Positions 1 through 64,000 of a stretch of DNA of 64,000 nucleotides are shown piece by piece; position 1 is the first letter of the stretch, and the number at the start of each line of letters is the position of its first letter. The notes under the pieces were generated by a model, which was not told the DNA's origin, made no database searches, and worked only from the letters and a program-made list of their open reading frames with translations. A program made the translations under genes and the position numbers. Origin of the DNA: an uncultured Verrucomicrobiota bacterium (GTDB lineage: Bacteria > Verrucomicrobiota > Verrucomicrobiia > Opitutales > Opitutaceae). The stretch covers positions 1 through 64,000 of the forward strand of contig CAIRBK010000080.1 of NCBI GenBank assembly GCA_903876795.1, read 5' to 3'.

Positions 1-2
1 CC

Positions 3-140
3 ATCGAAACCTACCTGGCCGAACGAAACCTCACCCCAAAGCCCTACCGCTGGCGTGCAGACGGCGCCTCCATCCTAAAGAAAATCAGCGCCGCCCGTGC
101 CGCACTCAATAGTAAAGACATTAAAGGGTCAGCACACTAG
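3..140 (+). pseudogene. IS630-family transposase, C-terminal fragment (runs off the window edge)
   Basis: The frame is open from the left edge to the TAG at 138-140 and gives 45 residues. The segment LAERNLTPKPYRWRAD followed by SILKKISAARAAL matches the usual end of IS630/DDE_3 transposases, where the chain closes with a helix around an NPKPF.W-like motif. The rest of the gene lies outside the window, so I cannot tell whether the element is intact. The coding end is followed within a few bases by the degraded integrase region on the other strand, consistent with the IS having inserted into an already decaying island. The bases around 128-139 (gtcagcacacta) may be its terminal inverted repeat and TA target; that is inference. 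Confidence 0.7.
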
Positions 141-289
141 GGTCTGGGTCTTGGCCTTCTCCAGGTGGAGCGGATCGGTCTGGCCTGCCTCGTCGCGCTC
201 GTGGTCTTCGATGGCGATTTCGCCGCCTGCGGGAGACAGTTGTAAGTCGGATCGCTGGCGGCGAACTCAAGTCGCTTGGCGGGGCCGCC
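141..289. other. Decayed sequence between transposase tail and integrase fragment
   Basis: No intact gene is visible. On the minus strand a frame ending at 129-131 reads LQLSPAGGEIAIEDHERDE and on to a stop within the putative IS end. It looks protein-like but has a stop upstream and no start. It is probably a remnant of a gene cut by the IS630 element. I do not recognise its family. Confidence 0.35.
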
Positions 290-403
290 TCAGAAGTTTT
301 TGCGGATGCGCTTTCCGTCGAGCCAACCGGAAACGCGATAAACGACCTCCCCCGAGGGATTCGTGAACTCTGATATGACGAACTGGGCGGCAGCCTGGGC
401 CAT
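290..403 (-). pseudogene. Phage/island integrase, N-terminal fragment
   Basis: An ATG at 401-403 opens 37 residues ending at a stop at 290-292. The segment EVVYRVSGWLDGKRIRKNF resembles the extreme N-terminus of tyrosine recombinases that carry an arm-binding domain (normally followed by an Arg/Glu-rich helix and the catalytic domain). Everything after KNF is lost: the following sequence is open only in other frames and does not read like an integrase. It lies about 60 bases downstream of the 3' end of a tRNA-Glu gene on the same strand, the classic position for an integrase left at an attachment site. It is very short, so the family call is moderate. Confidence 0.5.
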
Positions 404-406
404 GTG

Positions 407-433
407 AGATTTGCCACGTCAACTGGCAAATCT
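407..433. repeat. Perfect 10-bp inverted repeat with 7-nt loop
   Basis: Arms AGATTTGCCA (407-416) and TGGCAAATCT (424-433) flank cgtcaac. It lies between the tRNA-Glu 3' end and the integrase fragment. It could be part of the old attachment site, an operator of the lost integrase, or one of the short palindromes that recur in this genome. Confidence 0.6.
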
Positions 434-464
434 GCCGCCCGCCGGGCGTTTCAGAGGTGGAAAT

Positions 465-541
465 TGGCGTCCCCACGGGGATTCGAACCCCGGTTCTTAC
501 CGTGAAAGGGTAGTGTCCTAACCGGGCTAGACGATGGGGAC
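465..541 (-). tRNA. tRNA-Glu (anticodon UUC), CCA encoded
   Basis: On the minus strand the acceptor stem GTCCCCA (541-535) pairs with TGGGGAC (475-469). The discriminator base is G and CCA is encoded at 467-465. The anticodon loop reads CTTTCAC, giving anticodon UUC. The T arm is CGGGG-TTCGAAT-CCCCG. The anticodon stem has one C-A mismatch at its outer pair. Overall it resembles bacterial tRNA-Glu closely. An integrase fragment lies just downstream, so its 3' end has probably served as an integration site. Confidence 0.95.
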
Positions 542-660
542 GCAAAAGAACGAAGGCGAGACCGTAGGCACCCGAAGGTTCCGCGCAAGTGAAAACTTTG
601 GACCGCTTTTCGCTTCCGCTCCCTTCGTCCTCAGGCTTCTGTCGTCCTTCCCCAGCCGAC

Positions 661-1572
661 ATGACTTCTTCGCAAATCGCCGCCGCTCTGCCCGTCCGCG
701 CCGTTACGTCCATCGACGGCCTGCCCTTCCCTCGCATCGCCTCGGGCAAGGTCCGTGAAATCTTTGACCTGGGCGACGCCTTGCTGCTCTCGGCCACCGA
801 CCGGTTGTCCGCCTTTGATGTGGTGCTTCCCGACGGCATCCCGGGCAAGGGCATCATCCTCACCCAGATGAGCAATTGGTGGTTCGCCCAGACCGGCCAG
901 ATCCTGCCCAACCATCTCCTGCCCGACCAGGCCGGCGAATTCGCCCGCCGGGGGATCATCGACCGCGATCTTCAACTGCGCTCCATGATCGTGCGCAAAC
1001 TCACCCCCCTCACCATCGAGTGCGTGGTGCGCGGCTATCTGGTCGGCAGCGGCTGGTCCTCCTACCAGAAAACCGGCGAAGTCTGCGGCCACCGCCTTCC
1101 GGCCGGCCTCCGCCAGGCCGACAAGCTCCCCGGGCCGCTCTTCACCCCCACCACCAAGGCCCCCAAGGGCCGGCACGACGAGCCCATCAACGACGCCCAG
1201 GGGGCCGCCGCCGTCGGTCCCGCCCTCTACGAGAAGGTCAAGGCCGCCAGCCTCGCCCTGTATCACCTTGGCCACGACAAGGCGCGCTCCGCCGGCATGA
1301 TCCTGGCCGACACGAAGTTCGAGTTCGGCACCGATACCGCCGGCAACCTTGTGCTCATCGACGAGGTGCTCACGCCGGATTCCTCCCGTTATTGGCCGGC
1401 CGAGGGCTACCGCGTCGACTGTTCTCCGCCGAGCTACGACAAGCAGTTCGTGCGTGATCACCTCATTTCCATCCATTGGGACCAGCGCCCGCCCGCGCCC
1501 GCCCTGCCTTCCGAGGTTATCCTGCGGACCCGGGACAAATACCTGGCCGCCTTGCGAAATCTTCTCGGTTAA
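661..1572 (+). CDS. purC: Phosphoribosylaminoimidazole-succinocarboxamide synthase
   Basis: PurC joins CAIR and aspartate, using ATP, to give SAICAR in de novo purine synthesis in the cytoplasm. The 303-residue product starts MTSSQIAAAL. It carries the SAICAR synthetase landmarks SGKVREIFDLG near residue 24 and ATDRLSAFDVV near residue 42, then the substrate-binding ECVVRGYLVGSGW around residue 120. The length fits the longer yeast/SAICAR_synt_Sc type rather than the 240-residue E. coli type. I chose the ATG at 661. An in-frame start at 589 would add 24 low-complexity residues not expected in the family. It stands alone, with the ROK gene 39 bases downstream in the same direction. Confidence 0.95.
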   Translation: MTSSQIAAALPVRAVTSIDGLPFPRIASGKVREIFDLGDALLLSATDRLSAFDVVLPDGIPGKGIILTQMSNWWFAQTGQILPNHLLPDQAGEFARRGIIDRDLQLRSMIVRKLTPLTIECVVRGYLVGSGWSSYQKTGEVCGHRLPAGLRQADKLPGPLFTPTTKAPKGRHDEPINDAQGAAAVGPALYEKVKAASLALYHLGHDKARSAGMILADTKFEFGTDTAGNLVLIDEVLTPDSSRYWPAEGYRVDCSPPSYDKQFVRDHLISIHWDQRPPAPALPSEVILRTRDKYLAALRNLLG

Positions 1573-1611
1573 ATTCCCAGGTCGCCCTCTCCGCCCGTGA
1601 ACAACAAAGCC

Positions 1612-2652
1612 ATGGTTTTCATCGGCACAGACAGCGGAGCCGCCACCTCCAAGACAGGCGGCGTCTGGTCCGACAGTTCCCCCGTTTCGACGAAACTCAG
1701 GCTGAGCGAGACCCGCCCCCAGGACGGCACCGACGCCGTGGTCAGGGGATGGATCGAGGGTGTGGAGGGCTTCCTGGCGGACAACGCTCTCTCCTGGTCC
1801 CAGGTGACGGGCGTCGGCCTGGCCCTGCCGGGCCCCTACCGGAGCTATGGTGTGCTTGAGCGCTCCGCCAACCTGCCAGCCTCGTTCGCGGGCTGGAATT
1901 TCCACGCCGACTATTCCGCCGCGATCACCGCCCGGGCCGGTCGCGCCATCCCTCTGGTGGTGGGCAACGACGGCGACCTTGGCGGTGTGGGAGAGGCGGC
2001 GCGTGTGAGGGGAAAACAACGGTCTTCCGTGGTCATGCTGGCGCCCGGCTCCGGCCTCGCCACCGCCTACATCGACTCCAGGGGATTGCCGCTTTCAGGC
2101 GAACACCTCGCGGGCATGGAGGCCGGCCACATGCCGACGCCTCTTCACCTGTTGGGGGCCGGTCTGGACAAGGTCGCGCCGTTTTCCTGCGGCTGCGGCC
2201 GCACCTGGGGTTGTGTCGAGGCCTACACAACCTTTTCGGGCCTGCCCCAATACATCTCTCATCTTCTGCCCAAATATGCCGATCATCCCCTGGCGACATC
2301 TCAGGATACTCCGGGACAGCATGCGCTCTCCTTGCGAGGGCTCGCGCAAAAGGGCGACCCTTTCGCCCTGGAGATCTGCGACATGCAGGCCAAGGCTCTC
2401 GGCATCCACACGGCCAACCTCGCCATGGCGCTTGATCCCGGTTTCGTGGTGATCGGCGGCGGGCTGGTCGATCCCGAGGCCACCACGCCGGAATTCCGCG
2501 AGCGTTATCTCAACAACATCCGCGCGGCGGCGGAGCCCTATCTGTTCCCTGCTCAGCGCAAGTGTATGAAAATTTCCGCCGCCTCCTTGGGCGAATTTTC
2601 CCAGGCGATCGGAGCCGCGCTCGCCGCGCTCTACACTTCCGCGATCGCCTGA
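1612..2652 (+). CDS. ROK-family sugar kinase
   Basis: A cytoplasmic ROK-fold protein that probably phosphorylates a hexose with ATP. The N-terminus has the phosphate-binding loop FIGTDSGAATSKTGG. The middle has VVGNDGDLGGVGE, where the Asp is the expected catalytic base, followed by a glycine-rich stretch. The zinc motif of ROK proteins is present as EAGHMPTP and CGCGRTWGCVE. No N-terminal helix-turn-helix precedes the kinase, so it is an enzyme rather than a NagC-like regulator. The 346 residues start at the ATG at 1612; a GTG at 1597 would add five residues. Its substrate cannot be read from the sequence. It follows purC by 39 bases but is not obviously linked to purine synthesis. Confidence 0.88.
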   Translation: MVFIGTDSGAATSKTGGVWSDSSPVSTKLRLSETRPQDGTDAVVRGWIEGVEGFLADNALSWSQVTGVGLALPGPYRSYGVLERSANLPASFAGWNFHADYSAAITARAGRAIPLVVGNDGDLGGVGEAARVRGKQRSSVVMLAPGSGLATAYIDSRGLPLSGEHLAGMEAGHMPTPLHLLGAGLDKVAPFSCGCGRTWGCVEAYTTFSGLPQYISHLLPKYADHPLATSQDTPGQHALSLRGLAQKGDPFALEICDMQAKALGIHTANLAMALDPGFVVIGGGLVDPEATTPEFRERYLNNIRAAAEPYLFPAQRKCMKISAASLGEFSQAIGAALAALYTSAIA

Positions 2653-2664
2653 AGGGCTGCGTTA

Positions 2665-2836
2665 GGGCGTGTTTCTGAACTAAATCAGGTCGGCGTGAGC
2701 GGAGAAGCGGGCTCGACCAAGGCGGCCGGGACGGGGGCGACCCGGCGGGTCGTGCGTTTGAGGGCAAGCCGGCCCAGCCGGCTTCTCCTTTCACTCCCAG
2801 AGTTCGACGACCTTAGATTTATCAGAAACACACCCC
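2665..2836. repeat. 172-bp fold-back, MITE-like element
   Basis: The ends are imperfect inverted repeats: gcgtgtttctgaactaaatc at the left (about 2668-2686) and its near complement gatttatcagaaacacacc at the right (2816-2834). The complementarity continues inward: gcggagaagcgggct pairs with agccggcttctcctt, and the centre is the near-palindrome cgacccggcgggtcg. The whole stretch can therefore fold as one long hairpin, and it has no credible ORF. It lies between the ROK gene and the end of cinA, in a typical place for a non-autonomous transposable element. I see no clear target duplication. Confidence 0.6.
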
Positions 2837-2916
2837 AAGGCCCCGCTCCGAATCAACCCAGGCCCGTCATTCCAAAGGCGCGCCGCCTGGCGCCACCGAA
2901 ACCTTGGCGCCGCTTC

Positions 2917-4242
2917 TCAAGTGCAGCCGCCCGTCCGCACCGCCGTCGTCGAGCCACTGTGCGTGCGCACCAATTCGCGTCGGAGCCAGTCCAGCGCGGC
3001 ATTGACCGCCCGCCGGTTCACGGTCGCGCGGGGTCCGGGGTAGTGCAGTTTCTTCGACCACACGCCGTGCGGCGTGTGCAGCGCGATGTAGATCGTGCCC
3101 ACCGGGTTCTCGTTGGTCCCGCCGCAGGGTCCGGCGAAACCGGTGATCGCCAGCGCGTAGTCGGCACCGAGTCTCTCGGCCGCACCCAGCGCCATCGCAG
3201 CGGCGTTTTCCGCCGATACCGCGCCGTGTTGCTCCAACAGGCATTCGGGCACGTCGAGGAGCTGCATTTTCGATTCGTTTGAGTAGCACACGCAGCCGCC
3301 GGCAAAAAATTTGGACGCACCGCAGATGCCGGTGAACTCGCTCGCCAGCAGGCCGCCGGTAGCGGTCTCGGCCACCGCCAAGGTGCGCTCCTGGGCGCGC
3401 AACAGGTCCCCGGCGACCTTCGCCAACGAGTCCGCCCCGTAGCACATGAAATCCTCCCCGAGCATCTTCACGCATTCCGCCGCGATCGACTCCACTTCGG
3501 CGATGGACAGCCTGCCCGAGGGAGAGCTCAGGCGCACGTCCACCTGGCCTTGATGCGCGCAGAAGGCGATGCTCAACGCGTCGCCGTGCCGGGCAAAGAT
3601 CGGCTGGAGCTTCATTTCGAGGGCCGACTCGCCCAGGCCGGCCGTGCGGATTTGCACGTAGGCTTCGCGGTCGAGGAGCAGCCCGAGTTTCGCCAATCGC
3701 GGCACGACTTGCTCGGAAAACATCGGCTGCAGTTCGTTCGGCGGTCCCGGCAGCATCACGAGCACTTTCCCGTCCTGCTCCACCCAGAGGCCTGGAGCGG
3801 TCCCGTTGGCGTTGGGCAACACCTCGCCATGCTCAAAACGGAAGGCCTGCTTGAGATTGTTGTCTGTCATCTTGCGGCCGTGGCGCGCGAAGCGCTCCTC
3901 GATCACCTTCACAATTCCGGGCTCGAAGACGAGCTGCTGGCCCAGCACTGCGGCCACGGCCTCGCGGGTGCGGTCGTCGCAGGTGGGCCCCAGCCCGCCC
4001 GTCGTGATCACCACATCGGCCCGCGCCCAGCTCTCGCGAAACTGCGCGACGATCGCGTCGGCCTCGTCGGTGATTGTGACGTTCCGCTGGAGCAACACGC
4101 CGTGCCGGCCCAGTTGCGCGCCTATAAAGGTGAGGTGCCCGTTGGCGGTGAGCCCCAGCAGGAGTTCGTCGCCAAGGGTGATGAGTTCGTAGCGTTTGGA
4201 CACGACGTTGTCCGGGGCGGGGGCGATGTTTTCGGAAACCAT
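2917..4242 (-). CDS. cinA: CinA-like protein (MoaB-like domain plus nicotinamide-nucleotide amidase domain)
   Basis: CinA proteins combine an N-terminal molybdopterin-binding-like domain with a C-terminal PncC domain that deamidates nicotinamide mononucleotide for NAD recycling. The N-terminal part shows ELITLGDELLLGLTANGH and VVITTGGLGPTCDDRTREA. The C-terminal part shows HGAVSAENAAAMALGAAE and AITGFAGPCGGTNENPVG. The usual AES.TGG motif reads AETATGG here, so Thr replaces the residue that acts as nucleophile in studied PncC enzymes. The 441-residue length is normal. The ATG at 4242 was chosen; longer starts run into the uvrC promoter. It is divergent from uvrC with only 37 bases between start codons, so promoters must overlap. 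A second, stand-alone PncC-like gene lies at 44931. Confidence 0.9.
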   Translation of the reverse strand: MVSENIAPAPDNVVSKRYELITLGDELLLGLTANGHLTFIGAQLGRHGVLLQRNVTITDEADAIVAQFRESWARADVVITTGGLGPTCDDRTREAVAAVLGQQLVFEPGIVKVIEERFARHGRKMTDNNLKQAFRFEHGEVLPNANGTAPGLWVEQDGKVLVMLPGPPNELQPMFSEQVVPRLAKLGLLLDREAYVQIRTAGLGESALEMKLQPIFARHGDALSIAFCAHQGQVDVRLSSPSGRLSIAEVESIAAECVKMLGEDFMCYGADSLAKVAGDLLRAQERTLAVAETATGGLLASEFTGICGASKFFAGGCVCYSNESKMQLLDVPECLLEQHGAVSAENAAAMALGAAERLGADYALAITGFAGPCGGTNENPVGTIYIALHTPHGVWSKKLHYPGPRATVNRRAVNAALDWLRRELVRTHSGSTTAVRTGGCT

Positions 4243-4279
4243 ACTTGCGAAGGGCCAAAGTAGGCTAAACTCCCTCAAA

Positions 4280-5779
4280 ATGCCAGCACCCGACCCCGTT
4301 AATCTGAAAGAGAAGGTCCGCCAGCTGCCCGACAAGCCCGGCGTCTATCTCATGAAGGACCGCCTGGGTCGCATCATTTACGTGGGCAAGGCCAAGGCGT
4401 TGAAAAAACGCGTCTCGTCGTATTTCACGCCGTCGCGCGCGATGACTTACCATCCGAAGATCCGCGCGTTGATCGAGATGATCGCCGACTTCGACACCAT
4501 CGAGGTGAAGTCGGAACCCGAGGCCCTGCTGCTCGAAGGCAAGCTCATCAAGCAGTGGAAACCCAAATACAACACCGACTTCACCGACGACAAACGCTTC
4601 CTGCTCGTCCGAGTCGATCCCGCGCAGGATCTGCCGCGCTTCGCCCTCACCCGATTTAAAAAGGATGATCGCTCGCGCTACTTCGGCCCCTTCGCCCACA
4701 GCGGTCTTCTGCGCAAAACCCTCGCGCAGATGCGCCGCCAGTTCGGCATCCTTCTGGGCGACGCCGCCCCGAAACGCCTGCCCTGCGGCCGCTGGCGCCT
4801 CTACGACGATGTGCGACAGGATCTCTACGGATTCACCAATGAGACCACCGCCGCCGATTACCGCGCGCGCGTCGCCGAGGCCTGTGAATTCCTCGAAGGC
4901 AAATCGCGCGAATGGCTCGAAACCCTCCGCGCCGAGATGCTCGCCGCCGCCGCCAGGAAGGAGTTCGAGAAAGCCGCCGAGTTGCGCGACGTGGTCTTCG
5001 CCCTTGAAAAAACCCTCGCCCGCACCCGCACCTTTGAGCGCTTCGATCCCACCGCGCCCGCCGCCGACGAGGATGCCATGCGCCTGCTCGGCGAGGTTTT
5101 GGGGCTGAAATCCCCCCCCCGCACCATGGAGTGCTTCGACATCTCCCACATCAGCGGCACGTTTGTGGTCGCCTCGGTGGTTCACTTCTACGAAGGCCGG
5201 CCCGACAAGGACCTCTACCGCCGTTTCCAGATCAAGAGCTTCATCGGCAACGACGACTTCCGAGCCATGGAAGAAGTCGTCGGCCGCCACTATCGCCGCC
5301 TGCGCGACGAAAACAAAACCATGCCCGAACTCGTGGTGATCGACGGCGGACGCGGACAGATCGGCGCGGCGTTGAAAGCCTTCGCCGCCATCGATGTCGA
5401 ACCGCCCGCGCTCATCGGCCTGGCCAAGAAACACGAGACCATCATTTTTCACGATGATCGGGTTCCTCTCAATCTTCCGCTCAGCCACCCCGCGCTCAAC
5501 CTCCTGCAGAGACTGCGCGACGAGGCCCATCGTTTTGCCAACACCTACAACGCCGACCTGCGCTCGAAAAAGATCCGCGAGTCCGTGCTCGACGATTTTC
5601 CCGGGATGGGCGCGGTGCGACGCAGGGCCGTGCTCGCGCACTTCGGCACGATCGACCGCCTGAGGGCCGCGAGTGTCGAGCAACTCGCCGCCGTGGAAGG
5701 CTTCGGCCCTCGCATGGCCGCCGATCTCCACGTCTACCTGCACCCGCCCACCGCCGCCTCACCGCCCATTTCCCCGTGA
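4280..5779 (+). CDS. uvrC: Excinuclease ABC subunit C
   Basis: UvrC makes the two incisions around DNA lesions in nucleotide excision repair. The 499-residue protein has the GIY-YIG domain (about 18-95: PGVYLMKD, IIYVGKAKALKKRV), a UVR helix pair (about 225-245), and the RNase H-like domain with ECFDISHISG (Asp287), VVIDGGRGQ (Asp355) and EAHRF (His417). Helix-hairpin-helix motifs close it (PGMGAVRRRAVL, VEGFGPRM). It is shorter than the roughly 600-residue enterobacterial form. The segment that in E. coli holds four conserved cysteines keeps only one (Cys169, in PCGRWRLYDD). Both nuclease centres look intact. The start at 4280 gives the standard beginning before the GIY-YIG domain. It is divergent from cinA. 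Confidence 0.95.
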   Translation: MPAPDPVNLKEKVRQLPDKPGVYLMKDRLGRIIYVGKAKALKKRVSSYFTPSRAMTYHPKIRALIEMIADFDTIEVKSEPEALLLEGKLIKQWKPKYNTDFTDDKRFLLVRVDPAQDLPRFALTRFKKDDRSRYFGPFAHSGLLRKTLAQMRRQFGILLGDAAPKRLPCGRWRLYDDVRQDLYGFTNETTAADYRARVAEACEFLEGKSREWLETLRAEMLAAAARKEFEKAAELRDVVFALEKTLARTRTFERFDPTAPAADEDAMRLLGEVLGLKSPPRTMECFDISHISGTFVVASVVHFYEGRPDKDLYRRFQIKSFIGNDDFRAMEEVVGRHYRRLRDENKTMPELVVIDGGRGQIGAALKAFAAIDVEPPALIGLAKKHETIIFHDDRVPLNLPLSHPALNLLQRLRDEAHRFANTYNADLRSKKIRESVLDDFPGMGAVRRRAVLAHFGTIDRLRAASVEQLAAVEGFGPRMAADLHVYLHPPTAASPPISP

Positions 5780-5806
5780 CAACTGCCCCGTTGTGTTGGT
5801 TGTTCC
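5779..5806. repeat. Degenerate copy of the AACAACTAAC palindrome, overlapping the uvrC stop
   Basis: The stretch acaactgccccgttgtgttgg then ttgttcc is a worn version of the 27-base palindrome found intact at 26778 and 43537. It begins at the last base of the uvrC stop codon. It may act as a weak terminator between uvrC and the convergent kinase gene. Confidence 0.5.
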
Positions 5807-5848
5807 GCTCGATCGGGGGTTTCTTTCCGGGGTGTTTAGCCACGGGCT

Positions 5849-8800
5849 CTAGGTGCCGCCTTCGAGCACGCTGCGGATGGTCTTGGCGAGGTCTGTCAGC
5901 CGGTAGGGCTTGGCCACCATTCCGCGAAAACCGTGCGCGCGGTGGTTGGCCATGACCGGATCGCTGGAATAACCGCTCGATACGATGCCCTTTACGGCGG
6001 GGTCGAGCTTGAGCAACTCGGTCATCACCTGCTTGCCGCCCATGCCGCCCGGCACGGTGAGATCCATGATGACCAGATCGAAACGAGAGCCCTTGTGCAT
6101 CGCCTCGACATACACCCTCAATGCCTCCTGGCCATCGGCAACCGCCGTGACCTCGAAGCCCAGACGGCTCAGGAGGGACTCGGCCATCATGCGGATGGGT
6201 TCCTCGTCATCCATGAAGAGCACTCGTCCCGTGTGCGAACCGGGCGTCGCGGGCGGCTCGGCGGCCGGCGGCCGAGCATCCGGCACCGCCGGCAGCCAAA
6301 AACGGAACCGGGTGCCTCGGCCCACCTCGGAATCGACTTCGATATGCCCCTGGTGTTTTCGGATGACCGAATAAACCGTGGCCAGGCCCAGGCCCGTGCC
6401 AGATTGCTTTGTGGTGAAATAGGGATCGAAGATGCGCGCCAGATTCTCCGGCAGTATACCGGCGCCCGTGTCGCTGATGGAGATGCACAGGTAACAACCG
6501 GCCTCAAGCTGGGCCACGGCCCCCGCCGCCAGTCGCTGGTTGCGCATCGCCATGTGGATGACGCCGCCTTCGGGCATGGCTTGCACGGCGTTGATCACCA
6601 GGTTCTGGACCACCTGGCCGATCTGCCCCTTGTCCACTTCGGCCGTCCACAGCCCTTCCTCGATCGCAAATTCGCAGCGCACCTTTGACCCGTGCAGGGC
6701 GAAGTGAGCCGCCTCGCGGATTACCTCCGGGAGCCGCACGGCCGACCGCACCGGCTCGCCGCCGCGGGCAAAGGTGAGCAATTGCTGGGTGAGGTCACGC
6801 GCCCTCATCACGCCTCGCTCGGCGTCCTGGAGCCAGCGTCCGGCCGTGGTCATGGCCTGCGTGTCGAGCGTGGCCAGCGTGATGTTGCCCATGACCACGG
6901 TCAGCAGGTTGTTGAAATCGTGGGCGATGCCGCCGGCGAGGATGCCCACCGATTCGAGCTTGGAGGCGCGCAACATCTCGCCTTCGAGTCGCGCGCGTTC
7001 GGTTTCGTCGCGCATCACCAGCACCGCGCCGATCGCCAGGCTGCCGCGGTCGTGGATCGGCGCGCACCGGCCTTCCACCCGGCGGTGCGCCCCTTGCCGG
7101 TCGAGCAGCGCGGTGTTTTCGGGCAGATTCACCACCTGGTGCGTCTCCACGGCCGTCGTGGACGGACTGGGCACCGGCTGGTGGGTTTTCTCGTGGCGGA
7201 GCACGCACACCTCGTCCAGGCGCCGGCCGATCGCGGCGCTCTCCGTCCAGCCGGTGAGCTCGCAGGCCGCCTCGTTGAGAAAGAGAACGCGCCCTTCGAT
7301 GTCGGTGGTGATCACGCCCTCGGCCATCGCCCGCAGCGTCACCGCCAGCCGCTCGCGCTCGGCGGCCAGGGCGTCCTCGGTGCGCTTGATGTCCGTGAGG
7401 TCCAGCATCACCACCTGCGTGCAGGCGTAGTTCGGTTCCTCGCCGACCGACGGCACCCACCAGCGGAAAAACAGACGACGCGGCGTTCCGTCGAGCGCGT
7501 TGATAAGCATCTCGCCCTCCAGGTCGTTGAGTCCGTCCCACAACGCCTGGCACAGCTCTTTTCGTGCGCGTTGCACGTCGCCGGTGAAGATGCGCCCCAG
7601 TGCGCCGAACGCCTCGGCCTTGCTGGCGGCGCCGACCAGGTTGAGCGTCTCCCGGTTTGCTCCGACCACCACCGCGCCTTGCAGAGTGTTTTGAAAAAGC
7701 TCGGGACGGCTCCCGGCGTAAGCGGCGAAATCGGTCACGCCTCCAGCGCGCAACGAGTCGAGCCATGACCGCACCCCGCGCACGTCATATTCGACAATGG
7801 CCACCGGCGAGTTTTCAAAGAGCACGCGGTAGCGCTCCTCGGAGTCGCGCAACTGTTGCTCGGCACGCTTGCGTTCGTCGATGTCGGAGTGCGCTCCCAC
7901 CAGCCGGAGAGGCCTCCCCGAGGTGTCGAAAAGCGCCAAGCCGCGCGACAGGATCCATTTGTAGTCCCCGTCCTTGCAGCGCATGCGGAACTCGGCCCGG
8001 TAGCTCGGGCTGTGGCCTTCCAGGTAATCGCGCATCGCCTGGCGAACGTATGACACGTCGTCGGGATGCACCCGCGGCCAGAACTCGTCCCGGGCGTTGT
8101 CCATGTCGGAAGCGGGATAGCCGATGATCTCCCGCCACCGGTCCGAGATGAACGTCTCGCCGGTGACGAAGTTGTATTCCCAGATGCCCGCATTGATCCC
8201 GAGAACGGCCAGTCGCCACCGGTCCTCGACGTCCCGAAGTTTTTCTTCCGTGGCGCGCAGCACGCTTAAATCGGTGAACGCCACCTGCACCCGGCCGTAG
8301 TCGGGCCGCCCCTCCTCGTGCGAAGCGCTCCAGTGCATCAGGCAGCGTCCGGGACGACCGTCGATGCCGCGATAATGCAACTCGCGGGTCATCTCGGTCT
8401 CGCCGGCCCAGATCGCCTCGGTCTGCCCGCGGAAGGTTTTCAGCATCTCGGGGGTCGGCGCGCCCCGGATGAGTTTCTGGTATTCGGCCACCGTTTCCAC
8501 CGCCGCTTGGCGCATGACCGTGCGGTTGGCCGCGACCACGCGCACACCGGCGTAGTTTTCCAAAACCTGCTCCGGATGCTCTTCGAGATAGGCGGCCAAC
8601 TCCCGCACGCCTTGCCGGTGAAGCCGGTCCAGCCACGCCGCGACCACCGAGAAATCCTCCTCGATGATCGCGACCGGCGTGTTCTCGAAGAGATTGCGCA
8701 TCCGTTTTTCCGAATCCCTCAAGGCGCGTGTCTGCCGGGTCACCTGGCCTTGCAAACGCAAGTTGATCCAGAAAACCAACAGTCCACCCAGCGTCATCAT

Positions 8801-8965
8801 CACAAAAACCCACCCGATCCAATGCCACCAGTTCTCAGCCGGACCGACCGCCGGAAACGCCATGCCCTCCTGAGCGCGCAAACCCGCCGGTCCAAGCGCT
8901 CCTGGCACCAGGAAAATCCAACCGCCCAAACGGGCTCCAAAGAGGGGGTGATCTCGGTTAAGCAC
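5849..8965 (-). CDS. Membrane hybrid histidine kinase with four PAS domains and a receiver
   Basis: A two-component sensor of 1038 residues. A probable signal sequence (about 12-31) is followed by one membrane helix (about 47-70). Then come a PAS domain (90-235), a PAS_3-type domain (250-365, IIGYP and PDDVSYVR), a second copy of the first PAS type (382-527) and a fourth PAS (535-655, GVITTDIEGRVLFLN). The kinase core has GGIAHDFNNLL (His about 682), NAVQAMPEGG (N box), ISDTGAGI and GTGLGLATVY. A receiver domain carries VIMDLTVPGG (Asp about 968) and a C-terminal VAKPY lysine. The first and third PAS domains share NLFEN/VLFEN, PVAI, WLD.L and an N..GV.VV.AN pattern, pointing to internal duplication. 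The start is a GTG at 8965; an ATG at 8863 would remove the signal. No response regulator gene is adjacent. The ligand is unknown. Confidence 0.9.
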   Translation of the reverse strand: MLNRDHPLFGARLGGWIFLVPGALGPAGLRAQEGMAFPAVGPAENWWHWIGWVFVMMTLGGLLVFWINLRLQGQVTRQTRALRDSEKRMRNLFENTPVAIIEEDFSVVAAWLDRLHRQGVRELAAYLEEHPEQVLENYAGVRVVAANRTVMRQAAVETVAEYQKLIRGAPTPEMLKTFRGQTEAIWAGETEMTRELHYRGIDGRPGRCLMHWSASHEEGRPDYGRVQVAFTDLSVLRATEEKLRDVEDRWRLAVLGINAGIWEYNFVTGETFISDRWREIIGYPASDMDNARDEFWPRVHPDDVSYVRQAMRDYLEGHSPSYRAEFRMRCKDGDYKWILSRGLALFDTSGRPLRLVGAHSDIDERKRAEQQLRDSEERYRVLFENSPVAIVEYDVRGVRSWLDSLRAGGVTDFAAYAGSRPELFQNTLQGAVVVGANRETLNLVGAASKAEAFGALGRIFTGDVQRARKELCQALWDGLNDLEGEMLINALDGTPRRLFFRWWVPSVGEEPNYACTQVVMLDLTDIKRTEDALAAERERLAVTLRAMAEGVITTDIEGRVLFLNEAACELTGWTESAAIGRRLDEVCVLRHEKTHQPVPSPSTTAVETHQVVNLPENTALLDRQGAHRRVEGRCAPIHDRGSLAIGAVLVMRDETERARLEGEMLRASKLESVGILAGGIAHDFNNLLTVVMGNITLATLDTQAMTTAGRWLQDAERGVMRARDLTQQLLTFARGGEPVRSAVRLPEVIREAAHFALHGSKVRCEFAIEEGLWTAEVDKGQIGQVVQNLVINAVQAMPEGGVIHMAMRNQRLAAGAVAQLEAGCYLCISISDTGAGILPENLARIFDPYFTTKQSGTGLGLATVYSVIRKHQGHIEVDSEVGRGTRFRFWLPAVPDARPPAAEPPATPGSHTGRVLFMDDEEPIRMMAESLLSRLGFEVTAVADGQEALRVYVEAMHKGSRFDLVIMDLTVPGGMGGKQVMTELLKLDPAVKGIVSSGYSSDPVMANHRAHGFRGMVAKPYRLTDLAKTIRSVLEGGT

Positions 8966-9342
8966 TCAAGTGCGCAGGAAAAAGTCAGCACCCTCCGATG
9001 TCGAGGCGCAACCTGCGCCTCCCCCGAATCGCACCAGCCATTGGCGCAACGTCGCCGCAGCGCGCGGGAACCGCTCGGGGGTCTCCCCGCAGACAACCTC
9101 CAACAGTGTGAAGCGGTCTCCCTGCGCCTGTCGGATTAGCGGACAGAACCGCGACCACCTTTCCGCGCCAACCAGCAGAGGATGCCGCTCGGCCGAGGTC
9201 GGCCACTGTGAAACACATGGATGTTGCCCAAATGGGCCAGCACGTCCCGCTGCCCCGCCGCGCACTCGTCGGCCGGCCTGCCGGTGTGCGGCTGCCAGCG
9301 GGTGTGCAGATTGGCGTGAGAAACCAATCCCGGGTAAACCAT
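8966..9342 (-). pseudogene. Unrecognised gene broken by a frameshift
   Basis: Two overlapping minus-strand frames join into one protein-like sequence of about 125 residues. From an ATG at 9342 the first reads MVYPGLVSHANLHTRWQ and VLAHLGNIHVFHSG. Near 9190 the sense continues in another frame with ERHPLLVGAERW and RFTLLEVVCGETPERFP, ending at a stop just before the kinase start. The repeated hydrophobic and histidine-rich pattern looks coding, but I do not recognise the family. It lies immediately upstream of the histidine kinase and may once have been co-transcribed with it. No other gene is seen in this 514-base gap. Confidence 0.4.
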
Positions 9343-9479
9343 GCGCCAAGCCCACCAATCGCCTGAGGAAAGAAGCGGTTTTCCCCTTGAAAAACTTTGA
9401 GGGGATTCGCTCCCCCTGGCGTAGAACCGACCGTCTTGCACCCGCAAGCAATCACTCTCTGTCCCAGACTTCATCCACC

Positions 9480-9758
9480 ATGAAAACATCCCCCCGTCTT
9501 CTGATCGTCGCCTCACTCGGTCTTTTCGCTCTCATCGCCTCCCTCCAGGCTGGTCCAGGGTTGCATTACTGGCAGACTCGCCTTGCCGACAAGACCCCCG
9601 CAAAGGCCTGCGTTTCAACCTCCGCCTGTCCCGCCCCCGGTTCCGCTTGCTGCGGCCAAGACTCCTCCTGCTGCTCACCCGAGGGCTGCTGCGCAAAGGA
9701 GACCTGCGGCACCAAGAGCTGCGGCGAAGCCAAAACGTCCTGCGGGACCGGCAAGTAA
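9480..9758 (+). CDS. Small exported cysteine-rich protein (possible metal-binding)
   Basis: The 92-residue product begins with a signal-like segment (MKTSPRLLIVASLGLFALI). After that comes a tail with eleven cysteines in about 50 residues, many as CC pairs (ACCGQDSSCCSPEGCCAKE, then CGTKSCGEAKTSCG). That density and spacing recall metallothioneins, although I cannot assign it to a known family. It is exported, and the next genes downstream encode a copper/silver-type efflux operon, so a role in binding extracytoplasmic metal is a reasonable guess. The ATG at 9480 is the only start that places the signal peptide at the N-terminus. A strong terminator follows, so it is probably a separate transcript. 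Confidence 0.75.
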   Translation: MKTSPRLLIVASLGLFALIASLQAGPGLHYWQTRLADKTPAKACVSTSACPAPGSACCGQDSSCCSPEGCCAKETCGTKSCGEAKTSCGTGK

Positions 9759-9785
9759 CCGACCTTTCTCCGAGTCATCTGCGAG

Positions 9786-9812
9786 GCCGCCTTTGTCGGG
9801 CGGCTTTTTTTT
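9786..9812 (+). terminator. Rho-independent terminator after the Cys-rich gene
   Basis: GCCGCC (9786-9791) and GGCGGC (9799-9804) form a hairpin followed by eight T residues. Confidence 0.8.
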
Positions 9813-9857
9813 GCGCTCTTTCAAGGGTTTCGCCGCCGCTCATCGTATCATGGTCGT

Positions 9858-10139
9858 ATGAAATCATTCCTGATGTTTGCCGTGCTCCTCCTCGGTCTCA
9901 CCTCCGCCGTCCGCGCCGAGGAGAAACCCGCCGCCTACCCGCTCACCACCTGCGTTGTCTCCGATGAGGGGCTCGGCGATATGGGCAAGCCCGTGGACCA
10001 CGTCTACAAGCAAGAGGGCAAACCCGATCGGCTCGTTAAGCTGTGCTGCAGGTCCTGCCTCGGCAAATTCAAGAAGGCCCCGGCCAAATACCTGGAGAAA
10101 CTCGACGCCGCCGAGGCCGCCGCCAAGGCCAAGAAGTAA
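9858..10139 (+). CDS. Exported small protein with a CxxC metal-type site, efflux-operon leader gene
   Basis: The 93-residue product has a clear signal peptide (MKSFLMFAVLLLGLTSAVRAEE). A short domain follows with PLTTCVVSDEGLGDMGKPV, an aromatic stretch HVYKQEGKPD, and LVKLCCRSCLGKFKKAPAKYL. The pattern of an early Cys and a later CC..C near a KYL resembles YHS-like heavy-metal proteins often found with RND metal pumps. The C-terminus is a short Lys/Ala helix. It begins the gene series leading into the TolC-like, CusB-like and CusA-like genes (42 bases to the next start), so it is probably a periplasmic metal-binding accessory. The exact metal is not shown. Confidence 0.8.
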   Translation: MKSFLMFAVLLLGLTSAVRAEEKPAAYPLTTCVVSDEGLGDMGKPVDHVYKQEGKPDRLVKLCCRSCLGKFKKAPAKYLEKLDAAEAAAKAKK

Positions 10140-10181
10140 GGCCCGGGCCCCAACGCGGACTTCGCCGTCCGCCACCCCACC

Positions 10182-11426
10182 ATGCGCTTTCCGCGCGCCA
10201 TCGCCCTGGCGTTGCTCCTGGGCTCGGGCACTGCCTTGGCCGAAACGTCCTCAACGCTCACGCTGCCGGAGGTCTTCGCCGCCGTCCGCGCCAGCCACCC
10301 CGCGCTCGTTGCCGCCACCGCGTCGACCGACGCCGCCCTCGCCCGCATCGAACAGGAAAAAGCCCGGGCCGATCCCCGCCTCGGCATTGACTTGAAGCGA
10401 GACAACACCCGTCTCGCCGACTACTCCGAACTGGAGGTCACCGTTTCCCAGGAGATTCCGTTGAGCGGTCGTCGGCTTCTCCGCGCCGCCGCTGCCCGGG
10501 CCGAGGTCGGCGTCGCCTTCGCCCAGGCCCGCCGCCGCGAATGGATGCTCCTTAACCAAGCCCGTCTCGCCTTTGTGCGCCTGGCCGCCGCCGATGAACG
10601 CCTCGCGGTCAACACGCGTCTCCACGACAACCTCGTGCAGACGCGCCTCCTCGCCCGCCAGGCCTACGAAACCGGCCGGAACTCCCGGCTCGACCTGCTC
10701 TCTCTCGAAACCGAGCTGGCCACCCTCGACACCGAACGCTCCGAGCTCTCCGGCCGGCGTCTCCAGGAAAGCGCCGCGCTCAACGCCCTCATGATCCGCC
10801 CGGTCGAGACCGCCGTCGCTCCGCTCACATTGCCCGCCCCCGCGCTTCCCGCGCTCGCCCTGCCCGATGCCATCGCGCTCGCCCGCGCCATGAGCCCCGA
10901 TATCGCCGTCGCCCAGAAGGAACTAGACGCCGCCCAAGCCCGCCTCGCCGTGGTCCGAAAAAACCGCGCCATTGATCCGGAATTCTCCGTCACCGGCCGC
11001 AAGATGCAGGGCATGGGCGGCACTTTTAACAGTTTCGACACCGGCGTCGCGTTTTCGCTGCCTTGGGCCAACCCCGGCCGCACCCGCGCCGAACTCACCG
11101 AGGCCCGCAGCCGCGTCACCGCTTCACGCGCCGACGCTTCCGCCGCCGAGGCCGAGATCACCGGCCTGGTCGCCTCCGCCCACACCCGCGCCGCCACGAC
11201 GTTCGCCCGGATTCAACGCTACCAAGACGAACTGCTCCCGCTCACCCGCGCCGCCGCCGAGACCGCCCGCCGCGACTACGAAACCGGCCGCGCCCCGCTC
11301 ATCGCCGTGCTCGCCGCCCAGCGCATGACTCTCTCGACCGAACAAAAACTCGCCGACCTCCGCTCCGAACACGCCCTCGCCTCCGCCGAGCTCTGCTTCC
11401 TGACCAGCCGGGATCTCCAGCCATGA
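10182..11426 (+). CDS. TolC-family outer membrane channel (CusC/CzcC-like)
   Basis: This would be the outer-membrane duct of a tripartite metal efflux pump. The 414-residue protein has a signal peptide (MRFPRAIALALLLGSGTALAE) and two outer-membrane-efflux repeats. The first opens TLPEVFAAVRASHPAL and the second ALPDAIALARAMSPDI, each followed by long helices with the usual heptad-like Ala/Leu/Arg composition (DLLSLETELATLDTERSEL). The length fits the CzcC branch. Its stop codon overlaps the start of the CusB-like gene as ATGA, so the genes are translationally coupled. Metal specificity cannot be read from this subunit. Confidence 0.9.
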   Translation: MRFPRAIALALLLGSGTALAETSSTLTLPEVFAAVRASHPALVAATASTDAALARIEQEKARADPRLGIDLKRDNTRLADYSELEVTVSQEIPLSGRRLLRAAAARAEVGVAFAQARRREWMLLNQARLAFVRLAAADERLAVNTRLHDNLVQTRLLARQAYETGRNSRLDLLSLETELATLDTERSELSGRRLQESAALNALMIRPVETAVAPLTLPAPALPALALPDAIALARAMSPDIAVAQKELDAAQARLAVVRKNRAIDPEFSVTGRKMQGMGGTFNSFDTGVAFSLPWANPGRTRAELTEARSRVTASRADASAAEAEITGLVASAHTRAATTFARIQRYQDELLPLTRAAAETARRDYETGRAPLIAVLAAQRMTLSTEQKLADLRSEHALASAELCFLTSRDLQP

Positions 11427-12652
11427 AAGCCGTCTCCTTTGTCTCTTTCCTTCTCCTCGCGGGCATCGCCGGCGTCATCGGCTACCAAATCGCCTCCACT
11501 CGCCACCCGGCCGTCGCGGCGGTGAGCTCCGGCACCCCGACCCCCGGCGCGCGCAAAATCAAGTTCTACCAGTCGCCGATGCACCCGTGGATCAAGTCGG
11601 ACCAGCCCGGCAAGTGTACCCTCTGCGGCATGACTCTCGCCCCTGTTTATGAGGGCGAGGCGGGCTTCGCCACCGAGGGCAACATCATCACGCTCCCACC
11701 CGCCTCCGCCGCCGTCCTCGGCGTGCAAACGGCCGAGGTCAGCAAGGCACCTCTCGTCCGGACCCTCCGCGTCACCGGCACCATCGACGATGACGAGACG
11801 CGCCACCGCTTCCTCGCCAGCTACACCGACGCCCGCATCGAAAAACTCTTCGTCAACACCACCGGCGTCGCCGTCACCGAGGGCCGGCCGCTCGCCGTGC
11901 TCTACAGCCCCGACCTGCTCACCGCCCGCCAGGAATTCCACGCCCTCGCGACCGCCTCGCCTGATTCCTCTCTCCTCGCCCCCGCCCGCGAAAAACTCCG
12001 CCGCCTCGGCCTCCTCGATTCGCAAATCGACGCCCTCGCCGCCGCCGCCGAGGTCGCCCGCGACACCGAGATCCTCGCCGCCAGGACCGGCGTCGTCGTC
12101 GAGCGCAGTCCCGCCGCCTACGAAGGCGGCTACGTAAGGGCCGGCGAGACGCTCTTCACCATCGGCGATTTCCAAAAAATGTGGTTCCTCTTCGACGCCT
12201 ACGAGGCCGACTTTCCCGCGCTCAAAACCGCCACCCGCGTCGAGGTCACCGTGCCGTCGCTCCCCGGCGAGACGCTCACCGCGCCCATCGCGTTCATCGA
12301 TCCCAATCTCAACGAGGCGACCCGCACCGCCAAGGTCCGCGTCGTCCTCGACAACGCCGATGGCCGCCTCCGCCACCGCCAGACCGCCTCCGCGCGCGTC
12401 GTCAGCGAGTCGCCCGACGTGCTCGTCGTGCCGCGCTCCGCCGTGCTCTTCACGCAAAAAGACCCCGTCGTTTACGTCGATCACGGCGGCGGTGGCTACG
12501 AGCCCCGCACCGTGAAGCTCGGCCGCGCCGGCGACGACGCCTACGAAGTTCTCGCCGGACTCCACGAGGGCGATCACGTCGTCACCGAAGGCGCCCTCCT
12601 TATCGACGCCCAAGCCCAGGTCGCCCACTCGGCCCGGGGCTCCGCCAAATGA
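11423..12652 (+). CDS. RND efflux periplasmic adaptor with N-terminal metal-binding domain (CusB-like)
   Basis: The adaptor links the inner-membrane RND pump to the outer-membrane channel. The 409-residue protein has an N-terminal membrane anchor (FVSFLLLAGIAGVIGY). A heavy-metal-binding domain follows at about 47-75 (FYQSPMHPWI, CTLCGMTLAPVYEG), then the barrel-sandwich, alpha-hairpin and beta-barrel regions typical of CusB (GTIDDDETRHRF, VLYSPDLLTARQEF, FIDPNLNEATRTAKVRV). The CxxCGM motif is the form seen in copper/silver pumps. The gene starts inside the stop of the TolC-like gene and its own end overlaps the start of the RND gene, so three proteins come from one tightly coupled message. 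Confidence 0.92.
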   Translation: MKAVSFVSFLLLAGIAGVIGYQIASTRHPAVAAVSSGTPTPGARKIKFYQSPMHPWIKSDQPGKCTLCGMTLAPVYEGEAGFATEGNIITLPPASAAVLGVQTAEVSKAPLVRTLRVTGTIDDDETRHRFLASYTDARIEKLFVNTTGVAVTEGRPLAVLYSPDLLTARQEFHALATASPDSSLLAPAREKLRRLGLLDSQIDALAAAAEVARDTEILAARTGVVVERSPAAYEGGYVRAGETLFTIGDFQKMWFLFDAYEADFPALKTATRVEVTVPSLPGETLTAPIAFIDPNLNEATRTAKVRVVLDNADGRLRHRQTASARVVSESPDVLVVPRSAVLFTQKDPVVYVDHGGGGYEPRTVKLGRAGDDAYEVLAGLHEGDHVVTEGALLIDAQAQVAHSARGSAK

Positions 12653-15600
12653 TCGCCGCCATCATCCGCTGGTCCCTGCACAACCGCTTCCTCGTCGTCG
12701 CCGGCCTGGTCGCGCTCTGCGCCTGGGGCGTCGTCGCGCTGCGCACCGTGCCGGTGGACGCCATCCCCGACCTCTCCGAAAACCAGGTCATCGTTTACGC
12801 CGACTGGCCCGGACGCTCGCCCCAGGAGGTCGAGGACCAGATCACCTACCCGCTCTCCGTTTCGTTGCAGGGCCTCGCCGGCGTCAAAACCGTGCGCGCT
12901 TCGTCGATGTTCGGGTTCTCCTTTCTCACCGTCATCTTCCGCGATGACGTGGACAACTACTTCGCCCGCACCCGCGTCCTCGAGCGACTCAATTCCCTCG
13001 GCGAACTCCTTCCCGCCGGCACCGTCGCCCGTCTCGGCCCCGACGCCACCGGCCTCGGCTGGATCTACCAATACTACCTGAAGGACGACTCCGGGAAACA
13101 GGATCTCGGCTCGCTGCGCGCGTTGCAGGACACGTTTGTGCGCTACCAGCTCGCCTCCGTTCCCGGCGTCGCCGAGGTGGCCGGCATCGGCGGCTTCGCC
13201 CGCCAGTATCAGATCGAGGTCTCCTCTTTGAAGTTGAAACAATTCAACGTCACCCTCGGCGAGGTCATTGACGCGGTCTCGGCCTCCAACGCCAACGTCG
13301 GCGGCAAGACCCTCGAGGAAAACGGCGCCGAGTTCATCGTGCGCGGCGTCGGCCTGGTCACCTCGCCCGCCGATCTCGAAAGCATACCGATCACCCCGCG
13401 CAACGGCACGCCTCTCCACCTGCGCGACGTCGCCACCGTCGGCATCGGCGGCGATTTCCGTCGCGGCGCGCTCGACGTGGACGGACGCGAGGTCGTCGGC
13501 GGCATCGTCGTCATGCGCTACGGCGAAAACGCCCACCGGGTCATCCAGGACGTCAAAGCCCGCCTCGCCTCCCTCGCCCCCGGCCTGCCCGCCGGCGTTT
13601 CGGTCGCTCCGTTCTACGACCGCAGCGACCTCATCGACCGCGCCCTCGACACGCTCAAACACGCGCTTTGGGAGGAGATCATCCTGGTGACGCTCGCCCA
13701 TATCCTCTTCCTGTTTCACTTCCGCAGCATCCTGATCGTCACGCTGCCGCTGCCCGCCTCGATCCTCATCGCGTTTATCCTGATGAAGGAATTCGGCATC
13801 CCGTCGCACATCATGTCCCTCACCGGCATCGCCATTTCCATCGGTGTGCTGGTGGACGCCGGCATCGTCATGACGGAAAACGTCATCCGCCACTGCGAAC
13901 GCGCCGAGGAAGAACTCCGCCGCCGCCTCACGCCGCCCGAGGTGTTCCGGCACACGCTGGAGGCCGCCACCCAGGTCGGCCGACCGATGTTCTTCTCGAT
14001 GATGATCATCATCCTGGCCTTCGTGCCGGTGTTCATGCTGTCGGGCCAGGAAGGCAAACTCTTCCACCCGCTCGCCTACACCAAGAGTTTCGCGCTCATC
14101 GCCGCCGTCCTCCTCGCCATCACCGCCGTGCCCGTCTTCTGCACCTGGCTGGTGCGCGGCCCGTTCAAGCCCGAAAGCGAAAACTGGCTCATGAAGGGTC
14201 TGCTCAGGCTCTACGATCCCGCGCTCGACTGGGCGCTCGCCCATCGCAAAACCGTCCTCGCCCTCGCCGCCGCCCTGCTCGGCTTCGCCTGCCTGCTCGC
14301 CTTTGGCCTGCCCAAGAGCTTGACCGAAAAACTCCCGCCCTCCGTCGCCGGCCACACCGGCGGCTTCGGCAGCGAGTTCATGCCCACGCTTGAGGAAGGT
14401 TCCCTGCTCTTCATGCCCGTGCTGCTCCCGTCCACCTCGCTCACCGAGGTGAAGCGCATCATGAGCTGGCAGGACAAGGTCATCGCCGCCCACCCCGAGG
14501 TCGTTTCCGTCGCGGGCAAACTCGGCCGCGCCGAAACCGCCACCGACCCCGCGCCCGTCGAGATGATCGAGACGACCATCCTGCTCAAGCCGCCGTCGCA
14601 GTGGCGCCCCGGCGTGACCAAGGACCGGATCATCTCGGAACTCACCGACCGGCTCACCCAGGTGCCCGGTTACGTCCCCGGTTTTCTGCAACCGATCGAG
14701 AACCGCGTGCTCATGACCAGCACCGGCATCCGCGCCCAGGTCGGCGTCAAAGTCTTCGGCGACGACCTCGACGCGCTTCAACAGAAGGCCTTCGAGATCG
14801 AGCGCGTGATCAACACCATCCCGGGCGCGGTCGGCGTCGCCCCGTCCCGCGTGCAGGGCAAGCCCTACCTCGAAATCGTCGCCCGCCGCGACCTCATGGG
14901 CCGCAACGGCCTGCGCGTCGCGGATGTGTTCAAATACATCGAGACCGGCCTCGGCGGCTCCGTCGCCGCCACCACGATCAAGGGCCGCGAGCGCTGGCCC
15001 ATCCAGATCCGACTCGACCGGGCCGACCGCGACGATATTGAAAAACTCGGCGACCTGCTCATCCCCACGCCCTCCGGCCCGATGGTCCCGCTGCGCCAGA
15101 TCGCCGACATCAAGCGCGTGATCGGCCCAAGCGAGATCCAGAGCGAAAACGGACGCCTGCGCGTCTTCGTCCAGGCCAACGTCCAGGGCCGCGACCTCGG
15201 CGGCTTCGTGGACGAGATCAAACAAAGTGTCACCCATAAGGTGACACTGGCCCCGGGCATGACCATCGACTACTCCGGCCAATACGAAAACCAGCTCCGC
15301 GCGCGCCGGACGCTGGCCTATGTTTTCCCGGCCGTGATCGGCATCATTTTTATCCTGTTGGTGATGACCTTCCGCAGCGTCCCCGAGGCCGCGCACGTGA
15401 TCCTGGCGGTGCCCTTTGCGCTCACCGGCGGAGTGCTTCTTCAGGCGATCCTCGGCTTCAATTTCAGCGTGGCCGTGTGGGTCGGCTACATCGCGCTCTT
15501 CGGCACCGCCATCCAGACCGGAGTGGTCATGGTGGTTTACCTTGAGGAAGCCGTGGTCGCCCTGCGCAAGCAACTCGGCCGCGAGCTCACGCGCCCCGAG

Positions 15601-15840
15601 CTCATCACCGCCATCAAGGCCGGCGCGCGCCTGCGCCTGCGGCCCAAGGTCATGACCGTTGCCACCACCGTGGCCTCGCTGTTGCCGATCTTCTGGAGCA
15701 CGCGCACCGGCGCCGAGGTCATGCAGCCGATTGCAGCCCCCGTGATCGGCGGCATGTTGTCCTCGCTCGTCCACATCCTGGTCGTCACCCCGGTGATCTT
15801 CGCCTGGCTCCACGAACGAAAGCTTCGGACTGCCTCGTGA
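12649..15840 (+). CDS. cusA: CusA/CzcA-family heavy-metal RND transporter
   Basis: The proton-driven inner-membrane pump of the efflux complex. At 1063 residues it has full HAE1/HME size, with the usual N-terminal helix, large periplasmic loops and twelve membrane helices. Landmarks are VDAIPDLSENQVIVYADWPG near residue 33, LVDAGIVMTENV in the proton-relay helix, EFMPTLEEGSLLFMP at the metal entry region (Met-rich as in CusA), and YLEEAV near the end. The presence of a CusB-like adaptor with CxxCGM and of a Cu-type ATPase nearby argues for Cu(I)/Ag(I); Zn/Co/Cd remain possible. It begins in an ATGA overlap. A 23-base palindrome of a dispersed family lies inside the gene at 15226. Confidence 0.92.
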   Translation: MIAAIIRWSLHNRFLVVAGLVALCAWGVVALRTVPVDAIPDLSENQVIVYADWPGRSPQEVEDQITYPLSVSLQGLAGVKTVRASSMFGFSFLTVIFRDDVDNYFARTRVLERLNSLGELLPAGTVARLGPDATGLGWIYQYYLKDDSGKQDLGSLRALQDTFVRYQLASVPGVAEVAGIGGFARQYQIEVSSLKLKQFNVTLGEVIDAVSASNANVGGKTLEENGAEFIVRGVGLVTSPADLESIPITPRNGTPLHLRDVATVGIGGDFRRGALDVDGREVVGGIVVMRYGENAHRVIQDVKARLASLAPGLPAGVSVAPFYDRSDLIDRALDTLKHALWEEIILVTLAHILFLFHFRSILIVTLPLPASILIAFILMKEFGIPSHIMSLTGIAISIGVLVDAGIVMTENVIRHCERAEEELRRRLTPPEVFRHTLEAATQVGRPMFFSMMIIILAFVPVFMLSGQEGKLFHPLAYTKSFALIAAVLLAITAVPVFCTWLVRGPFKPESENWLMKGLLRLYDPALDWALAHRKTVLALAAALLGFACLLAFGLPKSLTEKLPPSVAGHTGGFGSEFMPTLEEGSLLFMPVLLPSTSLTEVKRIMSWQDKVIAAHPEVVSVAGKLGRAETATDPAPVEMIETTILLKPPSQWRPGVTKDRIISELTDRLTQVPGYVPGFLQPIENRVLMTSTGIRAQVGVKVFGDDLDALQQKAFEIERVINTIPGAVGVAPSRVQGKPYLEIVARRDLMGRNGLRVADVFKYIETGLGGSVAATTIKGRERWPIQIRLDRADRDDIEKLGDLLIPTPSGPMVPLRQIADIKRVIGPSEIQSENGRLRVFVQANVQGRDLGGFVDEIKQSVTHKVTLAPGMTIDYSGQYENQLRARRTLAYVFPAVIGIIFILLVMTFRSVPEAAHVILAVPFALTGGVLLQAILGFNFSVAVWVGYIALFGTAIQTGVVMVVYLEEAVVALRKQLGRELTRPELITAIKAGARLRLRPKVMTVATTVASLLPIFWSTRTGAEVMQPIAAPVIGGMLSSLVHILVVTPVIFAWLHERKLRTAS
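15226..15248. repeat. Palindrome AGTGTCACC...GGTGACACT inside cusA
   Basis: Arms AGTGTCACC (15226-15234) and GGTGACACT (15240-15248) flank catаa-like spacer bases cataa. They encode the residues SVTHKVTL in frame. The same palindrome occurs at 22658 and, slightly degenerate, at 41870. Confidence 0.75.
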
Positions 15841-16006
15841 GCGAAAGCTGGGACAATTACGCATGGCGAGAAGCTGGCGTGCAGAAAACATGGTCCAAAT
15901 AGAAAGGAATCCATAACATCTTGCATCCTTTGGCTGTTTTCGGCCGGGCGGTCGCAGGGTAAGACCGCTGACACAAGCGTTACGCCTAGGTCTGGCTTGC
16001 CCACAT
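15841..16006. other. Junction between efflux operon and broken restriction-modification genes
   Basis: No gene, tRNA or clear terminator is visible in these 166 bases. It is the left edge of the accessory island: the next frame starts in the middle of a methylase. Confidence 0.5.
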
Positions 16007-17705
16007 TTGCGCGCCACTGTCCCCTACCTCATCATTGAGGTGAAATCGCCCACCCAGAAAGACGGCAAGGAACAGCTCAAATCCTACTGCCACGCCACCG
16101 GCGCACCTCTCGCCCTCTGGAGCAACGGCCGCGTCCAGCCCGTCATCTGGCATCGCAAAAACCCCAACTACTTCATCCCCATCCCCATCCTGCCCACCGC
16201 CGCGCAGGACATCCAGGACGTCGCCGAGCAGCCCTGGACCATCGACACCCTCGTCGAAAAGGAAAAGGAGCGCGAGAAGGACGGCATCGCCGCCCGCACC
16301 CTCCGCGACCGCATCCTCGAAATGGAAGACGAGGTCCTCGCCAATGCCGGCGTCGATGTCTTCGAGGAGGTCTTCAAACTCATCTTCGCCAAGCTCTACG
16401 ACGAGCTCGCCTGTTTCCGCGGCGACCAGCCCCATATCCGCTTCCGCAATACCAACACCGCCGCCCAGCTCAAGGCCCGCATCCAGGGCATCTTCGACGA
16501 GGCCAAGGCCAAATGGGAGGGCGTCTTCACCCCCGACGAGAAGATCGAGCTCACCGCCGACCACCTCGCAGTCTGCGTCGGCTCCCTCGAAGAATACAAA
16601 CTCTTCAACAGCAACCTCGACGTCGTGGACGAGGCCTTCGAATACCTCGTCAACAAATCCTCCAAGGGCGAGAAGCGCCAATACTTCACCCCGCGCCACG
16701 TCATCGACCTGTGCGTGAAGATGCTCAACCCCACCGAGCACGAGACCCTCATCGACACCGCCTGCGGCTCCGCCGGCTTCACCATGCACGCCATCTTCCA
16801 CGTGTGGGACGCCATCCGCCGCGCCGAGGGCAAGCCCGACACCCACCTCTTCACCATGGAGAAGAAGGGCCGCCGCTACGAAAAATACGTCCAGGACAAG
16901 GTCTTCGCCATCGACTTTGACAAACGCTCCGTGCGCGTCGCCCGCTGCCTCAACCTCATCGCCGGCGATGGCCAGACCAACGTCCTCCACCTCAACACCC
17001 TCGACTACACCAAGTGGGACGAGACCACCTCCGAACAGCTCTGGCAGGACACCTACTTCGAAGCCTGGAAAAAGCTCCGCAAACTCCTCGCCGACAAAAA
17101 GGGCAAAGACTACCGCGCCTTCGGCTTCGACGTGCTCCTCGCCAACCCGCCCTTCGCCGGCGACATCAAGCAGACTGACCTGCTCTCCCCCTACGACCTC
17201 GCCCACAAAGTCGCCAAAGACGGCGGCCAGGGGAAACTCGAAAGCGCCGTCGGCCGCGACCTCCTCTTCATCGAACGCAACCTCGACTTCCTCCGCCCCG
17301 GCGGCCGCATGGCCGTCGTCCTGCCCCAAGGCCGCTTCAACAACTCGTCCGACGAACGCGTGTGCCGCTACATCGCCGAGAAATGCCGCCTGCTCGCCGT
17401 CGTCGGCCTCGACGGCAACTCCTTCAAACCCCACACCGGCACCAAGACCTCCGTCCTCTTCGTGCAAGCTCGCCGACTACCCCATCTTCTTCGCCACCCA
17501 GCGCCTCCCATCCAAGGACACCCGCGGCGACAAGATCATCGCCCGCCGCCCCGACGGCCGCTTCGCCCGCGACGCCCACGGCCACTGGGTGGTGCAGCAC
17601 GATTTTTTCAGTGTTAAACTCGACGACGGCACGAGCACGCCCGAGGGCATCGCCGAGGCTTTTGAGGAGTTCGCCAAGAAGGAGAAGCTGCCTTTTTTTC
17701 CCTAA
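16007..17705 (+). pseudogene. hsdM: Type I restriction-modification DNA methylase, truncated and frameshifted
   Basis: The sequence encodes an N6-adenine methylase of the HsdM type: KRQYFTPRHVIDLCVKML, TACGSAGFTMHA and the catalytic LANPPFAGDI (an NPPF motif). Before it is a nuclease-like segment YLIIEVKSPTQKDGKEQLKS that normally lies well inside such proteins. Reading begins abruptly there, so roughly the first 90 residues are missing. Around 17465 the frame breaks: TSVLFVQ continues in another frame as LADYPIFFATQRLPSKD through KLPFFP at the stop 17703-17705. A few codons between the two parts also look deleted. With no N-terminus and a frameshift it is unlikely to be functional. No hsdR is in the window. 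Confidence 0.88.
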
Positions 17706-17833
17706 GCCCCTTCGATAGCGCCCGCTACAAGGCGCTGCTGGAGGGGCTGGACATCAGCGAACTAAGGCTGAGTGAGGTTTCTCGCGAGATCGAGAAGCTG
17801 CGCATTGACGACACGTTCTTCAACAAGCTGGCG

Positions 17834-19144
17834 GTGCTCACCCAGCGTCGCGTTGAAGCTATGCCGCATGTCCGGCTCGGCGAAATCGCGTCGTTCGTTC
17901 GCAAAGGAATCTTCGATATCAACGCCGACGCCTACACGGAGACGGGGGTTCCCTTTGTTCGTATTACGAACATTCAGTCGGGCCTGATTTCGACCGACAA
18001 TATCGCATTCATCCCGCCGGACATCCACGAGGCAGAGAGCAAGACAGCGCTATTTCGAGGCGACATCGTCTTGTCGAAGACCGCATATGCTGCGGCGGCT
18101 TGGGTGAATCTGACCGAATGCAATGCCAGCCAAGACACGGTCGCCGTTCGTTTGTCGCCCGCCGGGCGCAAACGTCTGCGCTCCGGGGCCATTGTCACGT
18201 TTCTAAATTCCGCACATGGCCGCGCTCTGATGTGGCGTCAGTTTCAGGGCAACGTGCAGGCGCACCTTTCGCTGCCGGATGCGAAGAAACTGCCGCTCCC
18301 GATTTTCGGAGAGCCGATGCAGCAGCTTCTTGAGGAAAGTCTCATCAAGGCAGACGCTTCGACGATCCGGTCTAAACAGAGTCTCGCCGCCGCCGAGCAA
18401 ACCCTGCTCCACGCCCTCGGCCTCGACGCCTGGCAACCGCCCGAGCCGCTGACCTACATGCGCCGCGCCACGGAGGTCCTAACGGCGGTTCGTTTGGACG
18501 CCGAACATTTCAAACCCAAGTTCGACGACCTTATCGCACACCTGATTGCCGGGGGTGACGCGGTTCGACTGGATAAGGTGCTTTCATTCTGCGAACGCGG
18601 GCAACAACCGAACTATGCGAATGAGGGAGTAACGGTTGTGAATTCCCGCCACGTGCGGACAGACGCCGTAATCATAGATGGCGAAAATCGCCATGCGACG
18701 GTGGAGGACAAAACGCTGTTGATCCGTCACGGTGACATCCTGCTAAACGGCACTGGCGTCGGCACCATCGGTCGAGTCACCACCTATCTCCACGACACGC
18801 CCGCGCTACCGGATAACCATGTGACCATTCTGCGATTGCATCCGGAATCGGGCTTCGACCCCGTGTTTCTGGCCGTGCAGCTCGCCGGCGTCGTCGGCCA
18901 AACACAGGTCGCACAGCATACGCGCGGTTCCTCGGGGCAGCTTGAACTCTATCCGCAAGACATTCGCCGCATCCTCGTCTGGCGCGCACCCAGGGAAATG
19001 CAGCTCGCAGTCCGCAAGAACATCGAAGCCGCCCACGCCGCCCGCCGCGAAGCCCAGGCCCTGCTCGCCCGCGCCCAGCGCGGCGTCGAGATCGCCATCG
19101 AGCAAGGCGAGCCCGCCGCACTTACACTGCTGGATGTAAAATAA
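17834..19144 (+). CDS. hsdS: Type I restriction-modification specificity subunit, HsdS-like
   Basis: HsdS supplies DNA sequence recognition to a type I methylase. Two target-recognition halves are seen, the first with VPFVRITNIQSGLIS and DIVLSKTAYAAAAW and the second with DILLNGTGVGTIGR and RGSSGQLELYPQDI. Each is followed by a helix, the last being AAHAARREAQALLARAQRG. From the GTG at 17834 the product is 436 residues. The protein-like reading continues upstream to about 17708 (FDSARYKALLEGLDISEL) without any start codon, so the natural N-terminus has probably lost its start. With the partner hsdM broken, this is likely an orphan or dying gene. It carries a 17-base perfect palindrome at 17956 also found at 53780. 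Confidence 0.8.
   Translation: MLTQRRVEAMPHVRLGEIASFVRKGIFDINADAYTETGVPFVRITNIQSGLISTDNIAFIPPDIHEAESKTALFRGDIVLSKTAYAAAAWVNLTECNASQDTVAVRLSPAGRKRLRSGAIVTFLNSAHGRALMWRQFQGNVQAHLSLPDAKKLPLPIFGEPMQQLLEESLIKADASTIRSKQSLAAAEQTLLHALGLDAWQPPEPLTYMRRATEVLTAVRLDAEHFKPKFDDLIAHLIAGGDAVRLDKVLSFCERGQQPNYANEGVTVVNSRHVRTDAVIIDGENRHATVEDKTLLIRHGDILLNGTGVGTIGRVTTYLHDTPALPDNHVTILRLHPESGFDPVFLAVQLAGVVGQTQVAQHTRGSSGQLELYPQDIRRILVWRAPREMQLAVRKNIEAAHAARREAQALLARAQRGVEIAIEQGEPAALTLLDVK
17956..17972. repeat. Palindrome TGTTCGTATTACGAACA inside hsdS
   Basis: A perfect inverted repeat centred on T17964, read in frame as part of FVRITNI. The same 17 bases form the core of an intergenic palindrome at 53777-53801. Confidence 0.6.
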
Positions 19145-19190
19145 GATTGTCCGACTGGGCAATTTAGGGCGTTTCTTGAAACGCAAAAAC

Positions 19191-20264
19191 ATGGCCGCTG
19201 ATTCCCTTAAGGCACATTCAGCAGAGAATGTCACCACGGCGGACTTGTCGGTTTGGCCCAACATAACCGCCTTTGTGGCGGGTTTGGCCATCGGCACCGT
19301 GATTTGGTTTTTACTTCGCGGCTGGCTACGGAAAACCGAGTTTCGGGGCTTCCCTCATGGTCTCGTGGCCATTGATGCCGCTTTGGTCGCTTTCGTAACC
19401 ATACTCACGTCGGTATTTGAACTCTGGAAAGCCGCGACTTGGAAGGACCTGACATGGCCGGGATCCTTGGCTTACGCCGGAGTGGGGCTGCTTATCGCCT
19501 TGGGCGTAGGCGGTAAATGGCTGCTCTCCGAAGCCAAGGAGCTTTCCAAGAAGGCGTTCGATAAGCTGGAGAGAAAATGCAACGAAACACGTCAAGCATA
19601 TGACCGGCAGCGGGTGGTCGAGGATCTGGCGCGCGAAGCCATGACCGAAAAGCTGAAACGCCTGCAGGACGAATATGACCGGCCTACGTCCCCGCCCAAA
19701 AACGTGGCCGCCGCACTGGACCCGGGTCGGCAATTGCTCATCCTAATCAAGGTGCTTCACGGTTGGTTAAAAAGACACGTCAAGCCGCCAGGCCGCCTGC
19801 GAATCGGCGTTTATGGTTTGGGCGAGGACAATCTGACCCTGGAACCATTGTTTTCCTGGGACGGCAGTCGAAACGACGTGTTCAGCGGCAATCACAAAGA
19901 CCGTATGAAACTGAGCACGGCGGCGGACGCCTCCTCGCATGGCGGCAAGTCGGTGGTCGTGCAGGTTTGGCAGCAGTCCGATCCGTTTGTGATCGTGGCC
20001 GATACGGAGGCCGCCTCACGGGAAGGAATGTTCTTCTTTTTTCGCGAGGAGCACCGGCAAACGCTCAAAAGCATGATAGCTTACAAGCATCTTTTGGGTG
20101 GTCCGCTGCGCCATGACGCCTTCGTTCTAACACTCGATTCCGATCAAGCCGGACTTTTTTCTGCCGATGTTGAAAAGGAATGCCGCCTGCTATTACCCGC
20201 CTTCAGCGTCCGCATAGAACTCGAACTTTTGGCTTCTTACCTGTCTAATACTTCATCAGGGTAG
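19191..20264 (+). CDS. Unrecognised membrane protein with a GAF-like cytoplasmic domain
   Basis: I do not recognise a named family. The 357-residue product shows three probable membrane helices (about 25-45 ITAFVAGLAIGTVIWFLL, 60-85 and 92-115). A charged coiled-coil-like region of about 60 residues follows (KELSKKAFDKLERKC, EKLKRLQDEYDRP). The C-terminal domain of about 170 residues looks like a GAF fold (LRIGVYGLGEDNLTLEPLF, SVVVQVWQQSDPFVIVADT, HDAFVLTLDSDQAGLF), suggesting a small-molecule or redox sensor tethered to the membrane. It starts at the ATG at 19191; a TTG at 19176 is possible. Base composition is less GC-rich than the flanking efflux genes. It follows hsdS by 46 bases and precedes a small ORF by 18. 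The setting in a broken restriction-modification island suggests a defence-related role, but nothing proves it. Confidence 0.8.
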   Translation: MAADSLKAHSAENVTTADLSVWPNITAFVAGLAIGTVIWFLLRGWLRKTEFRGFPHGLVAIDAALVAFVTILTSVFELWKAATWKDLTWPGSLAYAGVGLLIALGVGGKWLLSEAKELSKKAFDKLERKCNETRQAYDRQRVVEDLAREAMTEKLKRLQDEYDRPTSPPKNVAAALDPGRQLLILIKVLHGWLKRHVKPPGRLRIGVYGLGEDNLTLEPLFSWDGSRNDVFSGNHKDRMKLSTAADASSHGGKSVVVQVWQQSDPFVIVADTEAASREGMFFFFREEHRQTLKSMIAYKHLLGGPLRHDAFVLTLDSDQAGLFSADVEKECRLLLPAFSVRIELELLASYLSNTSSG

Positions 20265-20282
20265 TTTGTCCCCTCATCAATC

Positions 20283-20480
20283 ATGACCGCTATCATGCGC
20301 CACTTCCGCACCGTCCTAGCCAATGAGCAGGCGATGCGTGCCGCGTCGCAAGACGCCCGCGAGGTTATCCGTCGCGTTGAGGCTGAGATTCACAGCAAGA
20401 AGCAAGAGGCGATCCGCACGGAATCCGGTGCCTGGAGCCCCAATACCGTATCGGGGAATCTCGTGGTTAAAAAGGGCTGA
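20283..20480 (+). CDS. Small hypothetical protein
   Basis: A 65-residue product with no family I recognise. The first 45 residues form a charged amphipathic helix (RTVLANEQAMRAASQDA, EVIRRVEAEIHSKKQ). The rest is a short, probably unstructured tail ending NLVVKKG. It lies 18 bases after the membrane-GAF gene in the same direction, so the two could be co-transcribed. Two possible starts (ATG 20283, ATG 20295) exist. It may be a real partner of the upstream gene or a chance ORF; codon use and length do not settle it. Confidence 0.5.
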   Translation: MTAIMRHFRTVLANEQAMRAASQDAREVIRRVEAEIHSKKQEAIRTESGAWSPNTVSGNLVVKKG

Positions 20481-20615
20481 GCGGAAGGAGTGATCATGGA
20501 CTGTTTGACGGGATCGGCAGGGGCGTTTGCACGACTTCGCCCGCAGCGCCTCAAGTAGCCCGTTCGCCCGGAGCGAAAGTCATTCGTCGGAATCGTGCAG
20601 AGATAAACTCCTCGC

Positions 20616-22622
20616 ATGAAGACTTCCGATGAAATCCCCTCCAACGACGCCCCCGTTTACATGGGCCTGCCCCATGAACGCGTCCTCCGCCCGCGCTTCT
20701 ACGTCGCCCTCGCACTCACCCTGCCGGTCCTCGTCCTCGCGATGGGACCGATGCTCTTCCCGTCGTCCGCGCATACCATCGACCCTCGCCTCTCCGGCTG
20801 GCTGCAACTCGCTCTGACCACCCCCGTGTTTTTCTGGAGCGGGCGGTTCTTCCTCCGCCGCTGGTGGCAATCCCTGCGCGAACTCGATCCCAACATGTTC
20901 ACGCTCACCGTGACCGGGACCGGCGCGGCGTATTCTTACTCGGTCGCCGCCGTGCTCTTTGGGCATCGTTTTCCCGCTTCGCTCCACCTTCCGGGTCACG
21001 GCGTGCCGCTCTACTTCGAGGCCGCCGCGTTCATCACAACCATCGTCCTTCTCGGACAAATCCTCGAACAACGCGCCCACGCCCGCACCGACTCCGCCAT
21101 CCGCGCCTTGACGGACCTCGCGCCCGCCACCGCGCATCGCGTGCGAGCCGACGGACACGAGGAGGACGTCCCGCTCGCCGACATCGCCGTCGCCGATCTC
21201 CTCCGCGTCCGCCCCGGAGAAAAAATCCCCGTCGATGGCACGCTGGCCGACGGCGGCAGTGACGTGGACGAATCGATGCTCACCGGCGAACCCGAGGCCG
21301 TTGCCAAAACGCCCGGCGACAAGGTCAGCGCCGGCACCCTCAACACCACCGGTTCCTTCGTCTTTCGCGCCGAGCGCGTCGGTCGCGATACGCTGCTCGC
21401 GCAGATCATCCGTCTCGTCGAGGAGGCGCAAAACAGCGAGGCACCCATCCAGCGCCTCGTGGATCGAGTGTCCGCCTGGTTCGTGCCCGCCGTGGCGGCC
21501 ATTTCCGTGCTCACGTTCGCGCTCTGGCTGTGGCTCGGCCCCGCCCCGGCGCTTATCCCGGCCGTGGTCAACGCCGTGGCCGTGCTCATCATCGCCTGCC
21601 CGTGCGCGCTCGGCCTGGCCACGCCCGTTGCCCTCGTCACCGGCATCGGGCGCGGCGCGCAGGCCGGCGTGCTGGTGAAAGACGCCGCCGCGCTCGAACG
21701 ACTGGTCGCCGCCACCACCGTGCTCATCGACAAGACCGGCACGCTCACCGAGGGCCAGCACCGCGTCGTCTCGGTCCGCCCCGAACCCGGCACCACCGAA
21801 AACGACCTGCTCGCCCTCGCCGCTTCCGCCGAGTCGCCCAGCGAACACCCGCTCGCCCGCGCGTTGGTCGCCGCCGCACGGGAGCGCCTTCTGCCGCTGT
21901 CGGCCGCCACCGATTTTGTCGCCGAACCCGGCCAAGGCGTGCGCGCCTGCGTCAACGGCGTTGTCGTGCGAGTGGGTCGCGCTACCGACGCCACCGCCGA
22001 TCACTCCAGCGCCACGCTCATCGGGGTGACCGTCAACGATCATTTCGCCGGCACCCTCGCGCTCGCCGATCCCATCAAGGCCACGACGCCCGAGGCCATC
22101 CGCGAGCTGCACCGGCTCGGCTTGAAAATCCACATGGTCACCGGCGACCGCGAGGCCGCCGCCCGCGTCGTCGCCGGCGAACTGGGCCTCGACGGTTGCC
22201 ACGCCGGCGTCACTCCGGCGCGCAAACAGGCGATCGTGCGCGAACATCAGGCGCGCGGCGAAGTGGTCGCGTTTGCCGGAGACGGTTTGAACGACGCCCC
22301 CGCGCTGGCCGCGGCCGACATCGGCATCGCCATGGGCACGGGCACCGACGTCGCCATGCAAAGCGCCGGGCTCGTCCTGGTGAAAGGCGACCTGCGGGCG
22401 CTCGTGCGCGCCGTGCACCTCAGCCGCGCGACGTTGCGCAACATCAAGCAAAACCTCTTCTGGGCCTTCGCCTACAACATCGCCGGCATCCCGCTCGCGG
22501 CCGGGTTGCTCCACCCGTTCACGGGTTGGTTGCTCAACCCGATGTTCGCCGCCGCGGCCATGAGCCTGAGCTCGATCAGCGTCGTCGCCAACGCCCTCCG
22601 CCTCCGCCACGCCCGCCTGTGA
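20616..22622 (+). CDS. copA: Copper/silver-type P1B ATPase without N-terminal metal domain
   Basis: A membrane ATPase that moves Cu(I) or Ag(I) out of the cytoplasm. The 668-residue protein has the P1B plan: two leading helices, [18 protein letters not shown], the actuator TGEP motif near 223, the ion-binding helix with CPC at about 328-330, DKTGTLTEG with the phosphorylated Asp near 372, the SEHPLARAL motif with the HP dipeptide, [11 protein letters not shown] and [21 protein letters not shown], then YN and MSLSS in the last helices. No CxxC heavy-metal domain precedes it; the N-terminus is only about 25 residues. The CPC, YN and MSS residues fit Cu(I)/Ag(I). It probably belonged to the same metal-resistance locus as the efflux operon before the island at 15.8-20.6 kb came between them. 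Confidence 0.95.
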
Positions 22623-22657
22623 AACCCGCGCTTTCATCTCGTCCGCCTCCACAAACC

Positions 22658-22680
22658 AGTGTCACCTATTAGGTGACACT
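22658..22680. repeat. Palindrome AGTGTCACCT...AGGTGACACT after copA
   Basis: Perfect 10-base arms around att, followed by tttta. It lies 36 bases beyond the copA stop and could act as its terminator. It is the cleanest copy of a family also seen at 15226 and 41870. Confidence 0.75.
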
Positions 22681-22717
22681 TTTATCGAGCATGCTTCTCG
22701 GTTTGGCCTTCCAATCG

Positions 22718-22758
22718 CCCAAACCCATTTTCACTTAAAAATGACAAATGGGTTTGGG
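22718..22758. repeat. Perfect 13-bp inverted repeat, 15-nt loop
   Basis: CCCAAACCCATTT (22718-22730) and AAATGGGTTTGGG (22746-22758) flank an A/T-rich loop. It lies between copA and the TPR-like gene, unlike the GC-rich surroundings. Possibly another mobile palindrome or a terminator. Confidence 0.6.
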
Positions 22759-22802
22759 GTCGCACGGGCCTCGGAGGTTGGTTTTATGGGAAGGACAAAC
22801 GC

Positions 22803-23282
22803 GTGATCTCCGCCCGCAAACACCTCGACTACGCCCTCGGGTTCATCGAACTCGGCCTCGCCAAAGAGGCCCGCGAGGAGCTTGCCCACCTCACCGCCGC
22901 CGAACTGGCCCAGGCCGACGCCCTGGCGGTGCGCCTTGAGGTCGCCATGCTCGAAGAGAGTTGGGACGAGATCCCGCTGCTCGCCCACCCGCTGACCACT
23001 CTCAATCCGTCCGTGGAGCGTCCTTGGATCGCCTGGGCTTACGCATTGCGGGAACAGCAGCACGTCACCGAAGCCCGCGACGTGCTGCTGGTCGGTTCGC
23101 GCTCGATCTCCAATCCCTCTCCTCTGGTGGACTACAATCTCGCCTGCTATCACTGTCTGCTCGGGAATCTACCCGAAGCGATGCGTCTTTTGAAATCGGC
23201 CTTTGTCCGCGATCCCTCCTGGAAAGTCGCCGCCGCCAGCGATCCCGACCTCGCCTCGCTGCGCCCCGATCCAAAGGGTTGA
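22803..23282 (+). CDS. TPR-like helical protein
   Basis: A 159-residue protein made of helical repeats of the tetratricopeptide kind: LDYALGFIELGLAKEAREEL, then AWAYALREQQHVTEARDVLL and YNLACYHCLLGNLPEAMRLL, the last a good TPR consensus. No signal peptide or membrane segment is present, so it is probably cytoplasmic and mediates protein contacts. The start is the GTG at 22803, preceded by aagga. No partner is obvious; the lipoprotein gene follows by 41 bases. Confidence 0.7.
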   Translation: MISARKHLDYALGFIELGLAKEAREELAHLTAAELAQADALAVRLEVAMLEESWDEIPLLAHPLTTLNPSVERPWIAWAYALREQQHVTEARDVLLVGSRSISNPSPLVDYNLACYHCLLGNLPEAMRLLKSAFVRDPSWKVAAASDPDLASLRPDPKG

Positions 23283-23323
23283 CCCGGTCCAGCCCGCAAA
23301 CAAGCCCCTCGAACCACCATCCC

Positions 23324-23779
23324 ATGCCCATGCTCCGCACCCCCGCTCTTCCCCTGTTGCTGGCCGCCCTGCTCGCCCTCGCCGGGTGCAGCACGTTTGA
23401 GAGCCGCGTCAAACGAAAGCCCGACCTCTACGCCACCCTCGACACGACGACCCGGACCCGACTGCAAGCCGGCGAGATCGGCATCGGCGACACGGAGGAC
23501 ATGGTCTATCTCGCCCGCGGCCAGCCCGACGAAAAACACCTGACCACCACCGCCGCCGGCCAGACCACCACCTGGGTTTACAACCGCTACTGGCAGGAAT
23601 ACCGGGGCGATACCCGGACGGGCTTCCAACCGCGCACGCGGCGCGACCCCGTCACCGGCGCGACCAGCACCTACTTGGAACCCGTCATTCGCCCGGTCTA
23701 TACCGACCGGACCCAGGCGATCATGCGAATAACCTTTGACGCCGGCAAAGTCGTCGCCATCGAACAACCCAAGCCCTGA
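23324..23779 (+). CDS. Lipoprotein of unknown function
   Basis: The 151-residue product has a lipoprotein signal ending LALAGCSTF, so Cys near residue 20 should be lipidated and the protein anchored in the envelope. The mature part has a helix-turn segment (LQAGEIGIGDTEDMVYLARG) and a beta pattern (TTTWVYNRYW, MRITFDAGKVVAI), like the small outer-membrane assembly-type SmpA/BamE fold, in which a GxPxxxxxxx motif precedes a WxY strand; the likeness is loose. Start at ATG 23324; a second ATG at 23330 would also keep the signal. Confidence 0.75.
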   Translation: MPMLRTPALPLLLAALLALAGCSTFESRVKRKPDLYATLDTTTRTRLQAGEIGIGDTEDMVYLARGQPDEKHLTTTAAGQTTTWVYNRYWQEYRGDTRTGFQPRTRRDPVTGATSTYLEPVIRPVYTDRTQAIMRITFDAGKVVAIEQPKP

Positions 23780-23869
23780 CCGCCACGCCGCCGACAGCGA
23801 CCGGGCACACTTCGACGCACAACGCCAACCCCGGGAATACCCGACCGACGCCCCCCCCCTGTTCCAAAC

Positions 23870-24304
23870 ATGCGCATCGCCGTGATTTCCGACACCCACG
23901 GGCATTATCCGATCGGTCTGCCTGCCAAGCTTCACGGAGCGGACGAAATCTGGCACCTCGGCGATGTGGGCGAACCGGAAACGCTGGCGGAATTTGAGCT
24001 CCTCGGCGCTCCCGTGCGGGTGGTGCGCGGCAACTGCGACAACTGGCCGGCCTGGCCGGCGACGCTCGACCTGGAGCGGGAGGGCGTGCGCTTCCATCTC
24101 GTGCACATCCCGCCCGGGCAGGCGCCGGCCGGCGCGCGCGTGCTGTTGCACGGGCACCTGCATGCCCCGCGCGACGCCGTGGACGTGCGGGGCGTCCGCT
24201 GGCTCAGTCCCGGCTGCATTTCGCAACCGCGCGGCCGGGGGTGTTCCTTCGGCTGGCTGACCGTGAAGGACGGTCACTTTACATGGCAACTCGTGCCGCT
24301 GTGA
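23870..24304 (+). CDS. YfcE/MJ0936-type metallophosphoesterase
   Basis: A compact 144-residue phosphodiesterase. It has all metal-binding blocks of the calcineurin-like family in order: ISDTHGHY at residue 6, HLGDVG, RGNCDN, and LHGHLHAP near 100. Proteins of this size cleave phosphodiesters in vitro, and their cellular substrate is usually unknown. There is no signal peptide, so it is cytoplasmic. It starts a short run with the DUF45 metallopeptidase 58 bases later. Confidence 0.88.
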   Translation: MRIAVISDTHGHYPIGLPAKLHGADEIWHLGDVGEPETLAEFELLGAPVRVVRGNCDNWPAWPATLDLEREGVRFHLVHIPPGQAPAGARVLLHGHLHAPRDAVDVRGVRWLSPGCISQPRGRGCSFGWLTVKDGHFTWQLVPL

Positions 24305-24362
24305 GCCGTCACAACATCGCGCTGGCGCCCGGGGCCGCGATTTGTTTACTCGCATCCCCAAC

Positions 24363-25112
24363 GTGAGCGCAGCCGAGCAATCCAGCTTCTTCGATTTTTT
24401 TGGCGGTTCCGCCCCTGTGCCCACGGGCATCGAAGCGCCGGCGGACAAGCCCGACGTCGTCTTTGAACGCAGCGCCAAGGCCACGCGTTACCGGCTCACC
24501 CTCAAAAAAGACGGCACCGCCGTGGCGATCGTCCCCCTGCGCGGCAGCGAACGCGAGGCGCGCGCCTTCGTCGAAGAGCACCGCGAGTGGCTGGAGCGCG
24601 CCCGCGAACGTCAGAAACGCAAGCCCCGCGGCGCCACCGTGTGGACGCTCGGCACGCATGTGCTCTGGCGGGGCGAACTTTCCGAGGTCCGCAAGGCCGT
24701 GGACGGCGAACGCCCGCAGGTGTGCATCGCCGCCGACGTGTTCCGCGTGGCTCGGCTCGACGGCGACCTGCGGCCGACGCTGGAGGCGCATTTCCTGCGG
24801 CTGGCCAAGGCGGAGCTGCCCGCGCGCACCTGGGAACTGGCGGCTGTCACCGGCATGTCGGTAAGCACGGTGTCGGTGCGCAACCAGCGCACGCGCTGGG
24901 GCTCCTGCTCGGCGGACGGAGGCATCTCGCTCAACTGGCGACTGGTCCAGACTCCCGACTTTGTGCGCGACTACATCATTTACCACGAGTTGATGCATCT
25001 GAAAGAGATGAACCACTCGGACCGTTTTTGGGCGCGGGTCGGGGAGGTGTGCCCGGGCTGGCGCGACGCCGAAAAATGGCTCAAACGCAACGGGTCGCTG
25101 CTCGGGTTGTGA
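24363..25112 (+). CDS. YgjP/DUF45-type metal-dependent hydrolase
   Basis: A 249-residue protein with the C-terminal zinc-peptidase core of this family: NQRTRWGSCSADGGISLNWR followed by YIIYHELMHLKEMNHSDRFW, where HELMH supplies two zinc ligands and the later His a third. The N-terminal half has the usual beta-rich segment (ATRYRLTLKKDGTAVAIVPL). No signal peptide. Members are often called zinc metalloproteases, and the substrate is unknown. The GTG at 24363 was chosen; a TTG at 24342 would add seven residues. Confidence 0.85.
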   Translation: MSAAEQSSFFDFFGGSAPVPTGIEAPADKPDVVFERSAKATRYRLTLKKDGTAVAIVPLRGSEREARAFVEEHREWLERARERQKRKPRGATVWTLGTHVLWRGELSEVRKAVDGERPQVCIAADVFRVARLDGDLRPTLEAHFLRLAKAELPARTWELAAVTGMSVSTVSVRNQRTRWGSCSADGGISLNWRLVQTPDFVRDYIIYHELMHLKEMNHSDRFWARVGEVCPGWRDAEKWLKRNGSLLGL

Positions 25113-25221
25113 GCCCGGCCGCCTGCCGGCGGGCCTGCGAATAACGTGTTGGCAACTTTGGGAAACTTCCGGTTGCGTTCGGCTCCGGTGCGCCCGACCT
25201 TGCGCCCGTCATGACGCACGC

Positions 25222-26157
25222 ATGCAAACCGACCCCTTCACCGGACGACCGACCTGCATCCAAGGCGGACGGCTCCCGTCCGACGAAGAGCGACGCGCGC
25301 TTCAACACGATCACCGGCGAAGACTGGAAGCGCTCGCTCGCTTCAGCGCGGCAGCGGCGAGCGTCGGCATCGGCACGGATCCAGACGACGATCTCGTCCT
25401 CTGGGAAGCCGACGAAATAGGCCTGCTCGCCGGAGCCGATCCGCTCTGGCATGAACTCGACGAGGCGGCGCACGCGTTTCGCCGACTCCTGCCGATCATC
25501 TCGCTGGAGGATTTCGGTTTTCCCGAGGGGGTGGAGGACCTCCTGGCCGAATGCGGCCCCCGCCTGCGGCCCGTCAGCAGCGGCGTCGAGGCGACCGCGT
25601 TCGAAGCGGAGGACCGGTCGATCTACAAATTTTTCATGCCGCGCACCGACGGTCGCATCGGCGGCACTTTTTCCTTTCGCCGGGGCGAGGAGGTCGCGCT
25701 GCTGGCCGACGCGGCCGACGGGAGTTATCGGGCGATGTTGGAGAAATTCGACCTGATCGTGCGCCTCGAAGGCATGCCGACCGAGGTGGTCGGAGTGACC
25801 AAGCAAGAAGGCGTGCTCGTCACGAAACAGACGCTGGGCGAGCGGTTGTCCGAGGGCGCGGACACCTCGGGCGTGCAACCGGCGCCGCTGATCCCGATCC
25901 CGTCGCGTTTCCTGCGCGCCCACCGGGATCACCCGAGGCTCTATTTTGTGGACGACCGCCCGTGGCTGGTGGCCGACCTGCACTCCAAAAACCTGGTGCG
26001 GGCGATCGACGGGCGGTTGCGGGCGATCGACCTCTTGGCGGCGCCGCTGCCGGCCGGGCTGATCGCGAAGGAGCCGTTGCTGGCCGACTGGCTGGAGCGG
26101 GCGAGACTGGACCCGGCCGCCGAACTCCTGCGACCGGTGGATGACGACGAGTTGTGA
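25222..26157 (+). CDS. Kinase-like protein (polyvalent-protein kinase type)
   Basis: The 311-residue product has the spacing of a protein-kinase-like fold. VSSGVEATAFEAED then SIYKFF could be the glycine loop and ATP-binding Lys. Near residue 250, WLVADLHSKNLVRAIDGR then AIDLLA resemble the catalytic D.H..N loop and the metal-binding Asp. This arrangement is known from kinase domains found in phage and mobile-element polyvalent proteins, here as a stand-alone gene with about 100 leading residues. The N-terminus (RRALQHDHRRRLEALARF) is a charged helix. No mobile element is recognised beside it. The call is by motif, not by family membership I can verify. Confidence 0.6.
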   Translation: MQTDPFTGRPTCIQGGRLPSDEERRALQHDHRRRLEALARFSAAAASVGIGTDPDDDLVLWEADEIGLLAGADPLWHELDEAAHAFRRLLPIISLEDFGFPEGVEDLLAECGPRLRPVSSGVEATAFEAEDRSIYKFFMPRTDGRIGGTFSFRRGEEVALLADAADGSYRAMLEKFDLIVRLEGMPTEVVGVTKQEGVLVTKQTLGERLSEGADTSGVQPAPLIPIPSRFLRAHRDHPRLYFVDDRPWLVADLHSKNLVRAIDGRLRAIDLLAAPLPAGLIAKEPLLADWLERARLDPAAELLRPVDDDEL

Positions 26158-26178
26158 GCGGCGGACGCCGGCGGCGGC

Positions 26179-26679
26179 TTACTTTGCCGCGAGGAACTTC
26201 AGGATGTCGTCGGCCTGCTGCTTGGTGGAGCCCTTGGTGTCGGCGTAGACGATCTTGCCGTCCTTGATGAGGTAGGCCTGGCGGCTGGCGAACATCAGCG
26301 CGCTCTGGCCGAAGGCCTTGACGACCGCTTTGTCGGTGTCGGCGATGAGCGTGTAGGGCAGCTTGTATTCGTCTTTGAATTTCTTCTGGGTCTCCACGCT
26401 GTCGGTGCTCACGCCGATGATGCCGACGCCGAGTTTGGCGAGTTGCTCGTAGCCGTCGCGCAGCGCGCAGCTCTGGGCGGTGCAGCCCGGGGTGAAGGCC
26501 TTCGGGTAGAAGAACACCAGCGTGTAAGGATTCTGGCGGTAGGCGTCGGCGAAGGCGAGAGGCTTGCCCTCTTCGGTGAGGGCGGCGGGTTGCGGGGCGG
26601 GATCGCCGACCTTGAGCGGTTCGGCGGAGGCGAGGGAGAACATGGCGAGGAAGGCGGTGAGGGTGAGGAAGCGTTTCAT
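26179..26679 (-). CDS. Exported peroxiredoxin, AhpC/TSA (BCP-like)
   Basis: Reduces peroxides using a reactive cysteine. The 166-residue product has a signal peptide (MKRFLTLTAFLAMFSLASA). The peroxidatic motif FYPKAFTPGCTAQSCALRD lies near residue 57, with a second Cys five residues on as in the BCP/PrxQ type. LIADTDKAVVKAFG and LIKDGKIVYAD complete the fold. Export to the periplasm is less usual than a cytoplasmic PrxQ and suggests a thioredoxin-like partner outside the cytoplasm. It is convergent with the kinase-like gene. Confidence 0.9.
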   Translation of the reverse strand: MKRFLTLTAFLAMFSLASAEPLKVGDPAPQPAALTEEGKPLAFADAYRQNPYTLVFFYPKAFTPGCTAQSCALRDGYEQLAKLGVGIIGVSTDSVETQKKFKDEYKLPYTLIADTDKAVVKAFGQSALMFASRQAYLIKDGKIVYADTKGSTKQQADDILKFLAAK

Positions 26680-26777
26680 CAGTTAACTAACGCACGCTGG
26701 GCGGTATCGGATGCTTCGCAACGGCCAACGGACTTCTCTCCTGCAAAAACCCCTCCCGGGACGCCCCCTCCATCCGC

Positions 26778-26804
26778 AACAACTAACCCATTGTGTTAGT
26801 TGTT
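26778..26804. repeat. 27-base palindrome, arms AACAACTAAC / GTTAGTTGTT
   Basis: Perfect 10-base arms with loop ccattgt, between the peroxiredoxin start and the next small gene. The identical 27 bases recur at 43533-43565 region; a worn copy lies at 5779. Confidence 0.75.
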
Positions 26805-26834
26805 GGTTGGGGTGGGGTGATTGGTGGGGGGCGT

Positions 26835-26990
26835 TTACTTTTTGAGGCGGGCCTTGAAATCGACGGAGGGGCAGCCGCAGTCGCCTCCGCAGCCGGGCCG
26901 GCGGCGCTTTTTCCACGCGCCGCGCAGCAGCAATCCCAAGGTCACGGCGACCACCAGCAAGGCGAGCGGGGTTTGGAGGTCGGAGGACAT
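26835..26990 (-). CDS. Small FeoB-associated-like Cys-rich membrane protein
   Basis: An ORF of 51 residues: one N-terminal membrane helix (PLALLVVAVTLGLLLRGAW), a basic stop-transfer patch (KKRRRPG), then a cysteine cluster CGGDCGCPS and a Lys-rich end. This is the layout of the small FeoB-associated Cys-rich membrane proteins, which lie next to ferrous-iron transporters. No feoA or feoB is present here, so the link to iron is only by resemblance. It starts with ATG at 26990. Confidence 0.65.
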   Translation of the reverse strand: MSSDLQTPLALLVVAVTLGLLLRGAWKKRRRPGCGGDCGCPSVDFKARLKK

Positions 26991-27246
26991 CGACGAAGAC
27001 TAGACGTGAACGGATCGAACGGCAAACGGCGGAGAGTTTTCTGCGGATGACATGAGCGGGGAGGGATTTGATGAACCCGGAGATTGTTCACGACCAGCGA
27101 TTGCTTTGCTGACGATTCTTACCGGGAACTCAGTCCGCGAAGCCGTGATGTCGCCGGTGCCAAGCGGCGTGATTGAGGGCCGGACACAGGCGTGCAGTTT
27201 GGGAGAAATGGACACGTCGCAGCGCAAGGGTCACGCGCCAGCAGGT
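26991..27246. other. 256-base gap, nothing recognised
   Basis: The only ORF is a 75-residue minus-strand frame without conserved-looking sequence. I see no tRNA, terminator or known RNA here. It may hold the promoter of the small membrane gene. Confidence 0.4.
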
Positions 27247-27834
27247 TCAAGGAGAGTCGCCGCCCACGACGGCGGCGCGGCGGAAAAAAGCCGCCGTGGG
27301 CTGCCGGGCGCCTTTGCCGAGGCGTTTCACGCAAACCCAGCCGGCCGGCTCAAGCGTCAACTCCCCGGGCATCTCGAAGACCACCACCGGGTCCGCGCCC
27401 TCCGGCCACCAGCCTTCCAGGCGCGAAAACAACACGGGGCCGGCTTCGGAAATCATCTCGTAGGGCGGATCCACAAACACCAGATCGGGCACCCCGCCCG
27501 CCTCGGGTTTCCACGACAACACGTCCGAAGACAACACCCTCAAATCCGTCCCGGGGCGCGCGGTGCTCTTGGCCACGGCGGCGATGTTTTGGCGGATGCA
27601 ATCGACCGCCCGGGGGTTTTTCTCCACGAACACGCCGCCGGCCGCCCCGCGGCTGAACGCCTCCAATCCGTAGGCCCCGCTGCCGGCAAACAGATCGACA
27701 AAGCGCGCGCCGGGAAGCCGGGCGGCCAGGCTGGAGAAAACCGCCTGGCGCATCCCGTCGGTCGCGGGGCGCGTCACGTCGCCCTTGGGCACCCGCAAGA
27801 CCACGCCGCGCGCGCCTCCTCCGCTGATGCGCAT
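27247..27834 (-). CDS. rsmD: 16S rRNA (guanine(966)-N(2))-methyltransferase
   Basis: RsmD methylates G966 of 16S rRNA using SAM. The 195-residue product shows the RsmD opening (MRISGGGARGVVLRVP, then RPATDGMRQAVFSSL), the SAM-binding FVDLFAGSGAYGLEAFSRG, and the catalytic VFVDPPYEM (a DPPY motif). The length is standard. The mlaA gene ends 16 bases upstream of its start on the same strand, so it may be at the tail of the mla transcript. Confidence 0.93.
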   Translation of the reverse strand: MRISGGGARGVVLRVPKGDVTRPATDGMRQAVFSSLAARLPGARFVDLFAGSGAYGLEAFSRGAAGGVFVEKNPRAVDCIRQNIAAVAKSTARPGTDLRVLSSDVLSWKPEAGGVPDLVFVDPPYEMISEAGPVLFSRLEGWWPEGADPVVVFEMPGELTLEPAGWVCVKRLGKGARQPTAAFFRRAAVVGGDSP

Positions 27835-27849
27835 AACCCGAGGGATTGG

Positions 27850-28611
27850 CTACTTCTGAATGGCCGCCTCGCGATACTGGATGTAGGCGCTGCGCACCGC
27901 GACATAGGGGTCCAGCGCGTCTTTGCGAAGCGCATCGTAGGCGGCGATGGCGCCGGGCAGGGAGTTGACGCCGTTCACGACGGTGACGCCGGTGCTCACC
28001 TTCCAGTCATACCAATCGATGTTGTGTTTAAGATTCCAGTTGAGCGGATTCAGGAAGTGGTCGCCCACCATGCCGGTGGTGTCGCGCACGGTGCTGGGGC
28101 CGAAGAAGGGCAGCACGAGGTAGGGGCCCTTGCCAACGCGCCACACGCCGAAAGTCTGGCCGGTGTCCTCCTCGGAAATCGCAGCCAGCGCGGGCACGGC
28201 GTCGGACACGCGGATCAAACCGCCGATGCCCGCGACCGTGTTGACGGCAAATTTGCCGGTCTCGAGCCCGGCACGTTGGAATTTACCCTGGAGGGCGCTG
28301 TTCACGAAACGAATCGGAAAGCGGAGGTTGTTGAAAAAATTGGTGATGCCCTTGCGCACGGGCTTGGGCGTCACGCGCACGTAGCCCTTGCCCACGGGCC
28401 GGAGCACGTAGTCGTAGAGACCATTGTTGAATTTGAAGACGGCGCGGTTCATCGGCTCGAGCGGATCGGAGACCGTCACCGATGCATACTCGTCGGGCTC
28501 GTCGCTGTCGGCGGGATTGGGAGTGACCGACATGGTTTGCGCCTGCGCCGACCAAACGGTGGCAAAGGAGAAAACAGCGCCGGTGATGAAGGTGCGGAGA
28601 CTGGGTGTCAT
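27850..28611 (-). CDS. mlaA: MlaA/VacJ-family outer-membrane lipid asymmetry protein
   Basis: MlaA removes misplaced phospholipids from the outer leaflet of the outer membrane. The 253-residue product has a signal peptide and the family core DPLEPMNRAVFKFNNGLYDYVLRP, broken here into DPLEPMNRAVFKFNN and YDYVLRPVGKGY, then FVNSALQGKF and LVLPFFGPSTVRDTTG. The signal ends SAQAQT and has no lipobox cysteine, whereas E. coli MlaA is a lipoprotein. It would therefore be processed by ordinary signal peptidase. It follows mlaC by 67 bases in the same direction and closes the operon. Confidence 0.92.
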   Translation of the reverse strand: MTPSLRTFITGAVFSFATVWSAQAQTMSVTPNPADSDEPDEYASVTVSDPLEPMNRAVFKFNNGLYDYVLRPVGKGYVRVTPKPVRKGITNFFNNLRFPIRFVNSALQGKFQRAGLETGKFAVNTVAGIGGLIRVSDAVPALAAISEEDTGQTFGVWRVGKGPYLVLPFFGPSTVRDTTGMVGDHFLNPLNWNLKHNIDWYDWKVSTGVTVVNGVNSLPGAIAAYDALRKDALDPYVAVRSAYIQYREAAIQK

Positions 28612-28678
28612 TTGGCGAGAGGAGTGGAAAGGGATTGTTCGGGCCCAGCCATCATACGGCTCGGCGGTCCGGCTGGAT

Positions 28679-29284
28679 TCATCCTGAGAAAGGCAGGGAA
28701 AGGGTTTGTTCGAGCGACTTGATGACGGCCGGAGCGCCGCCTTTTTGATAGATCGGGTCGAGTTGGGCGCGCCAGTTGGCGATCATGCTGACGCCCTCGA
28801 TGATGACGTCATAGATGCGCCAGTTGTCACCCGACTGTTCGACTCGGTAGACCACGCTGTATTTTTTGCCGGAGTAGTCGATGGTGGTGGCCAGTTCACG
28901 CAAGGACGGGCGCTTGGAGTCGGGAATGACCGCCGGCGAATAGGTGATGCCCGGCCGGTCGCCGGCCTCAAAGCGGTCGGCGTAGTTGCGTATGACCACA
29001 TCGGAGAAAAGTGCCGTCGCGCGTTTCTGCTGCTCGGCGGTGAACTGACGCCATCCCGGGCCGATCGCGCGGCGGGTGATGGCCTCGAAGTTGAAGTATT
29101 TGTTGAGCGTCGGCCGGATGCGCTCCGACAGGCGGACGGTGGTGGGATCGCTGCGGTAGGCGATGGCCAGGACCTCGTCCACGGCGGACTTCAGCATCTC
29201 GTGCGGCTCAACGGCGGCGGCGTGCAACGTAACGACGGCGAACAAGCTCGCGAGGAGGATGTTTTTGATGGGTCGCAGGTTCAT
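28679..29284 (-). CDS. mlaC: MlaC-type periplasmic phospholipid carrier
   Basis: Soluble shuttle carrying phospholipid between MlaA and the inner-membrane MlaFEDB complex. The 201-residue protein has a signal peptide (LLASLFAVVTLHAAA). The MlaC/Ttg2D core follows: YFNFEAITRRAIGPGWRQF, LFSDVVIRNYADRFE and YSVVYRVEQSGDNWRIYDV, then EGVSMIANWRAQL. Its start overlaps the end of mlaD by four bases. Confidence 0.93.
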   Translation of the reverse strand: MNLRPIKNILLASLFAVVTLHAAAVEPHEMLKSAVDEVLAIAYRSDPTTVRLSERIRPTLNKYFNFEAITRRAIGPGWRQFTAEQQKRATALFSDVVIRNYADRFEAGDRPGITYSPAVIPDSKRPSLRELATTIDYSGKKYSVVYRVEQSGDNWRIYDVIIEGVSMIANWRAQLDPIYQKGGAPAVIKSLEQTLSLPFSG

Positions 29285-29757
29285 TTGCTTTCGGCGGGCT
29301 TGGGTTTCTTGTCCACGTTGCCGAATGCGAAACGGCCGATGAGCGATTCCAGATCGACGGTGGATTCGGTGTCGGTGATGAGGGCGCCGGGGGACAGAAA
29401 CTGGGAATCGCCGCCGGGGGACAGGGCGAGGAACTTGTCGCCGATCAGGCCGGTGGTCCTGATCGAAGCGATGGAATCGGCAGGCAGTTGCACGCTCTTG
29501 AGCACGCTGAAACTCACCACGGAACTGTAATCCTTGGGATTGAGCTCGACTGCATCGACCCGTCCCACGGTGACGCCGGCGACCACAACGTTGCTGCCGG
29601 GATTGAGTCCGCCGGAATTGGAAAAACGGGCCTGCAGGGGATAAGTGGAGCCGCCGGTGAGCGCGCCCGCCCCGATACGCAGGGCAAGGTAGGCCACGGC
29701 GGCGAGACCGACGAGCACGAATACGCCGACGATCAGTTCGAGTTTGGTCTGTTTCAT
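29281..29757 (-). CDS. mlaD: MCE-domain protein MlaD
   Basis: Inner-membrane anchored MCE protein that forms the lipid-passing hexamer on the transporter. The 158-residue protein has one N-terminal helix (LIVGVFVLVGLAAVAYLAL) and the MCE core: YPLQARFSNSGGLNPGSNV, VAGVTVGRVDAVEL, IRTTGLIGDKFLALSPGG. The conserved Leu/Gly pattern of MlaD is clear. Both ends overlap neighbouring genes by four bases. Confidence 0.93.
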   Translation of the reverse strand: MKQTKLELIVGVFVLVGLAAVAYLALRIGAGALTGGSTYPLQARFSNSGGLNPGSNVVVAGVTVGRVDAVELNPKDYSSVVSFSVLKSVQLPADSIASIRTTGLIGDKFLALSPGGDSQFLSPGALITDTESTVDLESLIGRFAFGNVDKKPKPAESK

Positions 29758-30572
29758 AGTTCTTCCTCGGTGGTCACGGTTTCACCGCGACGCAGGGCCG
29801 CGACGGTGTCGCGAAGGGCGTGGGAGCTGTCACGGAAGGCGCATACCATGGGGTTTTCCGACAAGCGGAAGGCCTCGGGTGTGCCCTGAAATTGCATCCG
29901 GCCGGCATCGAGCAGCGCGACCTGGTCGCTGGCGACCAGCGCCTCGGGCAGGTCGTGCGTGACGAGCACGGCGGTGAAGCCGAACTGGCGCTGGTATTTG
30001 ACGATCATCTCAAAGACATGGTTGCGACGGATCGGGTCGAGACCGGCGGTCGGCTCGTCGAAGAGCACGAGCTCGGGGCGGGTGACGATGGCGCGGGCCA
30101 GCGCGAGACGCTTCTGCATGCCGCCGGAGAGCTGGCTCGGGTAGCGGTCGCGGTGTTTATCGAGGTCGAGCTGACGCAGCGCCTCCAGCGAACGCTCGCG
30201 GATCTCGCGGTTGGGTATCTGGGTGGTTTGCTCGAGCGGCAAGGCGACGTTTTCCAGGGCGGTGAGCGAATCGAGCAGGGCGTTGCCCTGGAACAGGTAG
30301 CTGCAGCGGCGGCGGAATTCGGCGCGGGCGGCGGCGTTGGAGGCGTTGAGCGCGTGCCCGTCGAAACAGATCTCGCCCGCGTCGGGGCGCACGATGCCGG
30401 CGAGGCACTTCAGGAAGACCGATTTGCCGGTGCCGCTCTTGCCGAGCACCGTGATCACGCTGCCGCGCGGCACGGCGAGATCGATCCCCGCGAGCACGAC
30501 ATTGTCGCCGAAGCGTTTGTGGACGCCGCGGATGTCGAGGAACAGGTCGAGGTCGGGAGTTGGGGCGCTCAC
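29754..30572 (-). CDS. mlaF: Mla ABC transporter ATP-binding subunit
   Basis: Powers lipid movement across the inner membrane. The 272-residue product has the full ABC set: Walker A VLGKSGTGKSVFLKCLAG, Q loop SYLFQGNAL, signature LSGGMQKRLALARAI, Walker B LVLFDEPTAGLDP and the switch His in VTHDLPEAL. The LDP after Walker B and the insert position match MlaF. Start and stop overlap mlaE and mlaD respectively by four bases. Confidence 0.95.
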   Translation of the reverse strand: MSAPTPDLDLFLDIRGVHKRFGDNVVLAGIDLAVPRGSVITVLGKSGTGKSVFLKCLAGIVRPDAGEICFDGHALNASNAAARAEFRRRCSYLFQGNALLDSLTALENVALPLEQTTQIPNREIRERSLEALRQLDLDKHRDRYPSQLSGGMQKRLALARAIVTRPELVLFDEPTAGLDPIRRNHVFEMIVKYQRQFGFTAVLVTHDLPEALVASDQVALLDAGRMQFQGTPEAFRLSENPMVCAFRDSSHALRDTVAALRRGETVTTEEEL

Positions 30573-31354
30573 GGTTTATGCACCAGCAGGGAGGTGATGA
30601 TGTAGTCGGCCGCCAGCACCACGATGCTGGAGAGCACCACGGCTCGGGTGGTCGAGGCGCTCACGGCGCGGGCGCCGGTCGAGCCGCGGCGTCGGTGGGC
30701 GTTGAAGCCGTTGTAGGCACAGATCGCGATGGTGAGCAGGCCGAAGACGGCGGCCTTGGTGAAGCATTCGAGCACATCCTCGGGTTGGACGGCGTTGTAA
30801 ACCGCCGACCAGTAGACGCCGGATTGGAGGTTGAGGAGCACCGAGCCGGAGAGGTATCCACCAAACAAGCCGACCAGCGAGAAAACCGCGGTCTGGATCG
30901 GAAAAACGAGCAACGCGGCGATGAAGCGCGGCGAAATCAGATAAGCGTGGGTGCTTGCGCCCATCGTCTCAAGGGCGTCGATCTGCTCGCTGTTGCGCTG
31001 GATGCCGAGTTCGGCCGCAAGGGCCGAGCCGGCCTGTCCGACGAGCATCAGCGCGGCCAAAACCGGGGCCAGTTCGCGCACCAGCGTCAGGGAGACCAAT
31101 GTGCCGAGCAGTCCCTCGGAACCAAAGCGGTTGAGCACATAAAAGCCCTGCAGGCCGAGCACCAGGCCGGTGAAGAGACCCACGATCACGATGACCGGCA
31201 CGCAGCGCACGCCCTGTTCGTAAATCGCCCGGACGATGCGCCGGCCGATCTTGCGGGAGCCCACGGCCGCCGTGAACGCACGGGACGAGAACAGGGCAAA
31301 ATCGCCCAGTTCTTGGACCATGCGTAGCGTGTTCTGGCCGGTGACGCGGATCAT
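30569..31354 (-). CDS. mlaE: Mla ABC transporter permease
   Basis: Inner-membrane permease of the Mla system, first gene of the operon. The 261-residue protein has the MlaE/YrbE core: VIVIVGLFTGLVLGLQGFY, VRELAPVLAALMLVGQAGSA and AAELGIQRNSEQIDALETMG (the EQ.DAL..MG motif), then about four more membrane helices. The start at 31354 is followed by a leader of about 144 bases up to uxaC, where the operon promoter should lie. Confidence 0.94.
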   Translation of the reverse strand: MIRVTGQNTLRMVQELGDFALFSSRAFTAAVGSRKIGRRIVRAIYEQGVRCVPVIVIVGLFTGLVLGLQGFYVLNRFGSEGLLGTLVSLTLVRELAPVLAALMLVGQAGSALAAELGIQRNSEQIDALETMGASTHAYLISPRFIAALLVFPIQTAVFSLVGLFGGYLSGSVLLNLQSGVYWSAVYNAVQPEDVLECFTKAAVFGLLTIAICAYNGFNAHRRRGSTGARAVSASTTRAVVLSSIVVLAADYIITSLLVHKP

Positions 31355-31498
31355 TAAAAGTGATGACCTTAGTCATAAGCCCCTGCCATGCAAGGACGGG
31401 TTGGTCATTCTTTGGACGGAGTCTGCCCAGGGAACCTGGAAACGGGGCCCCGCCCACTCGCTCATATCCCTCCTGAACAAACGGAAGCCGGTTAGAGA
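31355..31498. other. Promoter region of the mla operon and tail of uxaC
   Basis: No gene is visible in 144 bases. The right part has gccggttagagactagaaccggc, a short inverted repeat that overlaps the uxaC stop and may help terminate it. Confidence 0.4.
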
Positions 31499-32926
31499 CT
31501 AGAACCGGCCGTGTTCCAGACCGAAGTAACCGGCGGCGTTGTCGTGGCAGATGTCGCGCACCAGCTTGCCGAGCGCGGTCTCGTCGGCGGGGATCAGGCC
31601 CGCCTCCACATCGGCTCCGAGCAGCGCGCAGAGGATGCGACGGAAATACTCGTGGCGCGGGTAACTCAGGAAACTGCGCGAGTCGGTGAGCATGCCCACG
31701 AACTTCGACAAGAGGCCGAGTTGCGAGAGCGTGTTGATCTGCATCTCCATGCCGTCCTTCTGATCGAGGAACCACCAGCCGCTGCCGAACTGGATTTTGC
31801 CGGCGACGGAGCCGTCCTGGAAGTTCCCGATCATCGTCGCGAACAGGTAGTTGTCGGCGGGGTTAAGGTTGTAGAGCACGACCTTGGGCAACTGGTTGTC
31901 GCGGTCGAGCGCGTCGAGGTAGCGCGACAGCGCGCGGGCCTGCGGGAAATCGCCGATCGAGTCCACGCCGGCATCGGCCCCGAGGCGGGCGAGCAGGCGG
32001 CTGTTGTTGTTGCGCAGCGCGCCGAGGTGGAGCTGCTTCGTCCAGCCGCGTCGGGCATCGAGTCTGCCGAGATAAACCATCACATACCACACCCACTTGG
32101 CAGCCTGCTCGGGAGTGGCGGCGCGGCCACCGCGGGTTTGCGCAAAGATCGCGGTCGCCTCGGCCTCGGTGCAGTCGGCGTCGGGCAGGTTTTCCAAACC
32201 GTGGTCGGAGAGACGACCGCCCAGCGAATGGAAAAAGGCGTGGCGCCGGTCGAGGGCGTCGAGGAGCGCGGACAACGAATCGACGGCCAGACCGGCGCGG
32301 GCGGCGAGTTGATCGCACCATGCGTTGAACACGGAGGGCGCGGCCACGGCCATGAGTTTGTCGGCGCGGTAGGTCGGGTAGACGCGGGTCTTCAGTCCGC
32401 TCTTGGCGATGGCCACATGGTGCTCCAGCGAGTCGGCCGGGTCGTCGGTGGTGCAGACGACGGCGACTTTGTTGGCGGTGAGGATGCCGTGGGTGGAAAG
32501 CGCGGCGGTCGCCAGCTTGGCGTTGGCGAGGTCCCAGATTTTCGGGGCGTTGGCCTCGTTGATGAGCAGATCGATGCCGAAAAAGCGGCGCAGTTCGAGG
32601 TGCGACCAGTGGTGGAGCGGATTGCGCACGAGCTGAGGAACGACGCGGCAGTAGGCGAGGAACTTGTCGTAGTCGGAGGTGTTTTTGCCGGTGATGAGGT
32701 CCTCGTTGACGCCGGCGGAGCGGAGCGCGCGCCACTTGTAGTGGTCGCCGGCGAGCCAGATCTGCGCAAGGTTCTCGAACCGGCGGTCCGCCGCGATCTG
32801 ATCGGGCGGCAGGTGGCAGTGGTAGTCGTAGATCGGCTGCGGCTTCGCGTAGGTGTGGTAGAGCAGGCGGGACCACTCGGTGGTCAGCAGGAAATCATCA
32901 TGAAGAAAACCGGCGGCGACGGACAT
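31499..32926 (-). CDS. uxaC: Glucuronate isomerase
   Basis: UxaC converts D-glucuronate to D-fructuronate (and galacturonate to tagaturonate), the first step of hexuronate catabolism. The 475-residue length is normal. It shows the amidohydrolase-like opening IYDYHCHLPPDQIAADRRFE, DHYKWRALRSAGVNEDLITG, VVCTTDDPADSLEHH, and the late QINTLSQLGLLSKFVGMLTD and SYPRHEYFRRILC. It is the last gene of a run with a sugar isomerase and an oxidoreductase. A repeat of tandem heptamers separates it from the isomerase gene. Confidence 0.97.
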   Translation of the reverse strand: MSVAAGFLHDDFLLTTEWSRLLYHTYAKPQPIYDYHCHLPPDQIAADRRFENLAQIWLAGDHYKWRALRSAGVNEDLITGKNTSDYDKFLAYCRVVPQLVRNPLHHWSHLELRRFFGIDLLINEANAPKIWDLANAKLATAALSTHGILTANKVAVVCTTDDPADSLEHHVAIAKSGLKTRVYPTYRADKLMAVAAPSVFNAWCDQLAARAGLAVDSLSALLDALDRRHAFFHSLGGRLSDHGLENLPDADCTEAEATAIFAQTRGGRAATPEQAAKWVWYVMVYLGRLDARRGWTKQLHLGALRNNNSRLLARLGADAGVDSIGDFPQARALSRYLDALDRDNQLPKVVLYNLNPADNYLFATMIGNFQDGSVAGKIQFGSGWWFLDQKDGMEMQINTLSQLGLLSKFVGMLTDSRSFLSYPRHEYFRRILCALLGADVEAGLIPADETALGKLVRDICHDNAAGYFGLEHGRF

Positions 32927-32941
32927 GGGAGGGGAGAACTA

Positions 32942-33049
32942 CCAACATCCAACACTCAACATCCAACGCCGAAGCAAATCTTGCCTCGATGTTGGATATT
33001 GGGCGGTGAAAGTTGGACGTTGAGTGTTGGATGTTGAGTGTTGGACGTT
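32942..33049. repeat. Tandem heptamer repeats arranged as an inverted repeat
   Basis: The right half (32991-33049) is built of seven-base units of the form GTTGGAC, GTTGAGT, GTTGGAT, with five near-perfect units at 33012-33046 and decayed ones before. The left half (32942-32967) is the complement of three and a half units. The two halves can pair as a long stem around about 45 bases. It lies between uxaC and the isomerase gene in the same transcript direction. Confidence 0.8.
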
Positions 33050-33060
33050 CCTCGTCGGCT

Positions 33061-33834
33061 TCAGCCGACGAGGTTGGCCTTGATGTAGTCGAGGCTCTGC
33101 TTGATGGAGACAAACGGATCGCCGGGGCAGGAGTCCTGCTCGACGATGAACCACTCGCAGCCGCCGGCCTCGGCTTCGGCGATGATGCGCTTGAACGGCA
33201 GGGTGCCCGCGCCGATTTCACAGAAGGACGGCTCGCCGCCGGCGGAGACCTTGTAGTCCTTGAGATGGATAAAAGGCTGGCGGCCCTTCAGGCGGCGCAC
33301 CCAATCGACCACATCGCCGCCGCCGCGCTGCACCCAGAAGGTATCGAGCTCGGCGACGACGTTCTCGGGCGAAGTCTCGGCGAACACGCGTTCCAGGAAG
33401 GCGGGGCCGCCGGCGGCACGGTAGAATTCGTTGGCGTGATTGTGGTAGCCGAGCTTCAGACCGGCGGCGCGGAACTTGGCGCCGGCGGCGTCGAGCTTTT
33501 TGATGAGCGTGTTGATGTGCTCGGGATTGTCGAAGTCGATGCCCGACGGATACGGATAGGCGGTGAGCCTGGTGCCGAGAGCCTGGAGACGGGCGATCAC
33601 CTTTTCGGGTTCGTCGAGTATGGTCGGGCCGTGCTCATGCGTGGCGCAGATGGTGAGCCCCTCGGCCTTGCAGAGGGCGACAATCTCGGACTCGGGAATC
33701 GGCCCGACGCCGCTGATCTGCACCGCAGTGTAGCCGATCTCGCGCACCTTCTTCAGGGTGACGGCTAAATCGGCGGCGGTTTTGCAAAAATCGCGGAGGG
33801 TGTAGAGCTGGATGGCGACCTGGGAGAGTTTCAT
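33061..33834 (-). CDS. Sugar phosphate isomerase/epimerase (TIM barrel, IolE-like)
   Basis: A 257-residue AP-endonuclease-2-like barrel protein: VAIQLYTLRDF at the start, ICATHEHGP, LGYHNHANEF and VVAELDTFWVQRGG, IHLKDYKV and WFIVEQD near the end. The Glu/Asp/His pattern is that of metal-dependent sugar epimerases. It lies between uxaC and a Gfo/Idh oxidoreductase, pointing to catabolism of a uronate or related sugar acid. The exact reaction cannot be read. Confidence 0.88.
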   Translation of the reverse strand: MKLSQVAIQLYTLRDFCKTAADLAVTLKKVREIGYTAVQISGVGPIPESEIVALCKAEGLTICATHEHGPTILDEPEKVIARLQALGTRLTAYPYPSGIDFDNPEHINTLIKKLDAAGAKFRAAGLKLGYHNHANEFYRAAGGPAFLERVFAETSPENVVAELDTFWVQRGGGDVVDWVRRLKGRQPFIHLKDYKVSAGGEPSFCEIGAGTLPFKRIIAEAEAGGCEWFIVEQDSCPGDPFVSIKQSLDYIKANLVG

Positions 33835-33853
33835 GGTGGGGTTGTTTTTCGTG

Positions 33854-33874
33854 CTTGGCCCTTGGCGTTTGGAA
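33854..33874. repeat. Short heptamer-like repeat CTTGGCC CTTGGCG TTTGGAA
   Basis: Three seven-base units in the gap between the isomerase and oxidoreductase genes. They resemble the kind of units found at 32991-33049 but have a different sequence. Confidence 0.45.
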
Positions 33875-33894
33875 AGAACCGCCCGGCGGGGCGC

Positions 33895-35061
33895 TTATTT
33901 GCCGAAGGATTTGGCGAAATCGACCGGGGCGGATTCTTTGACAACCTTCTTTGTGCCCTTTTTGCCGGACTCGGCGATCTTGGCCTTGAGCAAGCGCTCG
34001 TATTTCTTGCCGTCGATCGGGAGCGTGACGGGCTTTTGGTTCCAGGCGGAGAGCAGCATCGCGTTGGCCAATTCAACCGAGTGAATGCCCTCGGGCGCAG
34101 GGGCGAGGAGCTTGGCGCCGTCGAGGATGGCGTCGGTGAAATTCTGCAACACCTCGTTGTGCTGGCCGCCGTGACCGTTGGCGGGGATGACCACATCCCA
34201 GGTGGCGGGATTGGCGAATGCGTGCGGCGTGGTGCGAGAGAATTCGCCCATCGGCACCTCGTTGCGGGTGTAGCTGATCTTGTCGTTTTCATAGACCAGC
34301 TTGCCGCGCTCGGCGGTGATCTCGAGACGGTTGGTCCCTGGCGACTCGCCGGTGGAAGTGATGAAGACGCCGGTCGCGCCGTTGGCGAAAGTCATGGTCG
34401 CGGTTACGTCGTCCTCAACCTCGATCTCGTGGTATCGGCCGAAGGCGCAATTGGCGGAGAGCGTCACCGGCAGGCCGAACATCCACTGGAAGAGGTCGAG
34501 ATTGTGCGGGCACTGGTTGAGCAGCACGCCGCCGCCTTCGCCGGCCCAGGTCGCGCGCCAGCCGCCGGAGGCATAGTAGGCGTGGGTGCGAAACCAATTG
34601 GTGATGATCCAATTCACCCGGCGGATTTCACCGAGTTCGCCACTGCGGATGAGGTCGCGGATTTTTTGATAATAGCGATCGGTGCGCTGGTTGAACATCG
34701 CGGCGAAGACCTGCTTCTTTTCTCGACCCTGATAGGCGGCGATGAGGCGCTCGCAATCGGCGCGGTGAACGGAAATCGGTTTCTCCACCATGACGTGCAG
34801 GCCGGCCTTGAGTGCGGCGATTCCAATCGTGGTGTGGTCGTAGTGAGGCGTGGCAACGAGGATGGCGTCGATGAGGCCGGAGGCGATCAACTCGGCGGCT
34901 GAAGCAAAGCCCTTCACTTGGGGGACGCGGGTGAGCTTGGCGGGATCGATATCCGCTACGGCGGAGAGCTCGAGACGGCTGATTTTACCGGAGAGAATTT
35001 GCTGGGCGTGGGAATAGCCCATGTTGCCGAGACCAACGATGCCGATGCGGACTTTGTTCAT
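33895..35061 (-). CDS. Gfo/Idh/MocA-family oxidoreductase
   Basis: NAD(P)-dependent sugar dehydrogenase family. The 388-residue product starts MNKVRIGIVGLGNMGYSH with the Rossmann GxGxxG. It has LVATPHYDHTTIGIAALKAG, VMVEKPISVHRADCE (the EKP motif) and GGGVLLNQCPHNLDLFQW in the C-terminal domain. The start at 35061 is the first Met with a proper Rossmann N-terminus. It is the first gene of the uronate run and is read divergently from the LacI-family gene, 91 bases apart, so that regulator probably controls it. Confidence 0.93.
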   Translation of the reverse strand: MNKVRIGIVGLGNMGYSHAQQILSGKISRLELSAVADIDPAKLTRVPQVKGFASAAELIASGLIDAILVATPHYDHTTIGIAALKAGLHVMVEKPISVHRADCERLIAAYQGREKKQVFAAMFNQRTDRYYQKIRDLIRSGELGEIRRVNWIITNWFRTHAYYASGGWRATWAGEGGGVLLNQCPHNLDLFQWMFGLPVTLSANCAFGRYHEIEVEDDVTATMTFANGATGVFITSTGESPGTNRLEITAERGKLVYENDKISYTRNEVPMGEFSRTTPHAFANPATWDVVIPANGHGGQHNEVLQNFTDAILDGAKLLAPAPEGIHSVELANAMLLSAWNQKPVTLPIDGKKYERLLKAKIAESGKKGTKKVVKESAPVDFAKSFGK

Positions 35062-35152
35062 AATGGGAAGGGGATGGACCGGGGGAGCGGATGCATGTGT
35101 ATCGAAAATCTTGCCTTGGCGTTCGCGACGGCGAGTATCTGCAAACAATTTC
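35062..35152. promoter_or_regulatory. Divergent control region of the uronate genes
   Basis: The 91 bases between the oxidoreductase and LacI-family starts must hold both promoters. I see no convincing LacI-type palindrome, so no operator is marked. Confidence 0.45.
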
Positions 35153-36253
35153 ATGGCCGACCCCATTCCCGCCATCCCCGCCCGGATCACCCTGAAGCAA
35201 GTCGCCGCCGAAGCCGGCGTGCATGTGTCCACGGCTTGGCGCGCACTCAAGAACGACACCTACGTCGATCCGGTGAAGCGCGCCCACATCCGCACGATCG
35301 CCAAGCGCCTGGGCTATGTGCCGGATCCAATGCTGACCGCGCTCAGCCACTACCGGCGCAAGCAACACACGCCGGCTTACCGCTCGACGTTCGCCTGGGT
35401 GCACACTTTTCCAGAAAAGCACGGCTGGCAGGAGGCCGTACACCTAAGGGCGTACCACGAAGGCGCGACGGCGTTCGCCGCCTCGATGGGCTATAAACTG
35501 GAGGAGTTTTGGCTGTCGGAGCCCGGCCTTAATCCCAAACGCGCCCGTGAAGTGCTGCTCGCCCGCAACATCCGCGGCCTGATCTTTTGTCCGCAACCGG
35601 CGGCGAAGATGGAGCTCAAGCTGCCGGTCGAGGCGTTTGCGGGCGTGGCCATCGGCTACTCGGTGGAGTCGCCCCGCCTGCACGTCGTGGCCAACCACCA
35701 GCACAGCTCCACCCTCACCTGCCTGCGGGAGTTGTGCCTGAAGGGGCACAGCCGCATCGGCATGGTCAGCGCGTCGGAGACGCTGCGCCGAGCCGAGCAC
35801 AATTTCGAATCGCCCTACTGCCTGTTCCGCGATGCGCAGGCCGAGGATAAACGGATACCTCTCTTCATGATCGAAGGTCGCGACGAGCCGGCGGTTGTGA
35901 GTCCGTGGCGCGAGCGTTTTCTCGCTTGGGTGGAACAATACCGGCCCACCGCGATCATCTCGACGGTATCGGAAGTGAAAATGTGGCTGGAGGCGGCGGG
36001 CCACGACGTGCCGGGTGACATCAGCATCGTGACACTGTCGCGGATTTTCGATCCCGAGTGGTCGGGCATCGACCAGCAGGAAAAGGAAATCGGCACCCGC
36101 GCGGTCGAGCTGTTGATCAGCCTGTTCCAGTCGGGCGAACGCGGCGTGCCGGCGACGCCGCTCCGGTTGCTGATCGAGGGCCGCTGGATCGACGCAGGCA
36201 CGGCAAAAAAAATCGGCCCGCCCGTGACCGATCTGCTCAAGCGGATGGGCTGA
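35153..36253 (+). CDS. LacI-family transcriptional regulator
   Basis: The 366-residue product has the LacI helix-turn-helix at residues 10-32 (TLKQVAAEAGVHVSTAWRAL) and hinge YVDPVKRAHIRTIAKRLGYV. The ligand domain is a type I periplasmic-binding fold (RGLIFCPQP, GHSRIGMVSASE, PGDISIVTLS, GTRAVELLISLFQSGE). It is divergent from the oxidoreductase-isomerase-uxaC genes and most simply represses or activates them in response to a uronate or derivative. Start at ATG 35153; longer starts would precede the domain without purpose. Confidence 0.92.
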   Translation: MADPIPAIPARITLKQVAAEAGVHVSTAWRALKNDTYVDPVKRAHIRTIAKRLGYVPDPMLTALSHYRRKQHTPAYRSTFAWVHTFPEKHGWQEAVHLRAYHEGATAFAASMGYKLEEFWLSEPGLNPKRAREVLLARNIRGLIFCPQPAAKMELKLPVEAFAGVAIGYSVESPRLHVVANHQHSSTLTCLRELCLKGHSRIGMVSASETLRRAEHNFESPYCLFRDAQAEDKRIPLFMIEGRDEPAVVSPWRERFLAWVEQYRPTAIISTVSEVKMWLEAAGHDVPGDISIVTLSRIFDPEWSGIDQQEKEIGTRAVELLISLFQSGERGVPATPLRLLIEGRWIDAGTAKKIGPPVTDLLKRMG

Positions 36254-36409
36254 GGGGCCGTTTACGGAGGCTGTAGGGTCAACGCGGTACGCAAGACATG
36301 CTCACGCCGCTCATCGCCTGAAACAGGCTCCTACCTCACGGACGCAAAAAGGCGCGTCCACACGGGACGCGCCTTGAGTTAAAGACAGCGGCCGCCGCCT
36401 CTGCGTTGC
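36254..36409. other. Intergenic stretch with argG terminator
   Basis: Nothing else is recognised in these 156 bases apart from the terminator at 36349. Confidence 0.5.
36349..36375 (-). terminator. Rho-independent terminator of the argDFG run
   Basis: A perfect 11-base stem (AAGGCGCGTCC and GGACGCGCCTT) around a 5-base loop. On the minus strand it is followed by T residues, so it ends transcription from argG. Confidence 0.8.
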
Positions 36410-37636
<1,227 letters not shown>

Positions 37637-37674
37637 AGGTATGATGGAAAGACGGGGAGGCGGGACGGGCGGAA

Positions 37675-38625
37675 TCAGGCGCGAGCCTGACCGGCGGCCA
37701 GCGTGGCCATGATGGCCTTCTGGACGTGGAGTCGGTTTTCCGCCTGGTCGAAGATGATGGAGCGCGGGTTGTCCAGGACCTCTTGGCCAACCTCCTCGCC
37801 GGAGTGGGCCGGCAGACAGTGCATAAACCAGGCGTCGGGCTTGGCGGCGGAGAAGACGCGTCCGGTGACGGCATAGGGCGACATCTGGATGATGCGCTGC
37901 TTGGTCTCCTCTTCCTTGCCCATGCTCACCCACACGTCCGTGTAAACCACATCGGCGTCCTTGACCGCCTCAAGTGGATCGGTGGTGAAGTGGTAGCTCT
38001 TGGCGAAACCTTCCCGCTTGAGGAGGGCGTCGATCCCGGGACCCGGCTCGAAACCCTTGGGACCGGCGAGCGAAATCTCCATCCCGAAGAGCGCGGCGCC
38101 TAGGATCCAGGAGTTGGCCATGTTGCAGGCGGTGTCGCCCAGGAAGGCGATCTTGCGGCCTTTGAGGGAGCCGAGCAGATCTCCGCCCTTGGGAGCCCAG
38201 CGCTCGGCCAGAGTAAAGGCGTCGGTGTAAATCTGACACGGATGCAGGAAATCGGTGAGGGCGTTGATGACCGGGATCGTGCCGCTGGCGGCAAGGCGCT
38301 CGACCTCGCTGTGCTCGTAAGTGCGCACGATCAAGCCGTGCACGAAACGCGAAAGCACCTTGGCGGTGTCCTCGACGGACTCGCCGCGCCCGAGTTGGAT
38401 GTCGTTCTTGTTGAGGAAAAGGGGATTGCCGCCCAGTTCGTGCACGCCGACCTCGAAGGAGACGCGGGTGCGGGTGGAAGACTTCGAAAAGATGAGCGCC
38501 CAAGTCTGGTGCGCGAGCACGGGCGGAGTATGACGGCCGCGCTTGGCCTTGAGCTCCCTGGCCAACGCAAAGACCTCCGCCACCTCGTGGGACTTGAAGT
38601 CCGTTTCCTTGAGAAAGTGCTTCAT
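37675..38625 (-). CDS. argF: Ornithine carbamoyltransferase
   Basis: Makes citrulline from ornithine and carbamoyl phosphate. The 316-residue product has the carbamoyl-phosphate motif [15 protein letters not shown], the [17 protein letters not shown] segment, [10 protein letters not shown] (HPCQ) and WFMHCLPAH (HCLP), the ornithine-binding cysteine loop. [11 protein letters not shown] is also typical. Lies between argD and argG on the same strand. Confidence 0.97.
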
Positions 38626-38694
38626 GGAAAAAAGAAGCGCAAATCCCTAAGTCCTCGGCTTCACCGCTACGAGTGCAAAATAAAGACTGCGTCG

Positions 38695-39915
38695 TTACCT
38701 TTTCGAGACGAGCACCGCCCGGATGATCTCCACGGAACGCGCCAGCTCGTCGGCGGTGGCCGTGAGCGGTGGCAACAGGCGGATGACGTTCCCGCCGGCC
38801 GAAGGCACCAGGAGTCCCGCCTCGCGCAGCGCCGCGACGCAGGGCAACGGATCGCCGGCGAGTTGGAGACCCACCATGAAGCCGCGCCCGCGCACGCCGA
38901 GCAACTGGGCCGGGAAATCGTCCGCCAACGCCTTGAGGGCCGCGATCCAGGGAACGCTTGCGGAGGTGACATGATCGAGCAGCTTGCCGCGTTCGATGAC
39001 ATCCAGCACGGCGAGGCCCGCCGCGCAGGCCAGAGGGGTGCCGCCAAACGTGGTGCCGTGCATGCCCGGCTGGAAGAGATCGGCCGCTTTCTCGCCGACC
39101 CAGATGGCGCCGATCGGGAAACCACCGCCAAGACCCTTGGCCATGCCGATGGCATCGGGCCGCACGCCGGCATGCTCAAAGGCGAAAAATTTACCCGTCC
39201 GCCCGATGCCGCACTGCACCTCGTCGAGTATGAGCAGCAGGTTGTGCCGGTTGCAGAGCTGGCGCAGGCCGAAAAGGAACTCGGGCGTTGCCGGATGCAC
39301 GCCGCCCTCGCCCTGGATCGTCTCGACAAAAATCGCGGCCGTCTGGTCGTCGATCAGCGCCTCGAAGGAAGCGAGGTCGTTGAGTTCACCAAAAGCGAAG
39401 CCCGGCACCAGCGGGCGAAAACCCTTCTGGATTTTCTCCTGCGGGGTGGCGCTCATCCCGCCGAAAGTGCGGCCGTGAAACGCGCTCTTGGCGCAAATGA
39501 CCTTGTAGCAGACGCCTTCCTGGCCTCCGGCCTTGGTGGCTCCGTGCAGACGGGCGAGCTTGAGCAGGCCCTCGTTGGCCTCGGCCCCGCTGTTGCAAAA
39601 GAACACCCGGCCGGGTCCGGCGTGGCCCACGAGGCGGCGGGCGAGTTCGCCCTGGTTGGGATTGCGGAAGAGGTTGCTCGTGTGGATGAGTTCGCCGGCC
39701 TGCCGTTGCAGGGCCGCCACCCAGTGGGGATGGCAATGACCAAGAGCGCTCACCGCGATGCCAGACGTGAAATCGAGATACTTGCCGCCCTGATCGTCCC
39801 ACACGACCGAGCCGGAGCCGCGCACAAGCGTAAGCGCGGGACGACCGTAGTTTTTTAGAACATACGAATCGTAGAGTTCAGCGGTGGTGGTGCGAGTGAT
39901 TTCCGAAAGGCCCAT
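38695..39915 (-). CDS. argD: Acetylornithine aminotransferase
   Basis: PLP-dependent class-III aminotransferase that forms N-acetylornithine. At 406 residues it has normal length. It shows GKYLDFTSGIAVSALGHCHP, FCNSGAEANEGLLKLAR, LILDEVQCGIGRTGKFFAFE with the PLP-contacting Asp, and MAKGLGGGFPIGAIWV with the Schiff-base Lys. THFGGTP in its place reads TTFGGTPLACAAG. First gene of the argDFG group. Confidence 0.96.
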   Translation of the reverse strand: MGLSEITRTTTAELYDSYVLKNYGRPALTLVRGSGSVVWDDQGGKYLDFTSGIAVSALGHCHPHWVAALQRQAGELIHTSNLFRNPNQGELARRLVGHAGPGRVFFCNSGAEANEGLLKLARLHGATKAGGQEGVCYKVICAKSAFHGRTFGGMSATPQEKIQKGFRPLVPGFAFGELNDLASFEALIDDQTAAIFVETIQGEGGVHPATPEFLFGLRQLCNRHNLLLILDEVQCGIGRTGKFFAFEHAGVRPDAIGMAKGLGGGFPIGAIWVGEKAADLFQPGMHGTTFGGTPLACAAGLAVLDVIERGKLLDHVTSASVPWIAALKALADDFPAQLLGVRGRGFMVGLQLAGDPLPCVAALREAGLLVPSAGGNVIRLLPPLTATADELARSVEIIRAVLVSKR

Positions 39916-40049
39916 GGATCCCAGACTGAAAAAAGTTTCCCGCAGGTAGCAACGGTCTTTCGGAGGAATTACGGGACTTCCACCAGCACCGGCGAGAGGA
40001 AATAGGCGGCTCGGCCGCCCGCCCCAAACGGAACGCGGCCCCGCAGGGC
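39916..40049. other. Gap between argD and the lipoprotein gene
   Basis: Contains possible promoter of argD and a GC-rich hairpin (ggcggctcggccgcc near 40000) that could terminate the lipoprotein transcript. No gene seen. Confidence 0.35.
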
Positions 40050-40400
40050 CTATTTTTTATCGGAGATCGGCCGTCCGTATTCGTCCACCAGGATGTCGTG
40101 CGGCACCTGAACGGTGCGGCCGTCGCTGGTGGTTTCGGTGCGCCAGGTGCGCACGACGCGGGGCTCGTTGGTAAACGGCTTTTTCACGCCGCTCGCGGTG
40201 CCCTCGACCGCGCCGACGGCGGCGCCGGCGACATTGCCCGCAACCACGCCAACAGCCGTGCCCACGCCCTGGCCGATGGCCGGGCCCGGTTGCCGAGGGT
40301 TGGTGGCGGACTTGCCATCCGTGGTGGAACAGCCCGACAAAAAGGCGGACAATCCAAACAGGCCGCCTGCGACCAAGACCGAGCGCAAAGATTGATTCAT
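40050..40400 (-). CDS. Small lipoprotein with glycine-rich membrane-like segment
   Basis: A 116-residue protein. The signal ends FLSGCSTTDG, so a lipidated Cys near 24 is expected. A Gly/Ala/Val stretch (IGQGVGTAVGVVAGNVAGAA) follows, similar to glycine-zipper segments of outer-membrane proteins. The C-terminus is polar (TWRTETTSDGRTVQVPHDI). Function unknown. Divergent from the MATE gene. Confidence 0.75.
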   Translation of the reverse strand: MNQSLRSVLVAGGLFGLSAFLSGCSTTDGKSATNPRQPGPAIGQGVGTAVGVVAGNVAGAAVGAVEGTASGVKKPFTNEPRVVRTWRTETTSDGRTVQVPHDILVDEYGRPISDKK

Positions 40401-40507
40401 GGGTTAAAGAAACGTGGGACCAACCTGCCCCGCCGGTGTTCCGCACGCAAACCGATAGGCGCGAAGAGGGATTGATTTACGGCGAATTTCAGAGCGGAAT
40501 TTCGTCC

Positions 40508-41881
40508 ATGGTGGCCAAAAACGTGCTTCACGCAGGTGTGTCCGCTTATCTTCAGGAAGCCCGCGCCACCCTGCGGCTGGCCTTACCCATAATCGTTGGA
40601 CAGGTGAGCCAGATGCTGATGGGCGTCACCGACAGCGTGATGATCGGCCGCCTGGGCGCGGTTCCGCTGGCGGCCTCGGCTTTCGCGGGCAGCGTGTTCT
40701 CGATCTTTTTCGTGGTCGGGATCGGCCTATTGCTTCCGGTCGCCGTGCTGGTGTCACGCGAACACGGCGCGGGCGACGACCGGGCGGGGGCATACTGGCT
40801 GCAGCACGGAACCATCCTCGCCGTGCTGGCGAGCGTCGGCGCGATGGGCGGGATGCTGGCGTTGTCCGCATCTTTCGACCACATGGGCCAGCCACCCGAG
40901 GTGCTTGCGGAAGCCGGGCCGTTTTATCAACTCATCACGGCCTCGATGCTGCCGGCGCTGGTGTTCCAGGCGTTCCGGCAATTCGCAGAGTCGCTGGGAA
41001 GGCCGTGGATACCGATGGCGATCCTTCTGGCCTGCGTGGGGCTCAACGTCATTCTCAACTGGATTCTTATCTACGGAAACCTCGGCGCGCCGGCGCTCGG
41101 TCTTAAGGGAGCGGGCCTGGCCACGCTTATCGCGCGCGTGGTCGCGATGGTGTGGTTGATAGCCTGGCTGCGTAGCCAGGAGACGTTTCGCCGGGTCTGG
41201 CCGGCCACTTGGGTGCGCGGGTTGAGCGGGGAGGGGTTTCGCGAGATGCTGCGGATCGGCGTGCCGGCGGCGATCATGCTCCTGCTTGAAGTGGGTGCGT
41301 TCCTTTTGGTGACGCTGATGATGGGCTGGCTGGGCGCGCAGACATTGGCCGCGCATCAGATCGCGCTGAGTTGCGCGGCGTTTGTGTTCATGTTCCCGCT
41401 CGGGCTTTCCATGGCCGTGGGCATGCGGATCGGCAAAGCGCTCGGCGAGGGGCGCAGGGATTTGTTGCGGCCGATCGGCATCGGCGCGTGGACGATGAGC
41501 ACTGCGCTCATGTGCGTCTCGGCAGCGGTGTTTGCGACGGCGGGCACGTGGCTGGCGCGCTGCTTCGTGGACGATGCCGAGGTGGTGGTGCTGGCGGCGC
41601 GACTGCTCGTGGTGGCGTCGATTTTCCAGATATTTGACGGAGCGCAGGCGATCGGCGCGGGCGTGTTGCGGGGGCTTTCCGACGTGCGCATACCGACGGT
41701 GATCACGTTCATCGCCTATTGGGTGCTGGGGACGCCGATTGCCTACGGGCTGGGGCTGCACACAGACTTCGGCGCAGTGGGCCTCTGGCTGGGACTGGCG
41801 TTCGGCCTCGCAGTCGCCGCAGTTTTCCTGGCCCTTCGATTCTTTCGCCTGACACGGCCTATCAACTCAAGTGTCACCTAA
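40508..41881 (+). CDS. MATE-family multidrug efflux transporter
   Basis: An inner-membrane drug or toxin exporter driven by Na+ or H+. The 457-residue protein has about twelve membrane helices in two related halves, the first with LPIIVGQVSQMLMGVTDSVMIG-type sequence (VGQVSQMLMGVTDSVMIGR) and the second with GVPAAIMLLLEVGAFLLV and AAHQIALSCAAFVFMFPLG, GMRIGKALGEG. The ATG at 40508 was taken; an upstream frame from 40436 exists. The stop codon lies inside a palindrome of the AGTGTCACC family, so the last residues SSVT come from that repeat. Confidence 0.92.
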   Translation: MVAKNVLHAGVSAYLQEARATLRLALPIIVGQVSQMLMGVTDSVMIGRLGAVPLAASAFAGSVFSIFFVVGIGLLLPVAVLVSREHGAGDDRAGAYWLQHGTILAVLASVGAMGGMLALSASFDHMGQPPEVLAEAGPFYQLITASMLPALVFQAFRQFAESLGRPWIPMAILLACVGLNVILNWILIYGNLGAPALGLKGAGLATLIARVVAMVWLIAWLRSQETFRRVWPATWVRGLSGEGFREMLRIGVPAAIMLLLEVGAFLLVTLMMGWLGAQTLAAHQIALSCAAFVFMFPLGLSMAVGMRIGKALGEGRRDLLRPIGIGAWTMSTALMCVSAAVFATAGTWLARCFVDDAEVVVLAARLLVVASIFQIFDGAQAIGAGVLRGLSDVRIPTVITFIAYWVLGTPIAYGLGLHTDFGAVGLWLGLAFGLAVAAVFLALRFFRLTRPINSSVT

Positions 41882-41892
41882 TGGGTGAAACT
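41870..41892. repeat. Palindrome AGTGTCACC...GGTGAAACT across the MATE stop codon
   Basis: A slightly degenerate copy (one arm has gaaact for gacact). It supplies the last codons and the TAA of the MATE gene, as if the element had inserted at the gene end. Confidence 0.7.
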
Positions 41893-41941
41893 CGGGTTGC
41901 GAGGATCGACGGGTTGCGCGACGCGGGTTGGAATCGGGAGT

Positions 41942-43450
41942 TCAATCCAAAGCCTCGGTCAGGGCCTCGATGATGTCCTCGGCCGGTTCGCAGCCGATGG
42001 ACAGGCGCAGCAGGTCGGGATTCAGGCCGGAAGAAGCCAGCGTGGCGCGGCCTTCGGAGGTCAGGATGAGATCGTAATGCGCGAGGTAGATGAAGGGGCA
42101 GATGAGCGTGTTCTTCATGCCGAAGCTCGGGCCTTTGGGCAGACGCAAACGGTCGTAGAACTGCGCCACGGGCATATCCACAATAAAGGACACCATGCTG
42201 CCGACGGCTTCGGGCGAGCGGGCGATTTTGAGGTAGTTGTCGCGGGACGCGGGATGCAGCGACCAGTAAAGCTCCTTCACCCGAGGGTGGTTTTTCAGGA
42301 ATGCGACCACGGCGGGCGCGGTGCGGTTGATCTGCGCGATCACTGCGGCGGTGTCGCCGATCTGCACGGCGAGACGGTCGATATCACGCGAGTAAACCGG
42401 CTCCAAAGCACCAGGCAGGCGTACGCGGATGTCGGCCGCGTGCGGACTCTGCGGGTTAACAATCACTGCGCCGAGCACGACGTCGCCGTCGCTGGCTGTG
42501 TATTTGGTGAGGGAGTTGGCCACCACGTCGGCATGGGGGAGCACGTCGATATTGAGCGGCGAGGCGATGGTCGGATCGACCACGAAGATCACGCCGTATT
42601 CGCGGCAAAGCGCGGCGATGGCGGCGACGTCGGGCGTCTGGATGAGCGGGTTGGTCGGCACCTCGGTGATGAGGCCGGCGATGCGCTCGCCCTGGTCGGC
42701 AAAGATTTTTTCTAACGCGTCCAGATCGAACACGTCGGCTTGATAGAGGTGGTCCTCGGAGGGCGTGTCGGTGAATTTTTGAAGGATCGCGATGGTGTCG
42801 AGATAGAGCCAGCCGAGCTGGAGCCAGCGGGTGCGGCCGCGCGGGCGTTGCAGGTCCGAGACCACGCGGAAGGTCGCGGCGATGGCGTTCATGCCGCTGC
42901 AGGAGAGAAAAACGTCGGACGAGGCGGCGTGTTGATAAAAGCGCGCCACCTGGCCCTTCACGGCGGCGGGCGCGTAACCATCGAAACCCTTTTCGACCTG
43001 CGCCTGATCCGGGGCGAGTTCGCCGACGCGCAACAGGTAGTCCTCGGCCTCACGGGACGAGAGGAACATGCCGGTGTGCTGAAGGAAGGTCTTGGCTCGG
43101 CTCGATAGGGCGGCGTCCTCGGGAAACATCACGCCGGTAAGCGCGGCCTCGTGCGGTAGCAACTCGGCGGGCGGACCCAGGTGGATGCTCAATTGTTCGG
43201 CGGCACGGATCGACGAAGTCAGCCACACCGAACGGCCCGCTAGCCCGAGAGCGCGGAGGAGGTGTGCGCCGGCTTTTTTGGCGTAGGGATGCACCACAAA
43301 ACGCGGATAGCCCGAAGTCATGTGACGCAGGATATCGGGATCTTTTTCCTCGTAACCGATCACGGAGCGCATGGTCGGCAAGCTGGCGGAGACGCCGTGC
43401 AGGCTGATGGGGATGCGCTGGCCGAGCGGAAGATGGGTGAACGCTGACAT
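41942..43450 (-). CDS. Cystathionine gamma-synthase-like PLP enzyme
   Basis: A Cys/Met-metabolism PLP enzyme of 502 residues. The core has SSDVFLSCSGMNAIAATFRV, VPTNPLIQTPDV, VIFVVDPTIASPLN and the Schiff-base Lys in ANSLTKYTASDGDVVLGAV. About 130 leading residues (SLHGVSASLPTMRSVIGYEE) go beyond the usual 380-residue form, as in the long cystathionine-synthase-like group. The role is probably methionine synthesis from a homoserine ester and cysteine or sulfide. The ATG at 43450 was chosen; the longer frame to 43540 would overlap a palindrome. No riboswitch is seen upstream. Confidence 0.85.
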   Translation of the reverse strand: MSAFTHLPLGQRIPISLHGVSASLPTMRSVIGYEEKDPDILRHMTSGYPRFVVHPYAKKAGAHLLRALGLAGRSVWLTSSIRAAEQLSIHLGPPAELLPHEAALTGVMFPEDAALSSRAKTFLQHTGMFLSSREAEDYLLRVGELAPDQAQVEKGFDGYAPAAVKGQVARFYQHAASSDVFLSCSGMNAIAATFRVVSDLQRPRGRTRWLQLGWLYLDTIAILQKFTDTPSEDHLYQADVFDLDALEKIFADQGERIAGLITEVPTNPLIQTPDVAAIAALCREYGVIFVVDPTIASPLNIDVLPHADVVANSLTKYTASDGDVVLGAVIVNPQSPHAADIRVRLPGALEPVYSRDIDRLAVQIGDTAAVIAQINRTAPAVVAFLKNHPRVKELYWSLHPASRDNYLKIARSPEAVGSMVSFIVDMPVAQFYDRLRLPKGPSFGMKNTLICPFIYLAHYDLILTSEGRATLASSGLNPDLLRLSIGCEPAEDIIEALTEALD

Positions 43451-43529
43451 AAACGGCGAGACTGTCGCGATCCCGAGCCTGCTGGCAACGCCGCTCTTGC
43501 GCCCGCACCACCGCAATTTCCCCAACGCC

Positions 43530-43568
43530 GCCCGGAACAACTAACCCATTGTGTTAGTTGTTCCGGGC
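43530..43568. repeat. Perfect 16-bp stem palindrome between divergent genes
   Basis: Arms GCCCGGAACAACTAAC (43530-43545) and GTTAGTTGTTCCGGGC (43553-43568) with loop ccattgt. The inner 27 bases equal the element at 26778. It lies between the PLP-enzyme start and the exoA start. Confidence 0.8.
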
Positions 43569-43626
43569 GGAAGGAGTGAATCCTGGGTTGAAACCGGGCG
43601 CGCCGGGCGCGAGCGTCGGGCCACTC

Positions 43627-44385
43627 ATGAAACTCGTCTCTTGGAATGTGAACGGCCTGCGGGCCGTCCTGCAAAAAGGCTTTCTCGACCATCTCGGAGT
43701 CAACGGCCCCGACGTCATCTGTCTTCAGGAAACCAAGTGCCACCCGGGCGATGTGCAGCACGTCGAATGGCCCAAGGGCTACACCGCATTCTGGAACTCC
43801 GCCGTGAAAAAAGGCTACAGCGGCACCGCCATCTTCACCCGGATCGCACCGCTCAATGTTTTCTACGGCATCGGCATCGCCGAGCACGACCAAGAGGGCC
43901 GGGTGATCACCGCCGAGTTCGCCGATTTTTACCTGATTAACGTCTACGTGCCCAACGCCCAGCATGAGCTCGCCCGCCTGCCCTACCGCCAGCGCTGGGA
44001 CCGAGATTTTCTCGCCTACCTGCGCACGCTGGAAAAAGCCAAACCCGTGATCGTGTGCGGCGACCTCAACGTCGCCCACGAGGAGATCGACCTCGCCCGC
44101 CCGAAGGAAAACGTGGGCAACCCCGGCTTCAGCAACGAGGAGCGCGACGGCTTCCGCGCGTTCCTCGCCTCGGGGTTGGTCGACACGTTCCGCCACTTTG
44201 AAAAAGGTCCAGGCCACTACTCGTGGTGGACCTACCGCGCCGGCGCCCGCGCGCGCAACATCGGATGGCGCATCGACTACTTTGTCGCCTCGGCCGCGCT
44301 CGCGCCGCGCTTCAAGCGCGCATGGATCTCACCCGAGATCCTGGGCAGCGATCATTGCCCGGTGGGTCTTGAACTGAAGGGATGA
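43627..44385 (+). CDS. exoA: Exodeoxyribonuclease III
   Basis: AP endonuclease/3' exonuclease of base-excision repair. The 252-residue product has [15 protein letters not shown] (Asn/Asp start), [11 protein letters not shown] (catalytic Glu), [27 protein letters not shown] (Asp, Asn), and [13 protein letters not shown] at the end (SDH, catalytic His). The start at 43627 gives the standard N-terminus. Its last bases overlap the start of the SET gene (ATGA), so the two are coupled. Confidence 0.95.
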
Positions 44386-44906
44386 ACAAGCCCGCCCCAA
44401 CCACCTCGCCTTGGGCGCGCGTGCGCCGGTCGAAGATTCATGGCCGCGGCGTGATCGCCAGGCGCGACATCCCGTCCGGCACGCGCATCATCGAATACGT
44501 CGGCGAACGCATCACCAAGGCCGAGTCGGAACGCCGCGACGAGGCCCGCGCCGCCCGCGCGGCCTCCGGCGGCGACGGCTGCGTGTATTTTTTTGAGCTC
44601 AACAAGCGCCACGACCTCGACGGTCACATGAGCTGGAACACCGCGCGACTCATCAACCACTCGTGCGACCCGAATTGCGAGAGCGAGAAGCCGCGCGGTC
44701 GCATCTGGATCACCGCCAAACGCGACATCGCCGCAGGCGAGGAACTTACCTTCGACTACGGCTTCGACGTGGAAAACTGGCGCGAACACCCGTGCCGCTG
44801 CGGCTCGCCCAAGTGCGTCGGCTACATCGTGGCCAAGAGCCATCGCTGGCGGTTGCGAAAGCGCCTCGCCAAGGACCGCCGCGCCTCCAAGGTGAAGAAA
44901 CCATAA
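44382..44906 (+). CDS. SET-domain protein lysine methyltransferase
   Basis: A 174-residue protein that is little more than a SET domain: [19 protein letters not shown], then [12 protein letters not shown] (the NHSC motif that binds SAM and forms the pseudoknot), ELTFDYGFD, and a post-SET cysteine cluster [13 protein letters not shown] that would bind zinc with the SET cysteine. These are the full set of active-site features of eukaryotic histone methylases. Bacterial copies are known in Chlamydiae and some Verrucomicrobia. It overlaps exoA and precedes pncC and the YiiX-like gene on the same strand. The target protein is unknown. Confidence 0.93.
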
Positions 44907-44930
44907 CGGCCTCCCAGGCCGCCTGCCCCC

Positions 44931-45431
44931 ATGCCCGTGTCCACCGTCCGCGAACTCCAAACACTCTGCCTGCGCCATCGGCCCGTGCTTACCTTGGCCG
45001 CAGCGGAGAGTCTCACCGGTGGACGGGTGCAGGCGGCGATCACCGCCGTTTCGGGCGCGTCGGGCTATTTCCTCGGCGGCATCACCGCCTATACGCTCGA
45101 CGAAAAGGTCCGCCTGCTCGGCGTGAAACGCGCCGCCGCCACCCGGGTTGATGGTGTCTCCGCCGAGGTGGCCGCGCAGATGGCCAGCGGGGCGGCGACG
45201 CTCTTTGGGGCGGACCTGGCCGTGGCGACGACCGGCTACGCCGAGCCGGCTGCGGAGCGCGGCGTGGACGCGCCGTTCGCCCACTGGGCCATCGCCCATC
45301 GCGTGACCGCACGCCGCCGGCGTCTTTTGGCGGGACGCATCGTCTGCCACGGTTTGAAACGCACCGAGGTGCAGGCCGTCGTGGCCGAGGCGGTGCTCGC
45401 CGAGCTGGTGGTTTATCTACGCTCAGCGTAG
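44931..45431 (+). CDS. Stand-alone PncC/CinA-C-type protein
   Basis: A 166-residue protein matching only the C-terminal CinA domain. AAESLTGGRVQAAITAVSGAS and YFLGGITAYTLDEKVRLLGV fit the nicotinamide-nucleotide amidase motif, with the Ser of AES in place. The second motif, normally TGIAGP.GG, reads TTGYAEPAAERGV, so the substrate side is altered. It could be a specialised amidase or a degenerate copy; cinA at 2917 carries a different change (AET). Third gene of the exoA-SET-pncC run. Confidence 0.85.
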   Translation: MPVSTVRELQTLCLRHRPVLTLAAAESLTGGRVQAAITAVSGASGYFLGGITAYTLDEKVRLLGVKRAAATRVDGVSAEVAAQMASGAATLFGADLAVATTGYAEPAAERGVDAPFAHWAIAHRVTARRRRLLAGRIVCHGLKRTEVQAVVAEAVLAELVVYLRSA

Positions 45432-45440
45432 GTTGTCTCC

Positions 45441-47207
45441 ATGTCATCGTCCCGCTCTTCCGCGTCGTTATCCTGGATCGGGGTGCGTGCTTTGGCCAAT
45501 TTGCGGCGAGGTCCGCTAAGCCCGGTCGCCATGGGCGCGCCGCCCGCAAGCCGGCTGGTGCTGACGGTGGTTTTGAGCGGAGCGGGATTGGCTCTCGGGG
45601 TTTTCGGCAGGTTGCTGCACCTCGGTCCGTGGCTGGTGGCGCGCATCGTGTGCGCGTGGATTCCCGCGCCGGGCGCACAGTCGCCCGCCCTCAACCGGCT
45701 GAGGCTCGCGTTGCCGCTCCATGTCGCCGGTTATGTGGTCTCCGCCTGGTGGCTGCGGGATCTTTTTTTGTGGTGGGTGGTGCTGACGTGGCTGGTGCTC
45801 GCGCCGCTGAGCGGACTGCTCGCTTTGGGTGGACTTCGTCGTCCGGCGGCACGCCTGATCCGCATCATCAGCGGACGCCGTCCGGCAATCATTTTGGTGC
45901 CGCGCTATCGCTGGCCGAATGGCGTGAACCGCGTGCTCGGCCTTGCGGGGCTGACGGGGGCCTTGTGCCTGGGCTTCGTGCTGGTGCGCGATCAGCCGAT
46001 AGAGTTCCTGCGCGGAGGCGAACCCGAGATGGGCGCATGGTCGTCAGCACGGGTGGCCGCGACCTTTGCCACCGACGAGCAGACGCTGGCCACGGTGGCC
46101 GCAGGGCTTGATGAATTGGCCGCAGAGTGGCGCGCAGCCACGGCTACAGAGGCGGCGACACCCGATGACGTTCGGCGATGGCGGCTCACGTTCGCTGGTT
46201 ATCGCACAACGCTGGTGCGGCTTGCCTGGAAATATCAGGGGCATGCCGATCTCGCGCCTGCGGAAGATCGAAACCGGGCGTTGAGGCTGCAAACGCAGGC
46301 GGCGACGGCGGCGGATGAGGCGGCTTCCCGTTTCGTCGGGGCATTTGCCGGTCGCGAGGCGGTGATCGCCACGCTCAACGAGGCGGATGAGCGCGGGGCG
46401 ATGGCGGCGGGATTTTACGACCGGATGCGCGTCCATGCCGAACGTCCGTCAGTTCACATGATCACGGCTGCGGGTGGTTTTTACCGGGCGGACCGAACGG
46501 TGGCGCTGCTGCTCGACGAAACTACGATCCGCGAACCGAGGCACGGGCGGGCGTTGATGGCGCGGCCGTTGGTGGAGTTGATGCGTTCGGTCTTGCGCCC
46601 GGGCGATGTGATACTCGTCCGACGCAACTGGTATCTGGCGAACACCGTGATGCCCGGCTACTGGACGCAGGCCGCGATTTACACCGGCACGGCCGAGCAA
46701 TTGCGGGCCGAGGAACTGGACAAAGACCTGCGCGTCCAGAGCCATGCGAGCAGCCTGTTGATGAGTGACGAACACGGCGATATTCCGTCGATCATCGAAG
46801 CGACGGTCTCCGGAACGGGGCTCTCCACCGTGGCGGAGGTGATCGGCGGGGCGGATGCGGTGGCGGTGCTCCGGCCGGCGTTGACTCCGTTGCAGCGGCG
46901 CGAAGTCGTGGCGCGCGCGTTCGACGCGTTGGGCAAACCCTACGACTTCGGCGGTGATTTCAACGATGGGAAACTCCTGACCTCGCCGGAGCTGGTGGCG
47001 CGGGCCCTGGCCGGTTTCGCGGATCTTCCGCCCGTGGAAAGAGACGGTCGCAAGACGCTCACGCCCGACGATATCGTTGCATTTTGGGCATCTCCCGAGG
47101 GCGGACCGCTGCTGGCGTATGTCGCCTACGCGGAGGCCGACGAGCAGGCACGCGCTTCCCGCTGGTCGAATCCGGCGTCCCTGACGACGACCGTTCGTCG
47201 GCGCTGA
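45441..47207 (+). CDS. YiiX/YebB-like papain-fold protein lacking catalytic Cys and His
   Basis: The 588-residue product has three to four N-terminal membrane helices (about 38-60, 88-135, 160-183), a helical region, and a C-terminal permuted NlpC/P60 domain. The domain shows PGDVILVRRNWYLANTVMPG then WTQAAIYTG, and GKPYDFGGDFNDGKLLTSPELV. In this family the first block normally has WTH and the second a Cys before ELV. Here Gln410 and Ser515 stand in those positions, so the usual His/Cys pair is absent. It is therefore likely a pseudoenzyme, or has another activity, tied to the membrane. It follows pncC by 9 bases. Confidence 0.8.
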   Translation: MSSSRSSASLSWIGVRALANLRRGPLSPVAMGAPPASRLVLTVVLSGAGLALGVFGRLLHLGPWLVARIVCAWIPAPGAQSPALNRLRLALPLHVAGYVVSAWWLRDLFLWWVVLTWLVLAPLSGLLALGGLRRPAARLIRIISGRRPAIILVPRYRWPNGVNRVLGLAGLTGALCLGFVLVRDQPIEFLRGGEPEMGAWSSARVAATFATDEQTLATVAAGLDELAAEWRAATATEAATPDDVRRWRLTFAGYRTTLVRLAWKYQGHADLAPAEDRNRALRLQTQAATAADEAASRFVGAFAGREAVIATLNEADERGAMAAGFYDRMRVHAERPSVHMITAAGGFYRADRTVALLLDETTIREPRHGRALMARPLVELMRSVLRPGDVILVRRNWYLANTVMPGYWTQAAIYTGTAEQLRAEELDKDLRVQSHASSLLMSDEHGDIPSIIEATVSGTGLSTVAEVIGGADAVAVLRPALTPLQRREVVARAFDALGKPYDFGGDFNDGKLLTSPELVARALAGFADLPPVERDGRKTLTPDDIVAFWASPEGGPLLAYVAYAEADEQARASRWSNPASLTTTVRRR

Positions 47208-47237
47208 GCCGGGCGCGGCGGCGGAAAAGCACAAAAA

Positions 47238-47260
47238 AGGCGGGCCGAAAAGGCCCGCCT
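47238..47260 (-). terminator. Terminator between YiiX-like and SYLF genes
   Basis: AGGCGGGCC and GGCCCGCCT form a stem. Toward the minus strand a T run follows, so it mainly serves the SYLF gene. Confidence 0.75.
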
Positions 47261-47286
47261 GAGAATAAGCAACGGCTTGATCGCGG

Positions 47287-47967
47287 TTACGGAGAGAGCT
47301 GGTTGAGGTAGTCGATGAACGGCTTCACCTCGGCGGGGATGGGATTGACGAAATTGCCGTAGAGAAGCTCGGGGAGGTCGTAATCAACGGCGTAGAACGC
47401 GCGGTTGATCGCGTCGCTGCGGGTGACGTAGCCGCTCTTCACGGTGGCTCCGGCGAAAAGGCCTTTCTGGTTGATGTAAACGAGGACGGGCACGGTGAGG
47501 AGTTCACGGTTGGACTTCTCGATCTCGGCGACCCGGGGACCGGCGACGGCGCCGGCATCCACCCCGATGTTAAAGCGGCCTTCAAACAGGAGACGGGGAG
47601 TCTGCTCGTCCATCAGCACATAGACGGACTCGATGCGCGAACCGCCAAGCTGCAGGCCCAGGCTGGCTTCGCCGGCGCGAACCACCACGGGCAGGCTCCA
47701 GCCATTGGGTCGCTTGACCATGATCGTGCCATAGCCCTCTTGGAAACCGATCAACAGGCCCCCCTTGATCTGGGTGGTGACCACGATGGCCTTGGCTCGT
47801 TGCAGCACCTCGGCGGGGATCGCTCTCGCCGGATCGGCCTGGAACTCGCGAAGGATCGCCTCGCAGGTCTCCACACGACTGACAAAACGCTCGCGATCCT
47901 TGGCAGAATCGGCGCGGAGCGAGGCGACGGCGGCAAACACGAAGAGCAGGGAGAGAAGTTTTTTCAT
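47287..47967 (-). CDS. Exported SYLF/YSC84-domain lipid-binding protein
   Basis: A 226-residue product with signal peptide (MKKLLSLLFVFAAVASLRA). The SYLF domain begins KAIVVTTQIKGGLLIGFQEG and continues GYGTIMVKRPNGWSLPVVV, GLQLGGSRIESVYVLMD and GRFNIGVDAGAVAGPR. In eukaryotes this domain binds phosphoinositides; bacterial members are exported and their ligand is unknown. A stop precedes it, and the ATG at 47967 is where the signal begins. Confidence 0.9.
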   Translation of the reverse strand: MKKLLSLLFVFAAVASLRADSAKDRERFVSRVETCEAILREFQADPARAIPAEVLQRAKAIVVTTQIKGGLLIGFQEGYGTIMVKRPNGWSLPVVVRAGEASLGLQLGGSRIESVYVLMDEQTPRLLFEGRFNIGVDAGAVAGPRVAEIEKSNRELLTVPVLVYINQKGLFAGATVKSGYVTRSDAINRAFYAVDYDLPELLYGNFVNPIPAEVKPFIDYLNQLSP

Positions 47968-48061
47968 GACGAGGGAATGAATCGCGCAGGTATGCGCCAG
48001 TTGCGGCTCAATGGAAAGCGTGGAGTGCGGGAGGTTCCCGGGAACCTTTTCCAACGCGCGG

Positions 48062-48433
48062 TTATTCCAAGCCCCGGACGGCGAGGTCGTCCTCGTCCCA
48101 GCCGAAATAATGTCCGAGTTCGTGCAGGTAGGTGATGCGCGCCTCATCGGCAAACACCTCCCGGTCGCCCTCGGAAAAATCCCAGAGGTTTAGGACATAG
48201 AGGATAATCCCGGGCGGCATAGGCTGGTCCTCGCGCAACTCGGAGCCGTGCGGGGAACCGGTGAACAGCCCAAGGATATCGGGCTCGAAACCCTCCTCGA
48301 TCAGATCTTTTGACGGCGCTGCCTCGAAGTGGACGGGCACCCGGCTGGCTAGCATGCGCAAGGGGGGCGGCAGCTTGCTGCGGGCGCTTTCCACGGCCGT
48401 GGCGGCCAGGTCGGTGAGCTGGGCGGTCGTCAT
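48062..48433 (-). CDS. Zincin-like metallopeptidase
   Basis: A 123-residue protein of the small Zincin_1 (DUF1025-like) family: RVPVHFEAAP, PDILGLFTG and GIILYVLNLWDFSE, then ITYLHELGHYFGWDEDDL, where HELGH supplies the zinc ligands and the later Glu/Asp cluster is typical. No signal peptide, so probably cytoplasmic. A longer start at 48493 would add 20 residues. Substrate unknown. Confidence 0.85.
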   Translation of the reverse strand: MTTAQLTDLAATAVESARSKLPPPLRMLASRVPVHFEAAPSKDLIEEGFEPDILGLFTGSPHGSELREDQPMPPGIILYVLNLWDFSEGDREVFADEARITYLHELGHYFGWDEDDLAVRGLE

Positions 48434-48511
48434 GAATTGAACCAGTGGTAACCTCGGGATGTCTTGAGCGTCTAGCTGGATGTTACGACTCATCTCAATC
48501 CCTAAACGAAC

Positions 48512-48973
48512 ATGAAAAATCCCCGTAAATTCGTCCTCGGCCTTTGCGTTATCGCCCTCGGCCTTTCCCTCCCCGCCACCGTCATCCGCGCCGAAGACGG
48601 CCCGCCTCCCTCCAAAAAAGAACCGGGTCCCAAAGGTGAACGCGGAGAGATGATGAAGGAAAAACTTGGCCTGACCGACGCCCAGGCCGAGCAGATCAAA
48701 AAGATCCACGAAGACGAACGCACGCAGCTCAGGGCGCTCAGAGAAAACGAAGACCTTCCCAGGGAAGAGAAGCGCGCCGAGCTCAAGAAAATCCGCGAAG
48801 CCACCAAGACCAAGGTGGACGCCCTCCTCACCCCCGAGCAGAAGACGAAGGCCGACAAAATGCGCGATGAAATGAAGGAGCGCATGGAGGAACGCCGCGC
48901 GGAAAAAGGTGAAAAAGGCCCCAAAGGCGAAAAGGGCCCGAAAGGCGACAGAGGACCCAAGGGAGACAAGTAA
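48512..48973 (+). CDS. Exported Spy/CpxP-like protein with collagen-like tail
   Basis: The 153-residue product has a signal peptide and a helical middle with the Spy-type motif KLGLTDAQAEQIKKIHEDE and VDALLTPEQKTKADKM (the LTPEQ block), which suggests a periplasmic chaperone or metal-responsive protein. Its end is a run of Gly-X-Lys/Arg triplets (GEKGPKGEKGPKGDRG and on to GDK), about seven in all, like a short collagen repeat; an earlier GPKGERGE copy follows the signal. The collagen-like ends are unusual for this family. Confidence 0.75.
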   Translation: MKNPRKFVLGLCVIALGLSLPATVIRAEDGPPPSKKEPGPKGERGEMMKEKLGLTDAQAEQIKKIHEDERTQLRALRENEDLPREEKRAELKKIREATKTKVDALLTPEQKTKADKMRDEMKERMEERRAEKGEKGPKGEKGPKGDRGPKGDK

Positions 48974-49008
48974 GCCCTTGGCCAGCACCTTCGTTTTGAT
49001 CCAGCCAG

Positions 49009-49039
49009 CCGCCGTCGCTTCCGGGTGACGGCGGTTTTT
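49009..49039 (+). terminator. Terminator after the Spy-like gene
   Basis: CCGCCGTC and GACGGCGG stem followed by TTTTTC. Confidence 0.8.
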
Positions 49040-49079
49040 CGTTTTCGACAACCGGGGCCGCCCCCGCAGGCTGCGCCGC

Positions 49080-50315
49080 ATGGCTTTTAATTCAACGCGC
49101 GTGATCGTTGTCGGCGGAGGCGCCGCCGGATTTTTCGCGGCCATCGCCTGCGCCGAGACCAACCCCGCCGCGCGCGTCGTGCTCTACGAGGCGACCGCCC
49201 ACCCACTGGCCAAGGTCCGTGTCTCCGGCGGAGGACGTTGCAACGTCACCCACGCCTGTCCAGAACCGCGTGACCTGGTTAAGCGCTACCCGCGTGGCGG
49301 CCGGGAGCTGCTCGGGCCCTTCAACCGCTTCGGTCCGCGCGACACCATCGCCTGGTTCGCCGCGCGCGGCGTCGAGCTCAAGACCGAGGCCGATGGCCGC
49401 ATGTTTCCGATCACCGACGACTCCGGCACCATCGTGGACTGCCTGCGCCGCGCCGCCGATCAGGCCGGCGTGAAGGTGTTCACCGCCATGGGCGTGCGCC
49501 GCGTCCAGCGCGCCGACGGCGGTTTCCAAGTCGAGTTCACCGACGGCTCCGCGGGCGATTTCGACCGAGTGCTCATCGCCACCGGAGGCAACAAAAGCTC
49601 CGTCGGGCAGATCATCGCGGCCAACCTTGGCCATACGATCGAGCCACCGGTTCCCTCGCTGTTTACCTTTCACATCGACGACGCGCGCATCCGCGGACTG
49701 GAGGGACTGAGCGTGCCGGCAGCCGGCACCGCCGTGCGCGGCACCAAGCTGAAAGATTCCGGCGGCCTGCTCGTCACCCACTGGGGCATGAGCGGACCGG
49801 CCATTTTGAAACTTTCGGCCTGGGGCGCGCGCGAACTCGCGGAGCGGGATTACAAGTTTACACTCGTCGTTTCGTGGGCCGAGGGCCGGACGGTCGCCCA
49901 GGCGTTGGACACGCTGGTGTCGGCCCGAATGGCCAACCTTAAAAAGCAGATCGGCACTTGGAACCCGTTCGCACTGCCGTCGCGTTTGTGGGAGCGGCTC
50001 GTTGCCGCGGCCGGCATCGTGCCGGAAACGGTGTGGACATCGGTGTCGAACGCCTCGTTGCAGGCACTCGCCGGGCAGGTCGCCGCAGCCGAATTCGCGG
50101 TGGAGGGCAAAAGCCTCAACAAGGACGAATTCGTGACGTGCGGCGGCGTGCGCCTGCGTGAGGTGGACTTCAAGACTATGGAGAGCCGGCTGTGCCCCGG
50201 CCTGCATTTTGCGGGCGAGGTGCTCGACATCGACGGCATCACGGGCGGCTTCAACTTCCAGGCCGCGTGGACCACGGGCTGGCTGGCCGGACGCGCGATG
50301 GCCGGGGCGGAATAA
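49080..50315 (+). CDS. HI0933/YhiN-family FAD-dependent oxidoreductase
   Basis: A 411-residue flavoprotein: VIVVGGGAAGFFAAIACAE (FAD-binding), VRVSGGGRCNVTHACP (the family motif), VLIATGGNKSSVGQ, LVTHWGMSGPAIL and FAGEVLDIDGITGGFNFQAA at the end. The reaction of these YhiN-like proteins is not known. Cytoplasmic. The AEC-transporter gene follows on the same strand. Confidence 0.92.
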   Translation: MAFNSTRVIVVGGGAAGFFAAIACAETNPAARVVLYEATAHPLAKVRVSGGGRCNVTHACPEPRDLVKRYPRGGRELLGPFNRFGPRDTIAWFAARGVELKTEADGRMFPITDDSGTIVDCLRRAADQAGVKVFTAMGVRRVQRADGGFQVEFTDGSAGDFDRVLIATGGNKSSVGQIIAANLGHTIEPPVPSLFTFHIDDARIRGLEGLSVPAAGTAVRGTKLKDSGGLLVTHWGMSGPAILKLSAWGARELAERDYKFTLVVSWAEGRTVAQALDTLVSARMANLKKQIGTWNPFALPSRLWERLVAAAGIVPETVWTSVSNASLQALAGQVAAAEFAVEGKSLNKDEFVTCGGVRLREVDFKTMESRLCPGLHFAGEVLDIDGITGGFNFQAAWTTGWLAGRAMAGAE

Positions 50316-50391
50316 ACCGCCCGCGCATCGCTCGTGTCCCATTTTCGCGTGGCGTTTCTCGCCCGGAAATGGGCTCATACCTGCCCAAACC

Positions 50392-51342
50392 ATGCTGCCT
50401 TCCTACTGGCAACTCCTGCTGCTCATCCTCCCGATTTTCGTGCTGATCGCGCTCGGCGTGGTGCTGCGCAGGGCGAAATGGCTCACGGCCGAGGCCGACG
50501 CGAGCCTGCTCAAGCTGGTCGTCAACTTTCTCTTTCCGGCGCTGATTTTCGAGAACGTCCTCGGCAACACCGCGCTGCGCCAGCCGGGCAACCTGCTGAT
50601 GGCGCCGCTGGTCGGCTTCGCGACCACGGCCTTCGGAATCTGGCTCGCCTTCCACACCGGGCGTGCGCTCGGTCTCAGGCAGGGCGAAGGGTTGCGCACC
50701 TTTGCTTTCTGCACGGGCATCTACAACTACGGCTACATCCCGATTCCGCTCATGGCCGCGCTGTTCGGCGGCGGCAGCCTCGGCGTGCTGCTCGTGTACA
50801 ACGTCGGCTGCGAAGCCGCGATCTGGACCGTCGGCATCCTGATGCTCTCCGGGCTCTCGCTGCGCGAGGGCTGGCGCAAGCTCCTCAACCCGCCGGTCTT
50901 CGCCCTGCTCGCGGCGTTGATCATCAACCTGCTCGACCTCGGACACTGGATTCCCGCGGTGGCGGGCACCGTCCTGAAGATGAGCGCGGGGTGCGCGATT
51001 CCGCTCGGGCTGATTTTGATCGGGGCGACGCTCATGGAATTCTTCGCCCGCCCGCGCGAGTTGTTCGACTTGCGGGTGACGACGGCCTCCAGCGCGCTCA
51101 GGCTGGGCTTACTGCCGGTGCTCTTTCTGCTGCTGGCCAAGTTCCTCCCGTGCCCGGTCGATTTGAAACGGGTCATCATCGTGCAGGCGGCGATGCCTGC
51201 GGGGATTTTGCCCCTGGTGATCGCGAAGCACTACGGGGGCCGCCCGCTCACCGCCGTGCAAGTCGTCATCGGCACGACGGTGCTGGGAATTTTCCTGATT
51301 CCCCTCTGGCTCCGCCTCGGCCTGGCCTGGGTCGGCGTGTGA
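50392..51342 (+). CDS. AEC-family transporter
   Basis: A 316-residue membrane protein with about ten helices of the auxin-efflux-carrier family, two halves with ILPIFVLIALGVVLRRAKWL and SAGCAIPLGLILIGATL, and KLVVNFLFPALIFENVL. Substrates in bacteria are often carboxylates such as malonate or malate, and here it is unknown. The ATG at 50392 was chosen because the upstream frame is only a shadow. Confidence 0.9.
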   Translation: MLPSYWQLLLLILPIFVLIALGVVLRRAKWLTAEADASLLKLVVNFLFPALIFENVLGNTALRQPGNLLMAPLVGFATTAFGIWLAFHTGRALGLRQGEGLRTFAFCTGIYNYGYIPIPLMAALFGGGSLGVLLVYNVGCEAAIWTVGILMLSGLSLREGWRKLLNPPVFALLAALIINLLDLGHWIPAVAGTVLKMSAGCAIPLGLILIGATLMEFFARPRELFDLRVTTASSALRLGLLPVLFLLLAKFLPCPVDLKRVIIVQAAMPAGILPLVIAKHYGGRPLTAVQVVIGTTVLGIFLIPLWLRLGLAWVGV

Positions 51343-51381
51343 GCGCGGACGGCGCCCGGCGGGCAGGTGCGCAGGCAGGGC

Positions 51382-52296
51382 TCAGCCGTGCACGATCTCG
51401 GTGCCGATGCCCTTGTCGGTGAAGATTTCGAGCAGCAAAGAATGGGGCAGGCGGCCGTCGATGAAGTGAACGCGCTGCACACCTTCCTGAAGAGCGCGGA
51501 CGGCGCTCATGACTTTCGGGCGCATCCCCTTGTCGATGACGCCCTTCTTCTTGAGTTCGTCCACTTGGGAAACCTTGAGCGTGGAGATCAGGGACTCGGG
51601 GTCCGACGGATTGGAGAGCAGGCCCGGGACGTCGCTCATGTAAACAAGGCGCCGGGCGCGCAGGGAACTGGCGACGCGGCCGGCCACAAGGTCGGCGTTG
51701 ACGTTGTAGGGCTTGCCGTCGAGTCCTTCGGCGACCGGCGAGATGATCGGCGTGAAGCCCTCGGAGATTTCTTTTTTGATAAGTTTCACCTTCACCTCCG
51801 TGACCTCGCCCACGTAGCCGAGATCGACGGGCTGGCCGTTGTCGTCGATCATGAGTTTTTCGCAGACGAGCACGGCGTCGCCGGCGAGGCCCTTGGGCTT
51901 GCCCTTGGCCAGGGAAACGGCGTCGCAGACATCCTTGTTGACGATTTCGTCGAGCGTTTTTTTGACGATGCCGACCGTGGCCTCGTCGGTGATGCGCATG
52001 CCATTGGGGGCGAACCGCGACTTGAGACCGGACTGCTCCATGGCCTTGGTGATCGCCTTGCCGCCGCCGTGCACGACGACGACGTTGATGCCGACGGCCG
52101 CTAGAAACGCGATGTCGTAGGCGACGCGGTTGCGCACCGCAGGATCGGGGTCGTCCATGAAGCTGCCGCCGTATTTGACGACGAAGGTGGAACCGCGGAA
52201 GTCTTGGATGTAAGGCAGGGCTTCGAGGAGCACCTTGGCCTTGGTGGTGATGTCGTTAACGTTCACGTGGCGAAATGGTTGAAATGGGTAAATCAT
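51382..52296 (-). CDS. argB: Acetylglutamate kinase
   Basis: Phosphorylates N-acetylglutamate, the second step of arginine synthesis. The 304-residue product has [12 protein letters not shown] near the N-terminus, [18 protein letters not shown], and [16 protein letters not shown], with KMRPKV-type block as [15 protein letters not shown]. The GG is followed by SFM where many ArgB proteins have small residues. Divergent from argJ, which supplies the first and fifth steps. Confidence 0.95.
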
Positions 52297-52411
52297 GCGC
52301 GGCCGGCATTTCCATCTTATTTCACGACCGTCGGCGGGAATTCACGCGTCCGACTCACTCCGGACGCAGAATCGGCTTCACTCCGCGCGCCGGCACGCCA
52401 CTTCTGAACGC

Positions 52412-53728
52412 GTGCCCAGCACCGCCCTCACCTTCTCTTCCCGCGACGAACATCGCGCGTGGCTCGCCACGCAAGCCGCCCTGCCCCGTGGCTTTCGTGT
52501 CGGCACGACGCGCTTCGACTTCATGCCGAAGGAAGCACCCAAGCCGGCCAAGATGACGCTCACGCTCATCGCGCTCGACCGGCCCACGCCGGACTTCGCC
52601 GCGATGTTCACGAAAAACGCCTTTCCCGGCGCGCCCGTGATCGTAGGCCGCAATCGCCTCGCCGAGCCCACTCTCGGCGCGATCATCATCAACAACAAGA
52701 TCTCCAACGTGTGCGCCCCAGGCGGCGTCGAGACCTCCGAGCGCGTATGCGCCGAGACCGCGAAACTCCTCGAACTGCCCGCGACCGCAGTGCTCCCCTC
52801 CTCCACCGGTGTAATCGGCTGGGGACTGCCCGCCGACGACATCGTCGCCCATCTTCCCAAGGCCGTCGCGGCGCTCGCCGCCGGTTCCATCATGCCGGCC
52901 GCCGAGGGCATCGTGACGACCGATCTTTATCCCAAGGTGCGCGGCGCCGCCGTGGGCTCGGGCCGCATCGTCGGCATCGCCAAGGGCGCCGGCATGATCG
53001 AGCCCAACATGGCGACGATGCTCGTGTATATCCTGACCGATCTCGCCGTGCCACGCGACACCCTGCGTGCGCTGCTGACAAAGACGGTCAACGCAAGTTT
53101 CAACCGCATCAGCATCGACAGCGACACCAGCACCTCCGACACGGTCGCGCTGGTTTCCTCAGGTCTCGTGCCCTGCGAGAATCTCGTTGCGTTCGAGGGC
53201 GCGCTCGCGCAGGTGTGCCTCGATCTCGCCGAGGACGTCGTGCGCAACGGCGAAGGCGTGCGCCACGTCATCCGCGTCGAGGTGAAAAACGCCGCCACGC
53301 CGTCGCTGGCGATCGCGCTGGGCAAGGCGATCGTCAACGCGCCGCTCTTCAAATGCGCCGTCGCCGGCAACGACCCCAACGTCGGTCGACTCGTGCAGGC
53401 CATCGGCAAGCACGTGGGCGCGCACGCGCCCGACACCGATCTCTCCGGCCTCCGCGCGAGCATCGGCGGCATCGAGATTTTCGCGGGCGGCGCGTTCCGC
53501 CTGAATCCAGAGAAGGAACTCGCGCTCGTCGCCCATCTGAAGGGGGCGGAACTCTACGCGAGCAAGCCTGCCGCCGACGGGACGTTTGCCCCGCCGGTGG
53601 ATTATCCGCCGCATGAGCGCTGCGTGGAAATCGTGGTCGATCTCGGCTCGGGCCAAGCGACGGCGACGGTGTTCGGCGGCGACCTCACCCACGAATATGT
53701 GAGCGAAAACGCCGACTACCGGAGTTGA
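52412..53728 (+). CDS. argJ: Bifunctional glutamate N-acetyltransferase / ornithine acetyltransferase
   Basis: Moves the acetyl group from acetylornithine to glutamate, recycling it in arginine synthesis. The 438-residue product has GAIIINNKISNVCAPGGV, PSSTGVIGWGLP, and the self-cleavage site GAGMIEPNMATMLVYILTD, where the Thr becomes the N-terminus of the beta chain, then CAVAGNDPNVGRL-type segment (KCAVAGNDPNVGR). The GTG at 52412 was chosen as a start just before the family core. Divergent from argB by 115 bases. Confidence 0.94.
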   Translation: MPSTALTFSSRDEHRAWLATQAALPRGFRVGTTRFDFMPKEAPKPAKMTLTLIALDRPTPDFAAMFTKNAFPGAPVIVGRNRLAEPTLGAIIINNKISNVCAPGGVETSERVCAETAKLLELPATAVLPSSTGVIGWGLPADDIVAHLPKAVAALAAGSIMPAAEGIVTTDLYPKVRGAAVGSGRIVGIAKGAGMIEPNMATMLVYILTDLAVPRDTLRALLTKTVNASFNRISIDSDTSTSDTVALVSSGLVPCENLVAFEGALAQVCLDLAEDVVRNGEGVRHVIRVEVKNAATPSLAIALGKAIVNAPLFKCAVAGNDPNVGRLVQAIGKHVGAHAPDTDLSGLRASIGGIEIFAGGAFRLNPEKELALVAHLKGAELYASKPAADGTFAPPVDYPPHERCVEIVVDLGSGQATATVFGGDLTHEYVSENADYRS

Positions 53729-53776
53729 GGCCCATTGCCGACTCCGGACTCCCAACCCGCGTATACAGCCTTCCAC

Positions 53777-53801
53777 CCAATGTTCGTATTACGAACATTG
53801 G
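53777..53801. repeat. Perfect 12-bp palindrome CCAATGTTCGTA / TACGAACATTGG
   Basis: Arms flank a single T between argJ and the rpsI terminator. The 17-base core is identical to one inside hsdS at 17956. Confidence 0.75.
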
Positions 53802-53868
53802 TCCGTGGAACGAGGGGGCCGGGCGGTGCCGGCCGAGGGATGCCCGGCCCATTTCAAGGGACACAAAA

Positions 53869-53895
53869 AAGCCGCCCTCTCGCGAAGGGCGGCTT
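53869..53895 (-). terminator. Terminator of the rplM-rpsI operon
   Basis: AAGCCGCCCT and AGGGCGGCTT stem with a T run toward the minus strand. It can also halt argJ from the other side. Confidence 0.8.
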
Positions 53896-53919
53896 TGGTT
53901 TGAAAACGTTCCTGACAGC

Positions 53920-54318
53920 TTAGCGCTTGGAGAACTGGAAGCGCTTGCGGGCGCCGGGCTGGCCGGGCTTCTTGCGCTCTTTCTCGCGCGGGTCACGCTT
54001 GAGGTGGCCGGCCTTCTTAAGGGCGGCGCGCAGCTCGGGATTGAGCTTCTGGAGGGCGCGGGCGATGCCGTGCGCGGTCGCGCCGGCCTGGCCGGTGACG
54101 CCGCCGCCGACGACGTTGACGTCAACGTCAACCTTGTCGCGGAGTTCGACGGTGAGCAGCGGGCGGTAGGCCTGCTTGGCGAAGTTCTCGTGGGAGAAGT
54201 AGGTCTCGAAGTCGCTGCCGTTGGCAGTGAGTTTGCCGCTGCCTTCAGAGAGGCGGACGCGGGCGGTGGAGGTCTTGCGACGGCCGGTGCCGAGGAAAAT
54301 GGTCTTTTCAGCGCTCAT
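53920..54318 (-). CDS. rpsI: 30S ribosomal protein S9
   Basis: The 132-residue product has the S9 blocks [35 protein letters not shown] and the basic C-terminus [10 protein letters not shown], which contacts tRNA in the P site. It follows rplM by five bases, the standard L13-S9 order. Confidence 0.97.
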
Positions 54319-54323
54319 GGTAA

Positions 54324-54752
54324 TCAGACGGAGATCTTGACCGGGTTCTGGGCCTCGTGGTTGTGGGTCGGGCCGGCAAACACGCGGAGCTTGGTGAGCA
54401 TCTGGCGGGCGATGCGGTTCTTGGGGAGCATGCCCTTGACGGCGTGCTCAAGGATGAACGCGGGGTTCTGGTCGCGCATCTGCTGCATCGTCTTGTAGCT
54501 TTCGCCACCCACGAAGCCCGAGAAGAACATGAACTTATTCTGCTCTTCCTTCTTGCCGGTGAGGACGATCTTTTCGGCGTTGATGATGACAACGAAGTCG
54601 CCGGTATCGACGCTCGGAGTGTAGGAAGCCTTATGGCGGCCGCGGATAAGGTTCGCGGCTTTGACCGCGACGCGGCCAAGGACCTCACCCTCGGCATCGA
54701 TCAGATGCCACTTGGGTTGCACGGTCTCTTTTTTGGCGAGGAACGTTTTCAT
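54324..54752 (-). CDS. rplM: 50S ribosomal protein L13
   Basis: The 142-residue product shows [38 protein letters not shown] and [17 protein letters not shown] with [14 protein letters not shown] at the end, all typical of L13. First gene of the two-gene ribosomal operon. Confidence 0.97.
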
Positions 54753-54823
54753 GAGAAAAGAGGTGAACTCCGAAGGTTTGCCCGATGGGTGTCAACCCCT
54801 CTTTTGCCGTTGTGAATAAAAAA

Positions 54824-54852
54824 GCCCGGGCGTCAGCAAGACGGCACCGGGC
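54824..54852 (-). terminator. Terminator of the porin-like gene
   Basis: GCCCGGGCGTC and GACGgcaCCGGGC form an imperfect stem. A T run follows on the minus strand. Confidence 0.65.
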
Positions 54853-54874
54853 GGGGCGAAGGCGATTTCGCTAC

Positions 54875-55570
54875 TTAGAAGCCGAATGAGGCGCCGAGGG
54901 AATAGACCACCTGATCCTGTTCGTTGTGGCGACCACCGGGATTGGAGGCGCCGGCATTGCTGTAATTGACGGCACCCACGATTTTGAAGGCCTCGGTAAA
55001 CTTATATGGCACGGCCGCACCGACACTCCAGTAGGCGTAGTCGTCGGCACCGTTGGTTTGTTGCACAAAGCCGCAGGAGGCGGACAAATCGACCGACAAA
55101 CCGAGCTTCGGTATGGCCACGCTGTGACCGATGCCGGCCACAACGGAGGTCGATTGGTTGTCGAGGTCGTAGTAGGAATACAGGCTGGGGCTGAGGAAGA
55201 GGCTGGACTTGAGGCCGGCAAACAGCTCGGTAGCGTCGCCGTCTTGACGCTCGTAAAGGTAACGCGTCACGCCGACATCGGCCGACAGCGTCTCGTTAAC
55301 GGCGAAGGTGTAGCCTGCATAGAGATCGGCCTCGGAGGAAACCTCCCCTGCAAAATCATCGGAATACCACACCCCGGCATAGAAATCGCCGTAACTGGCT
55401 TCCACCGAGGGCTGGAACGAAGCGCCGGCAAGCTCGATGCCCCGAAACACATAGGTGCTCACATAGGTGGCGTCAAAGGTAACGGCGAGCGCTTGCGCAG
55501 AGGCGTTGTCTTGGGCGGAAGCCGATAGGCCGGTGGTAAGCGCAGCCAGGGCAAGGATCGTCTTTTTCAT
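54875..55570 (-). CDS. TorF-family outer-membrane beta-barrel protein
   Basis: A 231-residue exported protein (signal MKKTILALAALTTGLSASA). It has repeated beta strands with alternating aromatics, such as VSTYVFRGIELAGASFQPS, GVWYSDDFAGEVSSEADLY and AGYTFAVNETLS, and ends in Phe (YSLGASFGF), as outer-membrane barrels do. This is the layout of the TorF-type putative porins. Substrate unknown. Confidence 0.85.
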   Translation of the reverse strand: MKKTILALAALTTGLSASAQDNASAQALAVTFDATYVSTYVFRGIELAGASFQPSVEASYGDFYAGVWYSDDFAGEVSSEADLYAGYTFAVNETLSADVGVTRYLYERQDGDATELFAGLKSSLFLSPSLYSYYDLDNQSTSVVAGIGHSVAIPKLGLSVDLSASCGFVQQTNGADDYAYWSVGAAVPYKFTEAFKIVGAVNYSNAGASNPGGRHNEQDQVVYSLGASFGF

Positions 55571-55772
55571 AAAAAGGTGTTGGGTTGTGCGGATCGGGAT
55601 TTCCGCACGCCTTGGGTTCAAGGTCGCCGGTATGCGAGTTATTAGCGGCAAAACTTCAAGTCTTTACTAGCTTGGCCGGGGGGCGGCGACACCCCGCATC
55701 GACCGGGTGAAAACCCACCCCAAAAATGAAAAGCCGGTGGCAATCTCCCGCCAACTCCGGCAGGGTGAGACG
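55571..55772. other. Divergent gap between porin and DUF423 genes
   Basis: 202 bases. It includes a GC-rich stretch with possible hairpins (gccggtggcaatctcccgcc), but I cannot match it to a riboswitch. Nothing else is supported. Confidence 0.35.
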
Positions 55773-56162
55773 ATGCGCAAATTTGTTTATATGGCTGCAA
55801 TCCTGGGTGCCCTGGGTGTGTCGGCTGGGGCCTTCGGTGCTCATGCCTTGAAGGATTCCCTGCTGGAACGGGGGACCACATCCACCTGGCAAACCGCCGT
55901 CTTGTATAATCTTATACACGCGATCGCCCTGCTGTCCGCTGGTCTTTATGGTTGCACGACACCTGACGCAGCGAAACCGGCGGCGCGCGCCTGCTCAGCC
56001 TGGGCGGGCGGCGTGTTTTTGTTTTCCGGTTCGCTTTACTTGCTCTCGTTGGGCGGCCCGCGCTGGCTGGGCCCGATCACTCCCCTGGGCGGCGTTTTGC
56101 TGGTGGGCGGCTGGTTGTGCGTGCTGCGGATCATCCCGTCCCGGAAGGGATCGGCGCCGTAA
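55773..56162 (+). CDS. DUF423-family membrane protein
   Basis: A 129-residue protein with about four membrane helices of the YgdD/DUF423 family: GALGVSAGAFGAHALKDSL, TAVLYNLIHAIALLSAGL, FLFSGSLYLLSLGG and TPLGGVLLVGGWLCVL. The GAFGAHALK block is the family signature. Function unknown. Start at ATG 55773. Confidence 0.88.
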   Translation: MRKFVYMAAILGALGVSAGAFGAHALKDSLLERGTTSTWQTAVLYNLIHAIALLSAGLYGCTTPDAAKPAARACSAWAGGVFLFSGSLYLLSLGGPRWLGPITPLGGVLLVGGWLCVLRIIPSRKGSAP

Positions 56163-56172
56163 AAGCCTGCCC

Positions 56173-57576
56173 ATGCAAATTCCCGAAGACCTGCGACGCG
56201 TCCTGGAGTCCGTTCGCCAAGTCGCCCGCCCGCGCCTGGCGGGAGGCTGCGTGCGAGATTGGCTGCTCGGTCTCGCGCCCAAGGACTTCGATGTCGAGGT
56301 CCAGGGGATCACGTTCGACGAACTGCAACGAGTCCTCGCGGCCTTTGGTGCGACCGATGTGGTCGGGCGCAGCTTCGGGGTCATCAAAATCCGTCTCGGC
56401 GGCTCTGAATACGATTTCAGCCTGCCCCGGCGTGAATCCAAAACCGGCGCGGGCCATCGTGGTTTCTTGATCACGCCCGACCCGTTGCTCGGGGACGCCG
56501 GGGCGGCGGCCCGGCGTGATTTCACGATCAACGCGATCACCTGCGATCCGTTTACCGGAGAAATCTTCGATCCCCACGGCGGTCAACGCGACCTGCGGGA
56601 CCGCATCCTCCGCCACACCAGCCCGGCGTTTGTCGAGGATCCGCTGCGCGTGCTGCGGGCGTTTCAATTCGCCGCCCGCTTCAACCTCTCGCTCGCACCC
56701 GAGACCGCCGCGCTCTGTCGCAATATTGTGGATACCTTCCGCGAGCTCCCGGTCGAACGCATCTGGGGCGAATGGGACAAATGGGCCACCCAGGCCGCCC
56801 ATCCCGGTCGCGGTCTCGCTGTGCTTGAAGAGACCGGCTGGATTGTCCACTTCCCGGAAATCGCCGCCCTGCGCGGCTGCCCCCAGGACCCCGAATGGCA
56901 CCCCGAGGGCGATGTGCTCACCCATACACAACACTGCTGCGACGCTCTCGTGCAACTGCACGATTGGCGCGACGCTCCTCCCGCCCGTCGGCGCATCTTG
57001 CTGCTCGCGGTCCTCGCGCACGATTTTGGCAAACCCGCCACCACCGCCCGGTCCGAGGTGCGCGGACGCCTTCGCTGGCGCAGCCTCGGTCACGAATCCG
57101 CCGGCGGCCCGCTCGCCGACAACTTCCTCCGCCGCATCGGCGCGCCCCACGCCATTCTGGACACGGTGCGTCCACTGGTCGTTCTCCATCTCGCCCATCA
57201 CCACGGCACGGGCGAATTCAACGACAGCCACATCCGCCGGCTCGCGCGCAAACTCCACCCCGCCACCATCGACGATCTCTGCGCCGTCATGACGGCCGAT
57301 ACCCTCGGCCGCCCCCCGCTTACGGGCGCAGAAAGCATTCTCTTCATCGAGAAACTCCGCGCGCGCGCCCATGCGCTGGCCATACGCACCGCGCCGCCCC
57401 GCCCTATCCTGCTCGGTCGCCACCTGATCGCGATCGGCCACAAACCAGGACCGGATTTTACCGCCATTCTCGCTGCCGCCTTTGAAGCCCAGCTCGATGG
57501 CGCTTTCACCGACGAAGAAACCGCGCACATCTGGTTGGGTGATTTTTTGCGAAAATTTTCGCCCGACCGGTCGTGA
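56173..57576 (+). CDS. tRNA nucleotidyltransferase / poly(A) polymerase family with HD domain
   Basis: A 467-residue protein with the class-II nucleotidyltransferase head: RLAGGCVRDWLLGLAPKDFDVEV (the GG..RD and D.D motifs), RRESKTGAGHRG and ARRDFTINAI. It continues into an HD phosphohydrolase part, DVLTHTQHCCDAL, LLAVLAHDFGKPATTA and LVVLHLAHHHGTGEF. Most likely it adds or repairs the CCA end of tRNAs; poly(A) polymerase activity cannot be excluded. The tRNA-Glu here encodes CCA, so repair may be its main task. It is close (10 bases) behind the DUF423 gene. Confidence 0.9.
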   Translation: MQIPEDLRRVLESVRQVARPRLAGGCVRDWLLGLAPKDFDVEVQGITFDELQRVLAAFGATDVVGRSFGVIKIRLGGSEYDFSLPRRESKTGAGHRGFLITPDPLLGDAGAAARRDFTINAITCDPFTGEIFDPHGGQRDLRDRILRHTSPAFVEDPLRVLRAFQFAARFNLSLAPETAALCRNIVDTFRELPVERIWGEWDKWATQAAHPGRGLAVLEETGWIVHFPEIAALRGCPQDPEWHPEGDVLTHTQHCCDALVQLHDWRDAPPARRRILLLAVLAHDFGKPATTARSEVRGRLRWRSLGHESAGGPLADNFLRRIGAPHAILDTVRPLVVLHLAHHHGTGEFNDSHIRRLARKLHPATIDDLCAVMTADTLGRPPLTGAESILFIEKLRARAHALAIRTAPPRPILLGRHLIAIGHKPGPDFTAILAAAFEAQLDGAFTDEETAHIWLGDFLRKFSPDRS

Positions 57577-57621
57577 CAAGCCGCCCCAGACATTTATCAC
57601 TCATCCTTAGTCTTTAAACCC

Positions 57622-58569
57622 ATGCCCACCCAACTCGATCAACTCAAGCAACTCACCGTCGTCGTCGCCGATACCGGCGACTTCGCCTCCATGAAGGAAT
57701 TCGCGCCCCGCGACGCGACCACGAATCCCTCTCTCATCCTCAAGGCCGCCGCGATGCCCGCCTACGCGGCCCTTGTTGACCAGGCCATCAAGGACGCCGG
57801 CCCCACCGCCACGCTGCCCCAGGTGATCGACCGCCTGCTGGTCGTCTTCGGTCTGGAGATTCTCAAAATCGTTCCCGGCCGCGTCTCCTCCGAAGTGGAC
57901 GCCCGCCTCTCCTTCGACACCGCCGCCACCGTGGCCAAAGCCCGCGAGATCATCGGCCTGTATGAAAAGGCCGGCATCGACCGCAAACGCGTTCTGATCA
58001 AAATCGCCTCCACTTGGGAAGGCATCAAGGCCGCCGAGATCCTCGAAAAAGACGGCATCCACTGCAACCTCACCCTCCTCTTCTCCTTCGCCCAGGCGGT
58101 CGCCTGCGCCGAGGCCAAGATCACCCTCATCTCGCCCTTTGTCGGCCGCATCCTCGACTGGCACAAGGCCAAGAACCCGTCGGCCAACTTCTCCGGCGCC
58201 GCCGACCCCGGCGTCATCTCCGTCACCCAGATCTACACCTACTACAAAAAATTCGGTTACGCGACGGAGGTCATGGGAGCCTCCTTCCGCAATACCGGCG
58301 AGATCGTGGAACTCGCCGGCTGCGACCTGCTCACGATCGCCCCGGCCCTTCTTGCCGAACTCAAGGCCTCCGAAGCGCCGCTCGTGCGCAAGCTCGATCC
58401 GGCGTGCGCCGCCGCCGCCGACCTCAAGCAGGTGTCCTTCAATGAAGCCGCCTTCCGCTTCGCCCTCAACGAAGACGCCATGGCCACCGAGAAGACCGCC
58501 GAAGGCATCCGCCTGTTCTCGGCCGACATCGTGAAGCTCGAACAGCTCATCGCCCAAAAACGCGGCTGA
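57622..58569 (+). CDS. tal: Transaldolase
   Basis: Moves a dihydroxyacetone unit between sugar phosphates in the pentose-phosphate pathway. The 315-residue product fits the TalB type: [29 protein letters not shown] and [17 protein letters not shown], with the Schiff-base Lys in RVLIKIAST, then [18 protein letters not shown] and [12 protein letters not shown] strong terminator follows. Confidence 0.97.
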
Positions 58570-58608
58570 CCCGCCTCGCCGGCCCGCCGCACTCGCAAAG
58601 TCATCGCC

Positions 58609-58639
58609 AAGCCCGTCCCGCCCGGGGACGGGCTTTTTT
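58609..58639 (+). terminator. Terminator after tal
   Basis: AAGCCCGTCCC and GGGACGGGCTT stem followed by TTTTTTG. Confidence 0.85.
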
Positions 58640-58702
58640 GCGCACGCCCCGAGCTGTCCCGTTGACAACCCTCGCGGCCGCTCCTGCCCTCAACCACGCG
58701 AC

Positions 58703-60958
58703 ATGGAAGACGGCATCAACTTCATCCAGGACCTCGCCATCGTGCTGCTGGCCGCCGGCCTCGTCGGCGCGCTCTGCAAACGCGTAGGACTCTCCGTCAT
58801 CGTCGGCTACCTCGCCGCCGGCATGATTATCGGACCCCACACGCCGCCGTTCTCGTTTGTCACCGATTTCGCCCGCATCCAGACACTCTCCCAGGTCGGC
58901 CTGGTGATCCTGATGTTTTCCATCGGCCTGGGCCTCAGCCTGACAAAGCTCGGAAGGCTCGGCCTGCCGACGCTGATCGCCACCGGCCTGGGTGCGTTCC
59001 TCATGATGCACCTGACGCAGCTGCTCGGCCTCGTCGTCGGCTGGTCCTCGCTGGAGAGCCTGTTTGTCGCGAGCATGTTCATGGTCTCCAGCTCCGCGGT
59101 GATCGTGAAGATCGTCGGCGAACTGAAACTCACCCACGATGGTGCCGCGCAACGCGCCCTCGGCATCACCGTGCTCGAAGACGTCGTCGCGGTCGTCATG
59201 CTCACCATTCTGGCGAGCCGCACGCAGTCGGGCGGCGCCGACGGCGGCACCCACCTCGGCAGCCTGCTCGCCACGATGAGCGCCTTTGTTGTCCTGCTCG
59301 TGGGCGCGGGCCTGCTGCTCGTGCCCCGCCTGCTCCGCCGGCTCGAGTCGCGCGCCGATCCCGAACTGCAGACCATCATCGTGGCGGGCGTGCTCTTCCT
59401 CCTGGCCATCCTCGCGGCCAAGGCCGGCTACTCGCTTGCCCTGGGCGCCTTCCTGCTCGGCGCCATCGTCGCCGAAATGCCCCAGCGCGTCGCGGTGGAG
59501 AAATCCTTCGCCGGCATGAAGGATCTCTTTACCAGCGTGTTTTTCGTCTCAATCGGGATGATGATCGAGCCGCGCCTGCTGCTTGATGTCTGGCCCTGGA
59601 TTTTGGGCCTGTTTGCGTTCGTGATGATCGCCCGTCCGCTGTGCACCGGGCTGGCGATGACTCTGGCCGGCGCCGCCCCGCGCGAGGCCCGGCGCGCCGG
59701 CCTTCTGCTCACGCCCATCGGCGAGTTTTCCTTTATCATCGCGCAGCTGGGCATCAGCAGCCGGATCCTGCCCTCGTCGTATTGTCCGCTGGCGGTCGGC
59801 ACCTCCATTCTCACCGTGCTGGCCACACCGGTCATAAACCGCCACGCCGATGCCTTGATCGCCCTGTTCGAGCGCCTGGAGCCGCGCTGGTTCACCCGCG
59901 CCCTGGAAGCCTACTGCGGCTGGCTGCACCAGGTGCAGTCCCGCCAAAACGCCCCGCCGGCCTGGCAACTCGTCCGCGGCCGCCTGCTCCAGATCGCCGT
60001 GGAAATGCTGCTCGTCACCGGACTGGTGATTTTTTCCGCGCACATCATCGCCGCCATCAAAAATACGCTGGCCACCGGCCACGTCGAGGACGCCGTGCTG
60101 GACTACGGCTTTTGGGGCGTCTTCGGCCTGCTGGTGCTTATCATGCTGGTCGCATTGTGGCGCAACATCGCGGCCGTCTCGTTGATCCTTGCCGAGGGCT
60201 TCGCCGGCGGCACCCGCCTGCCCGCGCCGGTGCTCTGCAACGGCATCCGCGCGCTGGCCGCCGTCGCCCTCGGCTACTGGCTTTATGCCATCCTGCCGGT
60301 CGGCGCGCTTCCCGGGTGGGCTTGGCTGGTCATCGCCGCCGCCGCGCTCGCCGTCGTCGGGTTTTGCTCCAATCGCCTGATCTACTGGCACAGCTCGTGG
60401 CAGTCTTCAGTCCAGGACGTTTTCACGGAAGACGCCTCCAAGGCCGATCATGCGCGAACCGACGCCCGCATCGCTTTGGACCACGGCCTCGAATCGTGGC
60501 ACCTGCAACTGGAAGACTGTGTCGTGCCAGACGACGCCGGCTACGTCGGCCGCGACCTCGCGCACCTCGCCATACCCGGCCGCTTCGGATGCTCGGTCAT
60601 CGAGATAGAACGCAACGGTCACGTGATCACGAGCACCGGACCGGACCTGCGCATCTATCCTGGCGACAAGCTTCTGCTCCTCGGCGAAGCGGCCGCGCTG
60701 TCCGGTGCGCGCGCGTTCCTCCAAGGCGACAAGAAACCGGTTGCGGAAAGCTCCGATGAATTTAACGGCTGCGTGCTCCAAACCCATGTGCTACCCGCCG
60801 GCCCGCACGCCGGGCGCACGCTCGCCGAACTACGGATCGCCCGGGAAACCGGCGTGCGTGTCGTGGGCATCCAGCGCGGCGCCAACCGCATCATCAACCC
60901 GGGCGGGGGACCAGCGACTGGCGGCCGACGACCAACTGCTCATCGTCGGCACGCTTGA
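58703..60958 (+). CDS. Kef-type cation:proton antiporter with RCK_C domain, 3' end frameshifted
   Basis: A CPA2-type K+/H+ antiporter. Residues 1-390 form the membrane exchanger (VGYLAAGMIIGPHT, EDVVAVVMLTILA, LLTPIGEFSFIIAQLG). About 420-555 hold more helices, and 600-690 an RCK_C/TrkA-C ligand domain (VGRDLAHLAIPGRFGCSVI). At 60905-60909 a run of five G breaks a second RCK_C domain: after NPGG the reading turns to GPATGGRRP and stops. One G fewer would give GGDQRLAADDQLLIVGT, ending at 61040 in an ATGA overlap with the next gene and restoring about 778 residues. The break may be a sequencing error or a real truncation. The exchanger part is intact. Confidence 0.88.
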   Translation: MEDGINFIQDLAIVLLAAGLVGALCKRVGLSVIVGYLAAGMIIGPHTPPFSFVTDFARIQTLSQVGLVILMFSIGLGLSLTKLGRLGLPTLIATGLGAFLMMHLTQLLGLVVGWSSLESLFVASMFMVSSSAVIVKIVGELKLTHDGAAQRALGITVLEDVVAVVMLTILASRTQSGGADGGTHLGSLLATMSAFVVLLVGAGLLLVPRLLRRLESRADPELQTIIVAGVLFLLAILAAKAGYSLALGAFLLGAIVAEMPQRVAVEKSFAGMKDLFTSVFFVSIGMMIEPRLLLDVWPWILGLFAFVMIARPLCTGLAMTLAGAAPREARRAGLLLTPIGEFSFIIAQLGISSRILPSSYCPLAVGTSILTVLATPVINRHADALIALFERLEPRWFTRALEAYCGWLHQVQSRQNAPPAWQLVRGRLLQIAVEMLLVTGLVIFSAHIIAAIKNTLATGHVEDAVLDYGFWGVFGLLVLIMLVALWRNIAAVSLILAEGFAGGTRLPAPVLCNGIRALAAVALGYWLYAILPVGALPGWAWLVIAAAALAVVGFCSNRLIYWHSSWQSSVQDVFTEDASKADHARTDARIALDHGLESWHLQLEDCVVPDDAGYVGRDLAHLAIPGRFGCSVIEIERNGHVITSTGPDLRIYPGDKLLLLGEAAALSGARAFLQGDKKPVAESSDEFNGCVLQTHVLPAGPHAGRTLAELRIARETGVRVVGIQRGANRIINPGGGPATGGRRPTAHRRHA

Positions 60959-61036
60959 CGAAATCCGCGCCTTCCGTCGCTGGCTGCGAGGCGGCGGCGA
61001 AACCACCCCGCCCTTCCCCCTGGCAAACACCGCCCC

Positions 61037-62950
61037 ATGATCCGCGCCTTCCAATGGGATCTCGCCCGACAGGTCGAGCGCCTCGATTTCCTCCTCGACC
61101 AGCTCCCGCGACACGCCGACTGGGGCTACCAGGAACTCTACCTCCACCTCGAGGACGCGGTCCACTACCCGAGCCTGCCCGGCGTCGCCCGCGCCGACGC
61201 CTACTCCACGCGCCAGTTTGAGAAACTCGTCCGCCACGCCACCCGCGCCGGCATCAAGGTAGTGCCCATCGTCAACCTCCTCGGCCACACCCAATACCTC
61301 ATCAAGCACCCCGACCTTCGCGATCTCAACGAACTCCGCGCCCCGGACGGCTCGCCACTCGATCGCGGGCAAATCTGCCCGCTCCACCCGCGCACCCTGG
61401 AGATCGCCGAAAAACTCGTGCGCGACATGGCCCCGTTCTGCACGGCGGGCAAACTTCACGTCGGCCTCGACGAGTCTTTCCATCTGGGCAAACACCCGCT
61501 CTCCCGCGCCGAGGTGGAGAGCATCGGCCTCGCGTCACATTTTTCCAATTACGTCTGTCGGCTGCACACACTCGTGCAGCCGCTCGGCCTGCGCATGGGC
61601 CTTTGGGCCGACATGCTCGCGCTCCTGCCCCAGGCGATCCCGCAACTGCCGCGAGGTCTCGTCGCCTACGACTGGTTTTATCATCCATTCCCGCGACATC
61701 CGCGCATGGAGCTGCACAACTTCGCCGACTACGACCTGGCGCCCGCGCTGGCCGCACAAGGCGTCGAATACTGGGGTTGCCCCATGAACGGCGGCTTCCG
61801 CCACGAGCCGCTGCCCGTCTTCGGCGACCGCCTCGCCAACGCCCAGTCCTGGTGGCGCCGCTGCCGGCAGACACGCGCCGGCGGTTTCCTCATGACTGGC
61901 TGGGAACCTCAACGTCTCGCCTTTGAAATGCCCATGGTCGTGGACGCCGCCGCCGCCTGCCTCTGGCTCAACCCCGATATCGACGACCACGCCGGCATGC
62001 TTGCCAAGGGCTTCGAACGCGTCTTCGGCGCGGCCGGCGCGCGTGAAGCCGCCCGCGCCGCGCTCGCCTGCGACGAACACGCCTTCGCCGGCTACGCCAA
62101 ATGGGAAATCCACGACCGCTGGGACGGCCTCGCCGGCCCCGAAGGCCCCGCCCGCTCCGAGCGCACCGCGCGCTTCTTCGCCCGCCTCGCCCGTCGGAAT
62201 CTTCCCGCCCCCTTCGCCGCCAGCGCCGCGCTCAACTCCACCCTCGCCGCCCGCGAAGCCTTTGTCCGCGAGGCCGCCCGCACCGTCCAAAAAATCCGCC
62301 GCCTCCACGCCACCGGACAGGACCGCCTTGCCGCGACCCACCTCGCCGGCGCACGCGCCAGGGCCGCCCGCTTCCGCAATCACCTCGAGTCCGGCCGGCT
62401 CGCCGCCAAAACCATGTGGACGCGCACTCGCGACTCCCGCTCGCCCTCCCCCTACGCGGAGATTTTCGCCCGCGACACCGCACGGCTCGACGCATGGCTC
62501 CGCTGGCTCGACGCCGTGGACGCAGACCCCGCCCGTTCGCTGGAAGCCGCGCCCGTTCACGGACGCTGGCAACTCACCTTTACCATCCACAACCACGCCC
62601 CCGCACTGCAAAAAATCCTGGTCGAACAACGGGCGCCCGACGGTTCGTGGACAACTCTCGCCGAGCGCTTCACCATCGAGTTTCGCGCCAAGGCCGCCCG
62701 CCCCCGCGCCAACGTGCGCCGGGAATTCTCCGTGCCGGCGGACTCGCCCGCGCGCCCCCTTCGCATCGCGCTGCGCGGCGTGGGGGAGGTCGCAATCAGC
62801 CAATTGACGCTCACCGACGGCGTGATCAAGCTCAGGCCCGCCAATTGGCCGGTCAGCGAACGCCGCCCGCTGGGACTGCCCGCGCCCGCCGGTGGCTTTC
62901 CCGACCTCCAACTCACCCGCAATCGCGACGCCATAGACCTGATTTTCTAA
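61037..62950 (+). CDS. Glycoside hydrolase, GH20-like
   Basis: A 637-residue protein with a TIM-barrel hydrolase look: AGIKVVPIVNLLGHTQYL near residue 73, then KLHVGLDESFHLGKH with an adjacent Asp-Glu pair like the catalytic DE of beta-N-acetylhexosaminidases, LRMGLWADMLAL, GLVAYDWFYHP and GGFLMTGWEPQ. There is no signal peptide, so it acts in the cytoplasm on taken-up oligosaccharides. A helical region and a C-terminal beta domain follow (HGRWQLTFTIHNHAPALQ). Its start codon overlaps the restored end of the antiporter gene. Substrate unknown; hexosaminidase is a guess. Confidence 0.72.
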   Translation: MIRAFQWDLARQVERLDFLLDQLPRHADWGYQELYLHLEDAVHYPSLPGVARADAYSTRQFEKLVRHATRAGIKVVPIVNLLGHTQYLIKHPDLRDLNELRAPDGSPLDRGQICPLHPRTLEIAEKLVRDMAPFCTAGKLHVGLDESFHLGKHPLSRAEVESIGLASHFSNYVCRLHTLVQPLGLRMGLWADMLALLPQAIPQLPRGLVAYDWFYHPFPRHPRMELHNFADYDLAPALAAQGVEYWGCPMNGGFRHEPLPVFGDRLANAQSWWRRCRQTRAGGFLMTGWEPQRLAFEMPMVVDAAAACLWLNPDIDDHAGMLAKGFERVFGAAGAREAARAALACDEHAFAGYAKWEIHDRWDGLAGPEGPARSERTARFFARLARRNLPAPFAASAALNSTLAAREAFVREAARTVQKIRRLHATGQDRLAATHLAGARARAARFRNHLESGRLAAKTMWTRTRDSRSPSPYAEIFARDTARLDAWLRWLDAVDADPARSLEAAPVHGRWQLTFTIHNHAPALQKILVEQRAPDGSWTTLAERFTIEFRAKAARPRANVRREFSVPADSPARPLRIALRGVGEVAISQLTLTDGVIKLRPANWPVSERRPLGLPAPAGGFPDLQLTRNRDAIDLIF

Positions 62951-62962
62951 ACCACACCCATC

Positions 62963-63955
62963 ATGTATTCCCCAGCCCCCAACCGTTACGAAACACCCTC
63001 CATCTATCGCCGTTGCGGACGCTCCGGCGTCCGGCTTCCGCTCATCTCACTCGGCCTCTGGCACAATTTCGGCGGCGTGGACGTGTTTGAAAACAGCCGC
63101 GCCATCGTCCGCCGGGCCTTCGACATGGGCATAACCCACTTCGATCTCGCCAACAACTACGGCCCGCCGCCCGGCTCCGCCGAGGAAAACTTCGGCCGTA
63201 TCCTTCGCGAAGACCTCGCCGCCCATCGCGACGAACTCATCGTCTCCACCAAAGCCGGTTACCACATGTGGGCCGGCCCCTACGGAGACTGGGGTTCCCG
63301 CAAATACCTGCTCTCCTCGCTCGACCAGTCGCTCAAGCGCCTCGGCCTCGACTACGTCGACATCTTTTATCACCACCGCCCCGATCCCGAAACGCCGCTG
63401 GAGGAATCGATGGGCGCCCTCGCGCACGCCGTGCGCAGCGGCAAGGCCCTCTACGTCGGCCTGTCCAATTACAAACCCGAGGAAACCGCCCGCGCCGCCC
63501 GCATCCTGCGCGATCTCGGCACTCCCGCCCTCATCCACCAGCCCCGCTACAGCATGTTCGACCGCTGGATCGAGCCCGCGCTGCTCGACGTGCTCGCCTC
63601 CGAAGGCATGGGCTGCATCCCGTTCTCGCCGCTTGCCCAAGGACTGCTCACCAACCGCTACCTCTCCGGCATCCCGGAGGACGCACGCGCCGCCAAAGCC
63701 CACGGCTTCCTCAAGGCCGACCGCATCACGCCGGCCGTCCTCGACAAGATCCGGCGCCTCGACGGCATCGCCCAAACACGCGGGCAGTCGCTCGCACAGA
63801 TGGCGCTTGCCTGGACCGTGCGCGACCCGCGCGTGACCACCGCGCTGATCGGTGCCAGCAAAGTCACCCAGCTCGAAGACAACTTCGCCGCTCTCAAGAC
63901 ACTCGACTTCACCTCCGACGAACTCTCGCGCATCGACACGATTCTCGCCGCCTAG
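62963..63955 (+). CDS. Aldo/keto reductase (YghZ-like)
   Basis: A 330-residue NADPH-dependent reductase: GVRLPLISLGLWHNFGG, GITHFDLANNYGPPPGSAEE with the catalytic Tyr, VSTKAGYHMW with Lys, LDYVDIFYHHRPD, and FSPLAQGLLTNRYL. This is the YghZ/L-glyceraldehyde-3-phosphate reductase type, with the GPPPGSAE insertion. It follows the GH20-like gene by 12 bases. Confidence 0.93.
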   Translation: MYSPAPNRYETPSIYRRCGRSGVRLPLISLGLWHNFGGVDVFENSRAIVRRAFDMGITHFDLANNYGPPPGSAEENFGRILREDLAAHRDELIVSTKAGYHMWAGPYGDWGSRKYLLSSLDQSLKRLGLDYVDIFYHHRPDPETPLEESMGALAHAVRSGKALYVGLSNYKPEETARAARILRDLGTPALIHQPRYSMFDRWIEPALLDVLASEGMGCIPFSPLAQGLLTNRYLSGIPEDARAAKAHGFLKADRITPAVLDKIRRLDGIAQTRGQSLAQMALAWTVRDPRVTTALIGASKVTQLEDNFAALKTLDFTSDELSRIDTILAA

Positions 63956-63983
63956 CCGCATCATTCGCAGCGACGGCCGCCGC

Positions 63984-64000
63984 CATGAACCTCGTTCTCT
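63984..64000 (+). CDS. Start of a gene cut by the window edge
   Basis: An ATG at 63984 opens MNLVL and runs to the edge. Nothing more can be said. Confidence 0.3.

Follow-up and report, generated by a model that had tools for sequence, protein, structure and literature searches.

A dispersed palindrome within a cusA-like gene of an uncultured Opitutaceae bacterium and its probable helix-turn-helix partner

How does a 23-base palindrome come to lie, in frame, inside the coding sequence of an RND pump gene, and does it belong to an element able to insert into, or convert, sites elsewhere in the genome? The question is raised by the window analysed here, i.e., a stretch of 64,000 nucleotides on contig C80 of the genome of an uncultured Opitutaceae bacterium (designated G000; 3.57 Mb in 103 contigs), in which an earlier note had described the same palindrome at three positions. 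All three copies, at 15226-15248, 22658-22680 and 41870-41892 (none is assigned a strand), read as described. The first, AGTGTCACC-CATAA-GGTGACACT, is seen in the window scan, the genome count and the ortholog comparison, and lies inside a cusA-like gene (12181-15840, plus strand; an ORF with a Pfam ACR_tran match), where it codes in frame for SVTHKVTL as had been stated. The second, with loop TATTA, is located ~35 bp past the stop of a P-type ATPase (copA-like) ORF at 20616-22622, and the third, with loop TAATG, extends across the stop of the MATE ORF at 40436-41881, the product of which has a MatE domain in the Pfam scan; the TAA stop codon (41879-41881) sits in the palindrome loop. The identity claimed for the three copies holds for the arms, which are shared, but not for the loops, all of which differ, and the copy at 41870 has one arm mismatch. 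In the window, AGTGTCACC occurs five times versus 0.26 expected, a count reached in 0 of 100 shuffles, and the arms at ≤3 mismatches give four matches versus 0.18 expected, three of which are the copies above while the fourth, at 36015, is unrelated.

Across the source genome, the count that had been proposed, using the pattern GTGTCACC-N5-GGTGACAC, returns 23 matches at ≤2 mismatches (15 exact, five with one and three with two), and the reversed pattern returns 0 matches in the same 3.57 Mb. Exact 8-bp arms around a 5-nt loop are present in 15 of the 23; since two matches have unrelated loops, 21 are taken as members of the family, which we refer to as A-type. Nineteen of these 21 copies have a YAWTR loop, the exceptions being CATAA in cusA and TGTTA. 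The core offers one open frame per strand, CH(L/P)(I/L/M)GD, and the remaining two usually meet TAA, TAG or TGA. Twelve family copies are internal to ORFs, and eleven of these, distributed over ten ORFs that all have Pfam matches, read CHxxGD or RHxxGD; the host genes include a class V aminotransferase, a 3-beta-HSD type epimerase, a DEAD_2 helicase, a TatD DNase, an M32 peptidase and an O6-methylguanine methyltransferase. The twelfth is the cusA copy, which is read in a frame other than CHxxGD, and in that frame the usual CATTA loop would read as a TAG stop, whereas the CATAA loop present there reads AAG.

Comparison with a wider genome collection demonstrates dispersal beyond this genome. 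An exact scan for TGTCACC-YAWTR-GGTGACA identified at least 110 stretches, and the titles among the 110 matches listed are Verrucomicrobia, Opitutae or an Opitutaceae genus in 109 cases and Clostridiales in one (L076, taken as a chance match and dropped from the following count). In 79 of the 110 named loci, for which ORFs were called from stop to stop with a crude GC-frame caller and cover 91% of the sequence, 93 exact copies were placed: 30 inside ORFs in the CHxxGD frame, four in the cusA frame and none in the third, with 22 partly overlapping an ORF and 37 outside ORFs. Palindrome copies thus occur within genes as well as at their ends, they are depleted from genes, and those within genes are confined to open frames, a pattern that purging of broken genes would explain.

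Orthologous sites in related genomes are informative with respect to how the copies arrived, and for two genes the insertion suggested in the earlier note is borne out by empty sites. The class V aminotransferase site (14 loci) is shorter and palindrome-free in G003, G005, G006 and G007; it is filled by a palindrome with A-type arms in G000 and G001, with TGTCACT arms in G004, G009 and G010, with TGTAACT and one altered arm in G011, and with AGTAACC in G002. G008 has a look-alike without palindrome at this site, and none is present in two genomes of other families. In the source genome the filled gene exceeds an empty one by 6 codons, and the A-type and TGTCACT fillings are equal in length, with differing arms. 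The epimerase site (16 loci) is empty in G003, G005 and G006, filled in eight genomes including the source genome (two of the eight hold two copies), of similar length without palindrome in G008, and without palindrome in four genomes of other families; the filled gene of the source genome is 8 codons longer here. At the methyltransferase, the source genome and one named relative share A-type arms, and G011 has TGTAAC arms. Comparison of the relatives demonstrates both empty sites and in-place differences. No target-site duplication was defined and the inserted length varies, which we count against an explanation that involves the HTH partner gene described below.

The situation in cusA is different from that at the empty sites. 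None of six close orthologs, 64-83% identical in this stretch, carries the palindrome or differs in length, which indicates that a block was rewritten in place and not inserted. The orthologs differ from the cusA copy in residues, and do not encode the same residues with varied codons, and the palindrome is strongly enriched elsewhere, so the refuting outcome named in the earlier note did not arise. With the block changed, the length kept and another sequence retained in all six orthologs, conversion of a site, the second possibility considered in the earlier note, is the best reading for cusA. GTGACC is present at the palindrome site in one of the six (G008) and the later GTG in five, and we infer that a slightly similar stretch was overwritten.

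The three copies described originally are real, yet four further elements of the window had been missed, belonging to two other types with different arms (D-type at 17957 and 53782, E-type at 26781 and 43539). One D-type palindrome (17952-17976), with the core GTTCG-TATTA-CGAAC at 17957-17971, lies inside an ORF without Pfam match (17834-19144), and the other, CCAATGTTCG-TATTA-CGAACATTGG at 53777-53801, lies outside called ORFs, ~50 bp past the argJ ORF. The E-type elements are imperfect palindromes, i.e., CAACAACTAACC-CATTG-TGTTAGTTGTTG at 26777-26805, outside called ORFs, and an element with long outer arms at 43528-43570 (core 43539-43559), which is situated between two divergent ORFs and overlaps the listed TTG starts of both (43540 and 43558). 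The window thereby contains seven elements in total, covering all three arm types of the HTH genes of this genome. At the Rfam gathering threshold the palindromes match no family; a minus-strand tRNA gene at 468-541 gives the sole Rfam match in the window.

For a comparison of related palindromes, a set of 37 genomes was used, 24 of the window's family and 13 of the order's other families. The relaxed motif GTNACN-YAWTR-NGTNAC is present in 17 of the 24 genomes of the family, with 2 to 107 copies each, and as a single copy in each of two of the 13 outside it, while the reversed control gives three matches in total over the 37 genomes. At the free motif positions, the two arms agree in 199 of 208 and 205 of 208 distinct copies, and many copies are spaced 42-90 bp apart. 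Judged by their sequences, the palindromes form a superfamily with a common YAWTR loop, in which each type has its own arms. Members are also found inside genes that we take to be uvrA-like (L033, L081 and L232). Individually matched outer arms, which would point to insertion into older hairpins, are not claimed, since pairing at offsets 7-16 amounts to 781 versus 743 ± 23 in shuffled sequence for the GTNAC types. Two side observations concern repeats of related appearance. G018 has arrays of palindromes with GTCACG arms and a spacing alternating between 46 and 55 bp, which are BIME-like (e.g., contig C19:301998-302161), and a 400-kb sample of G002 (L338-L357, e.g., L338:13240) holds ten copies of an imperfect palindrome with the same loop, GAAGAAGAG-TATTA-CTCTTTTTA, for which no HTH partner was found.

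Clustering of ORFs near the copies led to a family of small proteins, the gene of which is placed between two palindromes that are mostly 411-465 bp apart, with a maximum of ~690 bp (one ORF clustering omitted L003, L005, L006, L011 and L076, and L153-L182 were also outside it). A profile of eight members retrieved 25 genes in 14 of the 37 genomes, and three more from named loci bring the number of proteins to 28; L130, L171 and L101 were taken to be G007, G004 and G010, and their HTH genes were counted once. YAWTR palindromes flank the gene on both sides in 25 of the 28 cases, on one side in two (L286 and L288) and on neither in one (L287); one flanking copy has a TGTTA loop. The gene is present once per clade per genome in the 14 genomes. 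In the source genome there are three, all outside the window on the 142-kb contig C36 (at 21265, 92718 and 116666), and the stop codon of the gene at 92718-93062 is supplied by the downstream palindrome.

The arms of the flanking palindromes differ between the clades of the HTH protein: GTCACC in clade A (protein motif, e.g., PRQRVDDFIVGRRRLPDAE), GTAACC in clade B (PKQRLSDFLKNG), GTCACT or GTAACT in clade C (EVPRQRVHDYFVSG), GTTCG in clade D (HRARIGEYFDK) and CTAAC(C/A) in clade E (PPQRLSDYISG), with the remaining members having GTCACC with other outer bases, GTAACG, TTCACG, GTCACG, GTCAAC or GTCATY. On a quick tree of the proteins, in which 11 of 25 inner branches are open, arm type changes ten times, the minimum for 11 states, in a count that leaves out L287 because it has no arms, and 300 shuffles all require at least 14 changes. 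G004 has four HTH paralogs with four arm types, so that arm type goes with the clade rather than with the genome. Neighbouring genes are shared within clade C in 6 of 6 cases, D in 3 of 3, E in 2 of 2, A in 3 of 5 and B in 0 of 3 (14 of 19 overall). As arms and HTH clade are co-inherited at the flanks, the tree by itself is no proof of recognition, and the dispersed copies are the stronger evidence for pairing.

These copies do track the gene. GTNAC copies, a motif that does not cover the D and E arms, number 12-107 in 13 of the 14 genomes with an HTH gene (G008 has 0) and 0-8 in all 23 genomes without it (Mann-Whitney p = 6e-7; 1e-4 within the family and 0.02 within the genus). D-type arms, predicted for genomes with a clade D gene, occur 12 times in G000, 15 times in G001 and four times in G004, two in each being the gene flanks; the pattern is absent from 30 of the 37 genomes and its reversed control gives 0 matches in all 37, while five copies in G015, which lacks a clade D gene, two in G005 and one each in G010 and G014 count against the explanation preferred below. 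E-type arms are found in 27 copies in G000, whose clade E gene has E-type flanks, one of them degraded, and elsewhere nine times in G012, once in G002 and not at all in 33 genomes, with one match for the reversed control. The innermost arm position is asymmetric in the same way in all 27 matches of the source genome (C on one side and, after reverse complementing, A on the other), as expected for copies of one master. The E-type prediction failed in G008, where a clade E gene has no palindrome nearby and the genome holds 0 E-type copies, and this is again counted against that explanation.

A scan for YAWTR hairpins with any arms, applied to 400-kb samples away from HTH genes and not biased towards particular arms, yet not blind either, the flanking arms being known beforehand, recovered the arms of the genome's own HTH gene in 4 of 4 hairpins in G011 (TTTGTAACT), 5 of 7 in G015 (TTTCACG) and 5 of 17 in G002 (AGTGTCACC); ten of the 17 in G002 belong to another repeat, a point against, and the sample of G017, which has no HTH gene, contains two hairpins, neither of them related. 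Also counted against are G012, with 8 GTNAC and 9 CTAACC copies and no HTH match at 93% completeness, and G001, with A-type copies and no clade A gene found in an assembly that is 77% complete. Taken as a whole, the comparison of dispersed copies with gene content demonstrates an association at the sequence level, and we are confident that the pairing of palindrome and HTH gene is genuine.

The HTH proteins comprise 105-148 amino acids as trimmed, with P46, T50, W53, G68, L73, R75, P95, A97 and E98 invariant (numbering of the G000 protein). The three of the 28 that were scanned have no Pfam match over the cut-off, no NCBIfam match and a best E of 0.017 in PHROGs; their weak, sub-cut-off Pfam matches are to YdaS_toxin, HTH_3 and other HTH families. 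In a predicted model (mean pLDDT 77), helices 69-77 and 81-90 assume an HTH-like arrangement, and structure comparison gives moderate values, with a best VIA Z of 7.5 for HNF1 and 5-6.3 for lambda-type and XRE repressors. Foldseek returned no match with E below 0.001, and a sequence search of solved structures returned seven chains with a best E of 0.079. On the strength of the model, the partner is likely to be an XRE-like HTH, DNA-binding protein, which would suit the protein-binding site that the earlier note also considered. It is under purifying selection, as judged from ten pairs with dN of 0.09-0.27 and dS of 0.88 or more or saturated. Neither 50,697 phage records nor 72,556 plasmid records contain a match to the G000 protein, and one peptide pattern in viral contigs yielded 20 stretches, none of which was confirmed as a relative. 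PF01797, the Y1 domain, has no match in the three partner proteins scanned, and an HuH-like H-hydrophobic-H pattern occurs in one of the 28.

Several other origins can be weighed against these data. A chance palindrome produced in cusA by codon choice might draw on GTGACC and GTG in the orthologs, but it is refuted already by the genome count with its empty reversed control and by the dispersed family across Opitutaceae, and its probability is practically nil. An origin as transcription terminators, or as RNA hairpins of some common kind, would suit the copies that follow stop codons (22658, 41870 and one in L004); however, the 12 of 21 family copies inside ORFs of known families, the restriction of Rfam matches in the window to the tRNA gene and a T-rich part limited to the CTTT of the arm make this origin extremely improbable. 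REP/RAYT was the first expectation, with an IS200-like Y1 transposase moving the palindromes as REPs of the GTAG type. Scale and copy number are comparable, the 42-90 bp spacing fits, Y1 genes occur in 27 of the 37 genomes, and Opitutus terrae has been reported with the most intragenic GTAG REPs, and with REPs within uvrA (PMC3733652). A RAYT as partner was nevertheless dropped, since the motif is found at none of the 31 Y1 loci read (of 133 PF01797 places in the 37 genomes; within ≤1.5 kb; both loci of the source genome included). Furthermore, the RAYT-like Y1 gene on contig C24 of the source genome (L042:1350-2150) is flanked by its own repeat, GGACGGACC-N4-GGTCCGTCC, the GTAG tag stands beside one of 249 copies, and G012 has eight copies and no Y1 match, all of which leaves this origin improbable. 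Y1 genes with their own flanking repeated palindromes (AACGGACA.., GTCCTGCTG.., GACCGACT..) were also observed in L267 and L268 (G010 and G020).

The remaining alternative dispenses with mobility: the palindromes could serve as operators for a regulator or for a protein that organises the chromosome, i.e., HTH sites that arose and were kept by selection. Palindromic half-sites, an HTH partner under purifying selection, the change in cusA without change in length and the look-alikes without palindrome in G008 all agree with it. Operators would not account as readily for a net lengthening by 6 and 8 codons relative to empty sites in two unrelated enzymes of this genome, and more in some relatives, for the asymmetry shared by all E-type matches here, as master copies would have it, for CCAA near 97 of 249 copies (a raw count without control), or for copies that occur in gene bodies as well as at gene ends. 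We regard this alternative as unlikely, although it deserves more weight than those above.

The explanation that we prefer, and consider probable, is that the palindromes are dispersed small elements with a dedicated XRE-like HTH partner and are spread by host enzymes. The HTH protein would bind the palindrome as a dimer, with one monomer per arm, and, once bound, could assist host enzymes of replication or recombination in making copies of the palindrome at new places. Look-alike or older palindromes may be overwritten in place, either by short-patch gene conversion or by template switching at the hairpin, and the cusA copy would be such an in-place overwrite. The HTH gene itself would mostly stay put within its clade, as is said of RAYT genes. 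More tentatively, and with less than even probability, the palindromes may represent a new class of selfish repeats in which HTH-driven, transposase-free spread is combined with in-place overwriting through host recombination or replication, genes included, and in which a genome can hold several independent pairs.

The open-access literature that was searched contains no account, as far as found, in which dispersed palindromes are paired with an HTH gene. The superfamily has a specific partner that is not a transposase, and possibly represents a novel route by which small repeats spread in the absence of an ordinary one. If binding is confirmed, several protein-DNA pairs within one genus would provide a natural set for deciphering an HTH recognition code. 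The in-frame copies are stretches of protein derived from dispersed repeats.

Each of the known systems shares part of these features. As in XRE-type repressors such as C proteins, HipB and lambda cI, the predicted fold (residues 42-115) is accompanied by a palindrome next to the gene, but here a palindrome copy is also present at the 3' end of the HTH gene. We know of no case in which the operator of an XRE-type repressor is dispersed through coding DNA. CGTC REPs, reported mostly in alpha-Proteobacteria, have 8-9 bp stems and 4-5 nt loops, are in part intragenic and have no known transposase partner; they include RPE-4 and RPE-6 of Rickettsia, and spread without a dedicated transposase has been left open in the literature for them, some Rickettsia elements included (PMC3733652). 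The A-type palindromes of the source genome have stems and loops within these limits; in contrast to CGTC REPs, CGTC on either strand is near just 15 of 249 copies (a raw count without shuffled control), and the Opitutaceae palindromes have an HTH partner, whereas helix-turn-helix is absent from the main text of the same report (PMC3733652). In-frame insertion into unrelated protein genes is shared with the Rickettsia palindromic elements (RPE) and the protein-coding palindromes of Wolbachia (PMC10969869, PMC2996958), and empty sites in relatives are seen here for two genes; compared by description, RPE are given as ~150 bp, whereas the core here measures 15-29 bp and is accompanied by a partner gene. 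Closest is the REPtron of REP and RAYT, in which RAYTs are described as recognising cognate REPs (PMC8266576) and RAYT genes as single-copy and apparently unable to move themselves (PMC3116915). Both systems have short dispersed palindromes, often neighbouring each other, and a palindrome-flanked partner gene that occurs once per type, but the Opitutaceae palindromes lack the GTAG tag and place a YAWTR loop between their arms, and their partner is small and HTH-like, with no Y1 domain found. The best reading is a REPtron-like dispersal system in which the partner would be a DNA-binding protein rather than a transposase.
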